The position numbers were made by a program, and so were the translations under genes. Below, piece by piece: positions 1-64,000 of a stretch of 64,000 nt of DNA (its first letter is position 1; every line of letters begins with the position of its first letter). The notes beneath the pieces were generated by a model. That model was given only the letters and a program-made list of their open reading frames with translations. It did no database searches and had not been told where the DNA came from. Origin of the DNA: Tatumella ptyseos (GTDB lineage: Bacteria > Pseudomonadota > Gammaproteobacteria > Enterobacterales > Enterobacteriaceae); the NCBI RefSeq assembly GCF_030552895.1, contig NZ_CP130649.1:1488001-1552000 (forward strand). Reading direction: 5' to 3'.

Positions 1-182
1 ATAGGGGGAAAAAATAACATGTCGCCAACTACGAAGTCAGTTAACGCCGAAGTCAGAGGAAATTGAGACGCTAGCATTATTAAATCCCTTATTTAACTAT
101 ATAAGTCTTAAACAAATGACTATTTTAACCGATACTTATTTGTAATTCCGAAAAGGAAAACGGAAAATAGTCTAAAACTGAC

Positions 183-202
183 TATACTACTTAGCAAACT
201 AA
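183..202 (+). promoter_or_regulatory. slyA promoter -10 and SlyA operator
   Basis: The 12-mer TTAGCAAACTAA at 191-202 differs at one base from the palindromic SlyA recognition sequence TTAGCAAGCTAA. It lies 14 bases before the slyA ATG and just after a possible -10 hexamer TATACT (183-188). A SlyA dimer here would cover the transcription start, so negative autoregulation as known in Salmonella is the natural reading. No good -35 is visible. The site is seen directly; occupancy is inferred. Confidence 0.7.
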
Positions 203-216
203 TTATAGGTAAAGTT

Positions 217-660
217 ATGGAATCTTCACTGGGGATAGATTTAGCAAGACTCGTGCGCCTATGGCGTGCAATTATTGATAATCGTTTAAAACCACTAGGT
301 TTGACACAGACACTTTGGGTCACATTACATAACATACATGAGTTACCTGATGAACAGTCACAAATTCAACTTGCAAAAGCGATAGGCATCGAGCAACCCT
401 CACTTGTAAGAACCCTTGATCAACTTGAACACAAAGGGCTTATCGTTCGTTCAGCTTGTGCGGAAGATCGCAGAGCAAAACGTATCTCGTTAACTGAGCA
501 AGCTGCCCCTATCATCGAACAACTTGAATCTGTCATCGTTCAAAGCCGAAATGACATTTTGAAGGGACTCTCCGACCAAGAGCGGCAACAACTGAAAAGT
601 TTAATCGCCCGTTTGGAAGTGAATATTGTCGAAATTCAAAAAAATGAGTTGAAAGGTTAA
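217..660 (+). CDS. slyA: MarR-family transcriptional regulator SlyA
   Basis: SlyA is a dimeric winged-helix regulator of the MarR family that counteracts H-NS silencing and controls envelope and virulence genes. The 147-residue product is close to the 144 residues of E. coli SlyA and opens with the typical [20 protein letters not shown]. The wing region, with the MarR-type D-R-R-A-K-R segment (ERDRRAKR-like, about residues 85-92), is intact. ATG at 217 follows an AGG at 206-208. The gene is convergent with slyB, as in E. coli, where the two are neighbours. A near-consensus SlyA operator lies just upstream, so it probably represses itself. Family and orthology are secure. Confidence 0.95.
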
Positions 661-707
661 AAAGTAAACGTTGCGATGAATAATTACTAAAGACCTGGTT
701 GACAGAC

Positions 708-729
708 AAAAAACCCCTCCATGGAGGGG
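708..729 (-). terminator. Rho-independent terminator of slyB
   Basis: CCCCTCCATGGAGGGG (714-729) is a perfect 16-base palindrome. Read on the minus strand it is followed by six T (complement of 708-713). It lies between the convergent ends of slyA and slyB and fits slyB best, since the plus-strand side has no T run. Confidence 0.85.
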
Positions 730-754
730 CATTTCATTATGAGTCGTTGAATAC

Positions 755-1234
755 CTATCGACGTGGTGAAACCGTGACTTGGCTACCGTTAGTAGCGATA
801 GCAACTCGTTGTCCTGGGGAGTATCGAGTCGCGGCTTGTTTTTGAACCACCATGATAGTGTTACCATCGTCTTTACGAATTTCAAGTTCAACACCATTCG
901 AGGTATTCACTGCACCTTGAACGCCTTGACCCGCTACACCACCTAATATCGCACCGCCAGCGGTTGCTAAGCTGCGGCCTGCACCACCACCGATGGTATT
1001 ACCCAAGAAGCCGCCCAATACCGCACCACCAATAGCACCTAATGCATTACTGTCATCACCGCCCTGGATCTTGACGGGTCGAACCGATACTAAGGTACCG
1101 TAAGAAACGTTTTGAACTTGCTTAGCCTCACTGGCAGAGTAGACATCCCCTGATAATGAGTTATCGTTCACACATCCTGTTAGGGTCATTGCAACAGCCA
1201 TTGCGGCGGCAACAGTCGAAAACCGTTTTAACAT
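755..1234 (-). CDS. slyB: Outer membrane lipoprotein SlyB
   Basis: SlyB is a small outer-membrane lipoprotein of the glycine-zipper type, part of the PhoPQ regulon in Escherichia and Salmonella. The 159-residue product has a signal peptide ending in a lipobox L-T-G-C (C21), a glycine-rich zipper (about residues 65-110, GAIGGAVLGGFLGNTIGGG and a second repeat GGAILGGVAGQG) and a C-terminal SH3-like tail. Length matches the E. coli protein (155). It has its own terminator and is divergent from anmK. I could not find a clear PhoP box in the 209-base upstream gap; a TATACT at 1300-1295 on the minus strand is a possible -10. Confidence 0.93.
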   Translation of the reverse strand: MLKRFSTVAAAMAVAMTLTGCVNDNSLSGDVYSASEAKQVQNVSYGTLVSVRPVKIQGGDDSNALGAIGGAVLGGFLGNTIGGGAGRSLATAGGAILGGVAGQGVQGAVNTSNGVELEIRKDDGNTIMVVQKQAATRYSPGQRVAIATNGSQVTVSPRR

Positions 1235-1443
1235 TTGAAACTCCTTTCAATTGTGAGTGCATTATCAACGATGCAAGCATTAGAAATCATTTTAAGTATA
1301 GTACAATCTATTAATAGGATTCTAGCCTACTGGTTTTGCCTAGAGTGTAGCCAATTAACTTGAACCATAACTCAATATCCAGCAATAGTTTTGCTTATAT
1401 GAGTCACGGATAATAAAAAACCAACTTTTACGGGAGTGGTTAA

Positions 1444-2565
1444 ATGCAAACAGGGCGTTATATCGGCGTGATGTCAGGGACAAGCTTAGATGGTATCGAT
1501 GTGGTACTTGCGGCGATTGATCAAAATGTCGTGGCGTTACAAGCGAGCTACTGTCATCCCATGCCATTAGAGATCCGTCAGCAAATTTTAAATATAAACC
1601 AAGGGCAGTCGGTGACGTTGTCACAAATAGGGCAGCTCGATACGCGTTTAGGGCGTCTTTTTAGTGACGCAATTTTAGCGTTAATGGCTCGTGAAGGCCT
1701 GACCAGACGAGATGTAGTCGCGATTGGTTGTCATGGACAAACGGTTTGGCATGAACCTCAGGGAGAGGCACCTTTTAGTATGCAACTGGGGGATAATAAC
1801 ACGGTGGCAACCCGTACAGGTGTTACCGTAGTAGGCGATTTTCGGCGGCGTGATATGGCGTTGGGGGGGCAAGGTGCGCCTTTAGTGCCTGCTTTTCACC
1901 GAGCGTTGTTGACACACCCTAATGAACGCAGAGTTATCTTAAACATTGGTGGAATAGCAAATGTATCATTACTCTCGCCCGGGGAAGTGGTAAGAGGGTT
2001 CGATACTGGTCCTGGTAATATCCTCATGGACGCATGGATCTGGCATCATCACCAGAGGCCTTATGATAAAGATGGTCAATGGGCGCATTCGGGCCACGTT
2101 GATTCAGCACTACTGGAAGCAATGTTAGCGGATCCATGGTTCCAACGTCCTGTCCCGAAAAGTACTGGACGTGAATACTTCAATTTTGGTTGGATTGAGG
2201 AGAAATTGGCAAATTTTCCCCCCATAGCAACCGAAGATGTACAAGCGACGTTACTCGCGTTAACCGCTATCAGTATCACGGATTTGGTCAACCAACAGGG
2301 TAAATGGGATCGCTTGTTGGTCTGTGGGGGGGGCGGGCATAATAAAGTATTAATGCAGGAGATCGCCTCCCGAATTCCCACCACACAAGTCGCCCTTACC
2401 GATGAAGTGGGTATCAGTAGCGATGACATGGAAGCCCTAGCCTTTTCTTGGCTAGCTTATCGCACGGTATCAGGACTCCCCGGGAATTTACCCGCGGTAA
2501 CCGGGGCGAAAGATTTCACGGTATTAGGGGCTATCTTCCCCGCAAACCCCCTTGATGGACGTTAA
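1444..2565 (+). CDS. anmK: Anhydro-N-acetylmuramic acid kinase
   Basis: AnmK opens and phosphorylates 1,6-anhydro-N-acetylmuramic acid with ATP to give MurNAc-6-phosphate, a cytoplasmic step of cell-wall recycling. The 373-residue protein has the hexokinase/actin-fold motifs: G-T-S-L-D-G-I-D at 12-19, the conserved [19 protein letters not shown] at 131-149 and D-T-G-P-G-N at 187-192. ATG at 1444 follows GGGAG. It lies 30 bases before pdxH and probably shares its transcript. E. coli has mliC between the two; it is absent here. Two long G runs (1863-1869 and 2326-2333) lie inside the reading frame. Confidence 0.96.
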
Positions 2566-2595
2566 ACAACCCTATAAGTGAGAGAGTGAAAAACC

Positions 2596-3255
2596 ATGAG
2601 TCATGCTAGCGATCCTTTTGCCAAACTAACCGATATCCGTCGTGAGTATACCTTAGGGGGATTACGTCGTGAGCATCTACCTAATACACCGATGGAACTA
2701 TTCAACCAATGGTTAGCACAGGCATGTGAAGCACAATTACCCGATCCTACCGCTATGTGCGTCGCTACCGTTGATAATCAAGGACAGCCGTATCAGCGCA
2801 TTGTATTGCTTAAACATTTTGATGAACAAAGTATGACCTTCTATACCAATTTGGGGAGTCGTAAAGCGCAACACCTACAAGAAAATAACCGTATTTCTTT
2901 ACATTTCCCTTGGTACTTTTTAGAACGACAAGTAATGGTGATAGGGCGTGCTGAAAAGCTACCTATCTCGCAGGTCATGACTTATTTTCATTCCCGACCT
3001 TTTGAGAGCCAAATTGGCGCATGGGTTTCACAACAATCTAGTCGCATCTCTGGGCGCAGCGTACTGGAGACCGCTTTTCAACAAATGAAGCAAAAATTTC
3101 AGCAAGGTGACGTCCCGCTACCCAGTTTTTGGGGAGGATATCGCGTGACCATTGAAGCAGTAGAGTTTTGGCAGGGAGGGAAACATCGTCTTCATGACCG
3201 ATTTATCTATCAAAAACAGGATGATTGCTGGAAAATTGATCGCCTTGCGCCATAA
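2596..3255 (+). CDS. pdxH: Pyridoxamine 5'-phosphate oxidase
   Basis: PdxH is the FMN enzyme that oxidises pyridoxine or pyridoxamine 5'-phosphate to pyridoxal 5'-phosphate in the cytoplasm. The 219-residue product matches the 218-residue E. coli enzyme end to end, with the N-terminal [10 protein letters not shown] segment, the FMN-binding Q-R-I-V-L-L-K stretch (about 66-72), the S-R-K-A-Q-H-L motif (about 90-96) and the C-terminal [11 protein letters not shown] / R-L-A-P end. It is preceded closely by anmK and followed by tyrS and pdxY, so two vitamin B6 genes flank tyrS, as in E. coli. Confidence 0.97.
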
Positions 3256-3384
3256 CTCGTAAATTAATGCGTTCAGTGCTGGCACCTTTGCTCGGAGCGA
3301 ATTATTCTATGGCGCTAACTTTAATCGCCGGTGGCGGAAACTGTGTACCAGTTTAGGTGCAGACTGTTCAACGTGGAGTCATTA

Positions 3385-4659
3385 ATGACCAGTAGTAACC
3401 TTATCCAACAATTGCAAGAAAGAGGGCTGATCGCCCAGGTAACGGATGAAAAGGCGTTATCAGAGCGACTGGCACAAGGGCCTATTGCACTGTATTGCGG
3501 CTTCGATCCTACCGCAGATAGCTTGCATCTGGGGCATTTGGTGCCACTGTTATGTCTCAAGCGTTTTCAAGATGCCGGTCACAAACCTGTCGCGCTCGTC
3601 GGGGGGGCCACTGGGTTAATTGGTGATCCAAGCTTTAAAGCGGCTGAGCGTAAATTGAATACTGAAGATACCGTTCAAGAATGGGTCGAAAAAATTCGGC
3701 GTCAAGTTTCACCTTTTCTTGATTTCGATTGTGGTGAAAACAGTGCAATCGCTGCCAACAACTACGATTGGTTTGGCGGTATGAATGTATTAACCTTCTT
3801 GCGTGATATTGGTAAACATTTCTCAGTAAACCAAATGATCAATAAAGAAGCCGTTAAACAGCGCCTAAACCGTGAAGACCAAGGTATCTCTTATACTGAG
3901 TTCTCTTATAACCTGCTTCAAGGTTATGACTTTGCTTGCCTGAATAAGCAATGTGGCGTAGTGCTACAAATCGGCGGATCCGATCAATGGGGTAATATCA
4001 CCTCAGGTATTGATCTCACTCGCAGAATGCATCAAAACCAAGTCTTTGGTCTGACGGTACCGCTGATCACTAAGTCTGATGGGACGAAGTTTGGTAAAAC
4101 GGAAGGCGGCGCCGTCTGGCTTGACCCAGTAAAAACCAGCCCTTATAAATTCTATCAATTTTGGATTAATACGGCTGATGCCGACGTATATCGCTTCTTA
4201 AAATTCTTTACCTTCATGACGATAGAAGATATCAATGCGCTCGAAGCTGAAGATCAACAAAGTGGTAAAGCGCCGCGTGCGCAGTACGTGTTAGCGGAAG
4301 AAGTTACTCGTATGGTACACGGTGAGTCAGGGCTAGAAGCGGCAAAACGTATTACGCAAAGCTTATTTGCTGGGACATTAAGTGAGCTTACTGCGAGCGA
4401 TTTTGCACAATTAGCACAAGATGGTATGCCAACCATCACACTTAGCCCAGAAGCTGATCTACAACAAGCTTTAGTCTCAGCGGAATTGGTACCTTCTCGT
4501 GGTCAAGCTCGGACAATGATTAGCTCTAAAGCCGTTTCGGTCAATGGCGCTAAACAAGAGGATGCGGAGTATCAGTTTACAGACAGTGATAAGTTACATG
4601 GAAGATTTACGTTATTGCGTCGTGGAAAAAAACACTACTGCCTGATTGATTGGGCTTAG
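3385..4659 (+). CDS. tyrS: Tyrosyl-tRNA synthetase
   Basis: TyrRS is a class I aminoacyl-tRNA synthetase that charges tRNA-Tyr. The ATG at 3385 is chosen over an in-frame upstream start at 3331 because it has a TGGAG ribosome-binding site and gives [10 protein letters not shown], the E. coli N-terminus, and exactly 424 residues as in E. coli. The HIGH motif reads H-L-G-H at 48-51 and the KMSKS loop reads K-F-G-K-T near residue 234, as in the bacterial TyrZ/TyrS type with KFGKT. A C-terminal S4 RNA-binding domain covers the last ~70 residues. A strong terminator follows. Confidence 0.97.
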
Positions 4660-4666
4660 TAAAAGG

Positions 4667-4687
4667 GGCCGGAAACGGCCTTTTTTT
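4667..4687 (+). terminator. Rho-independent terminator after tyrS
   Basis: Stem GGCCG / CGGCC closing a GAAA tetraloop (4667-4680), followed by seven T (4681-4687). It separates tyrS from pdxY, whose start is only 25 bases further on, so pdxY would depend on read-through or a promoter within tyrS. Confidence 0.9.
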
Positions 4688-4711
4688 ATTGATAATAATA
4701 GACATACAAAC

Positions 4712-5581
4712 ATGAAAAATATCTTAGCAATACAATCCCATGTTGTTTTTGGTCATGCAGGTAATGCCGCAGCAGAATTTCCGATGCGTAGAATGGGCGC
4801 TAACGTCTGGCCTTTAAATACGGTTCAATTCTCAAACCACACGCAATATGGACAATGGAAAGGTACAGTGATGCCCGCTGAGCATCTCACTGATATTGTG
4901 CAGGGCATTGCTGCGATTGATCGCTTAAAAACCTGTGATGCAGTGTTGAGTGGTTACTTAGGGTCAGCAGAGCAGGGCGAAAAGATCGTAGAAATCGTGC
5001 AACAGGTTAAGGTGGCTAACCCTAATGCATGGTATTTTTGTGACCCGGTCATGGGACATCCCGAAAAGGGCTGTATCGTGGCACCAGGCGTAGCAGAATT
5101 TCATTGTCAAGTGTCATTGCCTGCCAGCGATATCATCGCGCCTAACTTGTTAGAACTTGAAATGCTTTCAGGCCGCACGGTTGATGACTTGAGCGGAGCG
5201 ATTGAAGCATGCCGTTCACTGATCGCTAAAGGGCCGAAAGTGGTGTTAGTCAAACACCTGTCACGCGCAGGACTACGAAGTGACCAATTCGAGATGTTAC
5301 TGGTCACAGAAGAAGAAGCCTTGCATATTCAGCGTCCATTAATTGATTTCGGCGTAAGGCAGCCGGTAGGCGTGGGCGATCTCACCAGTGGACTGCTATT
5401 GGTCAATCTATTGCAAGGCAAACCCTATGACCAAGCACTTGAACATATCACTGCTGCGGTGTATGGGGTAATGCTTAAAACTCATAGCATGGGAGAATAT
5501 GAATTGCAGCTGGTGGCTGCACAGGATGAGATTGCGATACCAAGCCATCATTTCAGTGCTATGCGAGTCGATATCATTTAA
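4712..5581 (+). CDS. pdxY: Pyridoxal kinase 2 (PdxY)
   Basis: PdxY phosphorylates pyridoxal in the vitamin B6 salvage pathway (ribokinase fold). The product begins [18 protein letters not shown], as in E. coli PdxY, which fixes the ATG at 4712 rather than an in-frame upstream codon inside tyrS. At 289 residues it matches the family. The C-terminal anion-hole/ATP motif is visible as [10 protein letters not shown] around residues 215-224. The gene sits directly behind the tyrS terminator. E. coli has gst between pdxY and dtpA; here a uhpT gene takes that place. Confidence 0.95.
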
Positions 5582-5587
5582 TCAAAA

Positions 5588-5618
5588 TGTGACCTTTATC
5601 CGAATTATAGAGGTCACA
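5588..5618 (+). terminator. Hairpin after pdxY, possible weak terminator
   Basis: TGTGACCTTTAT and ATAGAGGTCACA form a 12-bp stem with one G-T pair and a 7-base loop. The run after it (CTCTAATAAAG) is poor in T, so termination would be weak. The half-sites resemble CRP half-sites, but their spacing is wrong for CRP. Confidence 0.4.
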
Positions 5619-5705
5619 CTCTAATAAAGTTGATAAACAGCATCATTTTCCTCACCAAAATCCCCTAAAATTTTTCCACGTAAACGCTCATGGAAGAATG
5701 GGAAT

Positions 5706-7091
5706 ATGTTCGAATTTTTGAAGCAAAAACGGCTACCAACATTAGATCTCCCTGCCAGTGTACGTCGTAAGATGTGGTTTAAACCCTTCATACAGTCTTA
5801 TCTTGTCGTATTCATTTGTTACATGACCATGTATCTGATTCGCAAAAATTTTAATATTGCGCAAAATGATATGGTGTCCACTTATGGGCTAAGTTTGACA
5901 CAGCTAGGATTAATTGGATTAGGATTCTCAATTACTTATGGTATTGGGAAAACGTTACTTTCCTATTACGCTGATGGCAAAAACACTAAGCAGTTTTTAC
6001 CCTTAATGCTAATACTTTCCGCTATCTGCATGCTGGGGTTTAGTGCGAGCATGGGCTCGGGATCTGTGGCGCTCTGGCTTATGGTCGCCTGTTATTCACT
6101 CAGTGGTTTTTTCCAAAGTACCGGCGGGTCTTGTAGCTATTCAACGATAACTAAATGGACGCCGCGTGGTCAACGTGGCACCTATCTAGGGTTATGGAAT
6201 ATTTCCCACAATCTTGGCGGTGCGGGTGCGGCGGGAGTGGCCTTATTTGGGGCACACGTTTTCTTCAATGGTCACGTCATCGGAATGTTTATTTTCCCGT
6301 CTATCATTGCTTTGGTGGTAGGTTTTGTCGCATTACGCTTTGGTGATGACTCTCCAGAGGCTTATGGCCTAGGGGATACTGAAGCGCTTTTTGATGAGCC
6401 GAAAAGCGAAGAAGATGAAGATGCTGAGGATGAAAATTTAACAAAATGGCAAATATTCGTCACTTATGTTCTCAAAAATAAAGTCATTTGGTTGCTCTGT
6501 TTTGCCAACATCTTTCTTTATGTGGTACGAATTGGAATCGACCAATGGTCAACGGTTTACGCTTACAATGAACTAAAACTTTCTAAGGAAGTCGCGATAC
6601 AAGGGTTCACTCTTTTTGAAGCGGGCGCTTTAGTGGGGACTTTACTTTGGGGGTATCTCTCCGATTTAGCTCGTGGACGCCGAGCCTTAGTCGCCTGCAT
6701 CGCACTCGTTTTTATCATTATAACCTTAGGTATCTATCAGCGTGCCACGGAGGAATGGATATACCTTACATCGTTATTTTTCCTAGGATTCATGGTATTT
6801 GGCCCACAACTACTGATTGGCGTCGCAGCGGTAGGTTTCGTTCCGAAAAAAGCGATTAGTGCAGCAGATGGTATAAAGGGGACTTTTGCCTACTTAGTCG
6901 GAGATAGTTTTGCAAAACTGGGCTTAGGGATGATTGCGGATGGGCATTCGATTTTCGGTATGTCAGGATGGGCTGGAACCTTTGCAGCCTTAGATGCCGC
7001 AGCCATTGGCTGTATTACTATTATGGCTGTCGTAGCGATTCTTGAAGAGAAGAAGATACGCAGTATCGCGAGGCGAGCAATATCTCGCTAG
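5706..7091 (+). CDS. uhpT: Hexose phosphate:phosphate antiporter UhpT
   Basis: An inner-membrane major facilitator of the organophosphate:phosphate antiporter family, taking up glucose-6-phosphate and other sugar phosphates in exchange for phosphate. The 461 residues match E. coli UhpT (463) throughout, including the start MFxFLKQ and the segment [14 protein letters not shown] (about 140-153). Twelve membrane segments are expected, with an unusually acidic central loop ([10 protein letters not shown], about residues 237-246). The regulators uhpA, uhpB and uhpC are not adjacent, unlike E. coli, so its induction must come from elsewhere. It ends at a hairpin shared with dtpA. Confidence 0.9.
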
Positions 7092-7099
7092 AAAAGAAA

Positions 7100-7119
7100 A
7101 ACCCGTCCAAGGACGGGTT
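7100..7119. terminator. Bidirectional terminator between uhpT and dtpA
   Basis: AACCCGTCC / GGACGGGTT form a 9-bp stem over a two-base centre between two convergent genes. The minus-strand side runs into TTTCTTTTC and the plus-strand side into GATTTATTAAT, so it fits dtpA best. Confidence 0.8.
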
Positions 7120-7125
7120 GATTTA

Positions 7126-8607
7126 TTAATCGTTCGCGTTACGTGTCATGCGTTGTAATAAAGGAGAAACTAACAACATAACGATAGCGATAACTAGCGT
7201 GAATTGGCCAATTTGCATGAAGACATTACTGTATACCTGTAATGACTGTAGGGGATCCACGACATTTTCAGGAACGGCCATACGATTAGCCACTTTACCG
7301 GCAATCATAGCGGCACCAGCGGTGGTTAAGAACCATGACCCCATGATAAAGCCCATAAGGCGTTGTGGCACCAGTTGTGCGACCATTGCCAGACCTAAGC
7401 CAGAAATCATCAATTCACCAATACTCTGTAAGGCATAGCTTAGAATAAGCCAGTTAACAGAGACAATACCTTGCTGTGATGCCATCTTTGCGCCAAGGGG
7501 TAAAACTAAGAAGGCCGCAGAACATAAGAACATGCCGATGGAAAATTTATAAGGCATCGGTAGACGATCACCAAGCTTATTATAGATTACGGCTAAGAGT
7601 GGGCTCGCAAGCATAATCCAGAATGGATTCAAGGCTTGGAACTGCTCGGGTTGGAAAGTAAAGCCTAAGAGTTGGTGCTCAACGTTATGGATTGCAAAGA
7701 AGTTTAACGATGTCGGCATTTGCATATACAGGACAAAAAAGACAATCGCTTCAAGCATCATGATAAAGGCGACAATCATTTTACGACGATCGGCACCCTT
7801 TAATTTAAGGGTCTCTTTCAAGAACACCAATACAATACCAACAGCGATTACCCCTAGCGCCATACGGGCGATATCTTGATGATGTAATAACCAGGTAGCT
7901 AAAGCCACCAGAATAACCACACCAATAAGGGTCATAAACAGTTTACGCCACTGTAAGGGGGCAAAATCCGGCTTTGAACCGTAGTTTTTCACCATACCTT
8001 GGCAGAAAATAAAGTTGAGTAAAGTGATTACTAATCCGACCACAGACAATGAAAACGCTGCGCTCCAGCCATAGTTAGCGGCGAGAACCGGAGTTAACAT
8101 CATCGATACGAGAGAACCGATATTGATCGACATATAAAACATGGTGAAAGCACCGTCGATACGAGGATCATCCTTTTCATAGCAAGTAGAGAGAAGCGAG
8201 GATGGGTTCGCTTTGAACAATCCACTGCCGACGGCGATAGTCGCCATCCCGATGTACACTAGTGCAATCTGGTGTCCAGAGAAGGCAATAAGACTATAAC
8301 CCAAGGCTAAGACAATGACGCCCAGCGTTAACACACGCTTAGTTCCAAGAACTTTATCACCTAACCAGCCACCAATGGCAACCATGCCATACACCAGTGC
8401 ACTGAAAGAGGAGAATAGGGTGATGGAGTCAGCTTCAGACATACCCAGCTGTTTTACAAGGTAAACCGCCATGATGGCTTGTAAGCCATAGAAGCCGAAA
8501 CGTTCCCAGAGTTCAATTGAAAAAATGAGATAGAAAGCTTTAGGTTGCTTGAAAACATTCAAACTCACCTGTTCATTATTATGATGTTGTTTGTTTGCAG
8601 TAGACAC
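7126..8607 (-). CDS. dtpA: Dipeptide/tripeptide permease DtpA
   Basis: A proton-coupled oligopeptide transporter (POT/PTR family) of the inner membrane that imports di- and tripeptides. The 493-residue protein has the family signature [10 protein letters not shown] (about residues 32-41; the E-x-x-E-R-F proton-coupling motif) and the second PTR signature [12 protein letters not shown] (about 153-164). Length and neighbours (nth upstream in reading direction) match E. coli dtpA/tppB. The 239-base gap upstream is AT-rich and must contain its promoter; no clear OmpR site was resolved. Confidence 0.94.
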
Positions 8608-8846
8608 ATAAACCTCGGTGTTGCCAATCCTAAAAAAGCGTCAGGAATTGCTGTGATCCGCGGGGTAAACCACGAAGAATATTGATGTAATAAAATTGAT
8701 AAGTCGGTAATGTGTCCGATTATTACGATCAGAGCAAGAAATTTTTCTTATATGGCTAAATAGTAATCTGATAGTGATAAGAAATGTGATAGACCTTACA
8801 CACGATAGTAAATAGTCTTTAAAGATATTAACTAGCAGAAAATATT

Positions 8847-9479
8847 TTACTCAGTTTTTTCACGGTATTCACAGAGATCTTCGATTAGGCAGGAACCACA
8901 GCGAGGTTTGCGCGCGATACAGGTATAACGACCATGCAGAATGAACCAATGATGGCAATCGACTTTGAATTCGGCTGGCACCACTTTTAAAAGATGTTGT
9001 TCGACCACATCAACGTTCTTACCTGGCGCAAAATTAGTGCGATTTGCTACACGAAAAATATGCGTATCGACGGCGATGGTGGGCCAGCCGAATGCAGTAT
9101 TGAGTACGACATTCGCTGTTTTACGGCCAACGCCAGGCAATGCTTCTAGAGCTTCACGATTTTCTGGAACCTTACCTTGGTGCTGATCGACCAAGATTTG
9201 GCAGGTTTTAATAACATTTATCGCTTTAGTGTTAAACAATCCTATCGTCTTAATATGGTGTTTAACTCCCTCTACCCCCAATTCCAACATGGCTTGGGGG
9301 GTAGGCGCCTGAGCAAAGAGCCCTACGGTCGCTTTGTTAACACTGACATCAGTCGCTTGTGCAGAGAGCAGCACCGCGATGAGTAACTCGAAAGGCGAAT
9401 TGAATACCAGCTCAGTGGTCGGGTGCGGGTCATTGTCGCGTAGACGAGTGAGAATTTCCCGACGTTTGAGCTTATTCAT
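8847..9479 (-). CDS. nth: Endonuclease III
   Basis: Nth is the bifunctional DNA glycosylase/AP lyase that removes oxidised pyrimidines in base excision repair. All key residues stand at the E. coli positions: helix-hairpin-helix L-P-G-V-G-R-K (114-120) with the catalytic K120, D138 in V-D-T-H, and the [4Fe-4S] cysteines C187, C194, C197 and C203. It is 210 residues long. Its start overlaps the stop of rsxE by four bases, so it is the last gene of the rsx operon. Confidence 0.98.
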
Positions 9480-10180
9480 CCTGCATGTCCTACGGAGTTA
9501 TTCTCTGCAACTTGCGCATGCTGTGCGGCTTTACGCGCACTGGCCTGTTTGGTGCGTTGATCAATGAGGTATTTTGCCGCTAACAACATGCCTAAGCCAA
9601 TAAAGGCGCCTGGTGGCAACATTGCCAATAACATTGGCGAATCAAAATGGAAGACCTCCACCCGCAGGACTTTTGCCCAAGGCCCGAGTAACTGGTCTGC
9701 ACCATTGAATATCGTACCGTTGCCGATGATCTCCCGAATAGATCCTAGGGTAACCATGGCACAGGTTGCCCCCATCCCAATCGCAAATCCATCCAATGCT
9801 GAGAGGCCCACATTCGAACGAGAGGCAACGGCTTCTGCACGTCCCACCACAATGCAGTTAGTGACAATTAGAGGGATAAAGATCCCGAGCGACTGATATA
9901 ACCCATGAGCATAGGCATTAATCAGCTGTTGTACGCAACTTACCACTGAGGCGATGATCATGACATAAATGGGAATACGGATCTCAGAGGGCATCCATCG
10001 ACGGGATAGCGATATCGCACTATTCGTTAGGGTAAGCACTAGGGTAGTCGCTAAGCCAAGACCTAAGGCATTAGTAGCCGTTGACGTTACAGCCAGTAAC
10101 GGGCAAAGACCCAGTAATTGTACAAGTGATGAGTTATTCTTCCATAACCCACCAATAAGTAGTTCTTTCGCTTCACTCAT
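9476..10180 (-). CDS. rsxE: Rsx electron transport complex subunit RsxE
   Basis: RsxE is one of the integral-membrane subunits of the Rsx (Rnf-like) complex, which couples electron transfer to ion movement and keeps the SoxR [2Fe-2S] cluster reduced. The 234-residue product has six hydrophobic segments and the family pattern [17 protein letters not shown] (15-31), mirrored in RsxA, which is its distant paralogue. The C-terminal tail is charged and alanine-rich. Four-base overlaps join it to rsxG upstream and nth downstream. Confidence 0.96.
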
Positions 10181-10809
10181 GGCGCTTTATCCCCACATTT
10201 TGGTAGCGTGTTAATCTTCTGTTTTAACTCAGTAATAAGCAGTGTTGTGCGTTTCGTTTCATTGACCACTGCGCGGGGTGTAATGGTTGCTCCCGTAAAT
10301 TGGTCAAAATCACCACCATCTTTTTTCACTGCAAAATGGCTATCTTGAGGCCCATGGATCTTAACACCGGCAAAATGGGTGATCCAATCTGAGATACGGA
10401 GTTCAATTTTATCGCCCAGGCCCGGTGTTTCATGGTGTTCCGTTACTCGCACACCGAGCACTGTTCCGGAAAAATCAGCCCCGACTAGCATCCTAATCGC
10501 TCCAGAGTAGCCATCTGGTGCAACAGTTTCAATAGCGGCAGCGACTGGTTGGCCTGCTTTGCGCGCAATATAGAACGGATGTTGTTGATTATCGCCCAAA
10601 ACGGGATCAGTTACCCAATAACACTCCTTTTGTAAATCGTTATCATACAAATGAGGAGGGACAACCTGATCGAGTAAAGACTTCTCTTGTATCGCCATCT
10701 GTTTAGCAACGGTGGGTTTCGTGACTTCATTGACTAAGGCGGTGACACCAGTGGTGACCGCCGCGAAGATCGCTAAAATTACCCCATTTTTACGGATTGA
10801 ATCGATCAT
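10177..10809 (-). CDS. rsxG: Rsx complex subunit RsxG (covalent FMN)
   Basis: RsxG is a periplasm-facing flavoprotein anchored by one N-terminal membrane helix (about residues 9-27). The FMN attachment motif (S/T)-G-A-T-x-T is seen as T-G-A-T-I-T near residues 172-177; the last Thr is the expected phosphoester site. It is 210 residues long, as usual. It overlaps rsxE by four bases and follows rsxD by three, so translation is likely coupled. Confidence 0.96.
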
Positions 10810-10812
10810 TAA

Positions 10813-11871
10813 CTATTCCTTATTGTGGCCATATACAGCAGGCTGAGTGTAATAATCGATTAGCGGGACGCAGATATTCGCTAATAGCACAGCAAAAGCA
10901 ACCCCATCGGGATAACCACCAAAACTCCGTATTAACCAGACTAATAGACCAATTAATGCACCATAGATAAGGCGTCCCCGATCTGTGGTCGAGGCTGAAA
11001 TAGGGTCGGTGGCGATAAAGAAAGCCCCCAACATGGTTGCCCCCGAGAAGAGATGAATTACGGGTGACACCAAGCTATTAGGTGAGAAAAACCACCCTAG
11101 TGATGCACAGATTGCTAAAGATACTAGAAAACTGACAGGAATATGCCAGCGAATGGTTTTAGTGACGAGTAGGTAAAGGCCGCCCAATAAGAAGCCAATA
11201 TTAATCCATTGCCAGCCTTGTCCTGCAATAATCCCATGATAGATCGGCTGTGCTAAGAGTTCTTGAGCAGAGTGACCCGCACGTAAACCCGTTTTGAAAT
11301 TATCCAGTGGTGTGGCTTGGCTAATCCCATCGACACCCATTTGAAGCTGCTGAAGCGTTAAGCCTGACGAGTTATGGCCGGTAAAAATCATTTGCCAAGT
11401 TTCAGCTAGGGTGAGGGTGGAGTGTTGTAAGGCTTCAGGGGGAAGCCAGCCCGTCATTTGAACGGGAAAGGAGATCAAAAGCACCACGTAACCCACCATC
11501 GCTGGGTTAAAGGGGTTTTGTCCTAGCCCTCCATATAACTGTTTAGCAAAAATCATACAGAAAGCGGTACCGATAACGATCACCCACCACGGCGCTAAAG
11601 AGGGGATACTCACACCGAGTAACAATGCAGTAAGCAAAGCAGAGTTATCTGCGAGTGTGGGGAGAACAGGTTTCTTTCTCAGGCGTAAAACGGCCGCTTC
11701 GCACCCCCAGGCAACAATTGCAGCAATGGCAATTTGGATTAAATTTCCCCAACCAAAATAATACCACTGTGCAAAAAGACCAGGAATGGCTGCAAGCAAG
11801 ACTAACGTCATTATACGATTCGTACTACGACGGTTATGAGTGTAGGGAGAGCTAGCGATGCGAAAAGCCAT
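10813..11871 (-). CDS. rsxD: Rsx complex subunit RsxD (covalent FMN)
   Basis: RsxD is a polytopic membrane subunit of about ten helices, related to NqrB, also carrying covalent FMN. The motif S-G-A-T-M (about residues 273-277), followed by F-F-I-A-T-D-P-I-S, is the flavin-attachment region. The 352-residue length matches E. coli RsxD. Its ATG directly abuts the rsxC stop codon, which fits one operon in the order rsxABCDGE-nth. Confidence 0.96.
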
Positions 11872-14472
11872 TTAATCCTCTGATACCGATGAAGGGTGTG
11901 ATGTCTGGGTGAATTGTTGACCGCCAGTAACTTCAGATTTGTCATTCGAAGGTTTTACTTGGCCCGCACGCTTAGCTTTGGCACGGGCAATGGCCGCGGC
12001 TACGGCGGCTTTACGCGGGTCGGTTTCAGCAGGGGCGTCAGGTTTACTGACGGTTTCTTCTGCCTGGCCCGCACGCTTAGCTTTGGCGCGGGCAATGGCC
12101 GCGGCTACGGCGGCCTTACGCGGGTCGGTTTCAGCAGGGGCGACAGGTTCGCTGACGGTTTCTTCTGCCTGGCCCGCACGCTTAGCTTTGGCACGGGCAA
12201 TGGCCGCGGCTACGGCGGCTTTACGTGGGTCGGTTTCAGCAGAGGCGACAGCTTCACTGACGGTATCTTCTGCCTGGCCCGCACGCTTAGCTTTGGCTCG
12301 GGCAATGGCTGCGGCCACAGCGGCTTTACGCGGGTCGGTCTCAGCAGGGGCGACAGCTTCACTGACGGCTTCTTCTGCCTGGCCCGCACGCTTAGCTTTA
12401 GCACGGGCGATTGCAGCGGCCACAGCAGCTTTACGCGGGTCGGTTTCAGCAGGGGCGTCAGGTTCGCTGACGGTGTCTTCTGCTTGGCCCGCACGCTTAG
12501 CTTTGGCACGGGCAATGGCCGCGGCTACGGCGGCTTTACGTGGGTCGGTTTCAGCAGGGGCGACAGGTTCACTGACGATTTCTTCTGCCTGGCCCGCACG
12601 CTTAGCTTTCGCACGAGCAATTGCTGCAGCTACGGCGGCTTTACGCGGATCATCTTGAGTTGAAGCAGGTGAGTCAGTAACTGCCTCGATCCCGACGAGA
12701 TGAGCATTAAGTTGGCTATCATAATCATCGGCCGTTACCAACGCTTCTTCTTGGTCAGATTGGCTTTGTGCCTTTTTCGCCTTAGCCCGGGCGACGGCAG
12801 CGGCCACGGCAGCTTGTCGAGAGTCTTCTTCAGAATGCACGGCTTGCTGTTCAGCTTGATAGGCACGTGCTTTGGCTTTACGGGCCGCCCGTTGAGCGAT
12901 CACGGCACTGTTATCAGGTGAATCACCGGAAGTGGACCCCGTTGGCTGAACGGCCGCCGTTTGTTTAGCTTTTACCCGTTCTAATGCTGCATTGACCTGA
13001 TCTTTCTCAGCAGTAGTCACTCGAGCTTTAGCTGCGGCATGACGTGCCTCACGCGCTAATTTCTCTTTTTCTAACCGCGCTTGACGGGCTTCAAAGCGGG
13101 CTTTGGCTTCCTGAGTCCGTTGTGCCTCGATATCAATAGCTAAAAGTTCGGCTTTCTCTTGGCGATAGTACTGTACAAGAGGAATATTACTGGGGCAAAC
13201 ATACGCACAGGCGCCACATTCGATACAATCATTAAGATTATAGGCCCGGGCCTTATCATGATCGCCACCTTGGCAATACCAATAAAGTTGTTGAGGTAGC
13301 AGACCGGCAGGACAAGCATCGGCACAGGCACTACAACGTATACAGCCCTGTTCCTCTTCGGGTTGGCCCATCTCTTGCTGCGAAGGCGCGATTAAGCAGT
13401 TAGAAATCTTTATAATAGGAACCGTTAATGCGGGCAGGGTAAAGCCCATCAATGGCCCACCCATAATCACCATCTGGTCCGGTTGCGGATGAAAACCAGC
13501 AAAATTGAGTAAGTGTTCGACAGGGGTGCCCAAGCGTCCCCAGACGTTACGCGGATGGCTGAGATTCTCACCGGTCAAGGTGACAACGCGTTCAGTCAAG
13601 GGTTCGCCGTCGATCACGGCGCGTTTAACCGCATAGGCGGTGCCAACGTTTTGCATTAGCACCCCAATATCGGAAGATCGTCCCCCTTTGGGAACTTCAC
13701 GACCCGTTAAAATTTTAGTTAACTGTTTGGCACCACCAGAAGGGTATTTAGTGGGAATAACCCGAATAGTAATATCCTTCTCATTACCTAATGCTTGGGT
13801 TAATGCACGGGTTGCCTCAGGTTTATTATCTTCAATACCAATAATAATTTTTTCAGACTGAAGCAACCACCCTAGAATACGCGATCCATCTAAGATCTCC
13901 TGCGCGCAATCTTGCATTAAACGATCATCAGCCGTGATGTAAGGTTCGCATTCCGCGGCATTAATAATCAGTGTTTTGACACCCTGTAGTCCGCCGCGAA
14001 CTTTGGTCGCGGTGGGGAAGCCTGCTCCCCCTAATCCCGCAACGCCAGCTTGATGAATACGCTCGATAATTGCTTGACGCTCGCAGGCTTGATAATCCGT
14101 AATCACTGGCATTTTCTGCCAGTTATCCTTGCCATCAGGCTCAATAAAGATGGCTATTTCAGAAAGTGCTGAAGGGTGAGCAGTAATATGCGGAGCGATC
14201 GCCGTGACAGTCCCAGAACTTGGCGCGTGAATGGGCAGCATCTTACCCTTACCGAAAGTTAAGGGTTGGCCGCGTAACACATGCTCACCCACGGCGACTA
14301 AGATTTCACCTTCATGGCCAATATGCTGTTTGAGAGGCAAAATAAACTGCTGCGGTAGCGGAACCTCAGTCAATGGGGTACCTGAAGATTGAGACTTCAT
14401 TTCTGGCGGATGGATACCGCCTTTAAAGTCCCAAATTGGCTCGCGGCGTAAACGTGAAAAAAAATTAAACAT
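11872..14472 (-). CDS. rsxC: Rsx complex subunit RsxC with repeat-rich C-terminus
   Basis: RsxC is the peripheral NADH-side subunit with two [4Fe-4S] clusters. The start at 14472 ([11 protein letters not shown]) is chosen because it aligns with E. coli RsxC; a longer in-frame reading would run deep into rsxB. The 866 residues exceed the 740 of E. coli. The N-terminal two thirds hold the flavin/NADH region (G-A-G-F-P-T-A-T-K near 150) and two C-x2-C-x2-C-x3-C motifs ([12 protein letters not shown] and [12 protein letters not shown]). The remainder is a charged Ala/Lys/Arg helix region, including about 6.6 near-identical 35-residue repeats, which explains the extra length. The start overlaps rsxB by eight bases. 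Confidence 0.96.
11961..12655. repeat. 105-bp tandem repeat array inside rsxC
   Basis: The 10-mer GGCCCGCACG recurs every 105 bases at 11961, 12066, 12171, 12276, 12381, 12486 and 12591: six full units and one partial unit of a 35-residue repeat ([20 protein letters not shown] core). The units are nearly identical at the DNA level, with most changes in the variable linker ([14 protein letters not shown]). A degenerate earlier copy is present near 12780-12830. The period is a multiple of three, so no unit breaks the frame on any strand. Confidence 0.97.
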
Positions 14473-15046
14473 GATGGTCAACCGGTATAACACGAACTGG
14501 GATAGTATTGAGATCCCATTTCCAATTATCCTGAGTAGTCGGGACAGGGCGCATCTCGATACAGTCTGTTGGGCAAGGAGCGACACAGAGATCGCAACCT
14601 GTACATAAATCGGTAATCACAGTATGCATGGCGCGGGTTGCCCCAACGATAGCGTCAACCGGACAAGCCTGAATACATTTAGTGCAACCGATGCAGTTAC
14701 TTTCGTCAATCCAAGCAATCTGTTTCTCAGGATGCTTCAGCTCTGCGTCGCCTTCAATGGGTTGGGGGTCAACATTCAACAATTGTGCAATCTTAAGCAT
14801 TGTTTGCTCGCCACCTGGCGCACATTTGTTGATTAGCTCACCTTGATTACCAACCGCCTCAGCATAAGGTTTACAACCTGGGTAGCCACATTGGCCACAC
14901 TGGCTTTGCGGCAGTAATTCGTCAATTTGCTCAACAATAGGATCTTCTTCGACTTTAAAGCGCCGAGAAGCATAGCCAAGCAGTCCACCAAAGCCTAATC
15001 CTAAAATACTTAACGCAACAATAGCGATACAAATTGCGGTAATCAA
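14465..15046 (-). CDS. rsxB: Rsx complex subunit RsxB (ferredoxin-type)
   Basis: RsxB is a membrane-anchored iron-sulfur subunit. The 193-residue product has an N-terminal membrane helix (about 4-24), a C-G-Q-C-G-Y-P-G-C motif near residue 50 and two ferredoxin motifs ([12 protein letters not shown] and [12 protein letters not shown], about residues 117-160). It matches E. coli RsxB (192) in layout and length. Its stop overlaps the rsxC start by eight bases, and its start overlaps the rsxA stop by four. Confidence 0.97.
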
Positions 15047-15624
15047 AACTTCACCAGTCCTGTAAAGCCCATAAAGGCAAGTGCCATTAAGCCAGCAGTG
15101 ACAAGGGCTATTGATGAACCTTTAAAGGGTGCAGGCACATTCGCCAAGACGAGGCGTTCACGAATACCCGCGAATAGCACCATAACCAGTGAAAAACCGA
15201 GAGATGCACTAAAGCCATAGACTGCTGCTTGTAAGAAGCTATGGTGTAAATTAACGCTTAACAAGGGAACACCAAGTACTGCACAGTTAGTGGTGATCAA
15301 TGGTAGAAAAATTCCCAGCAGTCGATACAAAGAAGGGCTCGTTTTACGTACCACCATCTCGGTAAATTGGACGGTCACTGCGATAACCAATATATAAGCG
15401 AGGGTGCGTAAATAGACCAGATCAAGTGGCACCAAAATTAAGTGATTCACTAACCATGCACAAATTGAAGCAAGAGTGATCACAAAGGTGGTCGCCATGC
15501 CCATACCGATAGCAGTTTCGAGTTTTTTGGATACGCCCATAAAGGGACATAGTCCTAGAAATTTCACTAACACAAAGTTATTCACTAACACTGTGCCAAT
15601 AAAGAGAAGAAGATAATCAGTCAT
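15043..15624 (-). CDS. rsxA: Rsx complex subunit RsxA
   Basis: RsxA is the first gene of the rsx operon and an integral membrane subunit with six helices, paralogous to RsxE. The product begins [20 protein letters not shown], the family start, with the conserved [10 protein letters not shown] (about 23-32). It has 193 residues as in E. coli. The end of a strong hairpin from the add side lies about 20 bases before the ATG, so the operon promoter must lie further up or the hairpin must be read through. Confidence 0.97.
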
Positions 15625-15640
15625 GTGATTGCCATTAAAT

Positions 15641-15674
15641 AAAATCTCCCGATATTATCTGAAAATATCGGGAG
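15641..15674 (-). terminator. Terminator of add, close to the rsxA start
   Basis: CTCCCGATATT (15646-15656) and AATATCGGGAG (15664-15674) pair perfectly over a 7-base loop. On the minus strand the stem is followed by ATTTTATTTAATGG. It terminates add, but also sits in the rsxA leader, so it could act as an attenuator for a promoter near 15740 (a TATAAT is visible there on the minus strand). Confidence 0.8.
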
Positions 15675-15755
15675 TATCTCAACGTCGTAACTTAAATATA
15701 CCAGTAGTTAAGCACTGAGTATTAAATTTCTGGCTAAATTATAACCAAGATGTGC

Positions 15756-16757
15756 TTAGCGTTGGGCTACTTTCTCTTTCAACGCGCGTTTTTCCTCAGC
15801 GGACAAGAAGGCCATATACAAACCATTTTCCTGCGCCTGGCGGATTTCCGCAGGGGTTAACCCAGCGGCAGGTGCTGCAACTTGGTATTCATGGGCGAGT
15901 TCGATCCCTTGCACTGCTGGGTCATCTGTATTTAAGGAAGCCATCACACCATGCTGTAAGAATTGTTTTAGAGGATGCTGGCTAAGGTCAGCCACGGTAC
16001 TCGTCTGAATATTTGATGTCAGACAGGATTCAATTCCGATACCGTGTTCAGCTAAATAGTCCATTAAAGCGGGATCTTGAACGGCTTTAACACCATGGCC
16101 GATACGCTCTGCGCCCAATTGTTGAATCGCTTGCCAAATACTTTCTGGTCCGGCCGCTTCACCGGCATGTACGGTAATATGGAGTCCTGCATCGCGAGCA
16201 CGCTGGAAATGCGTCAGGAATCGATCACCAGGGAAGCCTAATTCATCACCCGCTAAGTCGACAGCAACGATTTGGTCACGATGCGCTAGAATGCCAGCGA
16301 GTTCTTGCTCACAGGCTTGTTCACCAAAAGTTCGGCTCATAATACCAATTAATTTTGCGCTAATACCAAAATCTCTACACCCTGCTTGCACACCATCAAT
16401 CACCGCTTCTACCACACCGGCGATAGGTAACTTATGGGTCATAGCCATATAACCAGGCGAGAAGCGTAATTCTGTATAATCAATGCCTGCTCGCAACGCA
16501 TCCTCGATATTCTCGTAAGCAATACGGCGACACGCGTCCAAATCGCCAAGTACTTTAACGCCCCAATCAAGTTTCTGTAGAAAGCTGACCAAATCGGGTT
16601 CACTAGACATAACTTGTACGTGAGGGCGTAAACTTTCGATATCGTTAGCAGGTAATCCACAATTAAAGGCTCGACCTAAATCAAGAATAGTGCTCGCACG
16701 AATATTGCCATCGAGGTGACGGTGGATATCGGTGAGGGGGAATTGGGCTGTAATCAT
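15756..16757 (-). CDS. add: Adenosine deaminase
   Basis: Add is a zinc enzyme that converts adenosine and deoxyadenosine to inosine and deoxyinosine in purine salvage. The 333 residues equal the E. coli length. The metal-site motif [10 protein letters not shown] (8-17), the catalytic H-A-G-E-A-A region (about 197-202), the G-H-G (about 220-222) and the C-terminal S-L-N-T-D-D-P (about 275-281) are all present. It keeps its E. coli position upstream of the rsx operon and has its own terminator. Confidence 0.97.
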
Positions 16758-16955
16758 GGTCGACTCTTAATAATGGTTTATGGACTGCATAGTATAAAAA
16801 CATCCCTTAGTCAGATGCCAATATTTTCACCTTTGCCCACTGTTTTTTCTCAAGAAGGCCGATCGAGAGGTATTTCGGTAAATAAATTAGATTGAATGGA
16901 TTAAAATTACCTATAAAATAATATCTACGACCCTCGGTAAAAGGTAAATTCACTT

Positions 16956-17201
16956 ATGAATGATTATCTGACGCTTGCAAAAGACGAACAGTTAAGATTA
17001 CTCCGCGAAACGCATTTAACCACCCAAGGTCAAACGTCGATTAAAGAGTGGCAAATTATTGATGGACAAGGTCGGGTGACTGGGGCGGTGATGCTACAGG
17101 ATAAAATGAATTTACGGCGTTCCTACAGTGGAGAATATCGTCTGACTCAGCGCAATGGTCAGGGTGATATTATTATGGACCGATTGATCTCTTCATTTTA
17201 A
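16956..17201 (+). CDS. Small protein of unknown function
   Basis: An 81-residue polar, probably cytoplasmic protein with no signal peptide or membrane segment and no cysteine. It begins MNDYLTLAKDEQLRLL and has a predicted beta-rich centre with many Gln, Arg and Gly. I do not recognise the family. An AAGG lies about 10 bases before the ATG. It is divergent from add and 64 bases before the DUF333 lipoprotein gene, with which it may share a transcript that ends at 17575. The long clean frame and its context support a real gene. Confidence 0.65.
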   Translation: MNDYLTLAKDEQLRLLRETHLTTQGQTSIKEWQIIDGQGRVTGAVMLQDKMNLRRSYSGEYRLTQRNGQGDIIMDRLISSF

Positions 17202-17265
17202 GTCGCTTCTCATCTCAGTGTGGGTGACTCTACGTTATACTGCGGGCTTAACCCAGGAGGATCTG

Positions 17266-17532
17266 ATGAGAAAAAATTATTTATTCGCTAGCATAAGTGG
17301 GATTGCATTGGTGGCAATACTCACTGGCTGCGCCCAGTCCGAATCAGCATCAGGATCGGCCAGCCAACGTCATATTGGTATGGCTAATCCGGCCTCAGTA
17401 TACTGCCTATCGCAGAAAGGGCAGTTGGATAATGTCGATACGGCAAAAGGGGTAGTAAGTTATTGTACCTTACCAAGCGGCGAGCGCGTCGACGAATGGG
17501 TCCTCTTCCGTCGTGATCATCCACAGAAGTAA
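17266..17532 (+). CDS. DUF333 family small lipoprotein
   Basis: An 88-residue predicted lipoprotein. The signal peptide ends in the lipobox L-T-G-C (C22). The mature part holds the DUF333 pattern N-P-A-S-V-Y-C ... C-x-L-P-S-G-E-R-V-D-E-W (about residues 45-80), a small domain found in enterobacterial periplasmic proteins such as YoaF, function unknown. The ATG at 17266 follows a perfect CAGGAGG, which rules out the longer reading from 17218. Two cysteines in the domain could form a disulfide. Confidence 0.85.
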   Translation: MRKNYLFASISGIALVAILTGCAQSESASGSASQRHIGMANPASVYCLSQKGQLDNVDTAKGVVSYCTLPSGERVDEWVLFRRDHPQK

Positions 17533-17547
17533 AAGAATCGGTGATAC

Positions 17548-17575
17548 AAAAAACCCCACTATAGTGGGGTTTTTT
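17548..17575. terminator. Bidirectional terminator (DUF333 gene / ydgA)
   Basis: CCCCACTATAGTGGGG (17554-17569) is a perfect palindrome flanked by six A on the left and six T on the right, so it works as a terminator in both directions between two convergent genes. Confidence 0.95.
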
Positions 17576-17589
17576 GTGCGCATTAACTT

Positions 17590-19083
17590 TTATTGATCGT
17601 TATTACTTGAAGTCAGATATTGTTCAATAAATTGTTCAAGGCTCATTTTGTCCTGGTTTACAGTGACTTGACCTGAAGCGTAATGGAGCGCTGACTGAAT
17701 ACCGTCTGAGTTCTGAGTCGTGAGATGATACATCTCGCCGAGAGCAGACAAGGATTGGATTTGCTGTGTCGCAAATTGGTCAGCTTGCTCCACAGAAACT
17801 CCTTCAGATTGAGCAATCACCGAGAGAAGTTGCGTCGCCATAGGTTTATTGATGGTTAACGACGCATTCAATTGTTTCAAGTAGCTATCAACAATCCCTG
17901 ATAATCCCTGACCTGTTCCTTTTGCGGTAGATGGGTCATTGAAGTCGGCTTTCATGGAGAACTGACTTTCACCCTTGTCATTTTTAAGGGTCAAATTATC
18001 GACGGAAAATTGGGGGGCATTAGCCAATAAGGCAGGGAGGTTTTGTAATACCGCCGCATTGACTTCATTCTGCATCGCTTGTAGTTCATCTTGATTAGTA
18101 ACGTGGGAAATATTAGCCATATTTTTTTGAACGGCTTGATTGTAATTATCGTAAAACGTCTTCAATCCGCTGGCACTGAAATCATGCAATGACAGTTTCA
18201 TATTGGCAGAACCAAGTGGTAGCTGCTGCCATTCGATTTTATCGACCTGATAGTTAAGGCTACCATTAACTACATTTTTTTTGCTGTCTAAGTCGGAATT
18301 GCCTTTAATCCCCGTTAACAACACCGCAGGCTTATGATTTAGCGCGTAGAGGAAATTTTTTGCGTCGATTTGCTGCGTGCCAACCCGTAGTCCTTCTTGA
18401 CTCAAATGACTGTCTGAACGAACAGTGAGGCCATTAAGGGTCATTTCTGTATCGACATCCGCCTCATTTTTAAAATTGAGCGAAACTTTGCCAGTATCGA
18501 CGTTTAAAGCAATCGCCTTGTTATCCGGAGAAGTTTTCAACTTAATAGTCACCGCATCACTGCTTAGACTGCTATCTTCGGCATTATACTGGATTGGCTC
18601 TATTTGTATTATCGAGGAGGTCGAATGGCCGTAACCGATACGCGTCTCAGCAGAGAACGGGGACTTTCCTTTAGTGAAATCGAAAAGTGATTTTACGGTC
18701 GGAGTATTAGCCAACTCACTATGGATAGATGCCAGCGAAGGGATGAGCGTGAAATGTTTTAGCTGCGCAAGGGGGAATGGACCGTGACTGATCTTCTCAT
18801 TAAAGGTCAGCTGTTCTCCCGGCGCTAATAAAGCGTTTTCATCATCAGCCGGTAAACGACTTTTCACAATGAATTGAGTCGTACTACTAAATATATGGCG
18901 TTCGTAACCCTGGCGTGTCACCACTAATCCCGCCTCAGGATAGTGTTGAGTTAATTGGTCGTTAAGCTGTGCGACAACCTCATCGATATGTTGTTCTGCT
19001 TTTTTACCTGTGAACCAAGCCCCGCCGGTCCAGAGAACGCCAATTCCTATAACAACAGCGATAGCAACGTTTGACTTCTTCAT
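17590..19083 (-). CDS. ydgA: YdgA-family (DUF945) periplasmic protein
   Basis: A 497-residue protein of the DUF945 family, function unknown. One N-terminal membrane helix (about 5-27), followed by K-K-A-E-Q-H-I, acts as a signal anchor and the remainder should face the periplasm. Length and position beside fumC match E. coli YdgA (502 residues). The sequence is rich in beta-type repeats (L-x-L-x-D/N). The gene is divergent from fumC, with a 246-base regulatory gap between them. Confidence 0.9.
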   Translation of the reverse strand: MKKSNVAIAVVIGIGVLWTGGAWFTGKKAEQHIDEVVAQLNDQLTQHYPEAGLVVTRQGYERHIFSSTTQFIVKSRLPADDENALLAPGEQLTFNEKISHGPFPLAQLKHFTLIPSLASIHSELANTPTVKSLFDFTKGKSPFSAETRIGYGHSTSSIIQIEPIQYNAEDSSLSSDAVTIKLKTSPDNKAIALNVDTGKVSLNFKNEADVDTEMTLNGLTVRSDSHLSQEGLRVGTQQIDAKNFLYALNHKPAVLLTGIKGNSDLDSKKNVVNGSLNYQVDKIEWQQLPLGSANMKLSLHDFSASGLKTFYDNYNQAVQKNMANISHVTNQDELQAMQNEVNAAVLQNLPALLANAPQFSVDNLTLKNDKGESQFSMKADFNDPSTAKGTGQGLSGIVDSYLKQLNASLTINKPMATQLLSVIAQSEGVSVEQADQFATQQIQSLSALGEMYHLTTQNSDGIQSALHYASGQVTVNQDKMSLEQFIEQYLTSSNNDQ

Positions 19084-19159
19084 AATTCTTTAGGTCCTTA
19101 TCGATCCTGATAGCTGGCCAACGGTCACTGTGAAGGATATCTCCACCGCCACACAATTG

Positions 19160-19179
19160 TTTTACATGCTTTTACATTC
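19160..19179. promoter_or_regulatory. Tandem 10-base repeat in the ydgA-fumC gap
   Basis: TTTTACATGC followed immediately by TTTTACATTC gives two direct repeats one helical turn apart, 8 of 10 bases alike. This is the geometry of OmpR-type and other response-regulator sites, but the binding protein is not known. The remainder of the gap is AT-rich, with no clear -35/-10 pair. Confidence 0.3.
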
Positions 19180-19329
19180 TAACCCCTTAATCTGTCAAGG
19201 AACTGGCGTTCACAGCCTTGATAATTTCATTTACTAGGCGGTTATTTTTCCAATTAATGCCATTGCCCAGCAAATTTACTATTTAGGCTTAGAATTAAGG
19301 AATATTTACGCCATCGAGGAATGAACAAT

Positions 19330-20727
19330 ATGAGTGACTTTCGTTATGAAAACGATTCAATGGGTAGAATAGCTGTCCCGCAGAATCAGCTATGGGGCGC
19401 ACAGACGCAACGGTCGTTAGAACATTTTAAAATTTCGACCGAAAAAATGCCGCCATCATTAATTCATGCCTTGGCCATCACCAAACGCGCATCGGCGAAT
19501 GTTAACCATCAACTGGGTCTCTTAGAGGGTGAAAAAGCGAATGCTATTATCAAAGCGGTAGATGAGGTATTAGCGGATAAGCATTTGACCGAGTTCCCGT
19601 TAGCCATTTGGCAAACGGGTTCGGGTACGCAAACGAATATGAATATGAATGAAGTCCTCGCTAATCGTGGAAGTGAAATATTAGGTGGGGAGCGGGGGAT
19701 AGAGCGAAAAATCCATCCAAATGATGATGTGAACAAAAGCCAAAGTTCAAATGACGTTTTCCCGACGGCTATGCATATTGCAGCCAAACTCGCCGCTGTG
19801 CAGCAATTACTTCCCGCTTTAGAAAACTTAACGCAAGTATTAGCGAACAAATCTAACGAATTTAGTGACGTGGTGAAAATTGGTCGAACCCATCTCCAAG
19901 ACGCAACGCCCCTGACTTTGGGTCAAGAAATTTCTGGATGGGTGAGTATGTTGACCTTCGCCAAGTCGCACATCATGGCAGCAATGGAACACCTATCAGA
20001 ACTTGCGCTAGGGGGAACGGCGGTAGGGACGGGACTTAATACTCATCCGAAATATGCTCAGGCCGTGGCGCAAGAGATTACAACTTTTACTGGCGAGTCG
20101 TTTATTTCCGCCCCTAACAAATTTGAGGCGTTAGCGACCTGTGATGCCTTAGTACATTTTCATGGCGCCTTGAAAGGTTTGGCCGCGTCATTAATGAAAA
20201 TTGCCAATGATGTACGGTGGCTGGCCAGTGGTCCTCGCAGTGGTATTGGTGAAATTACGATCCCTGAAAACGAACCGGGTAGCTCTATTATGCCGGGCAA
20301 GGTTAATCCCACACAATGTGAAGCGTTGACAATGATTTGTGCACAGATCATCGGGAACGATGTAGCCATTTCGGTAGGAGGCGCTTCTGGTAATTTCGAA
20401 CTGAACGTATTCCGTCCCATGATCATCCATAATGTGCTGCAAAGCTTAAGGTTGTTGGCAGATGGAATGCAGAGCTTTACCGACCATTGTGCCCAAGGTA
20501 TCGAACCTGACCGCGAGCGTATTCAACAACTGGTCGAAAACTCGCTGATGCTAGTCACCGCGCTCAATCCTCATATAGGCTACGATAAAGCTGCAGAAAT
20601 CGCTAAAAAGGCTCATCATGAAGGACTTACGCTCAAAGCATCAGCCTTAGCCTTAGGCTACTTAAGTGAAGAACAATTCGAGCAATGGGTGAGACCGGAG
20701 CAGATGACAGGTCAGCAAAAAAACTAA
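19330..20727 (+). CDS. fumC: Class II fumarate hydratase FumC
   Basis: FumC is the oxygen-stable, iron-free fumarase that interconverts fumarate and malate. The product (465 residues) has the superfamily signature [11 protein letters not shown] (about 315-325) and the family blocks [13 protein letters not shown] and [10 protein letters not shown] first ATG at 19321 directly touches the GAGGA ribosome-binding site, whereas the second at 19330 is nine bases away, so 19330 is the better start. Its stop overlaps the tus stop by three bases on the opposite strand. Confidence 0.96.
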
Positions 20728-21647
20728 TCCTCTTTCCACAACCACAGTCGTGGAATTAAGAGGGTTGCAGAACGCGCATCCGGTTTATGACGATGCGTAA
20801 TATTCTCTGAATCGTAATTCGTTAAGCTACCGAGTTCAGGGATAGTCTGACCTTCCAAGCAAGTGATGATCAGTGGATTCGGACAAGCAACCTGAGTCTG
20901 TTTCTGCTGATCACTCCGCCAAAGACGCGCAATGGGCTGTACTTTTACCGGACGTTTAATTTTTAGACGACAGTCATTGGGTAATTGCTTGATTAACTCA
21001 AGCTCCTCTTGCACTTTTTCAGCCCACTCTTCTCGCGACCAAGGTGCTCGAGCACGACCTGCGTTCAGGCTTTTCTCCAACATTTCAACGATATCTTGTT
21101 GGCTATACCGTTTTATTACGTGTTTGTTAGCCCAGCCGAAATTAACTGAGTCGAGGCTTGGGTATACATTCAGCGTCCGGTAAGCATTAAGGGTCAATAA
21201 TCCCGGAAAATGTTGATGAACGAAAGGGAAGCGTGCAGCGGAGGGTAGTCCACTTTCCACCGTAATTAGTTGTTGAAAATGCTGCTTAGCTTGATTAATT
21301 GAGCTGCTTAAGGTCAATAAGGTGTGTTGAACTTCAGTACTAACCTTCAAGCACATTGCACCAGGTAACCGAGTCGCGCTACGGGTACTTTGTTGTTCTG
21401 ACTGTTGCTGTAAATAAAGATGAGAAAAATGGTGAATTGCACGTTGTCGTGCCTGACGGCGAACATGCTGTTCGACTTCTATATAGGATGTCGGACTTAG
21501 CTCTTCGCCTTTTAATATTGGGGGTAGAGTAAAAACCCGCGCGGATAACAGTTGTGCTGCGTCGATAAGCTGACAGAAGGTCAGCAGTTTATCTTCTATA
21601 ACATTGAGCGTTTCACGCATCTCTTGGACTAATGTATAGCGCATCAT
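20724..21647 (-). CDS. tus: DNA replication terminus site-binding protein Tus
   Basis: Tus binds Ter sites as a monomer and stops replication forks arriving from one side. The product (307 residues) aligns along its whole length with E. coli Tus (309), including the L-P-G-x-L-C segment, V-E-S-x-L-P-x-A-A-R-F, L-N-A-Y-R-T-L, F-G-W-A-N-K-H (with the lock-forming region) and the DNA-contact stretch [13 protein letters not shown]. Two Met codons (21647, 21644) could start it; the AAGG in front suits the second slightly better. A Ter site overlaps the ribosome-binding site, so Tus probably limits its own expression, as TerB does in E. coli. Confidence 0.97.
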
Positions 21648-21649
21648 TT

Positions 21650-21672
21650 ACCTTAGTTACAACATACTAGTG
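21650..21672 (-). other. Replication terminator (Ter) site
   Basis: Read on the minus strand from 21672, the site contains TAGTATGTTGTAACTAAGG, which matches E. coli TerB except for one base of the core (AAAG there). It lies three bases before tus and includes its ribosome-binding site. By the known polarity of Ter (non-permissive face at the GC6 end), forks moving toward lower coordinates should be blocked and forks moving toward higher coordinates pass; the direction is inferred. Confidence 0.92.
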
Positions 21673-21846
21673 AAACATTTATCTTAGTGTGCTTCGGCTA
21701 CAATAACAATCTAAAGGTCAACAGTAATAATGCGAAATTACGTATAATGTGCGATGCCTTATAGCTCACCTTCTTCTTGCAACCATTTTTTGATAGAATA
21801 GGGATGTTTAGGTGAATGTTCTTATTTCTGATATGAAGAGGCTTTG

Positions 21847-22296
21847 ATGTTAGATTATCGTTTTCCAACTGCTCTGCAAATGGTTCTCAGTGTGGCAATG
21901 TCTGAAGAACAAGGAAAACGTTCGACCAGCAATACCCTCGGCAACGGCGCAGAAGCCAACCCAAGCTTGATCCGTAAGTTGATGGTTCCTTTGACAAGAG
22001 AAGGGATCTTCGTTACTACCTTAGGTCGTACAGGCTCCATTCATCTCGCTAGGCCTGCCGCAGAGATTACGCTTTGCGATATTTACATGGCCGTCAGCCA
22101 TGAGAAGAAATTACTAAATTCTCGGCCAGATGTGAAAAAACCTTGTTGTGTGGTGAGTGCGAACGTTTGTTGGTACTTCAAACAGATAGCAGAGGAGGCT
22201 GAACAGGCCTCTTTGCAAGTTCTTGCCAAGCATACTGTCGCCGATGCACTTATTGCACTGAAACAGGGAAAAGAGCTTAATCCGCTGTCAGACTAA
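21847..22296 (+). CDS. Rrf2-family transcriptional regulator
   Basis: A 149-residue winged-helix regulator of the Rrf2 family. The N-terminal domain shows the family pattern R-F-P-T-A-L-Q-M-V-L (5-14) and N-P-S-L-I-R-K-L-M (38-46) for the recognition helix. Four cysteines (77, 100, 101, 108) lie where IscR/NsrR relatives hold a cluster, but the spacing C-C-x6-C is not that of IscR, so cluster binding is uncertain. Similar proteins are annotated as YwnA-like. The ATG at 21847 has AAGAGG six bases upstream; a TTG just before it is not needed. It is divergent from tus. Confidence 0.85.
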   Translation: MLDYRFPTALQMVLSVAMSEEQGKRSTSNTLGNGAEANPSLIRKLMVPLTREGIFVTTLGRTGSIHLARPAAEITLCDIYMAVSHEKKLLNSRPDVKKPCCVVSANVCWYFKQIAEEAEQASLQVLAKHTVADALIALKQGKELNPLSD

Positions 22297-22311
22297 CCCA
22301 GTGTCACGATA

Positions 22312-22395
22312 AAAATAAAGTGTAACTTTAAAGGTTGCATTTAAATGGATTAGGGTGCATTATTTAATGCAACTAAAACAGATACACTTTATTTT
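22312..22395. repeat. Large nested inverted repeat upstream of the MarA-like gene
   Basis: AAAATAAAGTGTA (22312-22324) and TACACTTTATTTT (22383-22395) are perfect 13-base inverted repeats. Nested inside are GTTGCATTTAAAT (22334-22346) and ATTTAATGCAAC (22362-22373), complementary except for one bulged T. The RNA would form an 84-base double stem ending four bases before the AGGAG of the next gene. It may end the Rrf2 gene, control the MarA-like gene, or both. Confidence 0.75.
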
Positions 22396-22410
22396 CGCTA
22401 GGAGTCGCAG

Positions 22411-22752
22411 ATGAATGGTTCTTTCTTCGATGATTTAATCCATTGGATTGATACCCATATCGAGAACCGCTTAAATTTAGATATGGTCGCCGACCGGGCG
22501 GGTTACTCAAAATGGCATCTTCAACGGATGTTCAAAGAACATACGGGCCATGCATTGGGGGAATACATCAGAACTAAAAAACTAGAGAAATCGGCCTGTC
22601 GGTTAACCCATTCCGATGAACCCATTCTGGCGGTCGCCATTTCGATGGGCTTTGATTCTCAGCAGTCCTTTAATCGTAGTTTCAAACGCCAATATGGTAT
22701 GGCTCCTGGTACTTGGCGACGCAACGCTATGCCTACGCAAACTTTGCACTAA
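22411..22752 (+). CDS. MarA/RamA/SoxS-type AraC-family activator
   Basis: A 113-residue protein made of the AraC DNA-binding domain only, as in MarA, SoxS and RamA, which act as monomers and switch on efflux, porin and redox defence genes. Both helix-turn-helix motifs are visible: D-M-V-A-D-R-A-G-Y-S-K-W-H-L-Q-R-M-F (about 24-41) and I-L-A-V-A-I-S-M-G-F-D-S-Q-Q-S-F-N-R-S-F (about 72-91). Length matches RamA (113). AGGAG at 22400-22404 precedes the ATG. No MarR or RamR gene is adjacent, so it is unclear which paralogue it is. The Rsx genes in this window serve SoxR, so a role in redox stress is possible. Confidence 0.88.
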   Translation: MNGSFFDDLIHWIDTHIENRLNLDMVADRAGYSKWHLQRMFKEHTGHALGEYIRTKKLEKSACRLTHSDEPILAVAISMGFDSQQSFNRSFKRQYGMAPGTWRRNAMPTQTLH

Positions 22753-22822
22753 TCTTTTCACCCGCCTTGTCTCAGGGCGGTGGATATCCCTTATTATCCA
22801 TCGCGATGTCGTCGTAAAAAGA

Positions 22823-22858
22823 TGAGGAGTCTGCTAGACTTCCTCTATCCTTCTTTTT
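22823..22858 (+). terminator. Possible terminator before the barnase gene
   Basis: An imperfect stem (GAGGA-GTCT with AGACTTCCTC, one bulge) is followed by CTATCCTTCTTTTT. It could end the MarA-like transcript, but also lies where the promoter of the RNase gene should be. Confidence 0.35.
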
Positions 22859-22875
22859 AATGCCACGTTGCGATT

Positions 22876-23343
22876 ATGCAGTTTAAAAAATTCCGTCCGT
22901 TAATTATTATGGTCATGCTGTTGATTGGCTTTGCGCTGAAAGCGTGGCATGTTCCCTCAAGCTCTCATAACTCCCCATCTTCGCCAACTAAACAGGCCTC
23001 AGCGTCTTCAATAACTGCCAATACGGATCCCCACGTCGTTGCGCGCTACCTCCGGTCCCATCAATCTCTCCCAAGCTACTATATTCGTAAGGGTGAAGCA
23101 CGCCGTCAAGGATGGATAGCGTCTAAGGGGAACTTGTGTGAGGTCTTACCGGGTAGAGTCATTGGTGGGGATCGATTCTCTAATCGCGAGCATCGTTTAC
23201 CCGAGAAAGTAGGCCGTTCATGGCAAGAAGCTGATGTGAATTTTAGTTGTGGTCGCCGAAATAGTGACCGGTTGCTCTATTCTTCAGATGGACTAATCTA
23301 TCTTACCACCGATCATTATCGTAGCTTCCAGCAGGTGCCTTAA
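22876..23343 (+). CDS. Barnase-type guanyl-preferring ribonuclease, exported
   Basis: A secreted or membrane-anchored RNase. Residues 1-25 form an N-terminal hydrophobic signal/anchor, 26-50 a Ser/Pro/Thr-rich linker, and 51-155 align without a gap with residues 6-110 of Bacillus amyloliquefaciens barnase (constant offset 45). The catalytic residues E73, R83, R87 and H102 appear as E118, R128, R132 and H147, and K27 as K72. The only mature-domain cysteines, C88 and C125, map to barnase 43 and 80. The 110-residue barnase ends at the equivalent residue, so nothing is missing. The inhibitor gene begins directly after the stop. An active, exported enzyme is expected. Confidence 0.93.
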   Translation: MQFKKFRPLIIMVMLLIGFALKAWHVPSSSHNSPSSPTKQASASSITANTDPHVVARYLRSHQSLPSYYIRKGEARRQGWIASKGNLCEVLPGRVIGGDRFSNREHRLPEKVGRSWQEADVNFSCGRRNSDRLLYSSDGLIYLTTDHYRSFQQVP

Positions 23344-23631
23344 ATGTTCACGCTCCATTTTGATTGCCAACACATCGACTCTGATGCTGACTTTTATCGT
23401 CAACTTCGTCAGCAATATGCTGAGCATAGGTATTTTGGTGACTCACTTGATGCGCTGTGGGATTGGCTTACTGGTGAATTCCCTTTACCAATGACGTGCT
23501 ATTTTCATCATATAAATCCTCAGCAGCTTACCGCCGGTCATCCCTTAGCTGCTATAGTAGCGCTATTCTTCGAGGCAAAAGAACAAGAGCCAGACCTCTA
23601 TCAGATCATACTCGACCAGGCTGACTCCTAA
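23344..23631 (+). CDS. Barstar-family ribonuclease inhibitor
   Basis: A 95-residue cytoplasmic barstar homologue. The RNase-binding residues of barstar (Y29, D35, W38, D39, E76) are conserved as Y30, D36, W39, D40 and E77 with an offset of one. Barstar fills the barnase active site, so this protein should protect the producing cell before export. Its ATG abuts the RNase stop codon with no spacer, so translation is probably coupled. The gene ends four bases from the stop of srfB on the opposite strand. Confidence 0.93.
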   Translation: MFTLHFDCQHIDSDADFYRQLRQQYAEHRYFGDSLDALWDWLTGEFPLPMTCYFHHINPQQLTAGHPLAAIVALFFEAKEQEPDLYQIILDQADS

Positions 23632-23635
23632 GATC

Positions 23636-26407
23636 TTAGGTAATGGGCGGCATCACACGCCCATCATCACGCCAATAATACTCTTGGCTATTCCCTCGAA
23701 ACGACAAGGTATTGAGCTCAATCTGTAACCATTGCGGATCGACTTTTTGCCTCTGACTATCTTCGATACTAATGACCCGAGGTAGGGCAACTAATTCGCC
23801 CTGCCTATCAAAGTGCCATTCCAACTCTATAATAATCCCTAAAGCTAATTGGTTAATTTTGTGCCGATTAGGGATCAACGCGAATAACGGCGACGCTATG
23901 ATAAAGTCTTCTTCGCGGCACCGGTAACCCATTGCCGTTGGCTGAGTAATGGTTATAAACGTACGTTGCCGCGAATGACAAGGAGGCGATAGTAAAACAT
24001 GACTCAATCTCCCATCTTCTCGTAATGGGCCATACCATCGCTGAACCGGTATATCACTTATCTTACCTGGTAAGATGGAAGGGTTTACACTTATCTGTTC
24101 CATCGCCAAAGAGTAAAGCAACCCTCCCAGGCTGGTAGCGTGTTTACCATTGGACAATCTACCCGTACTACAAAAAGGCAGTGCCACATCGGTGGGTAAT
24201 TCCGTTAATAGACAACAATAGGGCGAGTTAGCGCGAAACCTCTGTTGGAAGAGGGGGAGCTCCATGACTTGGCCGCTTAACAGTACCACATCACACTGAT
24301 TAGTAGTGACAGTGTCACATATTATAGTAAGAAGTTGTCCCAATCGACATTGGGGGCTTTGTAAAAAGTCGATAAAATCTTTAAAGAGAAATTGCAACGT
24401 GAACGTTTTTATCTCGCAAACTGCCATTTTGGGGGTAATATACGCAATCTTTTCGTTGAGACTCTCCTCTATATAGCCAAGCACTTGATGATCAATTAAC
24501 TGACTGACACGACAAAAATACGCTGTTTCTTGTAAACGATAAAGCCAAAGCACATCGTCGACTATCGGTAAGAATAAATGCCTCACCACATATTGACGCC
24601 ACACTGAATCACCGTCGTCGCTCTTCTCCCTACTAAAGAGGCGCTCGAGAATCGTCATCACTGGTGACAAACCTTGCTGATGAAGGTGGTCGCCGAATTG
24701 AGGAAGTAAAAAATGGTTAATCACATCCTCGAGCAAACTATCACCCGCTAAGGTAAAGCCTTGTCTAAGTAATAATTGAGGAGAGAGCGCTGGGGCAGCT
24801 GACAGCTCTGATGTGATGAGAGGATACTCAGTGACCGCTACATCTGTCGTACCGCCGCCAACATCGATCAAGCCAATACGTAAATGTGATGTCTGCGGGG
24901 AGCGATGATAATATTTCTGTAGATCGAAGGCCGATTGAGTACGCAGTTTTTGCCAAAGCCAAAAAATTTGTCCACAACAGGCCTCATCCCAAGGGAACTC
25001 TATTGTAATATCCTGGCGATTGACTGGAAAAAATTGTGGTTGTGCGGTTTTTATCAACCTAATCGCCCGTTGTGCCAACCGCAGAAAACGCTGCCGTTCA
25101 AGCGTTGTAAAGTTAACCGGCAAGGTAAAAATTAACTTTCTAATAAAGCGAGGGGTATCTCGATTAGCATGGCGTTGCCGGTAGCTTAGGCTATTAATTT
25201 GCATCGCTATTTGATTAACGAGCTCCATAATCAAAAATGTAAATAGCGCTGAGCGGGCGAACTGTGGCTTAAAAACGGGAAATTGCCATCCGGAAGACAA
25301 TTCATCGAGTAAAATGCCCTGATCGTTTAGCATTAAACTAAGGGGATGATCGATCGTAGAGTATTGCGCCTGGTCGGATTGACTGGCATTGAACCAAATA
25401 ACGTTCGCTGAATGATCATCCCAAATATAGCGACGAGGGCAACTTATTCCCTGAGGTTGTAAATCTCGATGTGACTGGGCATTAAGACGCTGCGCTTCCG
25501 GCCCGATGCGTACCAGTGAACACCATTGGAAAGCGTCCATCCTACCACTTGCTGACGAAAAACCGCGGTGGCCGAAAGGTTCAGGCGAAAAATTTAGCTC
25601 ACTGCTAAAAAGTGTATATGCCTCACGGGTCGGACAACTCAGGTCACGCAGTTGTAATTCACTAGAGAGACTCAGCGGACTCACGCAATGAGCATCAACT
25701 TCAAATAATACACCACAACTATTACTGTTCCCCAAATCGATAATCGCATCAACCGCAACGGGCGCAGAGTGCTGAGCTGTGTCTTGTAATAAAAGAGGAC
25801 GCGGCTTCACTTGATTAACGAGTAGTTTGAGTAAATTAATATAGTGTGCTTGCCATATGAAAGAGGGGGCCTGCCCGACCACCGGATAAAGCGCTGTCAT
25901 CCATACATTGACCCAGGTTTGCTGAAAAAATTCACGCCATCTTTCGGGTTGCTGTGGCAATGTAAAAATCTGCCCCTGTTGTACATCAAATTGGCTAGGC
26001 TGTAATCCGCTCTCATCGTCAGCGATCTGAGTATCAAATGCCAGCGTGAATTTCCAACCTTGCTTAGCTTGCCTGCAACGAGAGACGTAAATGCGCGCCC
26101 AATTCAAGGGCCGTGCTCCCTGAGCTGAAAAATAAGGTAAGGGTAGCCACTGATGTTGTAGCAGGGTAAGGGATTCTGAAAAAGAAAACCTATATTCTGG
26201 CCGAACCCATTCTACGGGCCCCCCCGCATACTCTCTGTATTGGAAATGGCCTTTTTCGTTAGGAGTGACCTCGCAAAGAGGCCCATTAGTACTCGTGCGA
26301 ATAAAAGCGGTTTTGGGGTGTGAAGGATCAATGACACAAGATTGGTCAATAAATTGGATCCCTGAATTAGCAAATAAACTCTGCGGCGGTTGAGCAAAGC
26401 ATTTCAT
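23636..26407 (-). CDS. srfB: SrfB-family protein (ATPase-fold)
   Basis: A 923-residue protein of the SrfB family, named from Salmonella as SsrB-regulated factor, of unknown precise function. Three motifs of the actin/Hsp70 ATPase fold can be seen: phosphate-1 D-L-G-N-S-N-S (224-230), phosphate-2 I-D-V-G-G-G-T-T-D-V-A-V (514-525) and an adenosine-type V-V-L-L-S-G-Q-V-M-E-L-P (707-718). No signal peptide or membrane segment is apparent. Its start overlaps srfA by four bases (ATGA). The usual third gene srfC is missing: the next gene is the barstar gene on the opposite strand. Confidence 0.85.
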   Translation of the reverse strand: MKCFAQPPQSLFANSGIQFIDQSCVIDPSHPKTAFIRTSTNGPLCEVTPNEKGHFQYREYAGGPVEWVRPEYRFSFSESLTLLQHQWLPLPYFSAQGARPLNWARIYVSRCRQAKQGWKFTLAFDTQIADDESGLQPSQFDVQQGQIFTLPQQPERWREFFQQTWVNVWMTALYPVVGQAPSFIWQAHYINLLKLLVNQVKPRPLLLQDTAQHSAPVAVDAIIDLGNSNSCGVLFEVDAHCVSPLSLSSELQLRDLSCPTREAYTLFSSELNFSPEPFGHRGFSSASGRMDAFQWCSLVRIGPEAQRLNAQSHRDLQPQGISCPRRYIWDDHSANVIWFNASQSDQAQYSTIDHPLSLMLNDQGILLDELSSGWQFPVFKPQFARSALFTFLIMELVNQIAMQINSLSYRQRHANRDTPRFIRKLIFTLPVNFTTLERQRFLRLAQRAIRLIKTAQPQFFPVNRQDITIEFPWDEACCGQIFWLWQKLRTQSAFDLQKYYHRSPQTSHLRIGLIDVGGGTTDVAVTEYPLITSELSAAPALSPQLLLRQGFTLAGDSLLEDVINHFLLPQFGDHLHQQGLSPVMTILERLFSREKSDDGDSVWRQYVVRHLFLPIVDDVLWLYRLQETAYFCRVSQLIDHQVLGYIEESLNEKIAYITPKMAVCEIKTFTLQFLFKDFIDFLQSPQCRLGQLLTIICDTVTTNQCDVVLLSGQVMELPLFQQRFRANSPYCCLLTELPTDVALPFCSTGRLSNGKHATSLGGLLYSLAMEQISVNPSILPGKISDIPVQRWYGPLREDGRLSHVLLSPPCHSRQRTFITITQPTAMGYRCREEDFIIASPLFALIPNRHKINQLALGIIIELEWHFDRQGELVALPRVISIEDSQRQKVDPQWLQIELNTLSFRGNSQEYYWRDDGRVMPPIT

Positions 26408-27570
26408 GATTTTTTCTCACTAAACAGATCGATAGGCATTAAGGTTTTAGAACGCTGTTGCCAAAAACATTGAGTATGCGGGGCACTCTTTTCACAGATA
26501 ACGGTGATGACGGGTAGGGTCTTTCCATCGCTACAGCGGGCCTTGGCAGTATTGATAATCAATTTACCTGTTGCGGTGAAGGCCGCTCGACTGGTGGCTA
26601 AACACCGTTGAGAGCCGCTGCTGAGTAGAGTGCTTGCCTGGTCATTATTAAAGTCATAAGTCATCGTGATGCTTTTGTCATTGAATTCGAGATGAGTCAT
26701 CCAACGATTCGCTAAAAAATCAATGCTACCTTGGTAGCGAGAACGTGCAGGGATCATTAACGGCACTCTGCTGATTTTCTCTGGTGTTGACGTAAGCTCA
26801 GGAGGAGGAGCGATAAATTCTGCAGGACTCAGCGGTAGTGCGCGACTTGCTGCCATTATGTCGCCTAGTGTTTGTTTAACCTCATCGATAGAAGCAACGA
26901 CAGGGAGGAGAACAGTCCTCGGCGGTTTATTAGCCGGCTGTAGAACATTTAGGATAACAAGTGTGCTGACTAGCACTGCCACTAATCCGGCACTGAGTAA
27001 ATAGACTCGGCTGCGCGAAGGCGCTGGGGGGGAGAAGGTTTCAACGATAGGAGGTTGCGCAGGGGAATACTGCGCCGCTAGTTGCTGTGCCAAATCCTGA
27101 TGCAGAGAGGAGAGGTTTAGTGCGACACGATTCTGAGGGTAATACCCCCAGTGCACTATCAGAGGATGTCCGTCTGCAAAAAAAATAGATTCAGTGGAAG
27201 GAATAACGGTTAAGTTTTGTAAAATAGGGTCGATAATTCTACTGATACTCTCATCGTCACGGCTAAGCTGTTGGCGGAGAATTTCGAGGGAATTTTTCAT
27301 CTCGATCAACTCGGCAAGACAACGAACTTTCTCTGTCAACGTTATCTCTGCCCAAGGTTTTATGTAGTGAACTAACGGAGGTGGAAACCATTGGAGGGCG
27401 ATGCCTTGTTCAGAAAAGACGGGTTGAGCGAGTACGCGTCGCACATGTTCAAGTTCATGCTGTGATAACAACTGAAATATCTGGGGAGCATAGCGACCTA
27501 GGGGAATACCCTCTACTTTTACTTGAATATAATCTTGCCCCGCTTCAATCTGTAAGCCCGTTTGCGCCAT
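26404..27570 (-). CDS. srfA: SrfA-family protein with one membrane segment
   Basis: A 388-residue protein, recognised as SrfA mainly because it is translationally coupled to srfB and has the expected layout. Residues 1-185 are cytoplasmic-looking, with a helical stretch around 85-115; residues about 192-212 (V-Y-L-L-S-A-G-L-V-A-V-L-V-S-T-L-V-I-L-N-V) form one membrane helix; the C-terminal 175 residues have three cysteine pairs or so (C321, C345, C357, C365 region) and would face the periplasm. It thus could anchor the SrfB ATPase at the membrane. Function is not established; a SrfABC toxin role has been reported in Xenorhabdus, which I recall but cannot verify here. Confidence 0.7.
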   Translation of the reverse strand: MAQTGLQIEAGQDYIQVKVEGIPLGRYAPQIFQLLSQHELEHVRRVLAQPVFSEQGIALQWFPPPLVHYIKPWAEITLTEKVRCLAELIEMKNSLEILRQQLSRDDESISRIIDPILQNLTVIPSTESIFFADGHPLIVHWGYYPQNRVALNLSSLHQDLAQQLAAQYSPAQPPIVETFSPPAPSRSRVYLLSAGLVAVLVSTLVILNVLQPANKPPRTVLLPVVASIDEVKQTLGDIMAASRALPLSPAEFIAPPPELTSTPEKISRVPLMIPARSRYQGSIDFLANRWMTHLEFNDKSITMTYDFNNDQASTLLSSGSQRCLATSRAAFTATGKLIINTAKARCSDGKTLPVITVICEKSAPHTQCFWQQRSKTLMPIDLFSEKKS

Positions 27571-27725
27571 GAGTCATCCCAGTTTATATATTCTGCGTGA
27601 TTAATGGCTTATGATACGAAGCTCGAACTCACTCTATTCTACGAATAGATAACCTTTAGTCGGTTTAACTAGGCTATTATTAGCGATATAGTTCTTGCAC
27701 CGCTAACGATTAAGAGGGAGGGCAC

Positions 27726-28772
27726 GTGCTACACTCACCGCTTACAGTACGATGGCTTGTCTTAATTATTCTGAGTCTGGTTGCTGTATCATTATTGGAA
27801 TTAATCCATCTCCCGGCTGCCTTATTGTTAGGGCCTATGTTTGTCGCCATATTATTTGCTGTGGCGAAAAAAATGGTTTCCTTACACCGTACGCTTTTTC
27901 GTGCAGCGCAGGCAGTGGTCGGAGCCATGATTGCACGTGCGATGCCAGTTGACGTTTTTAAAGAGATGCAGCATACCTGGCCACTATTTATTATGACGGT
28001 CTTCTCAGTCATAGCGATTAGTACCCTGCTTGGGGCATTACTTGCGAAATTTAAAATCCTACCCGGTACCACTGCCCTATGGGGATCCTCTCCTGGCGGC
28101 GCAACGGCCATGACGTTAATGGCGGGTAACTTCGGTGCTGATGTGCGATTAGTCGCTTTTATGCAATATCTCAGAGTACTGTTAGTTACGCTATTAGCGA
28201 CGGTAGTGAGTCACTATTTAGCCCCGGAGAGTGCAGCAACATCAGCAGTGGCCCAACTCGAGCAACCTATTGCTTGGGGGGCGTTTATAATCACTCTAGG
28301 GCTTATTCTCGCAGCATTATTACTTTCCAAGGTTATTTCTCTTCCTGCAGCCCCGTTATTAATCAGTATGATCCTTTGTAATCTTGCGATGAATGTAGGG
28401 GGATTAACGATTGAGTTACCGCTTCCTTTACTCGCAATTTCTTATGCAATGATTGGTTGGAGTATAGGGGCACGTTTTACCAAAGATATTTTGCGTTATG
28501 CTTTTCACGCGCTTCCTGCAATTTTATTCTCGGTGCTGTTATTAATAGGAATTTGCGGTATTTTTGCATGGATGTTGGTTGAGTATGCAGGGATCGACCC
28601 GCTGAGTGCTTATTTAGCCACCAGTCCTGGAGGAGCGGATTCCGTTGCTATCATTGCGTCATCGGTATCAGTGAATCAACCCTTTGTGATGTCAATGCAG
28701 ACAGGGCGTTTTATTGCTGTACTCTGCCTTGGGCCTGCGTTATCTCGCTTGGTTGCACGTTGGTTAGGGTAA
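27726..28772 (+). CDS. AbrB-family membrane protein (putative transporter)
   Basis: A 348-residue polytopic membrane protein of the family Pfam calls AbrB or putative ammonia monooxygenase, with about ten helices arranged as two repeats. The repeated signature P-G-G-A-T-A-M (about residues 122-128) and S-P-G-G-A-D-S-V-A (about 300-308) is characteristic. The real substrate is unknown; the ammonia monooxygenase name is misleading. The start is GTG at 27726, four to five bases behind a very strong GAGGGAGG. It is divergent from srfA and ends 40 bases from yncD on the opposite strand. Confidence 0.85.
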   Translation: MLHSPLTVRWLVLIILSLVAVSLLELIHLPAALLLGPMFVAILFAVAKKMVSLHRTLFRAAQAVVGAMIARAMPVDVFKEMQHTWPLFIMTVFSVIAISTLLGALLAKFKILPGTTALWGSSPGGATAMTLMAGNFGADVRLVAFMQYLRVLLVTLLATVVSHYLAPESAATSAVAQLEQPIAWGAFIITLGLILAALLLSKVISLPAAPLLISMILCNLAMNVGGLTIELPLPLLAISYAMIGWSIGARFTKDILRYAFHALPAILFSVLLLIGICGIFAWMLVEYAGIDPLSAYLATSPGGADSVAIIASSVSVNQPFVMSMQTGRFIAVLCLGPALSRLVARWLG

Positions 28773-28773
28773 C

Positions 28774-28804
28774 GGGCGGAGGTAAGAAGTTAACGCTGCC
28801 GCCC
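28774..28804. terminator. Hairpin between the abrB-like gene and yncD
   Basis: GGGCGG (28774-28779) and CCGCCC (28799-28804) pair across a 19-base loop between two convergent genes. There is no clear T run, so termination is only possible. Confidence 0.3.
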
Positions 28805-28811
28805 ACCAGTA

Positions 28812-30935
28812 TTATTCGAACGCGTAGCTGACATTAAGCCCTACAGAATAGTTTCGACCGGGCGCGGGTTCATAGAAACGACCGTTACCTTCGTTCACTA
28901 TCACAGAGCCACTATACTGACGGTCGAAGAGATTATCGATTCGGCCACTTATATCGATATTCCATTGCTTGATATCCCACTTATAGCCGGTATAGATACC
29001 GGTTACGGTCCAAGCAGGAGCGTATTCACTATTTGTATCATTCACCGCAATCTTGCTTAAATAACGCAAATCGGTCCCCGCATACCAACCGGAGATGGGT
29101 TGATACTCGAGGTGGGTATAAAACATATTTTTTGCGACGCCGGGTATCCTGTTACCTTCGCATCCACTGTCACAGACCTGACTCCGGTAACGTGCATCCA
29201 GCAGAGTCCATGATGCTCCTACATGCCAGTCTCCCGCAAATTGCTGTTGCCAATCTAGTTCTACGCCTCGGCGGCGAGTCTGTCCCGCATTTTTATAGGT
29301 TGATCGGCCATCATTATTACTGCTAGTGACAATTTCATTATCGGTATCAGTTTGAAAGAGGGCAGCGGTCATTAACCCTAACCCAATACGGTTTTTTGTC
29401 CCTATCTCCAGCGTATGACTCGTAGACGGTTTTAACGCTAAATTAAGTCCGGCTCCGCCATCAGGTCGGTAAGAGAGTTCATTCAAGGTCGGCGTTTCAA
29501 AGCCCCGACCGAAAGAGAGATAACTCTTCCAACTGGCATTATGGGCATAGTTAAGAGAAAACGCAGGTAACCATTGATGGTAGGTTACTTTACCGCTGTC
29601 ATCGCCATTGGTCGCGGTAATGTAATGGTCATGGCTATCAAAATGTACTCGACTAAACCTTACCCCAGCGTTGAACGATAATTTATCGGTTAACTGCCAC
29701 GCCGATTGCAGGTAAGGGTCGATATTCCATACTTGATTCTGCTCATCACGTCTTAAACGACCCAATACTCCTAATTGTTGATTCGCGCCACTGCCACGGA
29801 AATTTTCATAGCCTTTGCGTTGTTCACGCATCGTTTCATAATCAATGCCTGTGGTCAGTGATACGGGGTGAGAGAATAATTGTCCCGTATGGGTCCATCG
29901 AGTATCAATCCCTTGATAATGTCGCGTTAAATCTATTACGCCACCTGCGTGATGGGCTTTACTGCGTTGCGTCGCAGCGGGGATGGATTGATATTGTGTC
30001 GTTTGCCGCATACCCGCCCAGGTGGTCACGGCTAAGCTATCGTTTTCGGTTAATTGACGCGTATAGTGTAACCCTGCTTGGGTTTGATCAACGCTTTTTC
30101 GAGCATCATATAACGATACATTGCTAGCAACTTGGTGCGGATCACGCTTCCACATAGCACGTGTCAATCCCCCTGGATCGTTCGCATCAAGATGCACTGA
30201 ATTCAGATTCAGTGTGAGATGACTCACCTCATCGAGCTGAACCCCTAATTTCGCGTTCCCAGTTGTCTTCTGAGCATCGCTATGATGACGAAATCCATGC
30301 GTAGTCATTCTCGCCCCCGAGATATGATAATCGACATCGCCTTTTTGCGATCCGTCACCGGTTGACCCTGATGCACTCACACTATTACGCCAAGTTCCAA
30401 AACTACTGTAGTTACTACTTATACCTAGGGTCGGTGGCTGAGTGCCGCGCGCTGTCGTGATAGCAATAACGCCACCGGAACTATTCCCGTACAATGCAGA
30501 AAAAGGCCCACGTAATACATCAATATGATCGATGGAGCCTATATCAACATTAGAAGTTTGCCCTTGGCCATCAGGCATGGTTGCTGGAATATCGTCAACA
30601 TAGATTCTCAACCCTCTCACACCGAATGTAGAACGCGCGCCAAAACCCCGAATCGACATCTGTAAATCCTGAGCATAATTTTGTCGGTTGGCCACCTGTA
30701 AACCTGGAACGCCGGAAAGCCCCTCAGAAAGATTGATTTGTTGATGGGCTTGTCGTAAGTCTTCGCCATACACCACACTCACTGCAGCAGGGGTATCTAA
30801 TTCTGATAAAGGTGGTGTATCTGGTGTCGCAGCAACAATCAGAGTTTGAGTCGTGGACGTCGATGGTGCAGAGAAGACGACAGGAGAGAGAAGTGGTAGA
30901 CAGCCAGTGAATACCTGAATAATCCGGATTTTCAT
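28812..30935 (-). CDS. yncD: TonB-dependent PQQ receptor YncD/PqqU
   Basis: An outer-membrane TonB-dependent receptor of 707 residues that aligns along its full length with E. coli YncD, now called PqqU, which imports the redox cofactor pyrroloquinoline quinone. A signal peptide (about 1-22) precedes a TonB box-like T-L-I-V-A-A, the plug domain with N-L-S-E-G-L-S-G-V-P-G-L-Q-V and Q-D-L-Q-M-S-I-R-G-F-G, and the 22-strand barrel, ending in the aromatic S-Y-A-F-E. A PQQ-type dehydrogenase is encoded at 60094-61398, a plausible user of the cofactor. It is divergent from a dehydrogenase gene, with a 155-base gap. Confidence 0.92.
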   Translation of the reverse strand: MKIRIIQVFTGCLPLLSPVVFSAPSTSTTQTLIVAATPDTPPLSELDTPAAVSVVYGEDLRQAHQQINLSEGLSGVPGLQVANRQNYAQDLQMSIRGFGARSTFGVRGLRIYVDDIPATMPDGQGQTSNVDIGSIDHIDVLRGPFSALYGNSSGGVIAITTARGTQPPTLGISSNYSSFGTWRNSVSASGSTGDGSQKGDVDYHISGARMTTHGFRHHSDAQKTTGNAKLGVQLDEVSHLTLNLNSVHLDANDPGGLTRAMWKRDPHQVASNVSLYDARKSVDQTQAGLHYTRQLTENDSLAVTTWAGMRQTTQYQSIPAATQRSKAHHAGGVIDLTRHYQGIDTRWTHTGQLFSHPVSLTTGIDYETMREQRKGYENFRGSGANQQLGVLGRLRRDEQNQVWNIDPYLQSAWQLTDKLSFNAGVRFSRVHFDSHDHYITATNGDDSGKVTYHQWLPAFSLNYAHNASWKSYLSFGRGFETPTLNELSYRPDGGAGLNLALKPSTSHTLEIGTKNRIGLGLMTAALFQTDTDNEIVTSSNNDGRSTYKNAGQTRRRGVELDWQQQFAGDWHVGASWTLLDARYRSQVCDSGCEGNRIPGVAKNMFYTHLEYQPISGWYAGTDLRYLSKIAVNDTNSEYAPAWTVTGIYTGYKWDIKQWNIDISGRIDNLFDRQYSGSVIVNEGNGRFYEPAPGRNYSVGLNVSYAFE

Positions 30936-31058
30936 AAATTTTCCCAGCGATGCAAGGGTAAGGTCCGATGAAATATGTCAGTAGTTTACAAAGTTATGGA
31001 TCTTACAACAAAATATTTCTCAGACTTACTCCACGCATATAAATCGATTTAACTGCAC

Positions 31059-31071
31059 TACACTAAGTGTA
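31059..31071. promoter_or_regulatory. Palindromic operator candidate
   Basis: TACACTAAGTGTA is a perfect 13-base palindrome around a central A, ending 19 bases before the dehydrogenase ATG (31091). Its position suits a repressor site over the transcription start. The regulator is unknown. Confidence 0.4.
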
Positions 31072-31090
31072 ATCACATGAGGAATCGATT

Positions 31091-31960
31091 ATGCCAACTA
31101 AGATCAATACTGTTTCAGTGCTCGGGCTCGGAGCAATGGGCCATGCGTTTGCCACGAATATTATTAAAAACAATTTTACGCTGAAGGTATGGAATCGTAG
31201 CGAAGAAAAGGGAAAGGATTTAGTTGAGAAGGGTGCAACACTTGCCTCAACGCCAGCTCAGGCGGTTGAGGGCAGTCAAGTCGTAATACTCATGCTCGCC
31301 GATGCTGACAGCACGGTAGAGGTTATTAAGCAAACTATCGACGCCCTAGCGGAACAAGCTATCGTTGTGCAAATGGGCACAATTGGCGTAGAGGCCACAG
31401 AGCAACTTAATAAATATCTTAAAGAAAATCGTCCTGATATCGGTTTTATTGATGCTCCCGTTTCAGGGACAAAAAAACCGGCAGAAATGGCGCAAATCGC
31501 TATATTGGCCAGCGGAGACCGTGCGCTGCAATCGCAAATTGAGCCGGTATTTGCTGCTATCAGCAAGGGCTCTCACTGGTTAGGCGACGTCGGGGCAGGG
31601 AGTGCAATGAAACTGGTCGTTAACAGTTGGTTGATTGGTTTAGTTCAGAGCTTAGCGGAAAGCCATTGCTTGGCAAAACAGCTAGGTTTTAGTCCCGAAA
31701 CTTTATGGTCAGTGCTAGAGGGCGGACCTTTAGCCGCGCCCTATGCGAAAACAAAATTAGAGATGATTGAAGAAGGTCGCTATCCACCGCAGATGCAACT
31801 TAAGTGGGCGCTGAAAGATGCCACCCTTGCTGCAAAAGCGGGCGGTGAAGCACAGATGCCAAACCTTCATTCCATCACCGCTTTGTGGCAAGCTGCAGTG
31901 GACGCTGGGCTAGGGGATAAAGACCTTTCAGTCATTGCACAGTATCTCGAAAAACAGTAA
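31091..31960 (+). CDS. NAD(P)-dependent beta-hydroxyacid dehydrogenase
   Basis: A 289-residue cytoplasmic enzyme of the 3-hydroxyisobutyrate dehydrogenase / tartronate semialdehyde reductase superfamily. It has the Rossmann motif G-L-G-A-M-G (11-16), the substrate-binding segment D-A-P-V-S-G-T (about 122-128) and the catalytic lysine in M-K-L-V-V-N (about 170-175). The exact substrate cannot be told. ATG at 31091 follows GAGG. Preceded by a 13-base palindrome, followed by a strong terminator, it forms a single-gene unit. Confidence 0.88.
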   Translation: MPTKINTVSVLGLGAMGHAFATNIIKNNFTLKVWNRSEEKGKDLVEKGATLASTPAQAVEGSQVVILMLADADSTVEVIKQTIDALAEQAIVVQMGTIGVEATEQLNKYLKENRPDIGFIDAPVSGTKKPAEMAQIAILASGDRALQSQIEPVFAAISKGSHWLGDVGAGSAMKLVVNSWLIGLVQSLAESHCLAKQLGFSPETLWSVLEGGPLAAPYAKTKLEMIEEGRYPPQMQLKWALKDATLAAKAGGEAQMPNLHSITALWQAAVDAGLGDKDLSVIAQYLEKQ

Positions 31961-31965
31961 TGAGC

Positions 31966-32003
31966 AGGGCGTTTTCTTCGCAAAACGCCCTGATATTTTA
32001 TTG
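31966..32003 (+). terminator. Rho-independent terminator of the hydroxyacid dehydrogenase gene
   Basis: CAGGGCGTTTT and AAAACGCCCTG form an 11-bp stem over CTTCGC (31966-31993), followed by ATATTTTATT. The tail overlaps the last codons of dld on the opposite strand. Confidence 0.88.
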
Positions 32004-33695
32004 CCAAAACTTACGCCGACTCGTTTTACCAATCCCAGGGTTACAACTATTAGTCGGGTCGAGTGCTCGCCAGTGTTGCTGATAGTCTTCTTTAGCTGAA
32101 TAGAGATGACCCACATTGTGCTCAGCAGGATAGCGAGCACCACGTTGCTCAATATAATCAATTACTTGCTGTTTGAACTGCTTCCCATCAACGCCAGGTT
32201 TTACGATATAGTCCTGATGATTCACTAGGCAGAAGAAATGTCCACAACAGGAGTCTGCTTGAATTTGGGCTTTAAGGTGAGCAGGAAGATCGAATAACCA
32301 TTGATCGTCATTCCGTCGCAATGCCGCATCGAATGCGATAAGACGCTCGTTAGGATCAAGACCAAGGTAATCACAATAAGAAATTGCCGCCCCGCCAACC
32401 GCGAAACGAATTAAAAAGGCGTCTTCGGCTTCTTTTTTATCACAGATAAAATAGCCGCCTTGATGCTCAGAAAAAAAGGTATCAAGCAGAGAGGTTAATT
32501 CTGTAGCTTGTTCAGAATCGGCTTTAATCAGAAGATGATGTTGATAACGATGCCGATAGTCCATGATACGCTTGGCGACGAGAGGGGGCGTTATCTGATT
32601 GAATCCCTGGATTAACCGGTCAGTTAAATTGGTAGGTAAGTATCTGAAATTTTTGATCTTGATATCCCATTTCGCTTTTCTCGCCATTAGCCCCGGGATG
32701 GATTGGGGTCCAAACTGGCGTATAGCCAATATCATATGCTTAGCGTAGCGCAAGGTCATATCGAAGGCGTTAGCATGAATATATTCGGCCTGGATGGGTA
32801 GTTGATCAAGCTTAGTGAGTAGGAAACGTCGTAGCGCTATCAGCTCTTTTTCATCATTAGTCCCAATATACCAAGTCTCTGTTCCTTTACTGGCAGGAAA
32901 TGTGGCAAGCCTCGCGGCAAAAACAATAATTTTACCTGCACAACCAGCACTATCATGTAAATAATGCGGATCGCCATTAAAGCGCGCAGGAGATGCCGAA
33001 TCGGTATCACGCAGTTTCTCGGCATAATCCTCGGCCCAGATCTTTCCTTGCCAGCTGTCAGTGTCACCGGTAGTAAACTGCTTCAACTCGAGATTTTTTA
33101 AGATCTCTTCTGGCGTTGTTCCTAATTCTATCCCGAGATGATTAACCAGGCTTATCTCGCCTTGTTCGCTGATCTGGGCGTAAAGTGACTTTTCAGTAAA
33201 GGCTGGCCCACGCCGGATAAGTGACCCACCTGAGTTGTTACACAAACCTCCGATAACCGAGGCACCAATACAGGAGGAGCCAATAACGGAATGTGGCTCA
33301 CGTTGTAGCGGTCGCAAGGTATCTTCTAACTCGGTGAGCGTAGAGCCGGGATAAGCGATGACTTGTTTGCCGTCATCGATGACCTGAATACCTTTCAGAC
33401 GGCGTGTACTAATAATAATGACTGGCCGGTCATAATTATTACCATCAGGAGTCGAACCGCCGGTGATACCGGTATTTGAGGCTTGCATTAAAATAATAAC
33501 GTCTGCGGCAACGCAATGTTGCAACACTTGCCAAAGTGCAGTTAAGGATTCGGGTATAACAACGGCGAGCGCCTCGCCTTGGCCGACACGAAAACCGGTC
33601 GTGTAAAAGGATTTATCATCTGGTGAGGTTAAGACGTTCTTGTTACCGACGATACCCGATAACAAGGGTAGCAATCCTGAAGCTTGTTGTTCCAT
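31998..33695 (-). CDS. dld: Quinone-dependent D-lactate dehydrogenase
   Basis: Dld is a peripheral inner-membrane FAD enzyme that oxidises D-lactate to pyruvate and passes electrons to the quinone pool. The 565-residue product is close to the 571 of E. coli. The FAD-binding PCMH domain is recognisable by T-G-I-T-G-G-S-T-P (about 74-82), G-S-S-C-I-G-A-S-V-I-G-G-L-C-N-N-S-G-G (about 139-157) and the C-terminal membrane-binding domain ends with C-N-P-G-I-G-K. It has a free promoter region of 113 bases upstream. Confidence 0.95.
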   Translation of the reverse strand: MEQQASGLLPLLSGIVGNKNVLTSPDDKSFYTTGFRVGQGEALAVVIPESLTALWQVLQHCVAADVIILMQASNTGITGGSTPDGNNYDRPVIIISTRRLKGIQVIDDGKQVIAYPGSTLTELEDTLRPLQREPHSVIGSSCIGASVIGGLCNNSGGSLIRRGPAFTEKSLYAQISEQGEISLVNHLGIELGTTPEEILKNLELKQFTTGDTDSWQGKIWAEDYAEKLRDTDSASPARFNGDPHYLHDSAGCAGKIIVFAARLATFPASKGTETWYIGTNDEKELIALRRFLLTKLDQLPIQAEYIHANAFDMTLRYAKHMILAIRQFGPQSIPGLMARKAKWDIKIKNFRYLPTNLTDRLIQGFNQITPPLVAKRIMDYRHRYQHHLLIKADSEQATELTSLLDTFFSEHQGGYFICDKKEAEDAFLIRFAVGGAAISYCDYLGLDPNERLIAFDAALRRNDDQWLFDLPAHLKAQIQADSCCGHFFCLVNHQDYIVKPGVDGKQFKQQVIDYIEQRGARYPAEHNVGHLYSAKEDYQQHWRALDPTNSCNPGIGKTSRRKFWQ

Positions 33696-33779
33696 ATCTG
33701 CATGATCCTTGCCGCTAAGAGATAGGAAAACAATATACCTAAATACCTTGAGGGGAAAGGGGGCTGAAAATCAAGAATT

Positions 33780-33801
33780 CGGTAATCGTTATCGATTACC
33801 G
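33780..33801 (-). terminator. Hairpin downstream of nfsB
   Basis: CGGTAATCG and CGATTACCG pair over TTAT. On the minus strand it is followed by AATTCTTGATTTT, a modest T content, so it may end the nfsB transcript; it also lies in the dld upstream region. Confidence 0.5.
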
Positions 33802-33808
33802 AAAAAAC

Positions 33809-34453
33809 TTATAGCTTAGTGATAATTTTATCGAGAGGAAAACGAGACTTAGGTAGCTGAGCATTGAAATCAGCATCACTGTTGTACCCGACAGTTGCCA
33901 TGACGACACTATGCAAACCTTGCGCTTCTAACCCAAGTATACTGTCCATTTTTTGAGTATCGAAGCCTTCAATTGGCGTGGCGTGCAGCCCTAATGCAGG
34001 GGCACCTAATAGTAGAAAGCCTAGAGCAATGTAAAGCTGACGTTCCATCCACTTATGCTGAAACTCAGGTGAATGCGCGACATTATTAATATAACCCCGA
34101 CGACCAGCGTCATTTTTCTGGCGAGCTTCCGTATCGCGGAAACGGCCATCTTGCGCTTCTTGTGCCACTAACGCGTCTAAGTGTTGCTCACTGATCCCAT
34201 TAATACTGGAAAATACGATGGCGAGAGGCGCTTGCGCCACTTTGGCTTTATTCAGATCAAAGATAGCAGGGGCGATTTTCTCGCGGCCAGCTTCAGTGGT
34301 GATGACATGAAAGTGCCAACCTTGTAGATTGAGCGTAGAAGGACTGTTTTGTAATAACGACAGGACATCCGCTAACTGTTGGTCACTCAGTGACCGTGAG
34401 GCATCGTAGGCTTTTGTGGTAAAACGGTTAGCAGCCAGTTCAGTAATATTCAT
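33809..34453 (-). CDS. nfsB: Oxygen-insensitive NAD(P)H nitroreductase, NfsB-like
   Basis: An FMN flavoprotein that reduces nitroaromatics, quinones and similar compounds with two electrons. The product from the Met at 34453 (MNITELAANRFTTKAYD) has 214 residues and follows E. coli NfsB (217) through R-x-S/T-T-K-A-Y/F-D, L-Q-N/Y-S-P-S-T/S, the D-G-R-F-x-T/D-x-E-A segment and the C-terminal L-P-K-S-R-F/L-P. A longer in-frame start at 34486 adds residues not found in the family. The gene may follow the yicG-like gene on one transcript (89-base gap). Confidence 0.85.
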   Translation of the reverse strand: MNITELAANRFTTKAYDASRSLSDQQLADVLSLLQNSPSTLNLQGWHFHVITTEAGREKIAPAIFDLNKAKVAQAPLAIVFSSINGISEQHLDALVAQEAQDGRFRDTEARQKNDAGRRGYINNVAHSPEFQHKWMERQLYIALGFLLLGAPALGLHATPIEGFDTQKMDSILGLEAQGLHSVVMATVGYNSDADFNAQLPKSRFPLDKIITKL

Positions 34454-34542
34454 GGTGTAGGAAACCCTTAAGCGAGAATTTCTCAATACGTTAATGATTT
34501 ATCTTGTGTAGAGCAATACACCAAGCACATAGGGTTAACTGA

Positions 34543-35163
34543 TTAATCGAGATATTTATTGGCGATGGTTTTCAGCGTGATGTTATAGCGAAGGGAAACC
34601 ATTCGAATCGCCGTACAACTACCTATCGCAAGCCAAATACTATATTGAGGTGGAATGATACCAGAAGAACCTAATATCTGGATGCTGGCACCAATCAGCG
34701 CCGCGCTGGCATAAATCTCTTTCGTTAGGATCACAGGGGACCTACCGGTGAGTATATCCCGAATACATCCGCCCCCTACGGCGCTTATGCATCCCATCAA
34801 TATAGAGAAAAAGACCTCATGGGTAAGCATATACGCCTTATTTGCACCAAAAGCAGCAAAGAATCCCAACCCTAACGCATCAAAAAACAGTGCGGGCTTT
34901 TCGAAGGAAAAGACAATTTTTTGAAAAAAGCTGATAAGCATGATGGCGATGACAACACACACTAGGTACTCGACATTGATTAATCCTGCTGGAGGTGTTG
35001 CACCTAAGCAAATATCTCTCACACAGCCGCCACCTACCGCTGTTACAAAAGCTAAAACAAATACACCAAACAAGTCAAAGCGATGCCTAACGCCGACTGT
35101 CGCGCCACTTAGTGCAAAAACAAAAGTACCAAATACATCAATGAAATGTAGAAGAACAGTCAT
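34543..35163 (-). CDS. UPF0126/TRIC-family membrane protein (YicG-like)
   Basis: A 206-residue membrane protein of the family of E. coli YicG and YadS, prokaryotic relatives of TRIC cation channels. It has seven hydrophobic segments and two internal repeats, each with the signature G-G-G-C-V/I-R-D-I (about residues 44-51 and 129-136). Glycine transport has been suggested for some members; the substrate here is unknown. It lies between the nfsB-like and aroE-like genes, all on the same strand. Confidence 0.88.
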   Translation of the reverse strand: MTVLLHFIDVFGTFVFALSGATVGVRHRFDLFGVFVLAFVTAVGGGCVRDICLGATPPAGLINVEYLVCVVIAIMLISFFQKIVFSFEKPALFFDALGLGFFAAFGANKAYMLTHEVFFSILMGCISAVGGGCIRDILTGRSPVILTKEIYASAALIGASIQILGSSGIIPPQYSIWLAIGSCTAIRMVSLRYNITLKTIANKYLD

Positions 35164-35288
35164 GGCTTAATCGCTCATAGCAGATTAGGGAGTACCATCA
35201 AAAAAATGGCCTCGACGAAACCGGCAGATAATATGCCATAACGGGCACGGAAAAAAGTCTTCCCGTGCCGGTAAAGGGATAAGTTTTT

Positions 35289-36098
35289 TTATTGACGGGA
35301 GAAAGCGGAGGCTTCTTGCATTAATGCATCACTGGGTCTGACCCCCGTGTAAAGCGCAAACTGCTCCAACGCCTGCAGTGCGATCACTTGATCACCACTC
35401 AACACTTTTTTACCAAGTGTTTGCCCTTTTTTTACCAAAGGCGTCTGTGCGGGAAAAGCAACCACATCAAAAACCGTCTCAGCCGCGTTAACGATTGACT
35501 CTGCAAAAGCCAGCGTTTCACTTTCTGTACCACCACTCATACCAATAGGCGTGACGTTGACAATAATATCCGCAGGTGTCGTGTCATTCGGCGACTGATA
35601 GCGGTAATGATATTTATCCGCGAGCGCTTTACCACTCTGTTCATTGCGCGCCATAACACTGAGCTGTGTAAATCCGGCATCGTGAAACGCGGCAACTACC
35701 GCTTTAGCCATCCCGCCAGCACCTTGTACCAAAACAGTTTGTGAAGGGTCTGGCAGATGGTCGGTAATTAACTGACGGATCGCCAGAAAGTCAGTGTTGT
35801 AAGCGGTGAGTACACCTTTATCATTAACGATGGTGTTTACTGAATCGATCGCTTTGGCAGAATCCGTTAAATGGTCAATAAAGGGGATGCAGCTTTCCTT
35901 AAAAGGCATAGAGACTGAACAACCACGAATACCTAACGCCCTAACACCTTTGATAGCCGCCTCAATGTCGGTAGTTGAAAAGGCTTTGTAGATAAAATCA
36001 ATATCGAGTTTTTGATAAAGATAGTTATGAAAACGGGTGCCTATATTACTGGGACGGCCGGAAAGAGAAATACAAAGTTGGGTGTCTTTATTAAGCAT
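35289..36098 (-). CDS. Shikimate dehydrogenase-like oxidoreductase (HI0607/SdhL type)
   Basis: A 269-residue member of the shikimate/quinate dehydrogenase family. It shows the S-G-R-P-S-N-I-G-T-R-F-H-N substrate-side motif (14-26, where AroE has S-x-S-P-x-x-H-N), the K-E catalytic pair in M-P-F-K-E-S (about 61-66), N-T-D (106-108 or so) and the nucleotide loop G-A-G-G-M-A-K-A (about 126-133). The divergent N-terminal motif points to the HI0607-like class with weak shikimate activity, so this is probably not the main AroE. A TIM-barrel protein resembling 3-dehydroshikimate dehydratase lies 5 kb away. Confidence 0.82.
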   Translation of the reverse strand: MLNKDTQLCISLSGRPSNIGTRFHNYLYQKLDIDFIYKAFSTTDIEAAIKGVRALGIRGCSVSMPFKESCIPFIDHLTDSAKAIDSVNTIVNDKGVLTAYNTDFLAIRQLITDHLPDPSQTVLVQGAGGMAKAVVAAFHDAGFTQLSVMARNEQSGKALADKYHYRYQSPNDTTPADIIVNVTPIGMSGGTESETLAFAESIVNAAETVFDVVAFPAQTPLVKKGQTLGKKVLSGDQVIALQALEQFALYTGVRPSDALMQEASAFSRQ

Positions 36099-36302
36099 CG
36101 TTCAGTCCTAGTCATAATATATAGCGATATTATTATCAGTGAACCGATCCCATTGGAAGATGAACACTAAAAAAATGCGACCTAGAAAAAAAATTGGTGA
36201 ATAGTTAACCAAAAAGTTGGGTGGTGTAAAAAACGGATATTATTGAGCCATACAATCCTCTATCGTTTATCTCAATCAATCTTCGCCAAGAGTAAAGCTG
36301 TT

Positions 36303-37370
36303 ATGGATACATCACACTACCTTGATGATGACGCACGCTGGCAAGCCTTGAAAGCTCGTGATTTAGCCGCCGATAACGATTTTGTCGTCGCGGTACCTTC
36401 TACTGGCTATTATTCCCCCCCCAGTCAGATACTGATTTTACCCGCGAGGGATAATGTTGAATTTTTCAGGGATGGTGAGACAGCAGAAGCGGCCGGCTAT
36501 ACGCTCAGCGAAGTCCTTTCCTCGCCCAAGATTTATCCCGAAAAATGGCTGAGGATCGTGAAAAAAAGTTGTTTTCTTATTGAATCAGCGGAGCAGTTAC
36601 CGGATCTTTCGACGCTTGCCAAATACTGCGCAGTGAGTGGTGGCTACCTTCACCGTATTTTCAAATCAGTAACGGGACTAACGCCGAAAGCCTACAGTGA
36701 AGGCTTACGTGCTGCTCGCTTACGAGAGGAACTTAATAAGCCGCAGCAATCGGTCTGTGAGGCAATTTATCAAGCTGGATTTAACGCAAACAGTCGATTC
36801 TATGAAAATGCCTCACAACGTCTTGGAATGTCCGCTAAGCATTATCGACGTGGTGCTGCAGGCGTGACCATTTACTTCGCTTTGGGCCAATGTAGTCTGG
36901 GTTCAGTACTGGTCGCGCAAAGTGAAAAAGGCGTTTGTGCAATTAGTTTAGGGGATGAGCCAGAGTCGTTAATCACTGAGTTTCAACAACAATTCCCTCA
37001 TGCTACTTTGATGGGAGGGGATACGCATTACGAACATCTTGTGGCACAAGTGATTGGATTTATCGAGCAGCCTAGTACGGCGTGGGATTTGCCTCTGGAC
37101 ATCAAAGGTACCGTCTTTCAAGAGCGCGTATGGCGAGCGTTACAGGAAATTCCACTCGGTACAACGGTGAGTTATACCGATATTGCCGAGAAACTGGGTT
37201 CCCCTAAATCTGTACGGGCTGTTGCGCAAGCTTGTGCGGCCAATCGACTGGCTATTGTGATCCCCTGTCATCGCGTGGTCAAACGCGATGGCCAGCTATC
37301 AGGTTATCGGTGGGGAGTCGCCCGTAAAGAGGCGCTATTACGACGAGAAAAAAACGCTAATAAAACTTAG
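36303..37370 (+). CDS. ada: Ada homologue lacking the zinc cysteines of its sensor domain
   Basis: E. coli Ada is a repair protein and activator: its N-domain takes methyl groups from phosphotriesters onto zinc-bound C38 and then activates genes; its C-domain repairs O6-methylguanine. From the ATG at 36303 the 355-residue product aligns without gaps with E. coli Ada through the N-domain, but the four zinc ligands C38, C42, C69 and C72 are S38, Q42, S69 and L72. The AraC helix-turn-helix region (about 95-185) and the C-terminal methyltransferase with acceptor C322 in P-C-H-R-V remain. It should repair O6-methylguanine but not sense phosphotriesters as Ada does. The alternative TTG at 36243 has no family support. 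Confidence 0.9.
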   Translation: MDTSHYLDDDARWQALKARDLAADNDFVVAVPSTGYYSPPSQILILPARDNVEFFRDGETAEAAGYTLSEVLSSPKIYPEKWLRIVKKSCFLIESAEQLPDLSTLAKYCAVSGGYLHRIFKSVTGLTPKAYSEGLRAARLREELNKPQQSVCEAIYQAGFNANSRFYENASQRLGMSAKHYRRGAAGVTIYFALGQCSLGSVLVAQSEKGVCAISLGDEPESLITEFQQQFPHATLMGGDTHYEHLVAQVIGFIEQPSTAWDLPLDIKGTVFQERVWRALQEIPLGTTVSYTDIAEKLGSPKSVRAVAQACAANRLAIVIPCHRVVKRDGQLSGYRWGVARKEALLRREKNANKT

Positions 37371-37372
37371 CC

Positions 37373-37407
37373 TCATCCCTCGACATGTGGCGTTTACTGA
37401 GGGATGA
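37373..37407. terminator. Hairpin between ada and basS
   Basis: TCATCCCTC (37373-37381) and GAGGGATGA (37399-37407) pair over 17 bases between convergent gene ends. The right arm lies within the last basS codons. No T run is visible, so function is uncertain. Confidence 0.4.
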
Positions 37408-38458
37408 CGACACTGGCACGGCAACCGGTAGGGACTAGATTCGTCAGGCTGAACTGGCTACGGTGTAATTGACAGATACGCTGTACAATATTCAACCCCA
37501 AGCCGATACCATCGTATCGACGATCCATTCGGACAAAAGCTTTATTGAGTTCAGTTGCCTTGTTGAGATCTATACCGGGTCCTTGATCATCAATCTCAAT
37601 AACAATACGTTGCTGCTGAGAGGTAACCCTTAAAGTAATTACCGACGCTTCAGGGCTGTAACGGTGAGCATTTTGGATAAGGTTTTGTATTACCATCTGC
37701 AACAGGGTGATATCTCCCCGCACTTGAGGTGTATTATCTGGAAGCTCCACTTTTAAAGATTGATGTCGTTGGGCCAATTGGCGTTGAAATTCGGGCAACA
37801 TAGGTACTATAACCGCCGCCACTATATCGAAATACTGATAGCTGCCGGCGGCAAAAGACTGGCCAACCCGAGCCAGTTTAAGTAATTGAGCAACACTTTC
37901 GGTCATTTGATCTAATCGCAACAGCAAATCTTCTAAGTTGAGTTGATGCTTCTTCTCGATCAATTGCAGATGCAATCGTAGCCCGGCCAGGGGAGTGCGC
38001 AGTTCGTGAGCTACGTCAGCGGTGAAAAGTCTTTCTCGTTCTAAGGTAACGGTCAGTCTTGCCATCATAGTATTGATGGCCTCAACGACGGCGCTAATCT
38101 CAGTATACTCACTGATTGCGGAGAGCGGTTCGAGATTTTCTTCCGAACGCTGAGTTAACGCATTACTTAAATCGGCTAAGGGTTTGGTGACTCGTCTGAT
38201 GGCATTGAAACAGAGTAGTAAGCAAGCAATGATAATCAGTAGCGAGGGGACGGCTAGACTTGCCACCGCTTCATGCACCTCTTTCTCATAGTGGCGATGA
38301 CGGTCGTGATGATTGATAGCACTTTGCACCAAGATTGTCACTTGTTCACGGCTTTCGTGCCACAGCCAGAGTATGCTAACCACCTGGCAAATCACGATGA
38401 TTGACCCCACCGTCAGCATAAGTTTCCAACGTAAGGTAGTCGGGGTGAAGGATTTCAC
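37394..38458 (-). CDS. basS: Two-component sensor histidine kinase BasS/PmrB
   Basis: The membrane sensor of the PmrAB system, responding to ferric iron, mild acid and other cues and phosphorylating BasR. The 354-residue product has two membrane helices (about 13-30 and 68-85), a short periplasmic loop with an acidic Y-E-K-E-V-H-E segment (ExxE iron-binding type), a HAMP domain, the H-box V-A-H-E-L-R-T-P-L (about 151-159) and N, G1 and G2 boxes ([21 protein letters not shown]). It overlaps basR by four bases. Confidence 0.94.
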
Positions 38459-39123
38459 AATATCTCCTGTGTCCTTATGGAATACCCAAAACCTCGTAGG
38501 GTTTGAATACGCTGTTTGCCAATTTTATCCCGTAAATTATGGATATGGACTTCAAGAGAATTAGTAGAGGGTTCGTTATCCCAGCTGTAAATATCACTAT
38601 AAAGCACATCGCGATGGACAGGTTGATTCACCTTCAGCATCAACCGCAATAAAATGGCATATTCTTTCGGGGTTAATTCGAGTAGTTGTTCCGCTAGAAA
38701 AGCTTGCCTATGACCTATATCAATAGTGAGATCATCGACTTCAAGTCGATTATCCGATTGTTGATGAAAACGACGGATTAATGCTCGACTCCGTGCCAAC
38801 AGTTCTTCCAGTGCGAAGGGTTTGATAAGGTAATCATCAGCGCCACTATCCAGCCCCACAATACGATCTTCTAAGGTATCTCGAGCGGTCAGGATGATAG
38901 TGGGAAGTGTATTTTTTTGTCTTCGTAAACGCTTCAAAAAGGTTAAGCCATCCCCATCCGGAAGCCCAAGATCCAGTAGGAGTAAACTGTAAGATGATGT
39001 CTCCAAAAATTGTTCGGCACCCTTTATGCCATTTACGGCATCGCACAGGTAGTTTTCGCTTTGCATGGCCAGTAACATCCCCTGCTGGAGCAGGGGATCA
39101 TCTTCGATGATTAAGACTCTCAC
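38455..39123 (-). CDS. basR: Two-component response regulator BasR/PmrA
   Basis: An OmpR-type response regulator of 222 residues. The receiver domain has the acidic pair E-D-D (7-9), the phosphoacceptor D51 in L-L-L-D-L-G-L-P-D and K-P-F at about 101-103; the winged-helix domain ends in R-G-F-G-Y. It is close to E. coli BasR through the conserved [18 protein letters not shown]. It binds PmrA boxes of the type CTTAA(G/T)-N5-CTTAA(G/T), one of which lies before eptA. Four-base overlaps link it to eptA and basS. Confidence 0.96.
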
Positions 39124-40751
39124 GCTTTACCTCGACAGTGGGTAAGTAAATCGAGTTGGGGTTGGTATTCCTGGGTTTGGACACCAAACAACCCTAAAAT
39201 TGTCGGGAACAAATTATCTTGTGAGGTTTGCATAAGTTTAGCCTGATCAACCATACATTTCTGATCGACAGCATAACGTTGCTGATAGTCTGGGGAAAGC
39301 CAAATTAATAATGGCACATGTTTCTGCTGAATCGGTGCAATCATGTAAGGCAGTCCATGCAAATAAACGCCATCTTCGCCCAACGATTCGCCATGATCTG
39401 ATAAATAGACTAAATTAGTGGTAAAACGTTGTGAATTTGCTTGGAGAAGATGAATACCTTGATCAACCATCGCATCCATGTAACGAATAGTATTGTCGTA
39501 GGTATTCACCAGCTGTGCGGTAGAACAGTGTTGTACCTCATTAGTATCACAGGTCGGAGTATAATATTTAAAGGAATCTGGGTAGCGGTGATTATAGGTT
39601 GGTCCGTGGCTACCAATAGTATGCAACACGATTAACGTATTACCGTTTTGTTTATCAATATAACTCTGTAAGTTATGAAACAGCAGTTGGTCATAACATT
39701 CGCCATCGATACACATACCAGGTAGATTCTGCGAGGTCATCTCTTCGGTTGGAACTCTGATACAAGCGCCCTTACAGCCGCCATCGTTTTCACGCCATAG
39801 CACGTTGATGCCAGCACGCTGTACAATATCCAGCAGTCCCTCACGATGATTTGCGAGTTCATCATTATAGTGGTCGTGGCCCATTCCCGAAAACATACAG
39901 GGCACTGACACGGCAGTCGACGTACCACAAGACATAGTGTTTGGGTAATAAATCACTTTATCTTTAGCTAAAAGAGGCGTTGTTTGCCGTGAATATCCCG
40001 CAAGTCCAACATCTTGCGCACGCGTTGTCTCGCCCACTATGAGTATGGTTAACGTCGGCTTACCTGTTAAGTGGGTAGAGAGTTGGTGAGCGTCTTCCCC
40101 AAAACGGATTAAAGGGAGATTCGCCGTCCGCTCGTGTTTATACCAAGATAACGCTGCCGCGATACCATTTGATGGGCTTAGATAGGTAATCAATTCGCGA
40201 TTATTACGAAACAGCGAAGCATAATCTTTATAGAAACTGTTTGAAATTAAATAGGTTCCGGCTGCGGAGACTAACAATGCGATTAATGCCCAGCTGATGC
40301 GCCGCAGAAACGGTTGGCGTGTCAAACGCCGTACGATGAACAATACGATAATTGGGATAATGGCGGTCACAATAAAATAGCCAACCATCTGCGGCGTTAC
40401 CAACGCGAAACTCTCTGCCGCGGTGGTATTCGCCATATTTGCGACCATCGATCTATCGACAATAATTCTGTAACTACTCATAAAATATTGGGCGCTACTC
40501 GCGAGCAAGATAAACAGTACCGCGATAGGAAAAGCCAGCCAAACCACTTCGGCCAACATTAATAGGCTAAATAATACAAAAAAGGAGACCCAGGGCATGC
40601 TTAGCAAGAAAAGCCAGGTATGACTGTTAGTTGGGTGAACAAGCCGATAAGCCTGTTCGAAATAAGGAATATTTAAACACAACGTGATGGCAGCTGCCGT
40701 CAACGCATTGATTACGGGGTGCGTTAAGCGTGTGGTGAACCAACTCTTCAT
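39120..40751 (-). CDS. eptA: Lipid A phosphoethanolamine transferase EptA
   Basis: EptA (PmrC) moves phosphoethanolamine from phosphatidylethanolamine to lipid A phosphates on the outer face of the inner membrane, giving resistance to polymyxin and cationic peptides. The 543-residue protein has five N-terminal membrane helices (about residues 10-170) and a periplasmic sulfatase-like domain with the nucleophile Thr in I-V-G-E-T-T-R-A-Q (about 237-245), metal-site segments D-H-G-E-S-L-G-E (about 456-463) and S-H-G-P. First gene of eptA-basR-basS, under a PmrA box. Confidence 0.96.
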
Positions 40752-40799
40752 AGCTGAAATCCGGACTTATCATCGAAAGCTGGATTATCGCTGATTGAC

Positions 40800-40816
40800 C
40801 TTAAGATAATCTTAAG
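40800..40816. promoter_or_regulatory. PmrA (BasR) box shared by eptA and the divergent gene
   Basis: CTTAAG-ATAAT-CTTAAG is a perfect PmrA box (two hexamers with a 5-base spacer) and reads the same on both strands. Toward eptA a GATAAT -10 follows at 40789-40784; toward the divergent gene a consensus TATAAT lies at 40831-40836, 14 bases after the box, with no other good -35. Both promoters are therefore placed for activation by BasR. Confidence 0.85.
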
Positions 40817-40864
40817 CCACGCCTAAGGTCTATAATTATGACACGTTATTGAAAGGAGAGAGAC

Positions 40865-41680
40865 ATGTCATTCATGAGATCCAATCCGCGTTTTCTGAAC
40901 ACCGTTCTGCTCGGGGGGACTTTTACGCAGAAACTTAATGCTATTGCAAAAGCTGGATTTGATGGGGTTGAAGTATGGCAACAAGATGCTGAAAAAGCGG
41001 TAGCTGAAACGCAACAACAGCTAGATGCCTTATCGCTTACACCTACTGATTATCAGGTATTAATAGACTTCGATGGGGCCGTAGGTAACAAGCGTGATGA
41101 GAAACGCCGTGAAGCCTTGACCATGTTAGCGACGGCACACGCGATAGGGAGCCCGATGATTTTGGTGGCGGCGAATACTGCAGAGTGTGACAAGCAAAAT
41201 ATTATTAAGGATATTAAGTGGCTCTGCCAGCAAGCGAGTGAGCGGGGGTTACGGGTAGCATATGAAGCAATGTCATGGAGTACCGAGATTGACCAGTGTG
41301 ATAAAGCTTGGCAGATTATTCAGCAGGTTGATGAGGAGAATCTCGGATTAGTTATTGACGCCTTCCATATCTTTGCCTTGCGCAGGACACTTCAAGACCT
41401 GAAAGACATTCCGGTGAAGAAAATCTTCTTGGTTCAGTTATCCGACATTGAGATGCCGCAAGACACTAATAAGCTTAAACAGATCGCGCGGCATCAGCGC
41501 ATGTTGCCGGGTGAGGGTAACTTCCCGTTAACGGAATTAGTCGTCTACCTAGATGAACTTGGCTATTCGGGTCCGATTGGGTTAGAAGTATTTAATGATC
41601 ACGCTGCTGAGCAGAATTGCTTAGACGTTGCACAACGTGCCAAAGAGGCGTTAGAAAAAATATTGCTCAAGGGCAGTTAA
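40865..41680 (+). CDS. Xylose-isomerase-like TIM-barrel enzyme
   Basis: A 271-residue cytoplasmic protein of the sugar phosphate isomerase/epimerase (AP endonuclease 2) superfamily. Metal-site acidic residues and histidines are seen in V-A-Y-E-A-M-S-W (about 134-141), L-V-I-D-A-F-H (about 162-168), V-Q-L-S-D and P-G-E-G ... L-E-V-F-N-D (about 213-240). The last segments, including G-L-E-V-F-N-D, resemble 3-dehydroshikimate dehydratases of the QuiC type, but the substrate cannot be fixed. A strong AAGGAG precedes the ATG. It shares a PmrA box with eptA, so it may be co-induced with lipid A modification. Confidence 0.82.
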   Translation: MSFMRSNPRFLNTVLLGGTFTQKLNAIAKAGFDGVEVWQQDAEKAVAETQQQLDALSLTPTDYQVLIDFDGAVGNKRDEKRREALTMLATAHAIGSPMILVAANTAECDKQNIIKDIKWLCQQASERGLRVAYEAMSWSTEIDQCDKAWQIIQQVDEENLGLVIDAFHIFALRRTLQDLKDIPVKKIFLVQLSDIEMPQDTNKLKQIARHQRMLPGEGNFPLTELVVYLDELGYSGPIGLEVFNDHAAEQNCLDVAQRAKEALEKILLKGS

Positions 41681-41710
41681 GTTTCTACAGGGTAGAAAAA
41701 GGATCTTTGT

Positions 41711-41734
41711 AAAAAAAGCCCCGCTGTGCGGGGC
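41711..41734 (-). terminator. Rho-independent terminator of katA
   Basis: GCCCCGC / GCGGGGC stem over TGT (41718-41734); on the minus strand it is followed by seven T (complement of 41711-41717). It lies 11 bases after the catalase stop and may also serve the convergent TIM-barrel gene. Confidence 0.92.
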
Positions 41735-41744
41735 GTTATCTCAA

Positions 41745-43202
41745 CTATTGAGAGGACTTCACCTTATCGGCGATACGGTCACCAATAGTTTGGTCGATGG
41801 CGCGCCAGTAGTTGAAGGCACGAGAGAGCACCGGCTCTTTCACACCATTAAGCAAATGACCTGCAACATTATTCACTAAACGATCACGGCCGGCATCGTC
41901 CAGTACTTGGTTAACCAGAGCGTTCGCTTGCCCATAATCGTCATCTTCTGCATGTAAAGAGTAGGGCGCACGGAGTTGTTCACCCTGTGCAGACCAGGTG
42001 GAGTCGGTAGGGTAACGCTCCCCGTCCGCAGCCGGGCCACCTTTACTGTTCGGGGCATAGACCGGGTCACTTACCGGTTGCATACGCATCGCACCGTCTT
42101 TACTGTAGCTATTAACCGGACAACGCGGGCTGTTAACCGGAATTTGCTTGTAATTTACGCCTAACCGCGCACGGTGAGCATCGGCATAGGCAAAGATACG
42201 ACCCATCAGCATTTTATCTGGGCTGAGGCCAATACCGGGCACTAAGTTATTGGGTTCGAACGCGGCCTGTTCGATCTGTGCATGGTTGTCGGTAGGATTC
42301 TGATTTAAAGTAAGTTTACCTACCTTGATCAGCGGATAATCTTTATGCGGCCATACTTTGGTTAAGTCGAATGGGTTAAAGCGATAATCATCAGCATCAG
42401 CGAACGGCATAATTTGCATATACAGCGTCCAGCTGGGGTTGTTGCCCTCGGAAATCGCGTTATACAGGTCACGAACATGGAAGTCGCCATCTGCTCCGGC
42501 TAACTTATCGGCTTCATCTTGAGTCAGGCATTCGACCCCTTGATCCGTTTTGAAGTGATATTTCACCCAGAACTTCTCGCCTTCAGCGTTGACCCACATA
42601 TAAGTGTGGCTAGAGTAGCCATTCATATGGCGCCAGCTTTTCGGAATGCCGCGGTCGCTCATTAGCCACGTGACTTGGTGAGCGGATTCAGGGGATAAGG
42701 TCCAGAAGTCCCATTGCATATCATTATCGCGTAGATTGTTATCGGCGCGACGCTTTTGCGAACGAATAAAATGCTGGAATTTCATCGGGTCACGTACGAA
42801 AAAGACCGGCGTATTGTTGCCGACCATATCGTAGTTCCCTTCGGTGGTGTAAAACTTGATCGAAAAACCCCGTGGATCACGCCAAGTGTCTGGGCTACCG
42901 CGTTCACCTGCTACCGTTGAAAAACGCATAAGTACGTCAGTTTTAACGCCAGGTTGGAAGAGGGCAGCTTTAGTGTATTGACTTACATCTTCTGTAACTT
43001 CGAAATGGCCAAACGCGCCGCTACCCTTGGCATGGGGCTGACGCTCTGGAATCCGCTCACGGTTAAAATTCGCCATTTGCTCGATAAGATAATGGTCGTG
43101 CAAAACAATTGGACCATCAGGGCCAACAGTTAAAGAGTGTTCGTCACTTGCAACGGGAATTCCAGCATCGGTGGTTGTTATGTTTCTTTTTTGATCGCTC
43201 AT
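41745..43202 (-). CDS. katA: Small-subunit monofunctional haem catalase
   Basis: A clade-3-type catalase of 485 residues that breaks down hydrogen peroxide. Distal His is in the segment [12 protein letters not shown] (about residue 54), distal Asn in the P-V-F-F-V-R-D-P region, and the proximal haem ligand Tyr in [14 protein letters not shown] (about 334). It differs from E. coli KatE (large) and KatG. The start at 43202 is preferred over 43214, because GAGGG lies six bases before it. Divergent from an MFS gene; no OxyR site could be defined. Confidence 0.95.
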
Positions 43203-43376
43203 CACTACCCTCATGATTTTTTATTTTTTACATTGCTCACTTTAAGCGTAGACAAAAATCCGCCGACAAGACATTTTATTTCACCTTTCACTGCGATAAG
43301 TGTTATCAATGGTAAGGCAAAGTTCGTGATATGCTAAGCATCCTTATTATCAGTACGCTTAGCTTGGAGCTAATTC

Positions 43377-44606
43377 TTGAATCCTGCAGCCTCCCAATCC
43401 TCCCCATTTAGTCACAGCGGCTTTCGGCATTACCTGATCGCACAAACCTGTTCATCGCTGAGTTTTCAAATCGTTTCCTTGGCTGTCAGTTGGCAAATCT
43501 ATGCCATCACCCACAGCGCCTTTATGTTGGGGATGATTGGTCTAATGCAATTTTTACCCTCGGTGTTATTAGCGCTACCGGCAGGTCATCTTGCCGATCA
43601 ATATAATCGCAAAACATTGATTGTTGTTGGGCAAGTGGTCGAGTGTTTCGCAGTAGTGGGGCTCATTGTATTACCGTTGATGTCTTGGCTCTCTACCCCA
43701 GCGCTATTAGGTTTAGTAGCGCTATTCTCCATTGCGAAAGCAGTGGAAGGTCCAGCCAATACTTCGTTATTACCTGCGCTGTTACCGCCTGAACTACTCT
43801 CAAAAGCCATGGCGACTAACCAAGTTTTTCGTGAGGCGATGGTCATTGCAGGACCCATGATTGGGGGCCTTCTATATGTCTATTCACCACAAGCCGCATA
43901 CGGGGTCGCTGCGTTGGCTTATTTAATTGCCTTGGTAATGATTGCGACCGTCCGCTATGTTCCTGTTGCCTTAACACGTCTGCCCATGACGATGAAAAAT
44001 CTCTTTGCTGGATTACATTTTATCTTTGAGCGGAAAGATGTTTTGGGCGTGATTTCGTTAGATCTTTTCGCGGTGTTACTCGGTGGTGTCACGGCATTAT
44101 TACCGATTTTCGCACAAGATATTTTGCATACCGGCCCTTGGGGACTCGGGGCGCTGCGCGCAGCACCCTCTGTGGGAGCTTTATTGACCGGCATCTGGGT
44201 CAGCCGTCGCGTATTTACCCGCCATACTGGGTTAATCATGTTTGGTTGTGTTGCCGGTTTCGGGGTTGCGACGCTTGTCTTCGCGCTATCTCACACTATT
44301 ATTTTATCGTTGATAGCACTGGTGGCACTCGGTGGTTTCGATATGGTGAGCATGGTGATAAGAGGGGCGATGGTTCAACTGGATACACCCGATGCTATGC
44401 GCGGCAGAGTCAACGCTGTCAATTCAATCTTTATCAATACATCCAATCAATTCGGCGAATTTGAGACAGGTGTGCTGGCGAGCATGTTAGGGACGGTTCC
44501 GGCAGCAGTCGTGGGGGGAGTGGGAACCTTGATCGTTGTCGCGGTTTGGATGAAGCTATTTCCAAGTTTACGTCGTCGTCAACAATTGACGCAGTCTATA
44601 GAATAA
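43377..44606 (+). CDS. MFS transporter (MFS_3/EntS-like)
   Basis: A 409-residue major facilitator with about twelve membrane segments. It belongs to the enterobactin exporter-like (MFS_3) group, judged from F-R-H-Y-L-I-A-Q-T near the N-terminus and the G-H-L-A-D-Q-Y-N-R-K motif A after helix 2 (about residues 70-79). The start codon is TTG at 43377: GGAG lies seven bases before it and no better start is found. The substrate is unknown; a siderophore exporter would be compatible with the iron genes 6 kb away, but this is speculation. Confidence 0.85.
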   Translation: MNPAASQSSPFSHSGFRHYLIAQTCSSLSFQIVSLAVSWQIYAITHSAFMLGMIGLMQFLPSVLLALPAGHLADQYNRKTLIVVGQVVECFAVVGLIVLPLMSWLSTPALLGLVALFSIAKAVEGPANTSLLPALLPPELLSKAMATNQVFREAMVIAGPMIGGLLYVYSPQAAYGVAALAYLIALVMIATVRYVPVALTRLPMTMKNLFAGLHFIFERKDVLGVISLDLFAVLLGGVTALLPIFAQDILHTGPWGLGALRAAPSVGALLTGIWVSRRVFTRHTGLIMFGCVAGFGVATLVFALSHTIILSLIALVALGGFDMVSMVIRGAMVQLDTPDAMRGRVNAVNSIFINTSNQFGEFETGVLASMLGTVPAAVVGGVGTLIVVAVWMKLFPSLRRRQQLTQSIE

Positions 44607-44611
44607 CGATA

Positions 44612-44641
44612 CTCCCTTCAGCTGTTAGGCTGAAGGGAGTT
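44612..44641. terminator. Bidirectional terminator between the MFS gene and mqo
   Basis: ACTCCCTTCAGC and GCTGAAGGGAGT form a 12-bp stem over TGTTAG between two convergent genes. Flanking T content is modest on both sides. Confidence 0.75.
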
Positions 44642-44646
44642 GTGGT

Positions 44647-46287
44647 TTACAGCGCCATATCTCGATTCGGGGTAGACGTCGTCGAGGCAGGAGCCGGAGT
44701 ACTTGTTGGCGTAGACATCTGAATACGCGGAGGAGGGGTTAACTGTAATACTTCAGCAGTGTGGTCCCAGACTTGTTGCGCTAAAGCTGGATCGTTATTG
44801 AGTTTCTGACCGTAACTCGGTACCACTTGTTTGATACGCGCTTGCCATTGCGGTGTTTTGACCTGTTGCGGGAACAGTTTCTCGATCACATTTAGCATGA
44901 TAGGTGCCGCAGTAGAGGCCCCCGGTGATGCACCCAGCAGCGCAGCAATGGTCTTCTGTTGGTCGGTGACAATCTCAGTACCGAGTTTCAAGACACCGCC
45001 TTTCTCAGCATCTTTTTTGACAATTTGCACGCGTTGACCCGCTTGCCATAGTTTCCAATCAGACTGTTTTGCTTCTGGGAAATACTCTTTCAAGGCGTTA
45101 AAACGGTCTTCATCAGATAACATAACTTGACCGATCAAGTATTTCACTAAGTCGAAGTTATCCACGCCAACATGCGCCATTGGCATGACATTATGGGTAG
45201 TGGTTGCACTAAACAGATCTAACAAGGAGCCGTTCTTCAAATATTTGGTTGAGAAAGTGGCGAAAGGTCCGAAAAGTACCACTTTTTTACCGTCTAAATA
45301 ACGGGTATCTAAGTGAGGAACAGACATTGGTGGGGCACCTACTGATGCTTGGCCGTAGACCTTAGCAGTATGCTGAGCAGTAATCGCTGGATTTTCGGTT
45401 ACCAAGAATGATCCCCCTACTGGGAATCCACCGTAGTTTTCAGCTTCTGGGATGCCGGTTTTTTGTAAGAGTTTCAGGGAAGCACCGCCAGCACCAATGA
45501 AGACATATTTAGCATGAATGCTGTGTTTCTCACCGGTGGAACGGTTCTCGACAGTCACTAACCAAGAGTTATCGTCTTCACGGGTAAACTCGGTCACTTG
45601 AGTAGAAAGCTCTAGGGTAAAGCCAGGTTGTTTCTGTAATGTGCGAACCAATTGACGCGTGATTTCGCCATAGTTTACGTCTGTACCGAGCGGGGTCCAA
45701 GTTGCCGCAACTTTCTGCGCCGGATCACGCCCCTCGATAATTAATGGCGCCCACTTCTTAATCTGCTGTTGATCGGTGGAGAACTGCATACCTTGGAAAA
45801 GAGGGCTTTTTTGCAGTGCTGCATAGCGACGCGTTAAATAGTCGACATTTTTATCGCCCCACACAAAACTCATATGTGGCGTAGAATTAATGAAGCTGCG
45901 TGGTTGTTGCAGGGTTCCTAATTGTACTTGAGACGCCCAAAACTGGCGGGAGATCATGAAAGCTTCGTTGATTTCGATCGCTTTAGTTATATCGATCGAT
46001 CCATCTTCACGTTGCGGCGTATAGTTCAACTCCATGTTAGCAGAGTGGCCCGTGCCAGCATTATTCCAGCCATTGGAAGACTCTTCTGCCACACCGTCTA
46101 AGCGCTCAACCATCGTCTGTTTCCATTCTGGTTGCAACTCGTGTAACCAGGTCCCTAACGATGCACTCATAATGCCACCACCGATGAGTAGAACATCGGT
46201 ATTTTCGGTACGTGCTTGTGCGGTATGAGTAAAGAGTGATGCGGCGATCAGCGATAAACTGAATACCGATTTTTTGAAGTGTTGCAT
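44647..46287 (-). CDS. mqo: Malate:quinone oxidoreductase
   Basis: Mqo is an FAD enzyme of the inner membrane that oxidises malate to oxaloacetate and passes electrons to quinone. The product from the Met at 46287 (546 residues) has a signal-like leader (M-Q-H-F-K-K-S ... T-A-Q-A), also seen in E. coli Mqo, then the dinucleotide motif [10 protein letters not shown] (about 33-42) and the family blocks [23 protein letters not shown] and [13 protein letters not shown]. The longer reading from 46314 has no family support. A possible ArcA site (TGTTAATAAC, 46349-46358) is upstream. Confidence 0.96.
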
Positions 46288-46348
46288 AACTAACCCTGAT
46301 AAGAAACTAACCAATAGTGTGACCGATTTTAAACAATTTATTTATAAT

Positions 46349-46358
46349 TGTTAATAAC
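46349..46358. promoter_or_regulatory. Possible ArcA site upstream of mqo
   Basis: TGTTAATAAC resembles the ArcA-P core WGTTAATTAW (eight of ten). It lies 62 bases before the mqo start. E. coli mqo is repressed by ArcA, so the site is plausible, but a 10-base match in AT-rich DNA is weak. Confidence 0.3.
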
Positions 46359-46401
46359 CTTTAAACAATTTTTACCAAGTAATCCTAATCAAATCAGTGA
46401 T

Positions 46402-46426
46402 ATAACACTACTAAATGTAGTGTTAT
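46402..46426. repeat. Palindrome between mqo and the mdtG-like gene
   Basis: ATAACACTAC and GTAGTGTTAT are perfect 10-base inverted repeats with TAAAT between them. They lie 126 bases after the stop of the mdtG-like gene and 115 bases before mqo, with no T run, so this is an operator or a processing hairpin rather than a classic terminator. The rest of the 265-base gap is AT-rich with nothing else clear. Confidence 0.6.
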
Positions 46427-46552
46427 TCTGAGAGAAACGTCGCAATACTCACAATAAAAAAATAAAGAATAGTTGAGCTTTTAATTAAAATTAACTTACT
46501 GAAATCGGTACCTAACAAGTATTTTTCTGCTTTTAGGCCAATGTTATAAATA

Positions 46553-47758
46553 TTATTCACATGACTTCGGTATAGGAGTACGTCTCAACACTTGGTAAAA
46601 TACGGCAACATTCATTAGCATTATCAACGCCGAGAAAGTGAAGACCCATTCCATTCCGAATAAAGATGAAGTGACCGCGCCAAGCATCGGACCAAAAACA
46701 TTCCCTAAGTTCATAAAAGATTGATTATAACCAAATAAGCGTCCCGATACGGCAGTAGAGGAACAGGCTATGATTAAGGACTGAATCGCAGGAAACATCG
46801 CGCCATCGGCAAAGCCAATCAATAATCTGGTGAGAGAAAATTGCCACACTGTTGCCACCCAAGTGGTCGCCAGTAAGAATAGGGTGAAGAGTAATGAAGC
46901 GATAACAATCACCCATTGAGCGCCATATTTATCACTGATCCTTCCCCATAAAGGTGCAGTAATCAATGCAGAAAACCCGGGTAAGGCTGCAATAAATCCA
47001 CTCATAAAAGCTAAGTTATCGCGACTAGGGGCTAAATGCTCTACGTAGAGATACAGTATGGGATTGACAGAACCATTACAGAGTTGCACAACGAGGGTGG
47101 AGCAGAGTAAACAGAGAATTAATGGTTTAGCCGGCAGTGTCGACCAAAATCCTTGAGCACCCGTTACATGGCGTTTAGGTAGCGTATCCCTAGGAGACTC
47201 TTTTACCAAGAATAGCGTAACAAAAGTACTCACCACCAAAAGTCCGGTTGTGACGAAAAATACGGGTCGCAGACCAATATGATCCGCTAAGTATCCTCCA
47301 AGTAGTGGGCCGCAAAGAAATCCACTAATTTGTGCCGTCGATAACATACTTAAGGCAAATCCACTACGGCCCTTGGGTGCTTGGCTAGCAATTAAGGCCA
47401 TTGCATTAGGTATATAACCAGAAGCTAGTCCCATGATGCCGCGAAACAGACACAGCTGCCACACAGATTGCGCTAACCCTTGGCAAACGATAGCAATAGC
47501 CATTCCCACTGCGGCACGAATAAGCATCAGTTTACGGCCGCGCTTATCCGCTAATTTCCCCCAGAGTGGTGAAACGATTGCTGAGACTAAAAAAGTCATA
47601 CTGAAGGCGACGCCAGACCACAGAGTGAGCTGCGCTGTGGTGTAGTGCCCCAGTTGCGAAATATAGAGCGGAAGAAAAGGGAGTAACTGACTGGTACCGA
47701 GTCCAGTGATGAAACATCCCAGCCATAGTGAAACTAGATTTTTCTGCCAAGGGGTCAT
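46553..47758 (-). CDS. mdtG: MdtG-like MFS multidrug efflux transporter
   Basis: A 401-residue drug:proton antiporter of the inner membrane with about twelve helices. The sequence follows E. coli MdtG (408) in L-V-S/A-x-W-L-G-C-F-I/L-T-G, the motif A stretch G-K-L-A-D-K-R-G-R-K (about 66-75), R-P-V-F-F-V/I-T and the helix with G-A-A/D-G-A-M/L-F/L-P-A-I/V-Q. E. coli MdtG gives resistance to fosfomycin and deoxycholate, and belongs to the mar/sox/rob regulon; a MarA-like activator is encoded at 22411. Orthology is likely but not proven. Confidence 0.75.
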   Translation of the reverse strand: MTPWQKNLVSLWLGCFITGLGTSQLLPFLPLYISQLGHYTTAQLTLWSGVAFSMTFLVSAIVSPLWGKLADKRGRKLMLIRAAVGMAIAIVCQGLAQSVWQLCLFRGIMGLASGYIPNAMALIASQAPKGRSGFALSMLSTAQISGFLCGPLLGGYLADHIGLRPVFFVTTGLLVVSTFVTLFLVKESPRDTLPKRHVTGAQGFWSTLPAKPLILCLLCSTLVVQLCNGSVNPILYLYVEHLAPSRDNLAFMSGFIAALPGFSALITAPLWGRISDKYGAQWVIVIASLLFTLFLLATTWVATVWQFSLTRLLIGFADGAMFPAIQSLIIACSSTAVSGRLFGYNQSFMNLGNVFGPMLGAVTSSLFGMEWVFTFSALIMLMNVAVFYQVLRRTPIPKSCE

Positions 47759-47843
47759 GAGGCTGCCATTATCAGAGCAAACAGTAAATTTCTTATTGAA
47801 GGACTAGGGTATAGCAGCTTGGCTAACTTTTCATTAGCCAAAA

Positions 47844-47857
47844 ATGATCTTTATCAA
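47844..47857. promoter_or_regulatory. Possible FNR/CRP-type site upstream of the oprB-like gene
   Basis: ATGATCTTTATCAA matches the FNR consensus TTGAT-N4-ATCAA in nine of ten positions. It lies 140 bases before the porin ATG and 86 bases before the divergent mdtG-like gene. Confidence 0.35.
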
Positions 47858-47996
47858 ATGTACGAGAGAGAGGTGTGATTACTTATTGCTATGGTTCACC
47901 CATTTCGATAAAAGAGATTTGTCAGGTTGTATTCAAGCGGGTGGGAAAAACCCGAATCACTTTACAGAGAGTCCATGATGGACTTGGAGAAAATGC

Positions 47997-49346
47997 ATGG
48001 AAGCAAAACCGCTATACGGTTGGTTATTTGTCGCCGGAATTTCGATCTCAGCCTCAGTTACCGCCGCGCCGTTCAATCCTACAGTGCTGGGTTTTGAAGC
48101 GCCTCCAGAACAAGGTTTGTTGGGGGATATGCTCGGTTTAAGACCTCGGCTTACGCAAGATGGATTTAACTATAATTTAGGTTACTTATCGCAGACCGCC
48201 AGTAATTTGCACGGTGGTGATGACTCGCGACACAAAACCGCTTACATCGATCAGTTCGCTTTAACCTTCACTCAACACCTCGAATCCTTAACTGGTATCC
48301 CCGGCGCGGTTATCGAGGGAAATATTGTCAATCGTAACCACAATGAAAACCTAGCAACACAACGCTTACAAAATAAGTCCGTGCCAATGACTGATTTAGC
48401 GCAGGAAAGTTGGGGCGGTCAATCCATCACTCGTCTCGGCTGGTTAACGGCTGGAAGAACCTTTTTTGATGGAGATCTCTTTTGGCGCGTGGGACTCATG
48501 AACAAAGTCCAAGTTTTTGATCAAGCTATTCCCTGTGATTTCCAAATCCTTTCGTTATGCGGCGGAAAGTCGGCTTACTCCATGATTTGGAATAACTGGA
48601 ACGTTCATACCTGGGGAACCAGTGTTGAATGGAAAGCCACGCCAGAACTGGCAATTAAAGTCGCCTTAATGGAACAAAACTCTCAAGCTGCAAGCCGTGG
48701 CCATGCGTGGAGTGTATCCACGCAACACAGTAAAGGTGTGATTTTACCGATAGAAGCAGAGTGGAAAACAACGGTTAATCAGTTACCCGGTATCTATACG
48801 CTGGGCTTGAGCTGGACGAATTCCGAGCAAACCCACCTTGCTCGTGGGGTGAGTCAGTATTGGGGAGCCAGTGATCCGAATGGCTATGCAAAAACCCATA
48901 ACTCCTATTACTTATGGGCGGCCGCAAACCAGCAAGTTACTCGCCATCACAACGATCCTTTACGTGGAATGAGTGTATCGGCCAGTTTGGGGCTAGGTGA
49001 TAAGCGAACAATCCGCCTACCTGTAGTAGGTTCAGTCTCCGCACGCTACCGCGGAATGTTTGACGCGCGTCCTAACGATTGGATTGGACTGGGGGTCAGT
49101 TATGTGAAAGTAGGGAGTTGGGCTAATAGGGACCAGCAGCAACAACAGGACATAGCCACTGCGCAGAATATCGAAGGCTATTGGCCTCTCGGCAGTTCTG
49201 CGGTGAATACTGAATTATTCTATCGTTTCCAAGTGACGCCTTGGTTCCAATTACAGCCAAGCTTACAATATTGGCATAATCCCGGTGCGGTGAGCGATAC
49301 CCCTGATGCATGGGTTATGGGTCTAAAAACTACCGTCACCTTTTAA
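47997..49346 (+). CDS. OprB-family carbohydrate-selective porin
   Basis: A 449-residue outer-membrane porin of the OprB family, which forms sugar-selective channels. A signal peptide (about 1-23, ending S-V-T-A-A) precedes a 16-strand barrel with the family pattern L-T-Q-D-G-F-N-Y-N-L-G-Y (about 52-63) and the C-terminal aromatic T-V-T-F. GGAG lies seven bases before the ATG. OprB porins often accompany periplasmic sugar oxidation, and a PQQ-type dehydrogenase is encoded 11 kb away; a direct link is not shown. Confidence 0.88.
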   Translation: MEAKPLYGWLFVAGISISASVTAAPFNPTVLGFEAPPEQGLLGDMLGLRPRLTQDGFNYNLGYLSQTASNLHGGDDSRHKTAYIDQFALTFTQHLESLTGIPGAVIEGNIVNRNHNENLATQRLQNKSVPMTDLAQESWGGQSITRLGWLTAGRTFFDGDLFWRVGLMNKVQVFDQAIPCDFQILSLCGGKSAYSMIWNNWNVHTWGTSVEWKATPELAIKVALMEQNSQAASRGHAWSVSTQHSKGVILPIEAEWKTTVNQLPGIYTLGLSWTNSEQTHLARGVSQYWGASDPNGYAKTHNSYYLWAAANQQVTRHHNDPLRGMSVSASLGLGDKRTIRLPVVGSVSARYRGMFDARPNDWIGLGVSYVKVGSWANRDQQQQQDIATAQNIEGYWPLGSSAVNTELFYRFQVTPWFQLQPSLQYWHNPGAVSDTPDAWVMGLKTTVTF

Positions 49347-49353
49347 CTTCCAC

Positions 49354-49380
49354 GCTAGCCCTAACCGGGCTAGCCTTTAT
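49354..49380. terminator. Terminator of the oprB-like gene (may also serve fhuB)
   Basis: GCTAGCCC / GGGCTAGC stem over TAACC (49354-49374), followed by CTTTATGTTT, between convergent gene ends. Confidence 0.8.
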
Positions 49381-49382
49381 GT

Positions 49383-51308
49383 TTAACGCCGACGATACAG
49401 TAGCCATAATAATCCAGGGGCACCCAAAATAACGGCGACAATACCCGCAGGAATTTGAAAAGGCCACATCACCATCCGACCTATAAAATCTGCGGCTAGC
49501 ATCAATAATGCGCCGCAGATAACGCTGATACTAAGAGAATGCCCAAAACGATAAATTCCTAAATGCCGAGCCGCTTGTGGGGCGAGTAGGCCTACAAAGC
49601 TCATTGGGCCCAGTAGCAGTGTTGCCCCTGCGCTCAACGCTGCACACCATATAATTAATAACGTGGTACTCCAACGCAGTGATAAACCTCGTGATGACGC
49701 CACGGTTTTGCCCAAGGGTAATAAGGTTAACCAACGCGTGAAAAGTAAACTAATCGGTAGGCTGAGGAGTAAAGCACCGAGAGCAGCCAGGGCTTTCTGT
49801 GGCGTCGCACCCCAAGTAGAACCCGATAACCAGCTAATAATGACACTACTATTCGGTGCGCCTGAAGCGAGAAACAGCGTAATTAATGCCAGGGAAAATG
49901 CGCCCAATGCCGTTCCTACTAGTAGAATTTTTGAGGTCTGATCACTGGCGTTCAGGGCAAATAAAATGATTACCACTAAACTTATCACCGCTCCCAGTGC
50001 GGCGACAGGGAATAGTAACAGACCACTTGCATTGGGCATCAGCACTAACAGTAACACTACAGCGCAGGCCGCACCGCTGTTTATGCCTAATACTTCAGGA
50101 CTTGCCAGAGGATTACTGGTTAAACGTTGTAAAATGACCCCAGCGCTAGCGAGTAAGCCGCCACAGCCTAGGGCCATTAACGCCCGAGGCCAGCGTAAAT
50201 TAAAGGGATCACTTAACGTTATTTGCCAGCTTTGTGGCGTATGCGTCAGGGTAAATGCTAAAAAGAAGAGTCCTAGCGTCGTGATAATCAGTAACCCCTT
50301 AATACTCTTGGCGAGTCGAAGGGCTTTCACAGCAGAGTTGCCCAAAGCTGGCGGATGCGGAAAACGCGCTTTAATTATAATGAACAACATCACCGGTATA
50401 CCGATAATTGCGGTAATATTTCCTGCACTGATTTGCCAGTTAAATGCCTCGGCAGCTAACGCTAATTGATCACAAAATAACAAGAGCCCTGCACCAAAAC
50501 CCATTCCTAGCAGCATACTCTTTCTCAAGGATAAACGTGGAAAGAGGCGGGTTATCTGCGGAGCAAATAGGCCAATAAAACTCATTAAGCCGACCAGGCT
50601 AACCGTCCAGGCGGCTAATAACGCCATGATGGCAAGTGCGAATAATCTATATAGCCGGCTATTACCGCCTAAACTATCTACCACTTCATCAGATAATTTA
50701 AGTAAGGTGAGGGCGCGTGCGCTGACAAAGGTCAATAACGCAACAAGCAGTAAAACGGGGAGCAATTGATTGACGACCGACCAATCATTTTGCGCTAAAT
50801 TACCACTATTCCAGATAAAGAGTGATTGCATTTGTTCATGATGGAATAAAACCAGTCCATTCTGTAAAGCAGAACAAAAAAGCCCGATCACCATTCCTGT
50901 CAAGAGTAGGGTCAAGGGTGACATGCCGCGGTGGCGGCTTAACGCGTAGATGATGGCTGTAGTGAGAAACCCGCCGGTTAGCGCGAAACTTTGACTCATC
51001 CAAGGGGATAATCCTGCAAATAAGGCGAGCGTGGTACCCAATTGAGCACCGGAAGCAATACCTAAAGTAGCAGGCTCAGCCAGTGGGTTTTTCAACACCA
51101 GTTGCGCTAACAGCCCACAAAGCCCTAATGCTGCACCCGCTAATAAAGCGACCGTTATCCGTGGCAAATAGCTTTGAGACCAAAGCAGTGCCGCCATCCC
51201 TGGTTGGGTTGCAGAAGAGCTGAACAAATGCTGGGTGTTCCATCCGATAAGCAGGAGAGTAATTAAAAATAGCAGGGTAAATGTGACTCCCACTCGTCGT
51301 TTAGTCAT
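49383..51308 (-). CDS. fhuB: Ferric hydroxamate ABC transporter permease FhuB
   Basis: FhuB is the inner-membrane permease for ferrichrome and other hydroxamate siderophores. The 641-residue protein is a fusion of two permease halves, as in E. coli FhuB (660). Each half shows the BtuC/FecCD-type P-L-A-x-P-A/E-x-L-G-I (about residues 75-85 and 400-412) and the G-L-x-A-P-Q interaction motif. About twenty membrane segments are expected. It overlaps the fhuD stop by eight bases and is the last gene of the fhuC-fhuD-fhuB unit; fhuA is not here. Confidence 0.95.
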   Translation of the reverse strand: MTKRRVGVTFTLLFLITLLLIGWNTQHLFSSSATQPGMAALLWSQSYLPRITVALLAGAALGLCGLLAQLVLKNPLAEPATLGIASGAQLGTTLALFAGLSPWMSQSFALTGGFLTTAIIYALSRHRGMSPLTLLLTGMVIGLFCSALQNGLVLFHHEQMQSLFIWNSGNLAQNDWSVVNQLLPVLLLVALLTFVSARALTLLKLSDEVVDSLGGNSRLYRLFALAIMALLAAWTVSLVGLMSFIGLFAPQITRLFPRLSLRKSMLLGMGFGAGLLLFCDQLALAAEAFNWQISAGNITAIIGIPVMLFIIIKARFPHPPALGNSAVKALRLAKSIKGLLIITTLGLFFLAFTLTHTPQSWQITLSDPFNLRWPRALMALGCGGLLASAGVILQRLTSNPLASPEVLGINSGAACAVVLLLVLMPNASGLLLFPVAALGAVISLVVIILFALNASDQTSKILLVGTALGAFSLALITLFLASGAPNSSVIISWLSGSTWGATPQKALAALGALLLSLPISLLFTRWLTLLPLGKTVASSRGLSLRWSTTLLIIWCAALSAGATLLLGPMSFVGLLAPQAARHLGIYRFGHSLSISVICGALLMLAADFIGRMVMWPFQIPAGIVAVILGAPGLLWLLYRRR

Positions 51309-52203
51309 ACCATTTTCCTGACAAATGAAGAAGTTGTTCAGTAAAGCGTAAAGCGGCCTGAAGTCCGCCGTACATCCAAGCCCCCTCTACCTGATAATGA
51401 TTATGCTGTTGCATGAAGGGCATTTTCTGCCAAAGGCCTGATTGGGGGGCAGCACCAGTCGCGCCACGTTCACCGTGCATAAACTCAATCGCAATATCCG
51501 TCTTGGTGGGGTAAAGTTGTTCGACCCCTATCACTGCGCTTCCCCACATGTTTGCACTACCTTGCCATGCACACTGAAGCCCTAAGTCATTTAATACTTC
51601 ACCAAATAGACTAGTCGGTGACATTACTAATACTTGGCGTGGACTCAGAAAACTATAAAGTAAAATGCGCTTTCCTTGATGAGGTTCTAGCAGCTGGTGC
51701 GCAAGTGTCATCTTCTCCTGCCAATGCGCCAACGTACGCTTCGCAAAGGCTTCACGATCGAGGTGCTGACCAAGCTGTAGCAAATTATCGTGCGCAACAC
51801 TAAGAATTTTCTTGCCGGGCAATGTAAAGGGATAGCGAATTACCTCGCCGAATTGTTTTAACGTTGCTTCCGGTAAAGCGGAATAATAGGGCAGAATCAT
51901 GATGTCTGGGCGCAGCTGAGCTAAAAGCTCCATATTCGGCTCATTACGCAGTCCAAGCTCTATCGTTGCTGCAGGAAGTGACGGTGTCACAACCCATTGG
52001 CGATAGTTAGGGATATCACTGACCGCGTAGGGCTGCAAACCTACTCCATCGATAAGCTCGACGGCAGTCCAATCCAGCGCGGCAATTCGCGGTTGTCGCG
52101 GAGTCGCCGCGCGCAGTGTAGGGGAGAGGCTTGCGGCTAAGCTAAGGCCGATGCCGCATTGCAGTAAACGCCGCCGCGTGAAAAGAGTGGAGTTATTTGA
52201 CAT
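51301..52203 (-). CDS. fhuD: Ferric hydroxamate-binding periplasmic protein FhuD
   Basis: FhuD carries ferric hydroxamates through the periplasm to FhuB. The product from the Met at 52203 has 300 residues (E. coli 296) and a twin-arginine-like leader T-R-R-R-L-L-Q (about 9-15), ending near L-R-A-A. The class III binding-protein fold is evident from R-I-A-A-L-D-W, L-G-L-R-N-E-P-N-M-E-L-L, K-P/R-P-D-I-M-I-L-P-Y and G-V-E-Q-L. A longer reading from 52254 lies inside fhuC. It overlaps fhuC by 11 bases and fhuB by eight. Confidence 0.95.
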   Translation of the reverse strand: MSNNSTLFTRRRLLQCGIGLSLAASLSPTLRAATPRQPRIAALDWTAVELIDGVGLQPYAVSDIPNYRQWVVTPSLPAATIELGLRNEPNMELLAQLRPDIMILPYYSALPEATLKQFGEVIRYPFTLPGKKILSVAHDNLLQLGQHLDREAFAKRTLAHWQEKMTLAHQLLEPHQGKRILLYSFLSPRQVLVMSPTSLFGEVLNDLGLQCAWQGSANMWGSAVIGVEQLYPTKTDIAIEFMHGERGATGAAPQSGLWQKMPFMQQHNHYQVEGAWMYGGLQAALRFTEQLLHLSGKWYD

Positions 52204-52993
52204 AGCTAATAGGCGGTAACTGAGGATCAGGGTGAGTGACACCCATTGGAACATGGTAAATCGCGGAAAGTTGCTCGGCAGTCATCAAGGCTTGTGCGTC
52301 ACCTTTAAATAGGGTTTGCCCCTGCCGTAGCGCAACAAACTCGTCGCAAAATCGTGCGGCCATATTAATATCATGCAGCACCATGATTACCGTAAGATTG
52401 CGGGTACGGGACAGGTCATGAATAACCTGTAGCACCTCTTTTTGGTGAGCGATATCGAGCGCTGAGGTGGGTTCATCTAACAATAAGCAATGACTCGCTT
52501 GGACCACGCACATCGCTAGCCATGCCCGCTGCCGCTCACCACCAGAAAGTTGCTCAACAAGGTGGTTACTTGCCCACTCTAAATCGACACTACGAATAGC
52601 CTCATCTACCGATGCCCTATCGTCAACACTCACCCTTTTCAGCGCACCATGCCAAGCGTAGCGACCTAAGGTAACTAATTCTCTGACGGTCATACCTTCA
52701 GCCGGCGGTAATTGCTGCGGTAAATACGCCACATGGCGGGCAAATTCACGGGATGGCCAACTCGCTACAGGCTTTTTCTGCCAGAGAATTTCACCTGTGT
52801 GATGGGTATTTTGACGGCTCAGTAAATTCAGTAGAGTCGACTTACCTGACCCATTGTGGCCAATCAGTCCCGTCACTCGGCTGGGGGTGAAAGTATGGGT
52901 TACAGGCTGCAAAATTTGACGCCCCGCGATCTGCACTGCCGCGTCACGCAGCTCAAACAGCGGTACCGACGCGCTAGGTCTTACATTGTTCAC
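52193..52993 (-). CDS. fhuC: Ferric hydroxamate ABC transporter ATPase FhuC
   Basis: The cytoplasmic ATPase of the hydroxamate importer. Walker A G-H-N-G-S-G-K-S-T, signature L-S-G-G-E-R-Q-R-A-W, Walker B C-L-L-L-D-E-P-T-S-A-L-D and the switch His in L-H-D-I-N-M-A-A-R are complete. The GTG at 52993 is preferred: it has GGAAAG upstream, gives 266 residues (E. coli 265) and avoids a 53-base overlap with the reductase gene that the ATG at 53056 would need. The start remains somewhat uncertain. Confidence 0.93.
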   Translation of the reverse strand: MNNVRPSASVPLFELRDAAVQIAGRQILQPVTHTFTPSRVTGLIGHNGSGKSTLLNLLSRQNTHHTGEILWQKKPVASWPSREFARHVAYLPQQLPPAEGMTVRELVTLGRYAWHGALKRVSVDDRASVDEAIRSVDLEWASNHLVEQLSGGERQRAWLAMCVVQASHCLLLDEPTSALDIAHQKEVLQVIHDLSRTRNLTVIMVLHDINMAARFCDEFVALRQGQTLFKGDAQALMTAEQLSAIYHVPMGVTHPDPQLPPISYVK

Positions 52994-53003
52994 AATCTTT
53001 CCA

Positions 53004-53678
53004 TTAAAGTTTTGAAGTGGGGCAGCGATCAAGTGGGCAGGAATGACACAACTCATTATCCAAATGAAAGCGCATACAACAGTGGCGTCGCTGCATTATC
53101 GCGGGCTTATCAGCCTGGTCAAGCATAATGAATGGTTGATAGAGACGATTTCGCTCGCCATTTTCTAAGTGCGTCGCCGCGAATAAGTCTTGTAACAGCT
53201 GTGTAGAAACCTTTTTCTGTGCCGCTCGCCGCATACTTTGGTGCAAACGCACGGCCGCGTTACTCCAAAATAACGCTAAAGGATGGCCCGACACACCCGC
53301 AAGGGTCGTACAGACTGGCGAGATAAAGCCTGTGATAAGCTGAGTAAGGGCTTGTTGTTGGGCGACTTCGCTCTGGGCGAAGAGAGAAAGATGACTGACC
53401 GATATCTGTTCGGGGAATCCTTGGTGATTAAGCGAGAAGCTACCTGTCCATTGCCACAGAGGATATACACGCTGTTCCACCAGTAATTGTTCGCCCCAAG
53501 ACAATAGTGAGCCGGCGAAAAACCATTGAGACCATTTGGAAAGCCATGCCAGTTGTTGTGGTGATCGGTAGGAATTCCACTCCTGTGGCAATATGGCACG
53601 AAAGTTCTCCCCATAACGAAGAGTGGCTAGGGGATACTCAGTTGGCAGTGCCTTGGCAATAGGGGCTGCTCTAGACAT
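53004..53678 (-). CDS. FhuF-like siderophore-iron reductase
   Basis: A 224-residue cytoplasmic protein of the ferric siderophore reductase family, which releases iron from imported hydroxamates. The [2Fe-2S] motif C-C-x10-C-x2-C is seen near the C-terminus (H-C-C-M-R-F ... L-C-H-S-C-P-L, about 199-215), as in E. coli FhuF. It is the first gene in a run with fhuC, fhuD and fhuB (10 bases between it and the chosen fhuC start), which fits uptake followed by reduction. It is divergent from the receptor gene, with the 39-base palindrome between. Confidence 0.88.
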   Translation of the reverse strand: MSRAAPIAKALPTEYPLATLRYGENFRAILPQEWNSYRSPQQLAWLSKWSQWFFAGSLLSWGEQLLVEQRVYPLWQWTGSFSLNHQGFPEQISVSHLSLFAQSEVAQQQALTQLITGFISPVCTTLAGVSGHPLALFWSNAAVRLHQSMRRAAQKKVSTQLLQDLFAATHLENGERNRLYQPFIMLDQADKPAIMQRRHCCMRFHLDNELCHSCPLDRCPTSKL

Positions 53679-53706
53679 TCTCTCGCTCGTACATCAGGAA
53701 ATTGAT

Positions 53707-53745
53707 CAATAGTAATGCAAATGAGAGATATTTGCATTACTATTG
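53707..53745. promoter_or_regulatory. 39-base palindrome, probable Fur-type control region
   Basis: CAATAGTAATGCAAAT and ATTTGCATTACTATTG are perfect 16-base inverted repeats around GAGAGAT. The core (TGCAAATGAGAG ... TATTTGCA) resembles iron-box sequences, and it lies between two iron genes reading outward. A Fur dimer pair is the simplest explanation, although the match to GATAATGATAATCATTATC is only partial. Confidence 0.6.
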
Positions 53746-53788
53746 TCGGAATTTTGTAAGCAACCATGTACATGCTAACACTAACTCT

Positions 53789-56029
53789 ATGAAAATTGGA
53801 CTCCTAATGCCTCAGTGGTTACCGACCTATCCTCAACATCGCCTTGCTCAGGCAATTTCTTTAAGTCTCTTGCCTATAACTTTCATGGTACAAGCGGCCA
53901 CTTCCCCTGAGACGTTGGTGGTTACTGCCACGCCAGCGGCCACAGATAATGCGAATGGCCAGCATCTTATTCCAGCGTTCCTTGATGGTAATATTGCTAA
54001 TGGTGGACGATTGGGTGCATTAGGCGAACAGAAAGCGCTTGATGTTCCCTTTAATGTCGTGGGTTACACCTCGAAATTAATTGAACATCAACAAGCGAGA
54101 AATCTCGCCGATGTGATGAAGAATGATGCCTCAGTTCAGAACGTGAGAGGTTATGGCAACTTCTCGCAGGGTTTTCGTATTCGAGGCTTCGATCTATCAG
54201 CCGACGACATTGCACTGGGTGGTCTCTATGGTATTTTGCCTCGTCAAATTTTACCCCTTGAAGCGGTCGAGCGTGTTGAGGTAATTAAAGGCTCTAGCGC
54301 CTTCCTCAATGGTGTACCTGCTGCGGGAAGTGGCGTGGGTGGAAACGTAAATATTGAACCCAAACGTGCTGACTCACAACCGACCCAGCGAGTTAGTGTC
54401 GATTATACTGGGCGAGGTCAAGCCGGGGTAAGTGCCGACGTCGGACGTCGTTTCGGTGACAACGAGCAATTTGGGGTGAGGGCCAATGTTGTGCATCGTG
54501 AGGGCGAAACCCAAATTCATAAAGAGCGTGATCGTACTACCGGCGCTTTCCTAGGGCTGGACTATCATGGCGAAAAGTTAGAGAGTTCATTAGATTTGGG
54601 CTATGTTAAATCCACCATTCACCATGGCCGTGTGGGGATTCGGCTCAATGCAGTGAATAGTGTGATTACCCTGCCTAGTGTACCAAGTGTCCCCGATAAC
54701 CGTACCAATTATAGCTCTGCGTGGAATTACGCCGATCTTGAAAGTCGCTATGTGATGATGAAAAACGACTATCACCTTAACGATCAATGGGTCGCTTACA
54801 GTGCCATTGGCAGCAGTCATAACAATGAATGGTCGGCAAGTGGCGCGCCGCTGGTGAGTGATACCGCTGGCCACTCAACCGTGACCCGTTTAACCACCCA
54901 CTATAAGTCAGATACCACGAGCGGAATGGTTGGACTGCGTGGTAAAGTCAACACTGGGCCTATTAGCCATCAACTGAATATGAATTATTCGGGGATTTAT
55001 AATCGTAGTGCTAGTGCATACACTATGTCTAGAGCGCAAGACTTCGGCACTATTTATGATCCGCGCCCGCAATCCTCTCCGGCCACATTTTTGACGGGTG
55101 GAAATATGGCGAATCCCCATATCCGTAGTAAAAATGTCAATAATGGTATCGCCCTGTCCGACACGTTAGGTTTTTGGCGCGATCGAATTTTGGTCACGGC
55201 TGGGGCGCGCTATCAGCATATTGATGTCAGAAACTACAGCTATTTAGGTGTCGAAGATAAGAACGCCGCGCTAAAAGCCCATCGTTGGTCTCCGGTGTAT
55301 GGCGTGGTCTTCAAAGCGACGGATTGGTTATCGCTTTACGCCAACCACATTGAAGGGTTACAGGCCTCAGGGACTGCGCCGTCAACGACGGCTAACTCGG
55401 GTTATATTGTTGGACTCGGCCGGACTCGCCAGAACGAAGTGGGTGTCAAAGTCGAAAAAGGTCGTTTCGGCGGTAATATTGCGTTATTCGATATGCGTCG
55501 TCAGGTTGGCTTGACGGGGAGTGATAATGTTTACCGTCTTGCCGGAGAGCAGCGGAATCAAGGCGTAGAGGTCAATGTCTTTGGTGAACCAGTCTTAGGT
55601 TGGCGGATAAATGCGGGCTCGACTTGGCTGCGTCCAAAAATGTCTAACGCCAATGGCTATGAGAATAAGCGTTGGGTGAGCTACGATGGTAATGATGCCG
55701 TTGGGGTGCCGCGCAATCAATGGACCTTGGGTACCGAGTGGGATATTCCACGTGTAGAAGGGTTAATGGTGCAGGCCAATTTACTTCATACCAGCCGACA
55801 ATATGTCAATAGTTCGAACACATTACGTATCCCAAGTTGGACCCGTCTTGATATGGGCGTGCAGTACCAAATGCCGATTAAGTCGGCAACCGTCAGCGCT
55901 ATTACTTGGCGTGCTGGGGTCGAAAACGTCACGAACGAAAAATATTGGGACACCGTTGGCAGCAATAATGGCTATTTAACACAGGGTGATCCCCGTACTT
56001 ATAAACTCTCTATGAGCCTCGATTTTTAA
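53789..56029 (+). CDS. TonB-dependent siderophore receptor (FcuA/FoxA-like)
   Basis: A 746-residue outer-membrane siderophore receptor. A long leader ends near A-T-S after V-Q-A; a TonB box-like E-T-L-V-V-T-A-T-P follows. The plug carries V-P-F-N-V-V-G-Y, N-L-A-D-V-M-K-N-D-A-S-V and F-R-I-R-G-F; the barrel ends in S-M-S-L-D-F. General features resemble ferrichrome/hydroxamate receptors such as Yersinia FcuA, matching the fhu genes next door. The start could also be the ATG at 53807, which has a better ribosome-binding site (TTGGA); a TTG at 53702 lies before the palindrome and is unlikely. Confidence 0.88.
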   Translation: MKIGLLMPQWLPTYPQHRLAQAISLSLLPITFMVQAATSPETLVVTATPAATDNANGQHLIPAFLDGNIANGGRLGALGEQKALDVPFNVVGYTSKLIEHQQARNLADVMKNDASVQNVRGYGNFSQGFRIRGFDLSADDIALGGLYGILPRQILPLEAVERVEVIKGSSAFLNGVPAAGSGVGGNVNIEPKRADSQPTQRVSVDYTGRGQAGVSADVGRRFGDNEQFGVRANVVHREGETQIHKERDRTTGAFLGLDYHGEKLESSLDLGYVKSTIHHGRVGIRLNAVNSVITLPSVPSVPDNRTNYSSAWNYADLESRYVMMKNDYHLNDQWVAYSAIGSSHNNEWSASGAPLVSDTAGHSTVTRLTTHYKSDTTSGMVGLRGKVNTGPISHQLNMNYSGIYNRSASAYTMSRAQDFGTIYDPRPQSSPATFLTGGNMANPHIRSKNVNNGIALSDTLGFWRDRILVTAGARYQHIDVRNYSYLGVEDKNAALKAHRWSPVYGVVFKATDWLSLYANHIEGLQASGTAPSTTANSGYIVGLGRTRQNEVGVKVEKGRFGGNIALFDMRRQVGLTGSDNVYRLAGEQRNQGVEVNVFGEPVLGWRINAGSTWLRPKMSNANGYENKRWVSYDGNDAVGVPRNQWTLGTEWDIPRVEGLMVQANLLHTSRQYVNSSNTLRIPSWTRLDMGVQYQMPIKSATVSAITWRAGVENVTNEKYWDTVGSNNGYLTQGDPRTYKLSMSLDF

Positions 56030-56038
56030 ATCAACGAT

Positions 56039-56062
56039 CTCTCGGGAGTTAACTCCCGAGAG
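56039..56062. terminator. 24-base perfect palindrome between the receptor and exporter genes
   Basis: CTCTCGGGAGTT (56039-56050) is followed directly by its inverse complement. The RNA hairpin would be very stable, but no T run follows, so it may be a partial terminator or an RNA-stabilising stem at an operon junction. Confidence 0.6.
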
Positions 56063-56078
56063 CTAACCTAAGTCAATT

Positions 56079-57707
56079 ATGCAACTACTGAAAACCATTC
56101 TGCGCCAGCATAAACTGGCCTTTATCGCGATTATTTTTCTCAATCTATTCAGCGCGGGATTAGGCATCGGGATCATATCTTGGATTAATCATGGACTTTT
56201 AGCCGAACACTCCCTCGCACTTGGAATAAGTAAAATGTTGGGCTTACTCATTTTATTATTAGCCACTACGCTTGGCGCTCAGTGGGGCCTGACGACGCTC
56301 GGCCACCATTTTATTTGGCGTAAACGTTCGGCAATGATTTGGCAGATGATGAATACGCCAATTGCCACGCTTGAAGCCAAAGGAGAGGGTGAGCTGCTGG
56401 CATTGTTAGGGCCTGATATTCGAAATATTACGTTAGCTTTTGTTCGATTACCTGAGCTGATCCAAGGAGTCGTGCTCGCTCTCGTGGCGATTGGCTATCT
56501 CGGCTATCTTTCTATTCCTGTTTTATTGATCACGATAGGCTGGTTAGCCGTTACCTTTACTCTCGGCTATAAAATGGTGAGCAAGGTTTATCAGCATATT
56601 GCGAAAGTCAGAGGTTATGAGAGTGACTTACAATCGACTTTCCAAGTCGTGATTCATGGCAGAAAAGAGCTGGCATTAAATCCTGCTCGGGCGAAACATT
56701 TTTATGATACCCACTATCAGGCGGCAGCCTTGGGGTATAAACAACATATTATTAAGGCAGATAGTTACCATCTCTCGGCAATAAACTGGTCAAACATCAT
56801 GATGCTCGGGTTAATCGGCGTAATATTTTTACTTGCCGAGACGCAAGGTTGGATATCCATGGCAGTGGCTACCTCCTTCTCGTTAACTATTCTTTTTATG
56901 CGTACCCCATTGTTACAAGCAATAGGCGCTTACCCGACATTATTATCCGGGGAGTTGGCCTTTAAGAAAATCAATGAAGTGTTACCACAGAAGCTTTTGC
57001 CAGAGCAGCGCGAGGTCCACGAGAAACAAGATAGCTGGCAACGTTTGCAGTGGGATGGCATAACCTGGCAATACCCAGATCAAGGCTTTAAAGTAGGGCC
57101 ACTGTCCATGACGGTGACACGTGGCGAGACGCTATTTATTATTGGTGCTAACGGGTCAGGAAAGTCGACGCTCAGTTTACTCCTTACCGGCCTCTATCCC
57201 CCAGCCGAAGGCCAGGCTTATTGCGATGGTCAACCAATCGATACTAAGAACTTGATGTCCCTGTTCTCAGTGGTCTTCACTAAACCCTATCTTTTTGAAA
57301 CCGTGTTTATTGAGCCGAGCGACGCTGACTATGCGCTAGCCGATGAGTGGTTGGCGCGCTTACAGCTAACGGATAAGATCAGTATTGATAACCACCAACT
57401 TAATACCTTGTCGTTGTCGGCAGGGCAAAGTAAACGCGTAGCGCTGCTGCTTGCTATGGCGGAGAAACGCGATATCCTATTCTTGGACGAGTGGGCTGCA
57501 GAACAGGATCCACAGTTTAGGCGCTATTTTTATCGCGAGTTACTCCCGTGGTTGAAAAAACTGGGGAAAACACTATTAATTATCAGTCACGACGATGACT
57601 ATTTTGATGTCGCCGATCGCGTCTACGAAATGCAACAAGGTCACCTGCGTCTACTGAGCGCAGAAGAGAGTCGCCAGGCGGCTCGTGCCGTGATCTCGCA
57701 ATCTTAA
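56079..57707 (+). CDS. yojI: YojI-like ABC exporter (fused membrane and ATPase domains)
   Basis: A 542-residue inner-membrane exporter of the cyclic-peptide type (SyrD/PvdE/YojI). Residues 1-300 hold six membrane helices; residues 320-530 hold the ATPase with Walker A G-A-N-G-S-G-K-S-T (about 352-360), signature L-S-A-G-Q (LSxGQ), Walker B D-I-L-F-L-D-E-W-A-A (about 464-473) and switch His in I-S-H-D-D-D-Y-F. It matches E. coli YojI (547), which exports microcin J25. Placed behind a siderophore receptor, it may recycle or export a siderophore, as PvdE relatives do. The ribosome-binding site is weak. Confidence 0.88.
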   Translation: MQLLKTILRQHKLAFIAIIFLNLFSAGLGIGIISWINHGLLAEHSLALGISKMLGLLILLLATTLGAQWGLTTLGHHFIWRKRSAMIWQMMNTPIATLEAKGEGELLALLGPDIRNITLAFVRLPELIQGVVLALVAIGYLGYLSIPVLLITIGWLAVTFTLGYKMVSKVYQHIAKVRGYESDLQSTFQVVIHGRKELALNPARAKHFYDTHYQAAALGYKQHIIKADSYHLSAINWSNIMMLGLIGVIFLLAETQGWISMAVATSFSLTILFMRTPLLQAIGAYPTLLSGELAFKKINEVLPQKLLPEQREVHEKQDSWQRLQWDGITWQYPDQGFKVGPLSMTVTRGETLFIIGANGSGKSTLSLLLTGLYPPAEGQAYCDGQPIDTKNLMSLFSVVFTKPYLFETVFIEPSDADYALADEWLARLQLTDKISIDNHQLNTLSLSAGQSKRVALLLAMAEKRDILFLDEWAAEQDPQFRRYFYRELLPWLKKLGKTLLIISHDDDYFDVADRVYEMQQGHLRLLSAEESRQAARAVISQS

Positions 57708-57719
57708 TGAAGGGTTTGA

Positions 57720-58343
57720 ATGAAGAAATTAGTCATTTTATTACACGGTTACGGTAGTGATGGTAACGATCTGAAAGGGCTTGGAGAATTCTGGGCGAAC
57801 TCACTACCTGACTTACGCTATGCCTCACCTAATGCCCCAGAACCGTGTGAAGCTGGAATAGGGTATCAGTGGTTTAGCTTAGCCAATATTACTCCGCAGA
57901 ATCGCCAACAACGATTGAATGCTGCACGCCAGGCCGTTGATGAAATTCTTAGCAAAATATTGCAACAACATGATATCGAGGCGACTGAAGATCAGATTGT
58001 GTTGGTTGGTTTTTCACAGGGTACAATGATTGCACTCGATATCCTACTGCGCAGCAACTATAACGTTATCGGTGTGGTAGGCTTTTCAGGGAGGCTAATT
58101 GAAACGCCTTCACAGGTCCCTGCGACCACTGCTGAAGTCTTGTTAATCCACGGTGAAGCCGATGAAGTTGTTCCCGCGCAAGAGGCACTAAATGCTCAGG
58201 CAGCCTTACGCCAGCTCGGTTTTTCTTGCCAAACAATCATTGAGCCGGAACTGGTACATACGATATCAGCGGCAGGGGTTGAGTCCGCGACCCAGTTCCT
58301 CGTTGAACGTTTTGGTTGGGAAGACGAAGACGAAGCAGAGTAG
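57720..58343 (+). CDS. Alpha/beta hydrolase, carboxylesterase/phospholipase family
   Basis: A 207-residue serine hydrolase resembling E. coli YpfH. The catalytic triad is visible: S99 in G-F-S-Q-G, D148 in H-G-E-A-D-E-V-V-P and H180 in L-V-H. The oxyanion stretch L-L-H-G-Y-G-S-D-G-N-D lies at 7-17. No signal peptide. It starts 13 bases after the exporter with a GAAGGG site, so the two are probably co-transcribed; a role in cleaving an imported siderophore is conceivable but unsupported. A very acidic tail (WEDEDEAE) ends the protein. Confidence 0.87.
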   Translation: MKKLVILLHGYGSDGNDLKGLGEFWANSLPDLRYASPNAPEPCEAGIGYQWFSLANITPQNRQQRLNAARQAVDEILSKILQQHDIEATEDQIVLVGFSQGTMIALDILLRSNYNVIGVVGFSGRLIETPSQVPATTAEVLLIHGEADEVVPAQEALNAQAALRQLGFSCQTIIEPELVHTISAAGVESATQFLVERFGWEDEDEAE

Positions 58344-58349
58344 TAAAAC

Positions 58350-58380
58350 CGCCCCAAGTCTCAACAATTGACTTGGGGCG
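58350..58380. terminator. Bidirectional terminator between hydrolase and carbonic anhydrase genes
   Basis: CGCCCCAAGTC and GACTTGGGGCG form an 11-bp stem over a 9-base loop between convergent genes; GTTTTAC follows on the minus strand. Confidence 0.85.
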
Positions 58381-58385
58381 TAGAA

Positions 58386-59021
58386 TTATTCGAAGAAAGT
58401 CTCAGGGTTGTCCGCTAGGCTCACAAAATGCTCACCATGTCTGTCCAACGCATGAATCTGTCCCGTTTCAATATCATAAACCCAACCGTGAAGATTAATC
58501 TTTTTGTTACGCAGCGCAACCGCCACAGAAGGGTGGGTTTTAATATTATTTAACTGAGCGATGACGTTTTCACGAACCATTGCGTTCAGCTTATCTTCAG
58601 GCGATGCATACTCATGCTTTTCGACCACGGCTTTTGCCGCATCAGCATAACGCAGCCAATGTTCAACCGCTGGCATGGTATCTAGGCAGGCACAGCTAGC
58701 AATGGCTGACATTGCACCGCAGTTAGAGTGACCACAAATGATAATATCGGTAACGCCAAGTGCCATGACCGCATATTCAATGGTCGCTGAAACACCACCA
58801 GGCTCAGGACCAAAAGAAGGAACAATGTTACCAGCGTTACGGATAACGAATAACTGCCCAGGTTCCTGTTGAGTCACGAGCTCAGGAACTAAGCGGCTAT
58901 CAGAACAGGAGATGAAAAGCGCTTTCGGTTTCTGACTTGAAGCAAGACTACGAAAAAGTTCTTCTCTTTCAGGATAAATGTCTTTCTGGAAATTCAAGAA
59001 GCCATCAATTATTGTTTTCAT
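58386..59021 (-). CDS. Beta-class carbonic anhydrase (CynT-like)
   Basis: A zinc enzyme interconverting carbon dioxide and bicarbonate. The zinc ligands C39, H98 and C101 and the dyad D41/R43 are in place ([10 protein letters not shown] and C-G-H-S-N-C-G-A-M). The 211-residue sequence is closer to E. coli CynT than to Can, e.g. M-K-x-I-I-D-G-F-L and C-x-C-x-D-x-M-P-A-V-x-H-W-L-R-Y-A-D. No cynS or cynX is near, so a link to cyanate is not supported; it could be the housekeeping enzyme. Confidence 0.92.
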
Positions 59022-59101
59022 ACTTATTCCACATAGGTGCAGGTATTAAGGAAAAACGAAAACCTTTAAGGTGTTCGCGTGCTTAACCACAAAAGTCTGT
59101 G

Positions 59102-60025
59102 TTAAAAAACAGAAAAAGCCAATCGATCCGAGATATGTTCTAACACCGCCGTGCCGGCTAATGAATTACCAAACTGGTCAAGAGCGGGTGACCAGACAGC
59201 AATACTCATTTTTCCTGGCACGATAGCCACAATCCCGCCACCGACTCCTGATTTTGCAGGTAATCCCACTCGCCAGGCAAACTCACCCGCGGCATTATAC
59301 ATCCCGCTTGTCATCATTAGGGCATTGATATGACTTACTTGTCGATGATTAAGTTCCTGTCTAAACAAAACCTTACATAACTCAGGTGAGATAAGATAGC
59401 GAAAGCACCGTGCCAACTCTTCACAGTTCATCGATAGCGCACAGTAATGAAAGTAATTCTCCAATACCGTGTTGACATCATTATGAAAGTTATCGAACGA
59501 TTTCATTAGCCAAGCGATGGCAGCATTACGGGCGGAATGGGCAAGTTCAGAGCTAGCGACCTGACGATCATAGTGAATATCCTCGACACCACTTAACCGA
59601 CGAACCAAGGTTAACATCTGTTGGCGCGGTGCAGATAATCGACTTTGTAGCATATCGCAGACCACTAATGCCCCCGCATTAATGAAAGGGTTGCGAGGAA
59701 TACCTTGTTCCATTTCTAGCTGCACTAATGAGTTAAAGGGCTGACCGGAGGGATCTTTTCCCACTCGTTGCCAAAGGTCTTGCTCTGAATAACGGGTCAT
59801 CGCCACCGTTAATGACAGTACTTTAGAAATAGATTGGATAGAAAAGCGTTGCGTAGCATCCCCGGCGGTGAGTAATTGTCCATCATGGGTGCACACTGCT
59901 ACCCCTAACTGGTTTGCAGGAACTTGAGCGAGTGCGGGAATATAGGATGCAACCTGACCTTGGCCTAATAGTGGACGCACCTCATCGAGGATGGATTCAA
60001 GAAAAGCATTATCTAAACGCGGCAC
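59102..60025 (-). CDS. glsB: Glutaminase
   Basis: A serine-dependent glutaminase that hydrolyses glutamine to glutamate and ammonia, related to E. coli GlsB/YneH (308 residues). The beta-lactamase-like S-x-x-K motif appears in [11 protein letters not shown] (about 60-70), with [19 protein letters not shown] and the C-terminal [12 protein letters not shown]. The GTG at 60025 has GGAG eight bases upstream and gives 307 residues; the earlier TTG at 60043 has no ribosome-binding site. Confidence 0.93.
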
Positions 60026-60093
60026 GACTCGCTCCGATCGCAATTAAAAAGGTGAGCATGATGCGTTGCCCACCTAGTAATTGCAAGCTTAAA

Positions 60094-61398
60094 TCATTGA
60101 GCGGCACTGACTCGCCACACATGATTTCCCACATCATCAGCGATAATCAATGCGCCTTGATGATCGAGGGTTAACCCAACGGGTGCGCCGAAAATTGTTT
60201 TCTGATCGTCAGAGACAAAACCATCTAAAACAGTCTTAGGTTGGCCTACTGGTTTACCTTGGGAAAACTGTACATAACTGACACGATAGCCGTTGAGGGG
60301 TTTACGGTTCCAACTACCATGTTCGCTAATAAACAGTCCCTCGGTGGCGAAACCAGGCAATTGACTACCTTGAGCGAATTGCATGCCCAATGGTGCGACG
60401 TGAGAGCTGAGGGCATAATCCGGCACCACCGCACTGGCGACTTTATCAGGCGCGGAAGGTTGGACCCGGCGGTCAACATGTTGACCATAGTAGCTATATG
60501 GCCAACCATAAAATGCGCCCTCTTTGACTTGCGTTAGATAGTCGGGGACTAAGTTGGCGCCGATCTCGTCACGTTCATTGACGATGGTCCATAATTTTCC
60601 TGTAGCAGGATCAAACGCTACGCCGGTGGGATTACGTAATCCACTGGCATAGAGTCGACTTGCGCCGGTCTGCGGGTCGATTTCTAGGATAGCAGCGCGA
60701 CGGTATTCAGCCTCTAAGCCATTTTCGGTGATGTTACTGTTTGAACCTACCCCTACATATAGATGTTGACCATCCGGTGAAGCAGTTAACGATTTAGTCC
60801 AGTGATGATTGATCGTTGAGGGCAAATCGGTAAGACGCTTTCCTTTGGCTGCATCTATACGTAAATCGCCAGACTGATAGGGGAAGACCAGCAATGCATC
60901 CGCATCAGCAATGTAAAGCGATTGACCAATCAGTACGATACCGAAGGGGGAATTCAGATCCTGAATAAACGGATATTTTTGCCAGCGACCCTGTGCATCT
61001 TTTCGCAATAATGTAATTCGATTACCACCTTTAGCACCTTTCCCTGAATCTTTCTTTACTAAACCGGCGATAAGTTGTTTAGGCGTGGTGACGGCTTCAC
61101 TGCTCGGGGCATTAGATTCTGCAACCAAAATATCATCATTGGGGAGGGTATAGACCATCCGGGGATGCGCTAAACCTTGTGCCATACTCTCAACCTTCAA
61201 TCCCGCTGCAGGATGGGGGCTTTGTCCCTGTGCCCAATTAACTTGAGTCGGCACACTAATAGGGGGAAGTAAAAATGCACTAGGCTTATCAAGCTTAGGA
61301 TGGGCACCAATCTGTTCTGCGATAGTGGTTGATTCACTGTTATCACACCCTGCTAACAGGATGCAAAGCAGCAGAATACTAAATTGTCGGTTTATCAT
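60094..61398 (-). CDS. PQQ-type sugar/sorbosone dehydrogenase, lipoprotein
   Basis: A 434-residue periplasmic lipoprotein of the soluble glucose dehydrogenase / L-sorbosone dehydrogenase beta-propeller family (GSDH), usually PQQ-dependent. The leader ends in the lipobox L-A-G-C (C18). Propeller blades carry G-L-R-N-P-T-G-V-A-F-D-P (about 270-281), P-S-A-P-D-K-V and I-A-D-D-V-G-N-H-V-W-R at the end. The ATG at 61398 has a strong GGAGGAG and overlaps the stop of the DUF2231-like gene (ATGA). The PQQ receptor gene at 28812-30935 could supply cofactor; no pqq synthesis gene is in the window. The true substrate is unknown. Confidence 0.88.
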   Translation of the reverse strand: MINRQFSILLLCILLAGCDNSESTTIAEQIGAHPKLDKPSAFLLPPISVPTQVNWAQGQSPHPAAGLKVESMAQGLAHPRMVYTLPNDDILVAESNAPSSEAVTTPKQLIAGLVKKDSGKGAKGGNRITLLRKDAQGRWQKYPFIQDLNSPFGIVLIGQSLYIADADALLVFPYQSGDLRIDAAKGKRLTDLPSTINHHWTKSLTASPDGQHLYVGVGSNSNITENGLEAEYRRAAILEIDPQTGASRLYASGLRNPTGVAFDPATGKLWTIVNERDEIGANLVPDYLTQVKEGAFYGWPYSYYGQHVDRRVQPSAPDKVASAVVPDYALSSHVAPLGMQFAQGSQLPGFATEGLFISEHGSWNRKPLNGYRVSYVQFSQGKPVGQPKTVLDGFVSDDQKTIFGAPVGLTLDHQGALIIADDVGNHVWRVSAAQ

Positions 61399-61838
61399 AA
61401 TCTCTCCTCCTGATAACGAGGAGCGCTTAGCACTTGGTTGAGTACAGCCAGTACCAAAAATACTACCGTCACTCCAGATAGAATAAGTCCAGCTGGCATG
61501 ACGCCCCATGCATCTCGACTATGTATAAAGGCATTAAATACTGCTACGACAATGGCGACGGCGTTTAGCCAAAAACTTCGGCGTGCGGCGTTGACTCGGG
61601 TAATGGAACGAGAAATCCAGACCTGATAGAGATTGATGAGGCGAGGGATGATGGCAAATAAAAGACCGAAAAAGTTTAACCAACTGGCCCCTTTAACCCA
61701 AAAAATCTCTTGTGTCGTAAAATAAATAATATCGAAACAGAAGCCCGCAATAAAAGCACCATAAGCGGCCGGATCGAATAAATACATGAGAAAAATCGCT
61801 AACCGCGAGGGCGAGCGAGGGGGTGTTGCAGTAGGCAT
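61395..61838 (-). CDS. DUF2231-like four-helix membrane protein
   Basis: A 147-residue inner-membrane protein with four hydrophobic helices (about 27-47, 53-73, 87-107, 116-137) and conserved-looking His105/Arg residues in the H-S-R-D loop. Small membrane proteins of this kind commonly accompany sorbosone dehydrogenase genes and may be its electron-accepting partner. It is translationally coupled to the PQQ enzyme gene by an ATGA overlap. AGGAG precedes the ATG by eight bases. The family name is my best match, not certain. Confidence 0.7.
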   Translation of the reverse strand: MPTATPPRSPSRLAIFLMYLFDPAAYGAFIAGFCFDIIYFTTQEIFWVKGASWLNFFGLLFAIIPRLINLYQVWISRSITRVNAARRSFWLNAVAIVVAVFNAFIHSRDAWGVMPAGLILSGVTVVFLVLAVLNQVLSAPRYQEERL

Positions 61839-61934
61839 AGCATGCTCCTAGCACCATAGACAGTCTATTCAGCATGGCTAATGATTTACAAATTAACAAC
61901 TTTTTTAACAATTTTTTAAATATTCCAATGTTAC

Positions 61935-62798
61935 TTATTGGCACACCTCATTCACCAGAGATAAAAATGCGTTTTCAACCGGCGATGCAGAGTAACGATG
62001 CCACACTAAATAGATATCGCAGGAGGTGAGGGTATCAAGGGGATAGCAATACAGGCCTTTCACCTCATCATTATTCTCAATAAAACTCTTTGGCATTACG
62101 GTGAAGCCTAGTTTTTCGCGAATAGCCCCTAATATGAGGGGGTAAGACTCGATATCGCACTGTTGACGCGAGGTCAACTGTTGGGTGGCAAGCCAATCTT
62201 CGATTAACACATGATAAAAACAGTGTTCGCCAAAGGTAAATAAGGTTAGCTCGTTAACTTGTTCAATAAATTGGTCTAAACTCGCACAATGTGTCACCAA
62301 GCATAGGCTTTCCGGACCGAACAAACGACTTTCTAGAACAGGGTGATCGACGGGTCCATCGACAACCACCATATCAACTTCACCGGCGAGTAACCTATCC
62401 ATCAGGGGGAGAGATGAGTGGCTAGAAAGTGACAACGTCACATCAGGATGTTGCTGCATAAACCTTATCATTATCTGCTGTAGACGGCTATTTAACGCGA
62501 CATCTAAGGCACCAAGACGTAAATTACCCTTTAAAGATTCAGGTTTAAAAAAGTTTAAGCAATCTTCGCTCTGCTTCAATAATTGTTGTGCTTGAGGGTG
62601 AAAAGCTCTGCCTTCAGGGGTAAGGGTTAATCGTTGTTTATCGCGATTGACCAATGCGACCCCCAGACTTTCTTCTAATTCACGGATGCGGGTGGAAATA
62701 TTCGAGGGGACACAGTGCATTTTTTTAGCGGCCTGCACTACGCTTCCTGTTTCAACTAGAGCACAAAAAATACGCAATTGTGGAAGTTTTAATAACAT
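61935..62798 (-). CDS. LysR-family transcriptional regulator
   Basis: A 287-residue LysR-type regulator. The N-terminal helix-turn-helix is clear: L-P-Q-L-R-I-F-C-A-L-V-E-T-G-S-V-V-Q-A-A-K-K-M-H (4-27) and P-S-N-I-S-T-R-I-R-E-L-E-E-S-L-G (about 30-45). The remainder is a LysR effector-binding domain. The ATG at 62798 has GGAG eight bases upstream and is preferred over one at 62840, which lies inside the AEC gene. It follows the AEC transporter gene by 17 bases on the same strand, so the two probably form an operon, and it may control that carrier. Confidence 0.92.
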   Translation of the reverse strand: MLLKLPQLRIFCALVETGSVVQAAKKMHCVPSNISTRIRELEESLGVALVNRDKQRLTLTPEGRAFHPQAQQLLKQSEDCLNFFKPESLKGNLRLGALDVALNSRLQQIMIRFMQQHPDVTLSLSSHSSLPLMDRLLAGEVDMVVVDGPVDHPVLESRLFGPESLCLVTHCASLDQFIEQVNELTLFTFGEHCFYHVLIEDWLATQQLTSRQQCDIESYPLILGAIREKLGFTVMPKSFIENNDEVKGLYCYPLDTLTSCDIYLVWHRYSASPVENAFLSLVNEVCQ

Positions 62799-62815
62799 TT
62801 CAATGCTCCTGCTGA

Positions 62816-63712
62816 TTACGACGTCAAAAACAGATGCCAAATAGGTATAGTGATAAAAGAGAATAAAATAGCATATCCCTGAATGGCATTGGCCAAAATC
62901 GGTTGTAACCCCGCACGTTGTGCCATGATCGCCGCCGCAATCATCGGTGCCATCGCGGCTTCAATCACCGTTACCTGCTGAGTTAATGCAGAGGCACCGC
63001 TTAAACTTACCATAGCCCAAACGATCACAGGTGCTGCAATGAGCTTCCATACTATGCCGGTCAGCAGCGGTGAAAGGGATTCCCGCGGTGGGCGTAGTGA
63101 AATTTGGAGCCCAACACAAAATAAGGCTAAGGGCGATAAGGTTGCGCCAATTTGACTAAACGAAGTCTCTAAAAAAGCGGGTAATCCCCCTAAAGGTTTT
63201 ATCGCTAAGCTTAGGCATAACGCGATAAAGGGCGGGAAAGTAATCACTTTTTTGATAATCATTTTAAACGTCGGTGTCTGACCAGAACAGAGTGCTATTA
63301 CCACGACGCCTAATGTGGAGAGAATAATGAAACTCCCTACTTGGTCGGCGATCACTGCCACTTGAAGCCCTGCTGCACCATAATAACTTTGAACGATGGG
63401 AAATCCCATAAACGAGGTATTACCTATGCCTGCGACCAACGCTACGACGCCAATCACCGAACGCGACCAACCTAATAGTCTCCCAACGATAACGGCCACC
63501 CCTAACGCACCCAGACACACACACCACATCCCTGCAACAGGTATCAACGATTCACGATTGAACGTCGTGTGCGGGATCAATGTTAAAATCAGGCAAGGTA
63601 AGGCAATAGTAATTAACCACCAGTTAATCGAAGGAATCAATTGTTCAGGAAAAGTGAGATAGCGGCGTGCAGCAATGCCCATTACAAGGCAGATAATGAG
63701 TAAAGGATTCAT
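62816..63712 (-). CDS. AEC-family transporter
   Basis: A 298-residue inner-membrane protein of the auxin efflux carrier family (ten helices in two inverted halves), which in bacteria includes malonate and other organic acid carriers. The unwound-helix signatures are visible: P-C-L-I-L (about 35-39), G-N-T-S-F-M-G-F-P (about 96-104) and A-M-A-P-M-I-A-A (about 250-257). The substrate is unknown. It lies between an aldehyde dehydrogenase gene and a LysR gene on the same strand. Confidence 0.9.
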   Translation of the reverse strand: MNPLLIICLVMGIAARRYLTFPEQLIPSINWWLITIALPCLILTLIPHTTFNRESLIPVAGMWCVCLGALGVAVIVGRLLGWSRSVIGVVALVAGIGNTSFMGFPIVQSYYGAAGLQVAVIADQVGSFIILSTLGVVVIALCSGQTPTFKMIIKKVITFPPFIALCLSLAIKPLGGLPAFLETSFSQIGATLSPLALFCVGLQISLRPPRESLSPLLTGIVWKLIAAPVIVWAMVSLSGASALTQQVTVIEAAMAPMIAAAIMAQRAGLQPILANAIQGYAILFSFITIPIWHLFLTS

Positions 63713-63739
63713 AATTAAGACCGAGGGGAAGAGGGAATA

Positions 63740-63759
63740 ACCGGTGCCTAGGCACCGGT
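63740..63759 (-). terminator. Palindrome after the aldehyde dehydrogenase gene
   Basis: ACCGGTGCCTAGGCACCGGT is a 20-base perfect palindrome eight bases after the dehydrogenase stop. On the minus strand only TATTCCC follows, so termination may be partial, allowing read-through into the AEC gene. Confidence 0.55.
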
Positions 63760-63766
63760 GAAAGGC

Positions 63767-64000
63767 TTAAGACTTATAATTGAGATAGACCGTTTTCTGT
63801 TTAACGTACAGCTGATAGCCATGTTCGCCATCATCGCCGCCAATTCCTGATAATTTCCAACCAGCGTGGAAGCCATTGATCTCTTCTGGGCCATAACGGT
63901 TAATGTACACTTCACCGTATTCGAGGGCGTCGCTGATTTGCATTGCCGCATGCAAATCACGGGTATAAAGATAGGAGCTTAACCCGTATTCACAGTCGTT
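63767..64000 (-). CDS. Aldehyde dehydrogenase, C-terminal part (AldA-like)
   Basis: The last 77 codons of an NAD-dependent aldehyde dehydrogenase; the gene runs off the window. The visible part reads N-D-C-E-Y-G-L-S-S-Y-L-Y-T at the edge, then G-E-V-Y-I-N-R and G-F-H-A-G-W-K-L-S-G-I-G-G-D-D-G-E-H-G, close to the end of E. coli lactaldehyde dehydrogenase AldA (F-H-A-G-W-x-K-S-G-I-G-G). The active-site part lies outside. The substrate cannot be told. The AEC and LysR genes downstream on the same strand suggest an organic acid or aldehyde pathway. Confidence 0.88.
   Translation of the reverse strand, partial: NDCEYGLSSYLYTRDLHAAMQISDALEYGEVYINRYGPEEINGFHAGWKLSGIGGDDGEHGYQLYVKQKTVYLNYKS

Follow-up and report, generated by a model that had tools for sequence, protein, structure and literature searches.

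Ada is the textbook metal-thiolate chemical switch, and the present locus raises the question of what such a protein does once its metal site is gone. The E. coli protein combines a Zn(Cys)4 methylphosphotriester sensor, an O6-methylguanine methyltransferase and an AraC activator. According to the available text of PMC4437013, the charge of its zinc-thiolate centre repels DNA as long as C38 is unmethylated; the A box is recognized by R45 and R71, and the B box by F114, H115 and R118. In the window, i.e., the whole 64,000-nucleotide stretch of DNA that was analysed, one gene codes for an Ada-family protein with the following features:

36303..37370, + strand: ada-family gene, 355 aa, with N-Ada, AraC HTH and O6-methylguanine methyltransferase domains
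36330..36527, + strand: N-Ada (Ada_Zn_binding) domain, residues 10-75, zero cysteines
36414..36416, + strand: codon 38, Ser in place of the methyl acceptor and zinc ligand Cys38
36426..36428, + strand: codon 42, Gln in place of zinc ligand Cys42
36435..36437, + strand: codon 45, Ile in place of the A-box-reading Arg45
36507..36509, + strand: codon 69, Ser in place of zinc ligand Cys69
36513..36515, + strand: codon 71, Val in place of the A-box-reading Arg71
36516..36518, + strand: codon 72, Leu in place of zinc ligand Cys72
36612..36854, + strand: AraC-type HTH domain, about residues 104-184, with S-R-F-Y-E at 164-168
36642..36647, + strand: codons 114-115, Gly-Tyr in place of the B-box-contacting Phe114-His115; Arg118 is retained
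36864..37352, + strand: O6-methylguanine methyltransferase domain, about residues 188-350
37266..37268, + strand: codon 322, acceptor Cys of PCHR, kept

The frame is intact, as originally predicted: it is open throughout from the ATG start to the stop. A TTG-started extension to 36243 is likewise open, and the alignment of the relatives begins at the ATG. The zinc-binding domain is still matched by Pfam (PF02805, 51.4 bits against a cut-off of 23), as are the AraC HTH and methyltransferase domains, and the NCBIfam model for Ada (NF011964) passes its own cut-off. In the AlphaFold model, N-Ada is predicted to be folded, with block mean pLDDT values of 86-94 over residues 11-70, and was matched to E. 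coli N-Ada. Alignment to the E. coli K-12 Ada record places S, Q, S and L in columns 38, 42, 69 and 72 and leaves PCHR intact. This agrees with the original prediction, in which all four zinc-site cysteines were replaced (S38, Q42, S69, L72) and the AraC domain and acceptor C322 remained. Residues 1-78 contain no cysteine and one histidine; hence, no substitute zinc site is visible, and a replacement site in this N-domain was rejected for lack of cysteine. The further claim that the methylphosphotriester sensor should be dead is upheld by the known chemistry, from which phosphotriester repair would be lost, while repair of O6-methylguanine through C322 is presumably retained, judging from the sequence. 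The loss is not confined to the functional zinc residues, as had been proposed, since R45I, R71V, F114G and H115Y are changed as well: the five DNA-reading residues R45, R71, F114, H115 and R118 are I, V, G, Y and R, with one of the five kept.

The window ada belongs to a nectar bacterium of the genus Rosenbergiella, with identities of 80% to that of R. epipactidis, 81% to R. metrosideri and 64% to R. collisarenosi. A local sequence error or a misassembly has a negligible chance of explaining the substitutions. No supporting point was found for it, and against it stand the open frame, the quality of the genome (3.2 Mb in 2 contigs, rated 100% complete) and the absence of three of the cysteines from independent relatives. 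Cysteines in relatives had been named as the sign of such an error. In the four nearest proteins (P0002-P0005, 77-80% identical), C38 is indeed present, but C42, C69 and C72 are missing in all, which rules out a local error for these three. Neither is the loss peculiar to the window gene: a wide clade is without three of the four cysteines in all its parts.

Among the best 120 of 7974 significant proteins (the window's own included), only 7 carry CCCC at columns 38/42/69/72, and 50 carry C-S-S-A. Anything but CCCC is called zinc-less here; a Rosenbergiella locus with a cysteine in column 72 (L036) is thus counted as zinc-less. Among the best 80 of 585 confirmed ada loci retained from a genome scan, 61 are zinc-less and 19 are CCCC, 18 of the latter being titled Pseudomonas; this set and the protein set were both drawn with a mostly zinc-less query and do not give a prevalence. 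The zinc-less loci come from Cupriavidus, Burkholderia, Bordetella, Alcaligenes, Variovorax, Hydrogenophaga, Dyella, Tahibacter, Cellvibrio and Marinobacter and from several Pseudomonas, P. aeruginosa PA7 among them. In an even sample of the phylum (110 genomes, of which 33, the window's own included, have a match at E <= 1e-10), 34 matches were listed; three and the window's own gene were left unread, and all 30 loci read carry the four cysteines. Zinc-less Ada is therefore a minority class, and the idea that it is common is ruled out by this sample.

Outside Rosenbergiella, 58 zinc-less loci remain from the 61. C42, C69 and C72 are each found in 0 of the 58, while C38 is present in 52. The A-box arginines are nearly always there (R45 in 57, R71 in 56), as are H115 (56) and R118 (57), and the acceptor cysteine is kept in all 58. 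Within flanks of up to about 6 kb, an AlkA match lies near 17 and an AlkB match near 19 of the 61 zinc-less loci from the best 80 of 585, neighbours that fit alkylation repair. In the open-access literature, as far as listings and passages were covered, no account of an Ada lacking its zinc cysteines was found. This clade is a more interesting finding than the window gene alone: it dropped three of four zinc ligands and kept the DNA-reading arginines, the repair cysteine and mostly the operator, and it thus offers a natural test of whether the Ada switch needs zinc and whether the C-terminal acceptor can be the trigger.

A careful tree was built from the HTH and methyltransferase parts of 83 proteins, the N-domain being left out. 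In this tree, whose bootstrap had not settled, 65 zinc-less rows and five CCCC rows of the P. putida type form one clade (support 100/98), and the enterobacterial and Burkholderia CCCC rows fall outside it. Rosenbergiella lies within a subclade of 13 zinc-less rows (98/100). The window protein, in which C42, C69 and C72 are absent, thus nests in the zinc-less clade on a tree free of the N-domain. An earlier quick tree had placed Rosenbergiella beside zinc-type Ada with an unstarred support of 87-89; the careful tree differs from it by 25 dropped rows (fewer near-copies) and 12 added proteins (intermediate relatives). Two changes of zinc state suffice, and two are forced by starred branches. 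Accordingly, there were either several losses of the zinc site or a single loss, after which the P. putida group regained it or acquired its domain by a swap. The CCCC proteins nested in the zinc-less clade belong to P. putida-group loci such as L074, L086 and L103, and to protein P0046.

The operator was followed in the same loci. In E. coli, the Ada box consists of an A box, AAT, and a B box, GCAA, in the form AAT-N6-GCAA (PMC3788762, available text). This strict form occurs within 150 nt 5' of ada in 35 of the 58 non-Rosenbergiella zinc-less loci (from the best 80 of 585), against a mean of 0.7 and a maximum of 4 in dinucleotide shuffles, 9 on the reverse strand of the same stretches and 5 in 584 regions upstream of other ORFs in these loci. 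For the looser WWW-N6-GCAA, the count is 43 of 58, against a shuffled mean of 4.3 and 12 on the reverse strand. Of the 35 strict boxes, 31 begin 77-84 nt ahead of the assigned ada start, and 19 begin at 83 nt. The consensus of the box region in the zinc-less clade is AATTcaanCGCAAGAAnCGGAGTtCTTGCG. An inverted second arm, matching at 10 or more of 15 positions, accompanies 23 of the 35 boxes, 22 of them at one spacing (shuffled fraction 0.028). It accounts for part of the reverse-strand count and, from its sequence, suggests two bound copies of Ada. As for the zinc-type controls, the strict box lies upstream of ada in 8 of 9 enterobacteria; directly before ada it is found in 2 of 19 P. putida-group loci, in which alkA is usually the first gene. 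In 25 of the 35 zinc-less-clade promoters with a strict box, a CGG follows GCAA after 4 nt. That this CGG is peculiar to zinc-less Ada was refuted, as the same spacing is found in most P. putida-group promoters and in one of the eight enterobacterial ones.

Whole genomes were searched for 42 of these 58 zinc-less loci. In 23 of the 42, there is also an intact CCCC N-Ada protein (25 such proteins); in the other 19, none was found. The strict box stands before ada in 14 of the 23 and in 14 of the 19, the remaining 14 of the 42 lacking it. In the 19 genomes, no candidate reader other than the zinc-less protein was found, so the zinc-free N-domain would still read DNA. In the wider clade, it probably still recognizes the Ada box and autoregulates, as far as the sequences indicate. 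Among the 25 intact N-Ada proteins, 18 are candidate N-Ada-AlkA fusions, with an AlkA match in open frames of 483-607 aa; they occur in 18 of the 23 genomes (L116, L119-L121 and L123-L136). The genomes of PA7 (L137) and Alcaligenes (L138) hold a further Ada-like match with a methyltransferase part.

How a zinc-less Ada might be switched can be considered from Cada2 of Caulobacter, a protein without the A-box domain that is activated by methylation of its PCHR cysteine, according to the available text of PMC10957082. Without the zinc-thiolate centre, the N-domain may be permanently DNA-competent, and a C-terminal acceptor trigger like that of Cada2 is, by analogy, perhaps the simplest idea for the zinc-less clade. 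Locus L073 has G38, a box before ada and no intact N-Ada found elsewhere in its genome; this speaks against a need for C38. Among the six zinc-less loci without C38, it alone has a box directly before ada. Zinc-less Ada might even represent a third mode of the adaptive response, in which the N-domain would at all times be able to read AAT and, together with the HTH, would bind AAT-N6-GCAA, often with two copies on the inverted repeat, and C-terminal methylation in place of phosphotriesters would do the switching, an idea that we put forward tentatively and hold to be rather doubtful. Within it, Rosenbergiella would be the next step, the box and its readers having been lost together, which is equally speculative. 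PA2118 is presumably the zinc-less ada of P. aeruginosa, which fits the PA7 neighbour genes. A binding atlas of this species lists PA2118 among putative biofilm-associated factors (PMC8041468, available text).

Downstream of the zinc-less ada, a small protein resembling the N-Ada zinc domain is coded near 18 of the 61 loci from the best 80 of 585 (for example, L037 7783-8043 and L100 7787-8116). Twelve of the 18 frames are 86-127 aa long, and the 16 of them in which this stretch was read have G at column 38 and keep C42, C69 and C72. These cysteines complement the one kept by most zinc-less neighbours. The protein was found near none of the 19 zinc-type loci, but these are not independent, since 18 carry Pseudomonas titles. 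None was found near L034-L036 or in the window's genome, in a family search that misses some known ones. A split sensor was not adopted as a general answer because the small protein lies near only 18 of the 61 zinc-less loci.

In Rosenbergiella, the reduction extends to the DNA-reading residues. Among nine proteins of this clade (P0003, P0004 and P0008 being omitted as near-copies), R45 is replaced by I, L or V, R71 is gone, and F114 is G, S or T in all nine. H115 is Y in eight, and the remaining one retains it. C38 is kept in five and lost in four, the window protein included. The sub-branch also has no AAT-N6-GCAA upstream of ada in the coding direction (0 of 3 loci), so neither the arginines nor the box are present, a combination that is usual, although not universal, in the clade. 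For the window ada, no WWW-N6-GCAA was found in the coding direction within 200 nt 5' of the gene. The best match to AATTNNNNCGCAA in this region has 2 mismatches and lies on the other strand; upstream of L034, there is one AAT-N6-GCAA on the opposite strand. The same region holds another element:

36232..36264, + strand: promoter block AACGGATATT-N12-AATCCTCTATC, upstream of the window ada

With up to 3 mismatches, this block occurs once per genome in 4 of 5 Rosenbergiella genomes, always just 5' of ada, and the congener G002 has a weaker form. Its CGG aligns by eye with that of GCAA-N4-CGG in the wider clade, and the block, with its CGGAT, could be a new operator. At the ada locus of G002, about 4.1 kb of other DNA replaces codons of about 44-168: a weak trace of codons 17-43 (E 0.1, at the expected place) is followed by the 4.1 kb and then by codons 169-351. 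A methyltransferase-only frame is left (L143 6066-6599, ATG start, 177 aa). Together with this truncated congener, Rosenbergiella may show the stepwise dismantling of such a regulator.

A second, intact ada, which the original prediction had proposed to look for, was not found: the PF02805 profile gives one match at E <= 0.001 in the window's own genome, namely the window gene. Its product is also the only PCHR methyltransferase found there. In the sole other methyltransferase-like match, PWYR stands where PCHR would be, without the cysteine; this alkyltransferase-like protein is coded at L142 1816-2166 (C1 of the own genome, about 934.3-934.7 kb). All five Rosenbergiella genomes have an AlkB-family gene, which is not beside ada in the window's genome. 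In each of the five, there are two HhH-GPD matches, which were assigned from their sizes to Nth and MutY (the open frames in the window's genome have 216 and 373 aa); no AlkA candidate was thus seen among them.

We consider that the window protein is probably a repair protein for the most part, with a reduced regulator, on a branch of the zinc-less Ada clade. A clade ancestor, or a few early losses, would have dropped C42, C69 and C72 and kept R45, R71, the B-box contacts and the C-terminal acceptor. The clade proteins would not sense methylphosphotriesters by the known zinc-thiolate route, and reading of the Ada box and autoregulation probably persist in them. In Rosenbergiella, the A-box and B-box readers would then have been altered along with the box, which was not found, and the window species would have lost C38 as well. 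The window protein most likely acts mainly as the cell's only suicidal O6-methylguanine repair protein, through C322, and its N-domain and HTH would be a leftover that still folds and diverges but has ceased to run an Ada-box regulon. What is read directly from the sequence are the substitutions, the clade, the lack of the box, the truncation in the congener and the fact that a single PCHR gene was found; the loss of phosphotriester repair and of the Ada-box regulon and the retained repair of O6-methylguanine are what we infer. Of the options first offered for the window gene, a pure repair protein is likelier than a constitutive regulator, and a differently triggered regulator better suits the wider clade.

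A trigger of that kind may also be imagined for Rosenbergiella itself: the protein would autoregulate through its HTH on the AACGGATATT block upon methylation of C322, as Cada2 does through its PCHR cysteine (PMC10957082, available text), with the N-domain as a scaffold. The block before ada in four of the five genomes and nowhere else in them, its weaker form in G002 and its CGG, placed by eye as in the wider clade, all favour this, as does purifying selection on the HTH in the sister species L034 and L035. However, the block may be no more than a core promoter, the contacts F114 and H115 have disappeared, G002 has lost most of the regulatory half while its methyltransferase frame stays, and, as AlkA was not found, little regulon is left. 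This makes such a rewired regulator unlikely.

The regulatory half might, on the contrary, drift without function and be headed for loss, with G002 as a possible end state. Most of the known functional sites in the N-domain and two of the three B-box contacts have been lost, which points in this direction, and so does the dN between the window gene and L034, which is 0.23 in the N-domain, three times the 0.075 of the methyltransferase. Rapid change of the N-domain alone is no proof of decay, as the ratio of N-domain to methyltransferase divergence in Rosenbergiella (median 2.53, in a methyltransferase divergence band of 0.05-0.20) hardly exceeds that of the zinc-type P. putida group (2.28). 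Moreover, the selection check suggested with the original prediction gave purifying selection on the N-domain in the pair L034/L035. There, pN/pS is 0.036 for the methyltransferase, the most constrained domain, 0.20 for the N-domain (Fisher p 0.0004) and 0.22 for the HTH, values well below 1, so that the latter two still have some function in those species. Both the window gene and L034-L036 have an intact frame, and the AlphaFold model retains the N-Ada fold. Plain relaxed decay is thus improbable, even more so than the rewired regulator, and the reading as mainly a repair protein is kept.

Compared with known systems, the window protein shares the domain order, length, HTH and acceptor PCHR of E. 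coli Ada, and most of the wider zinc-less clade has the Ada box and its reader residues. Unlike E. coli Ada, the zinc-less proteins are without the zinc ligands, and Rosenbergiella is without the A-box arginines, F114/H115 (one of nine keeps H115) and an Ada box in the coding direction. The clade resembles Cada2 as a regulator without a zinc sensor, with its acceptor cysteine in the C-domain and with GCAA and CGG in many promoters. Unlike Cada2, which has no A-box domain, the window protein carries a full N-Ada (51.4 bits to PF02805). The RLHD motif is absent from it, with S-R-F-Y-E found at 164-168 instead, a difference from Cada2 if this is the same place. The CGG of the clade lies 4 nt after GCAA against the 3 reported in the available text of PMC10957082, and the clade promoters keep the AAT box. 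With the stand-alone O6-methylguanine methyltransferases of the Ogt type, the acceptor motif is shared, and the G002 remnant has their architecture. In contrast to them, this remnant derives from Ada at the same locus, and the window protein still bears the regulatory half.

Downstream of the window ada, on the opposite strand (37394-40751), lie three genes whose products look by eye like PmrB (sensor kinase), PmrA (response regulator) and EptA (sulfatase-type membrane protein).
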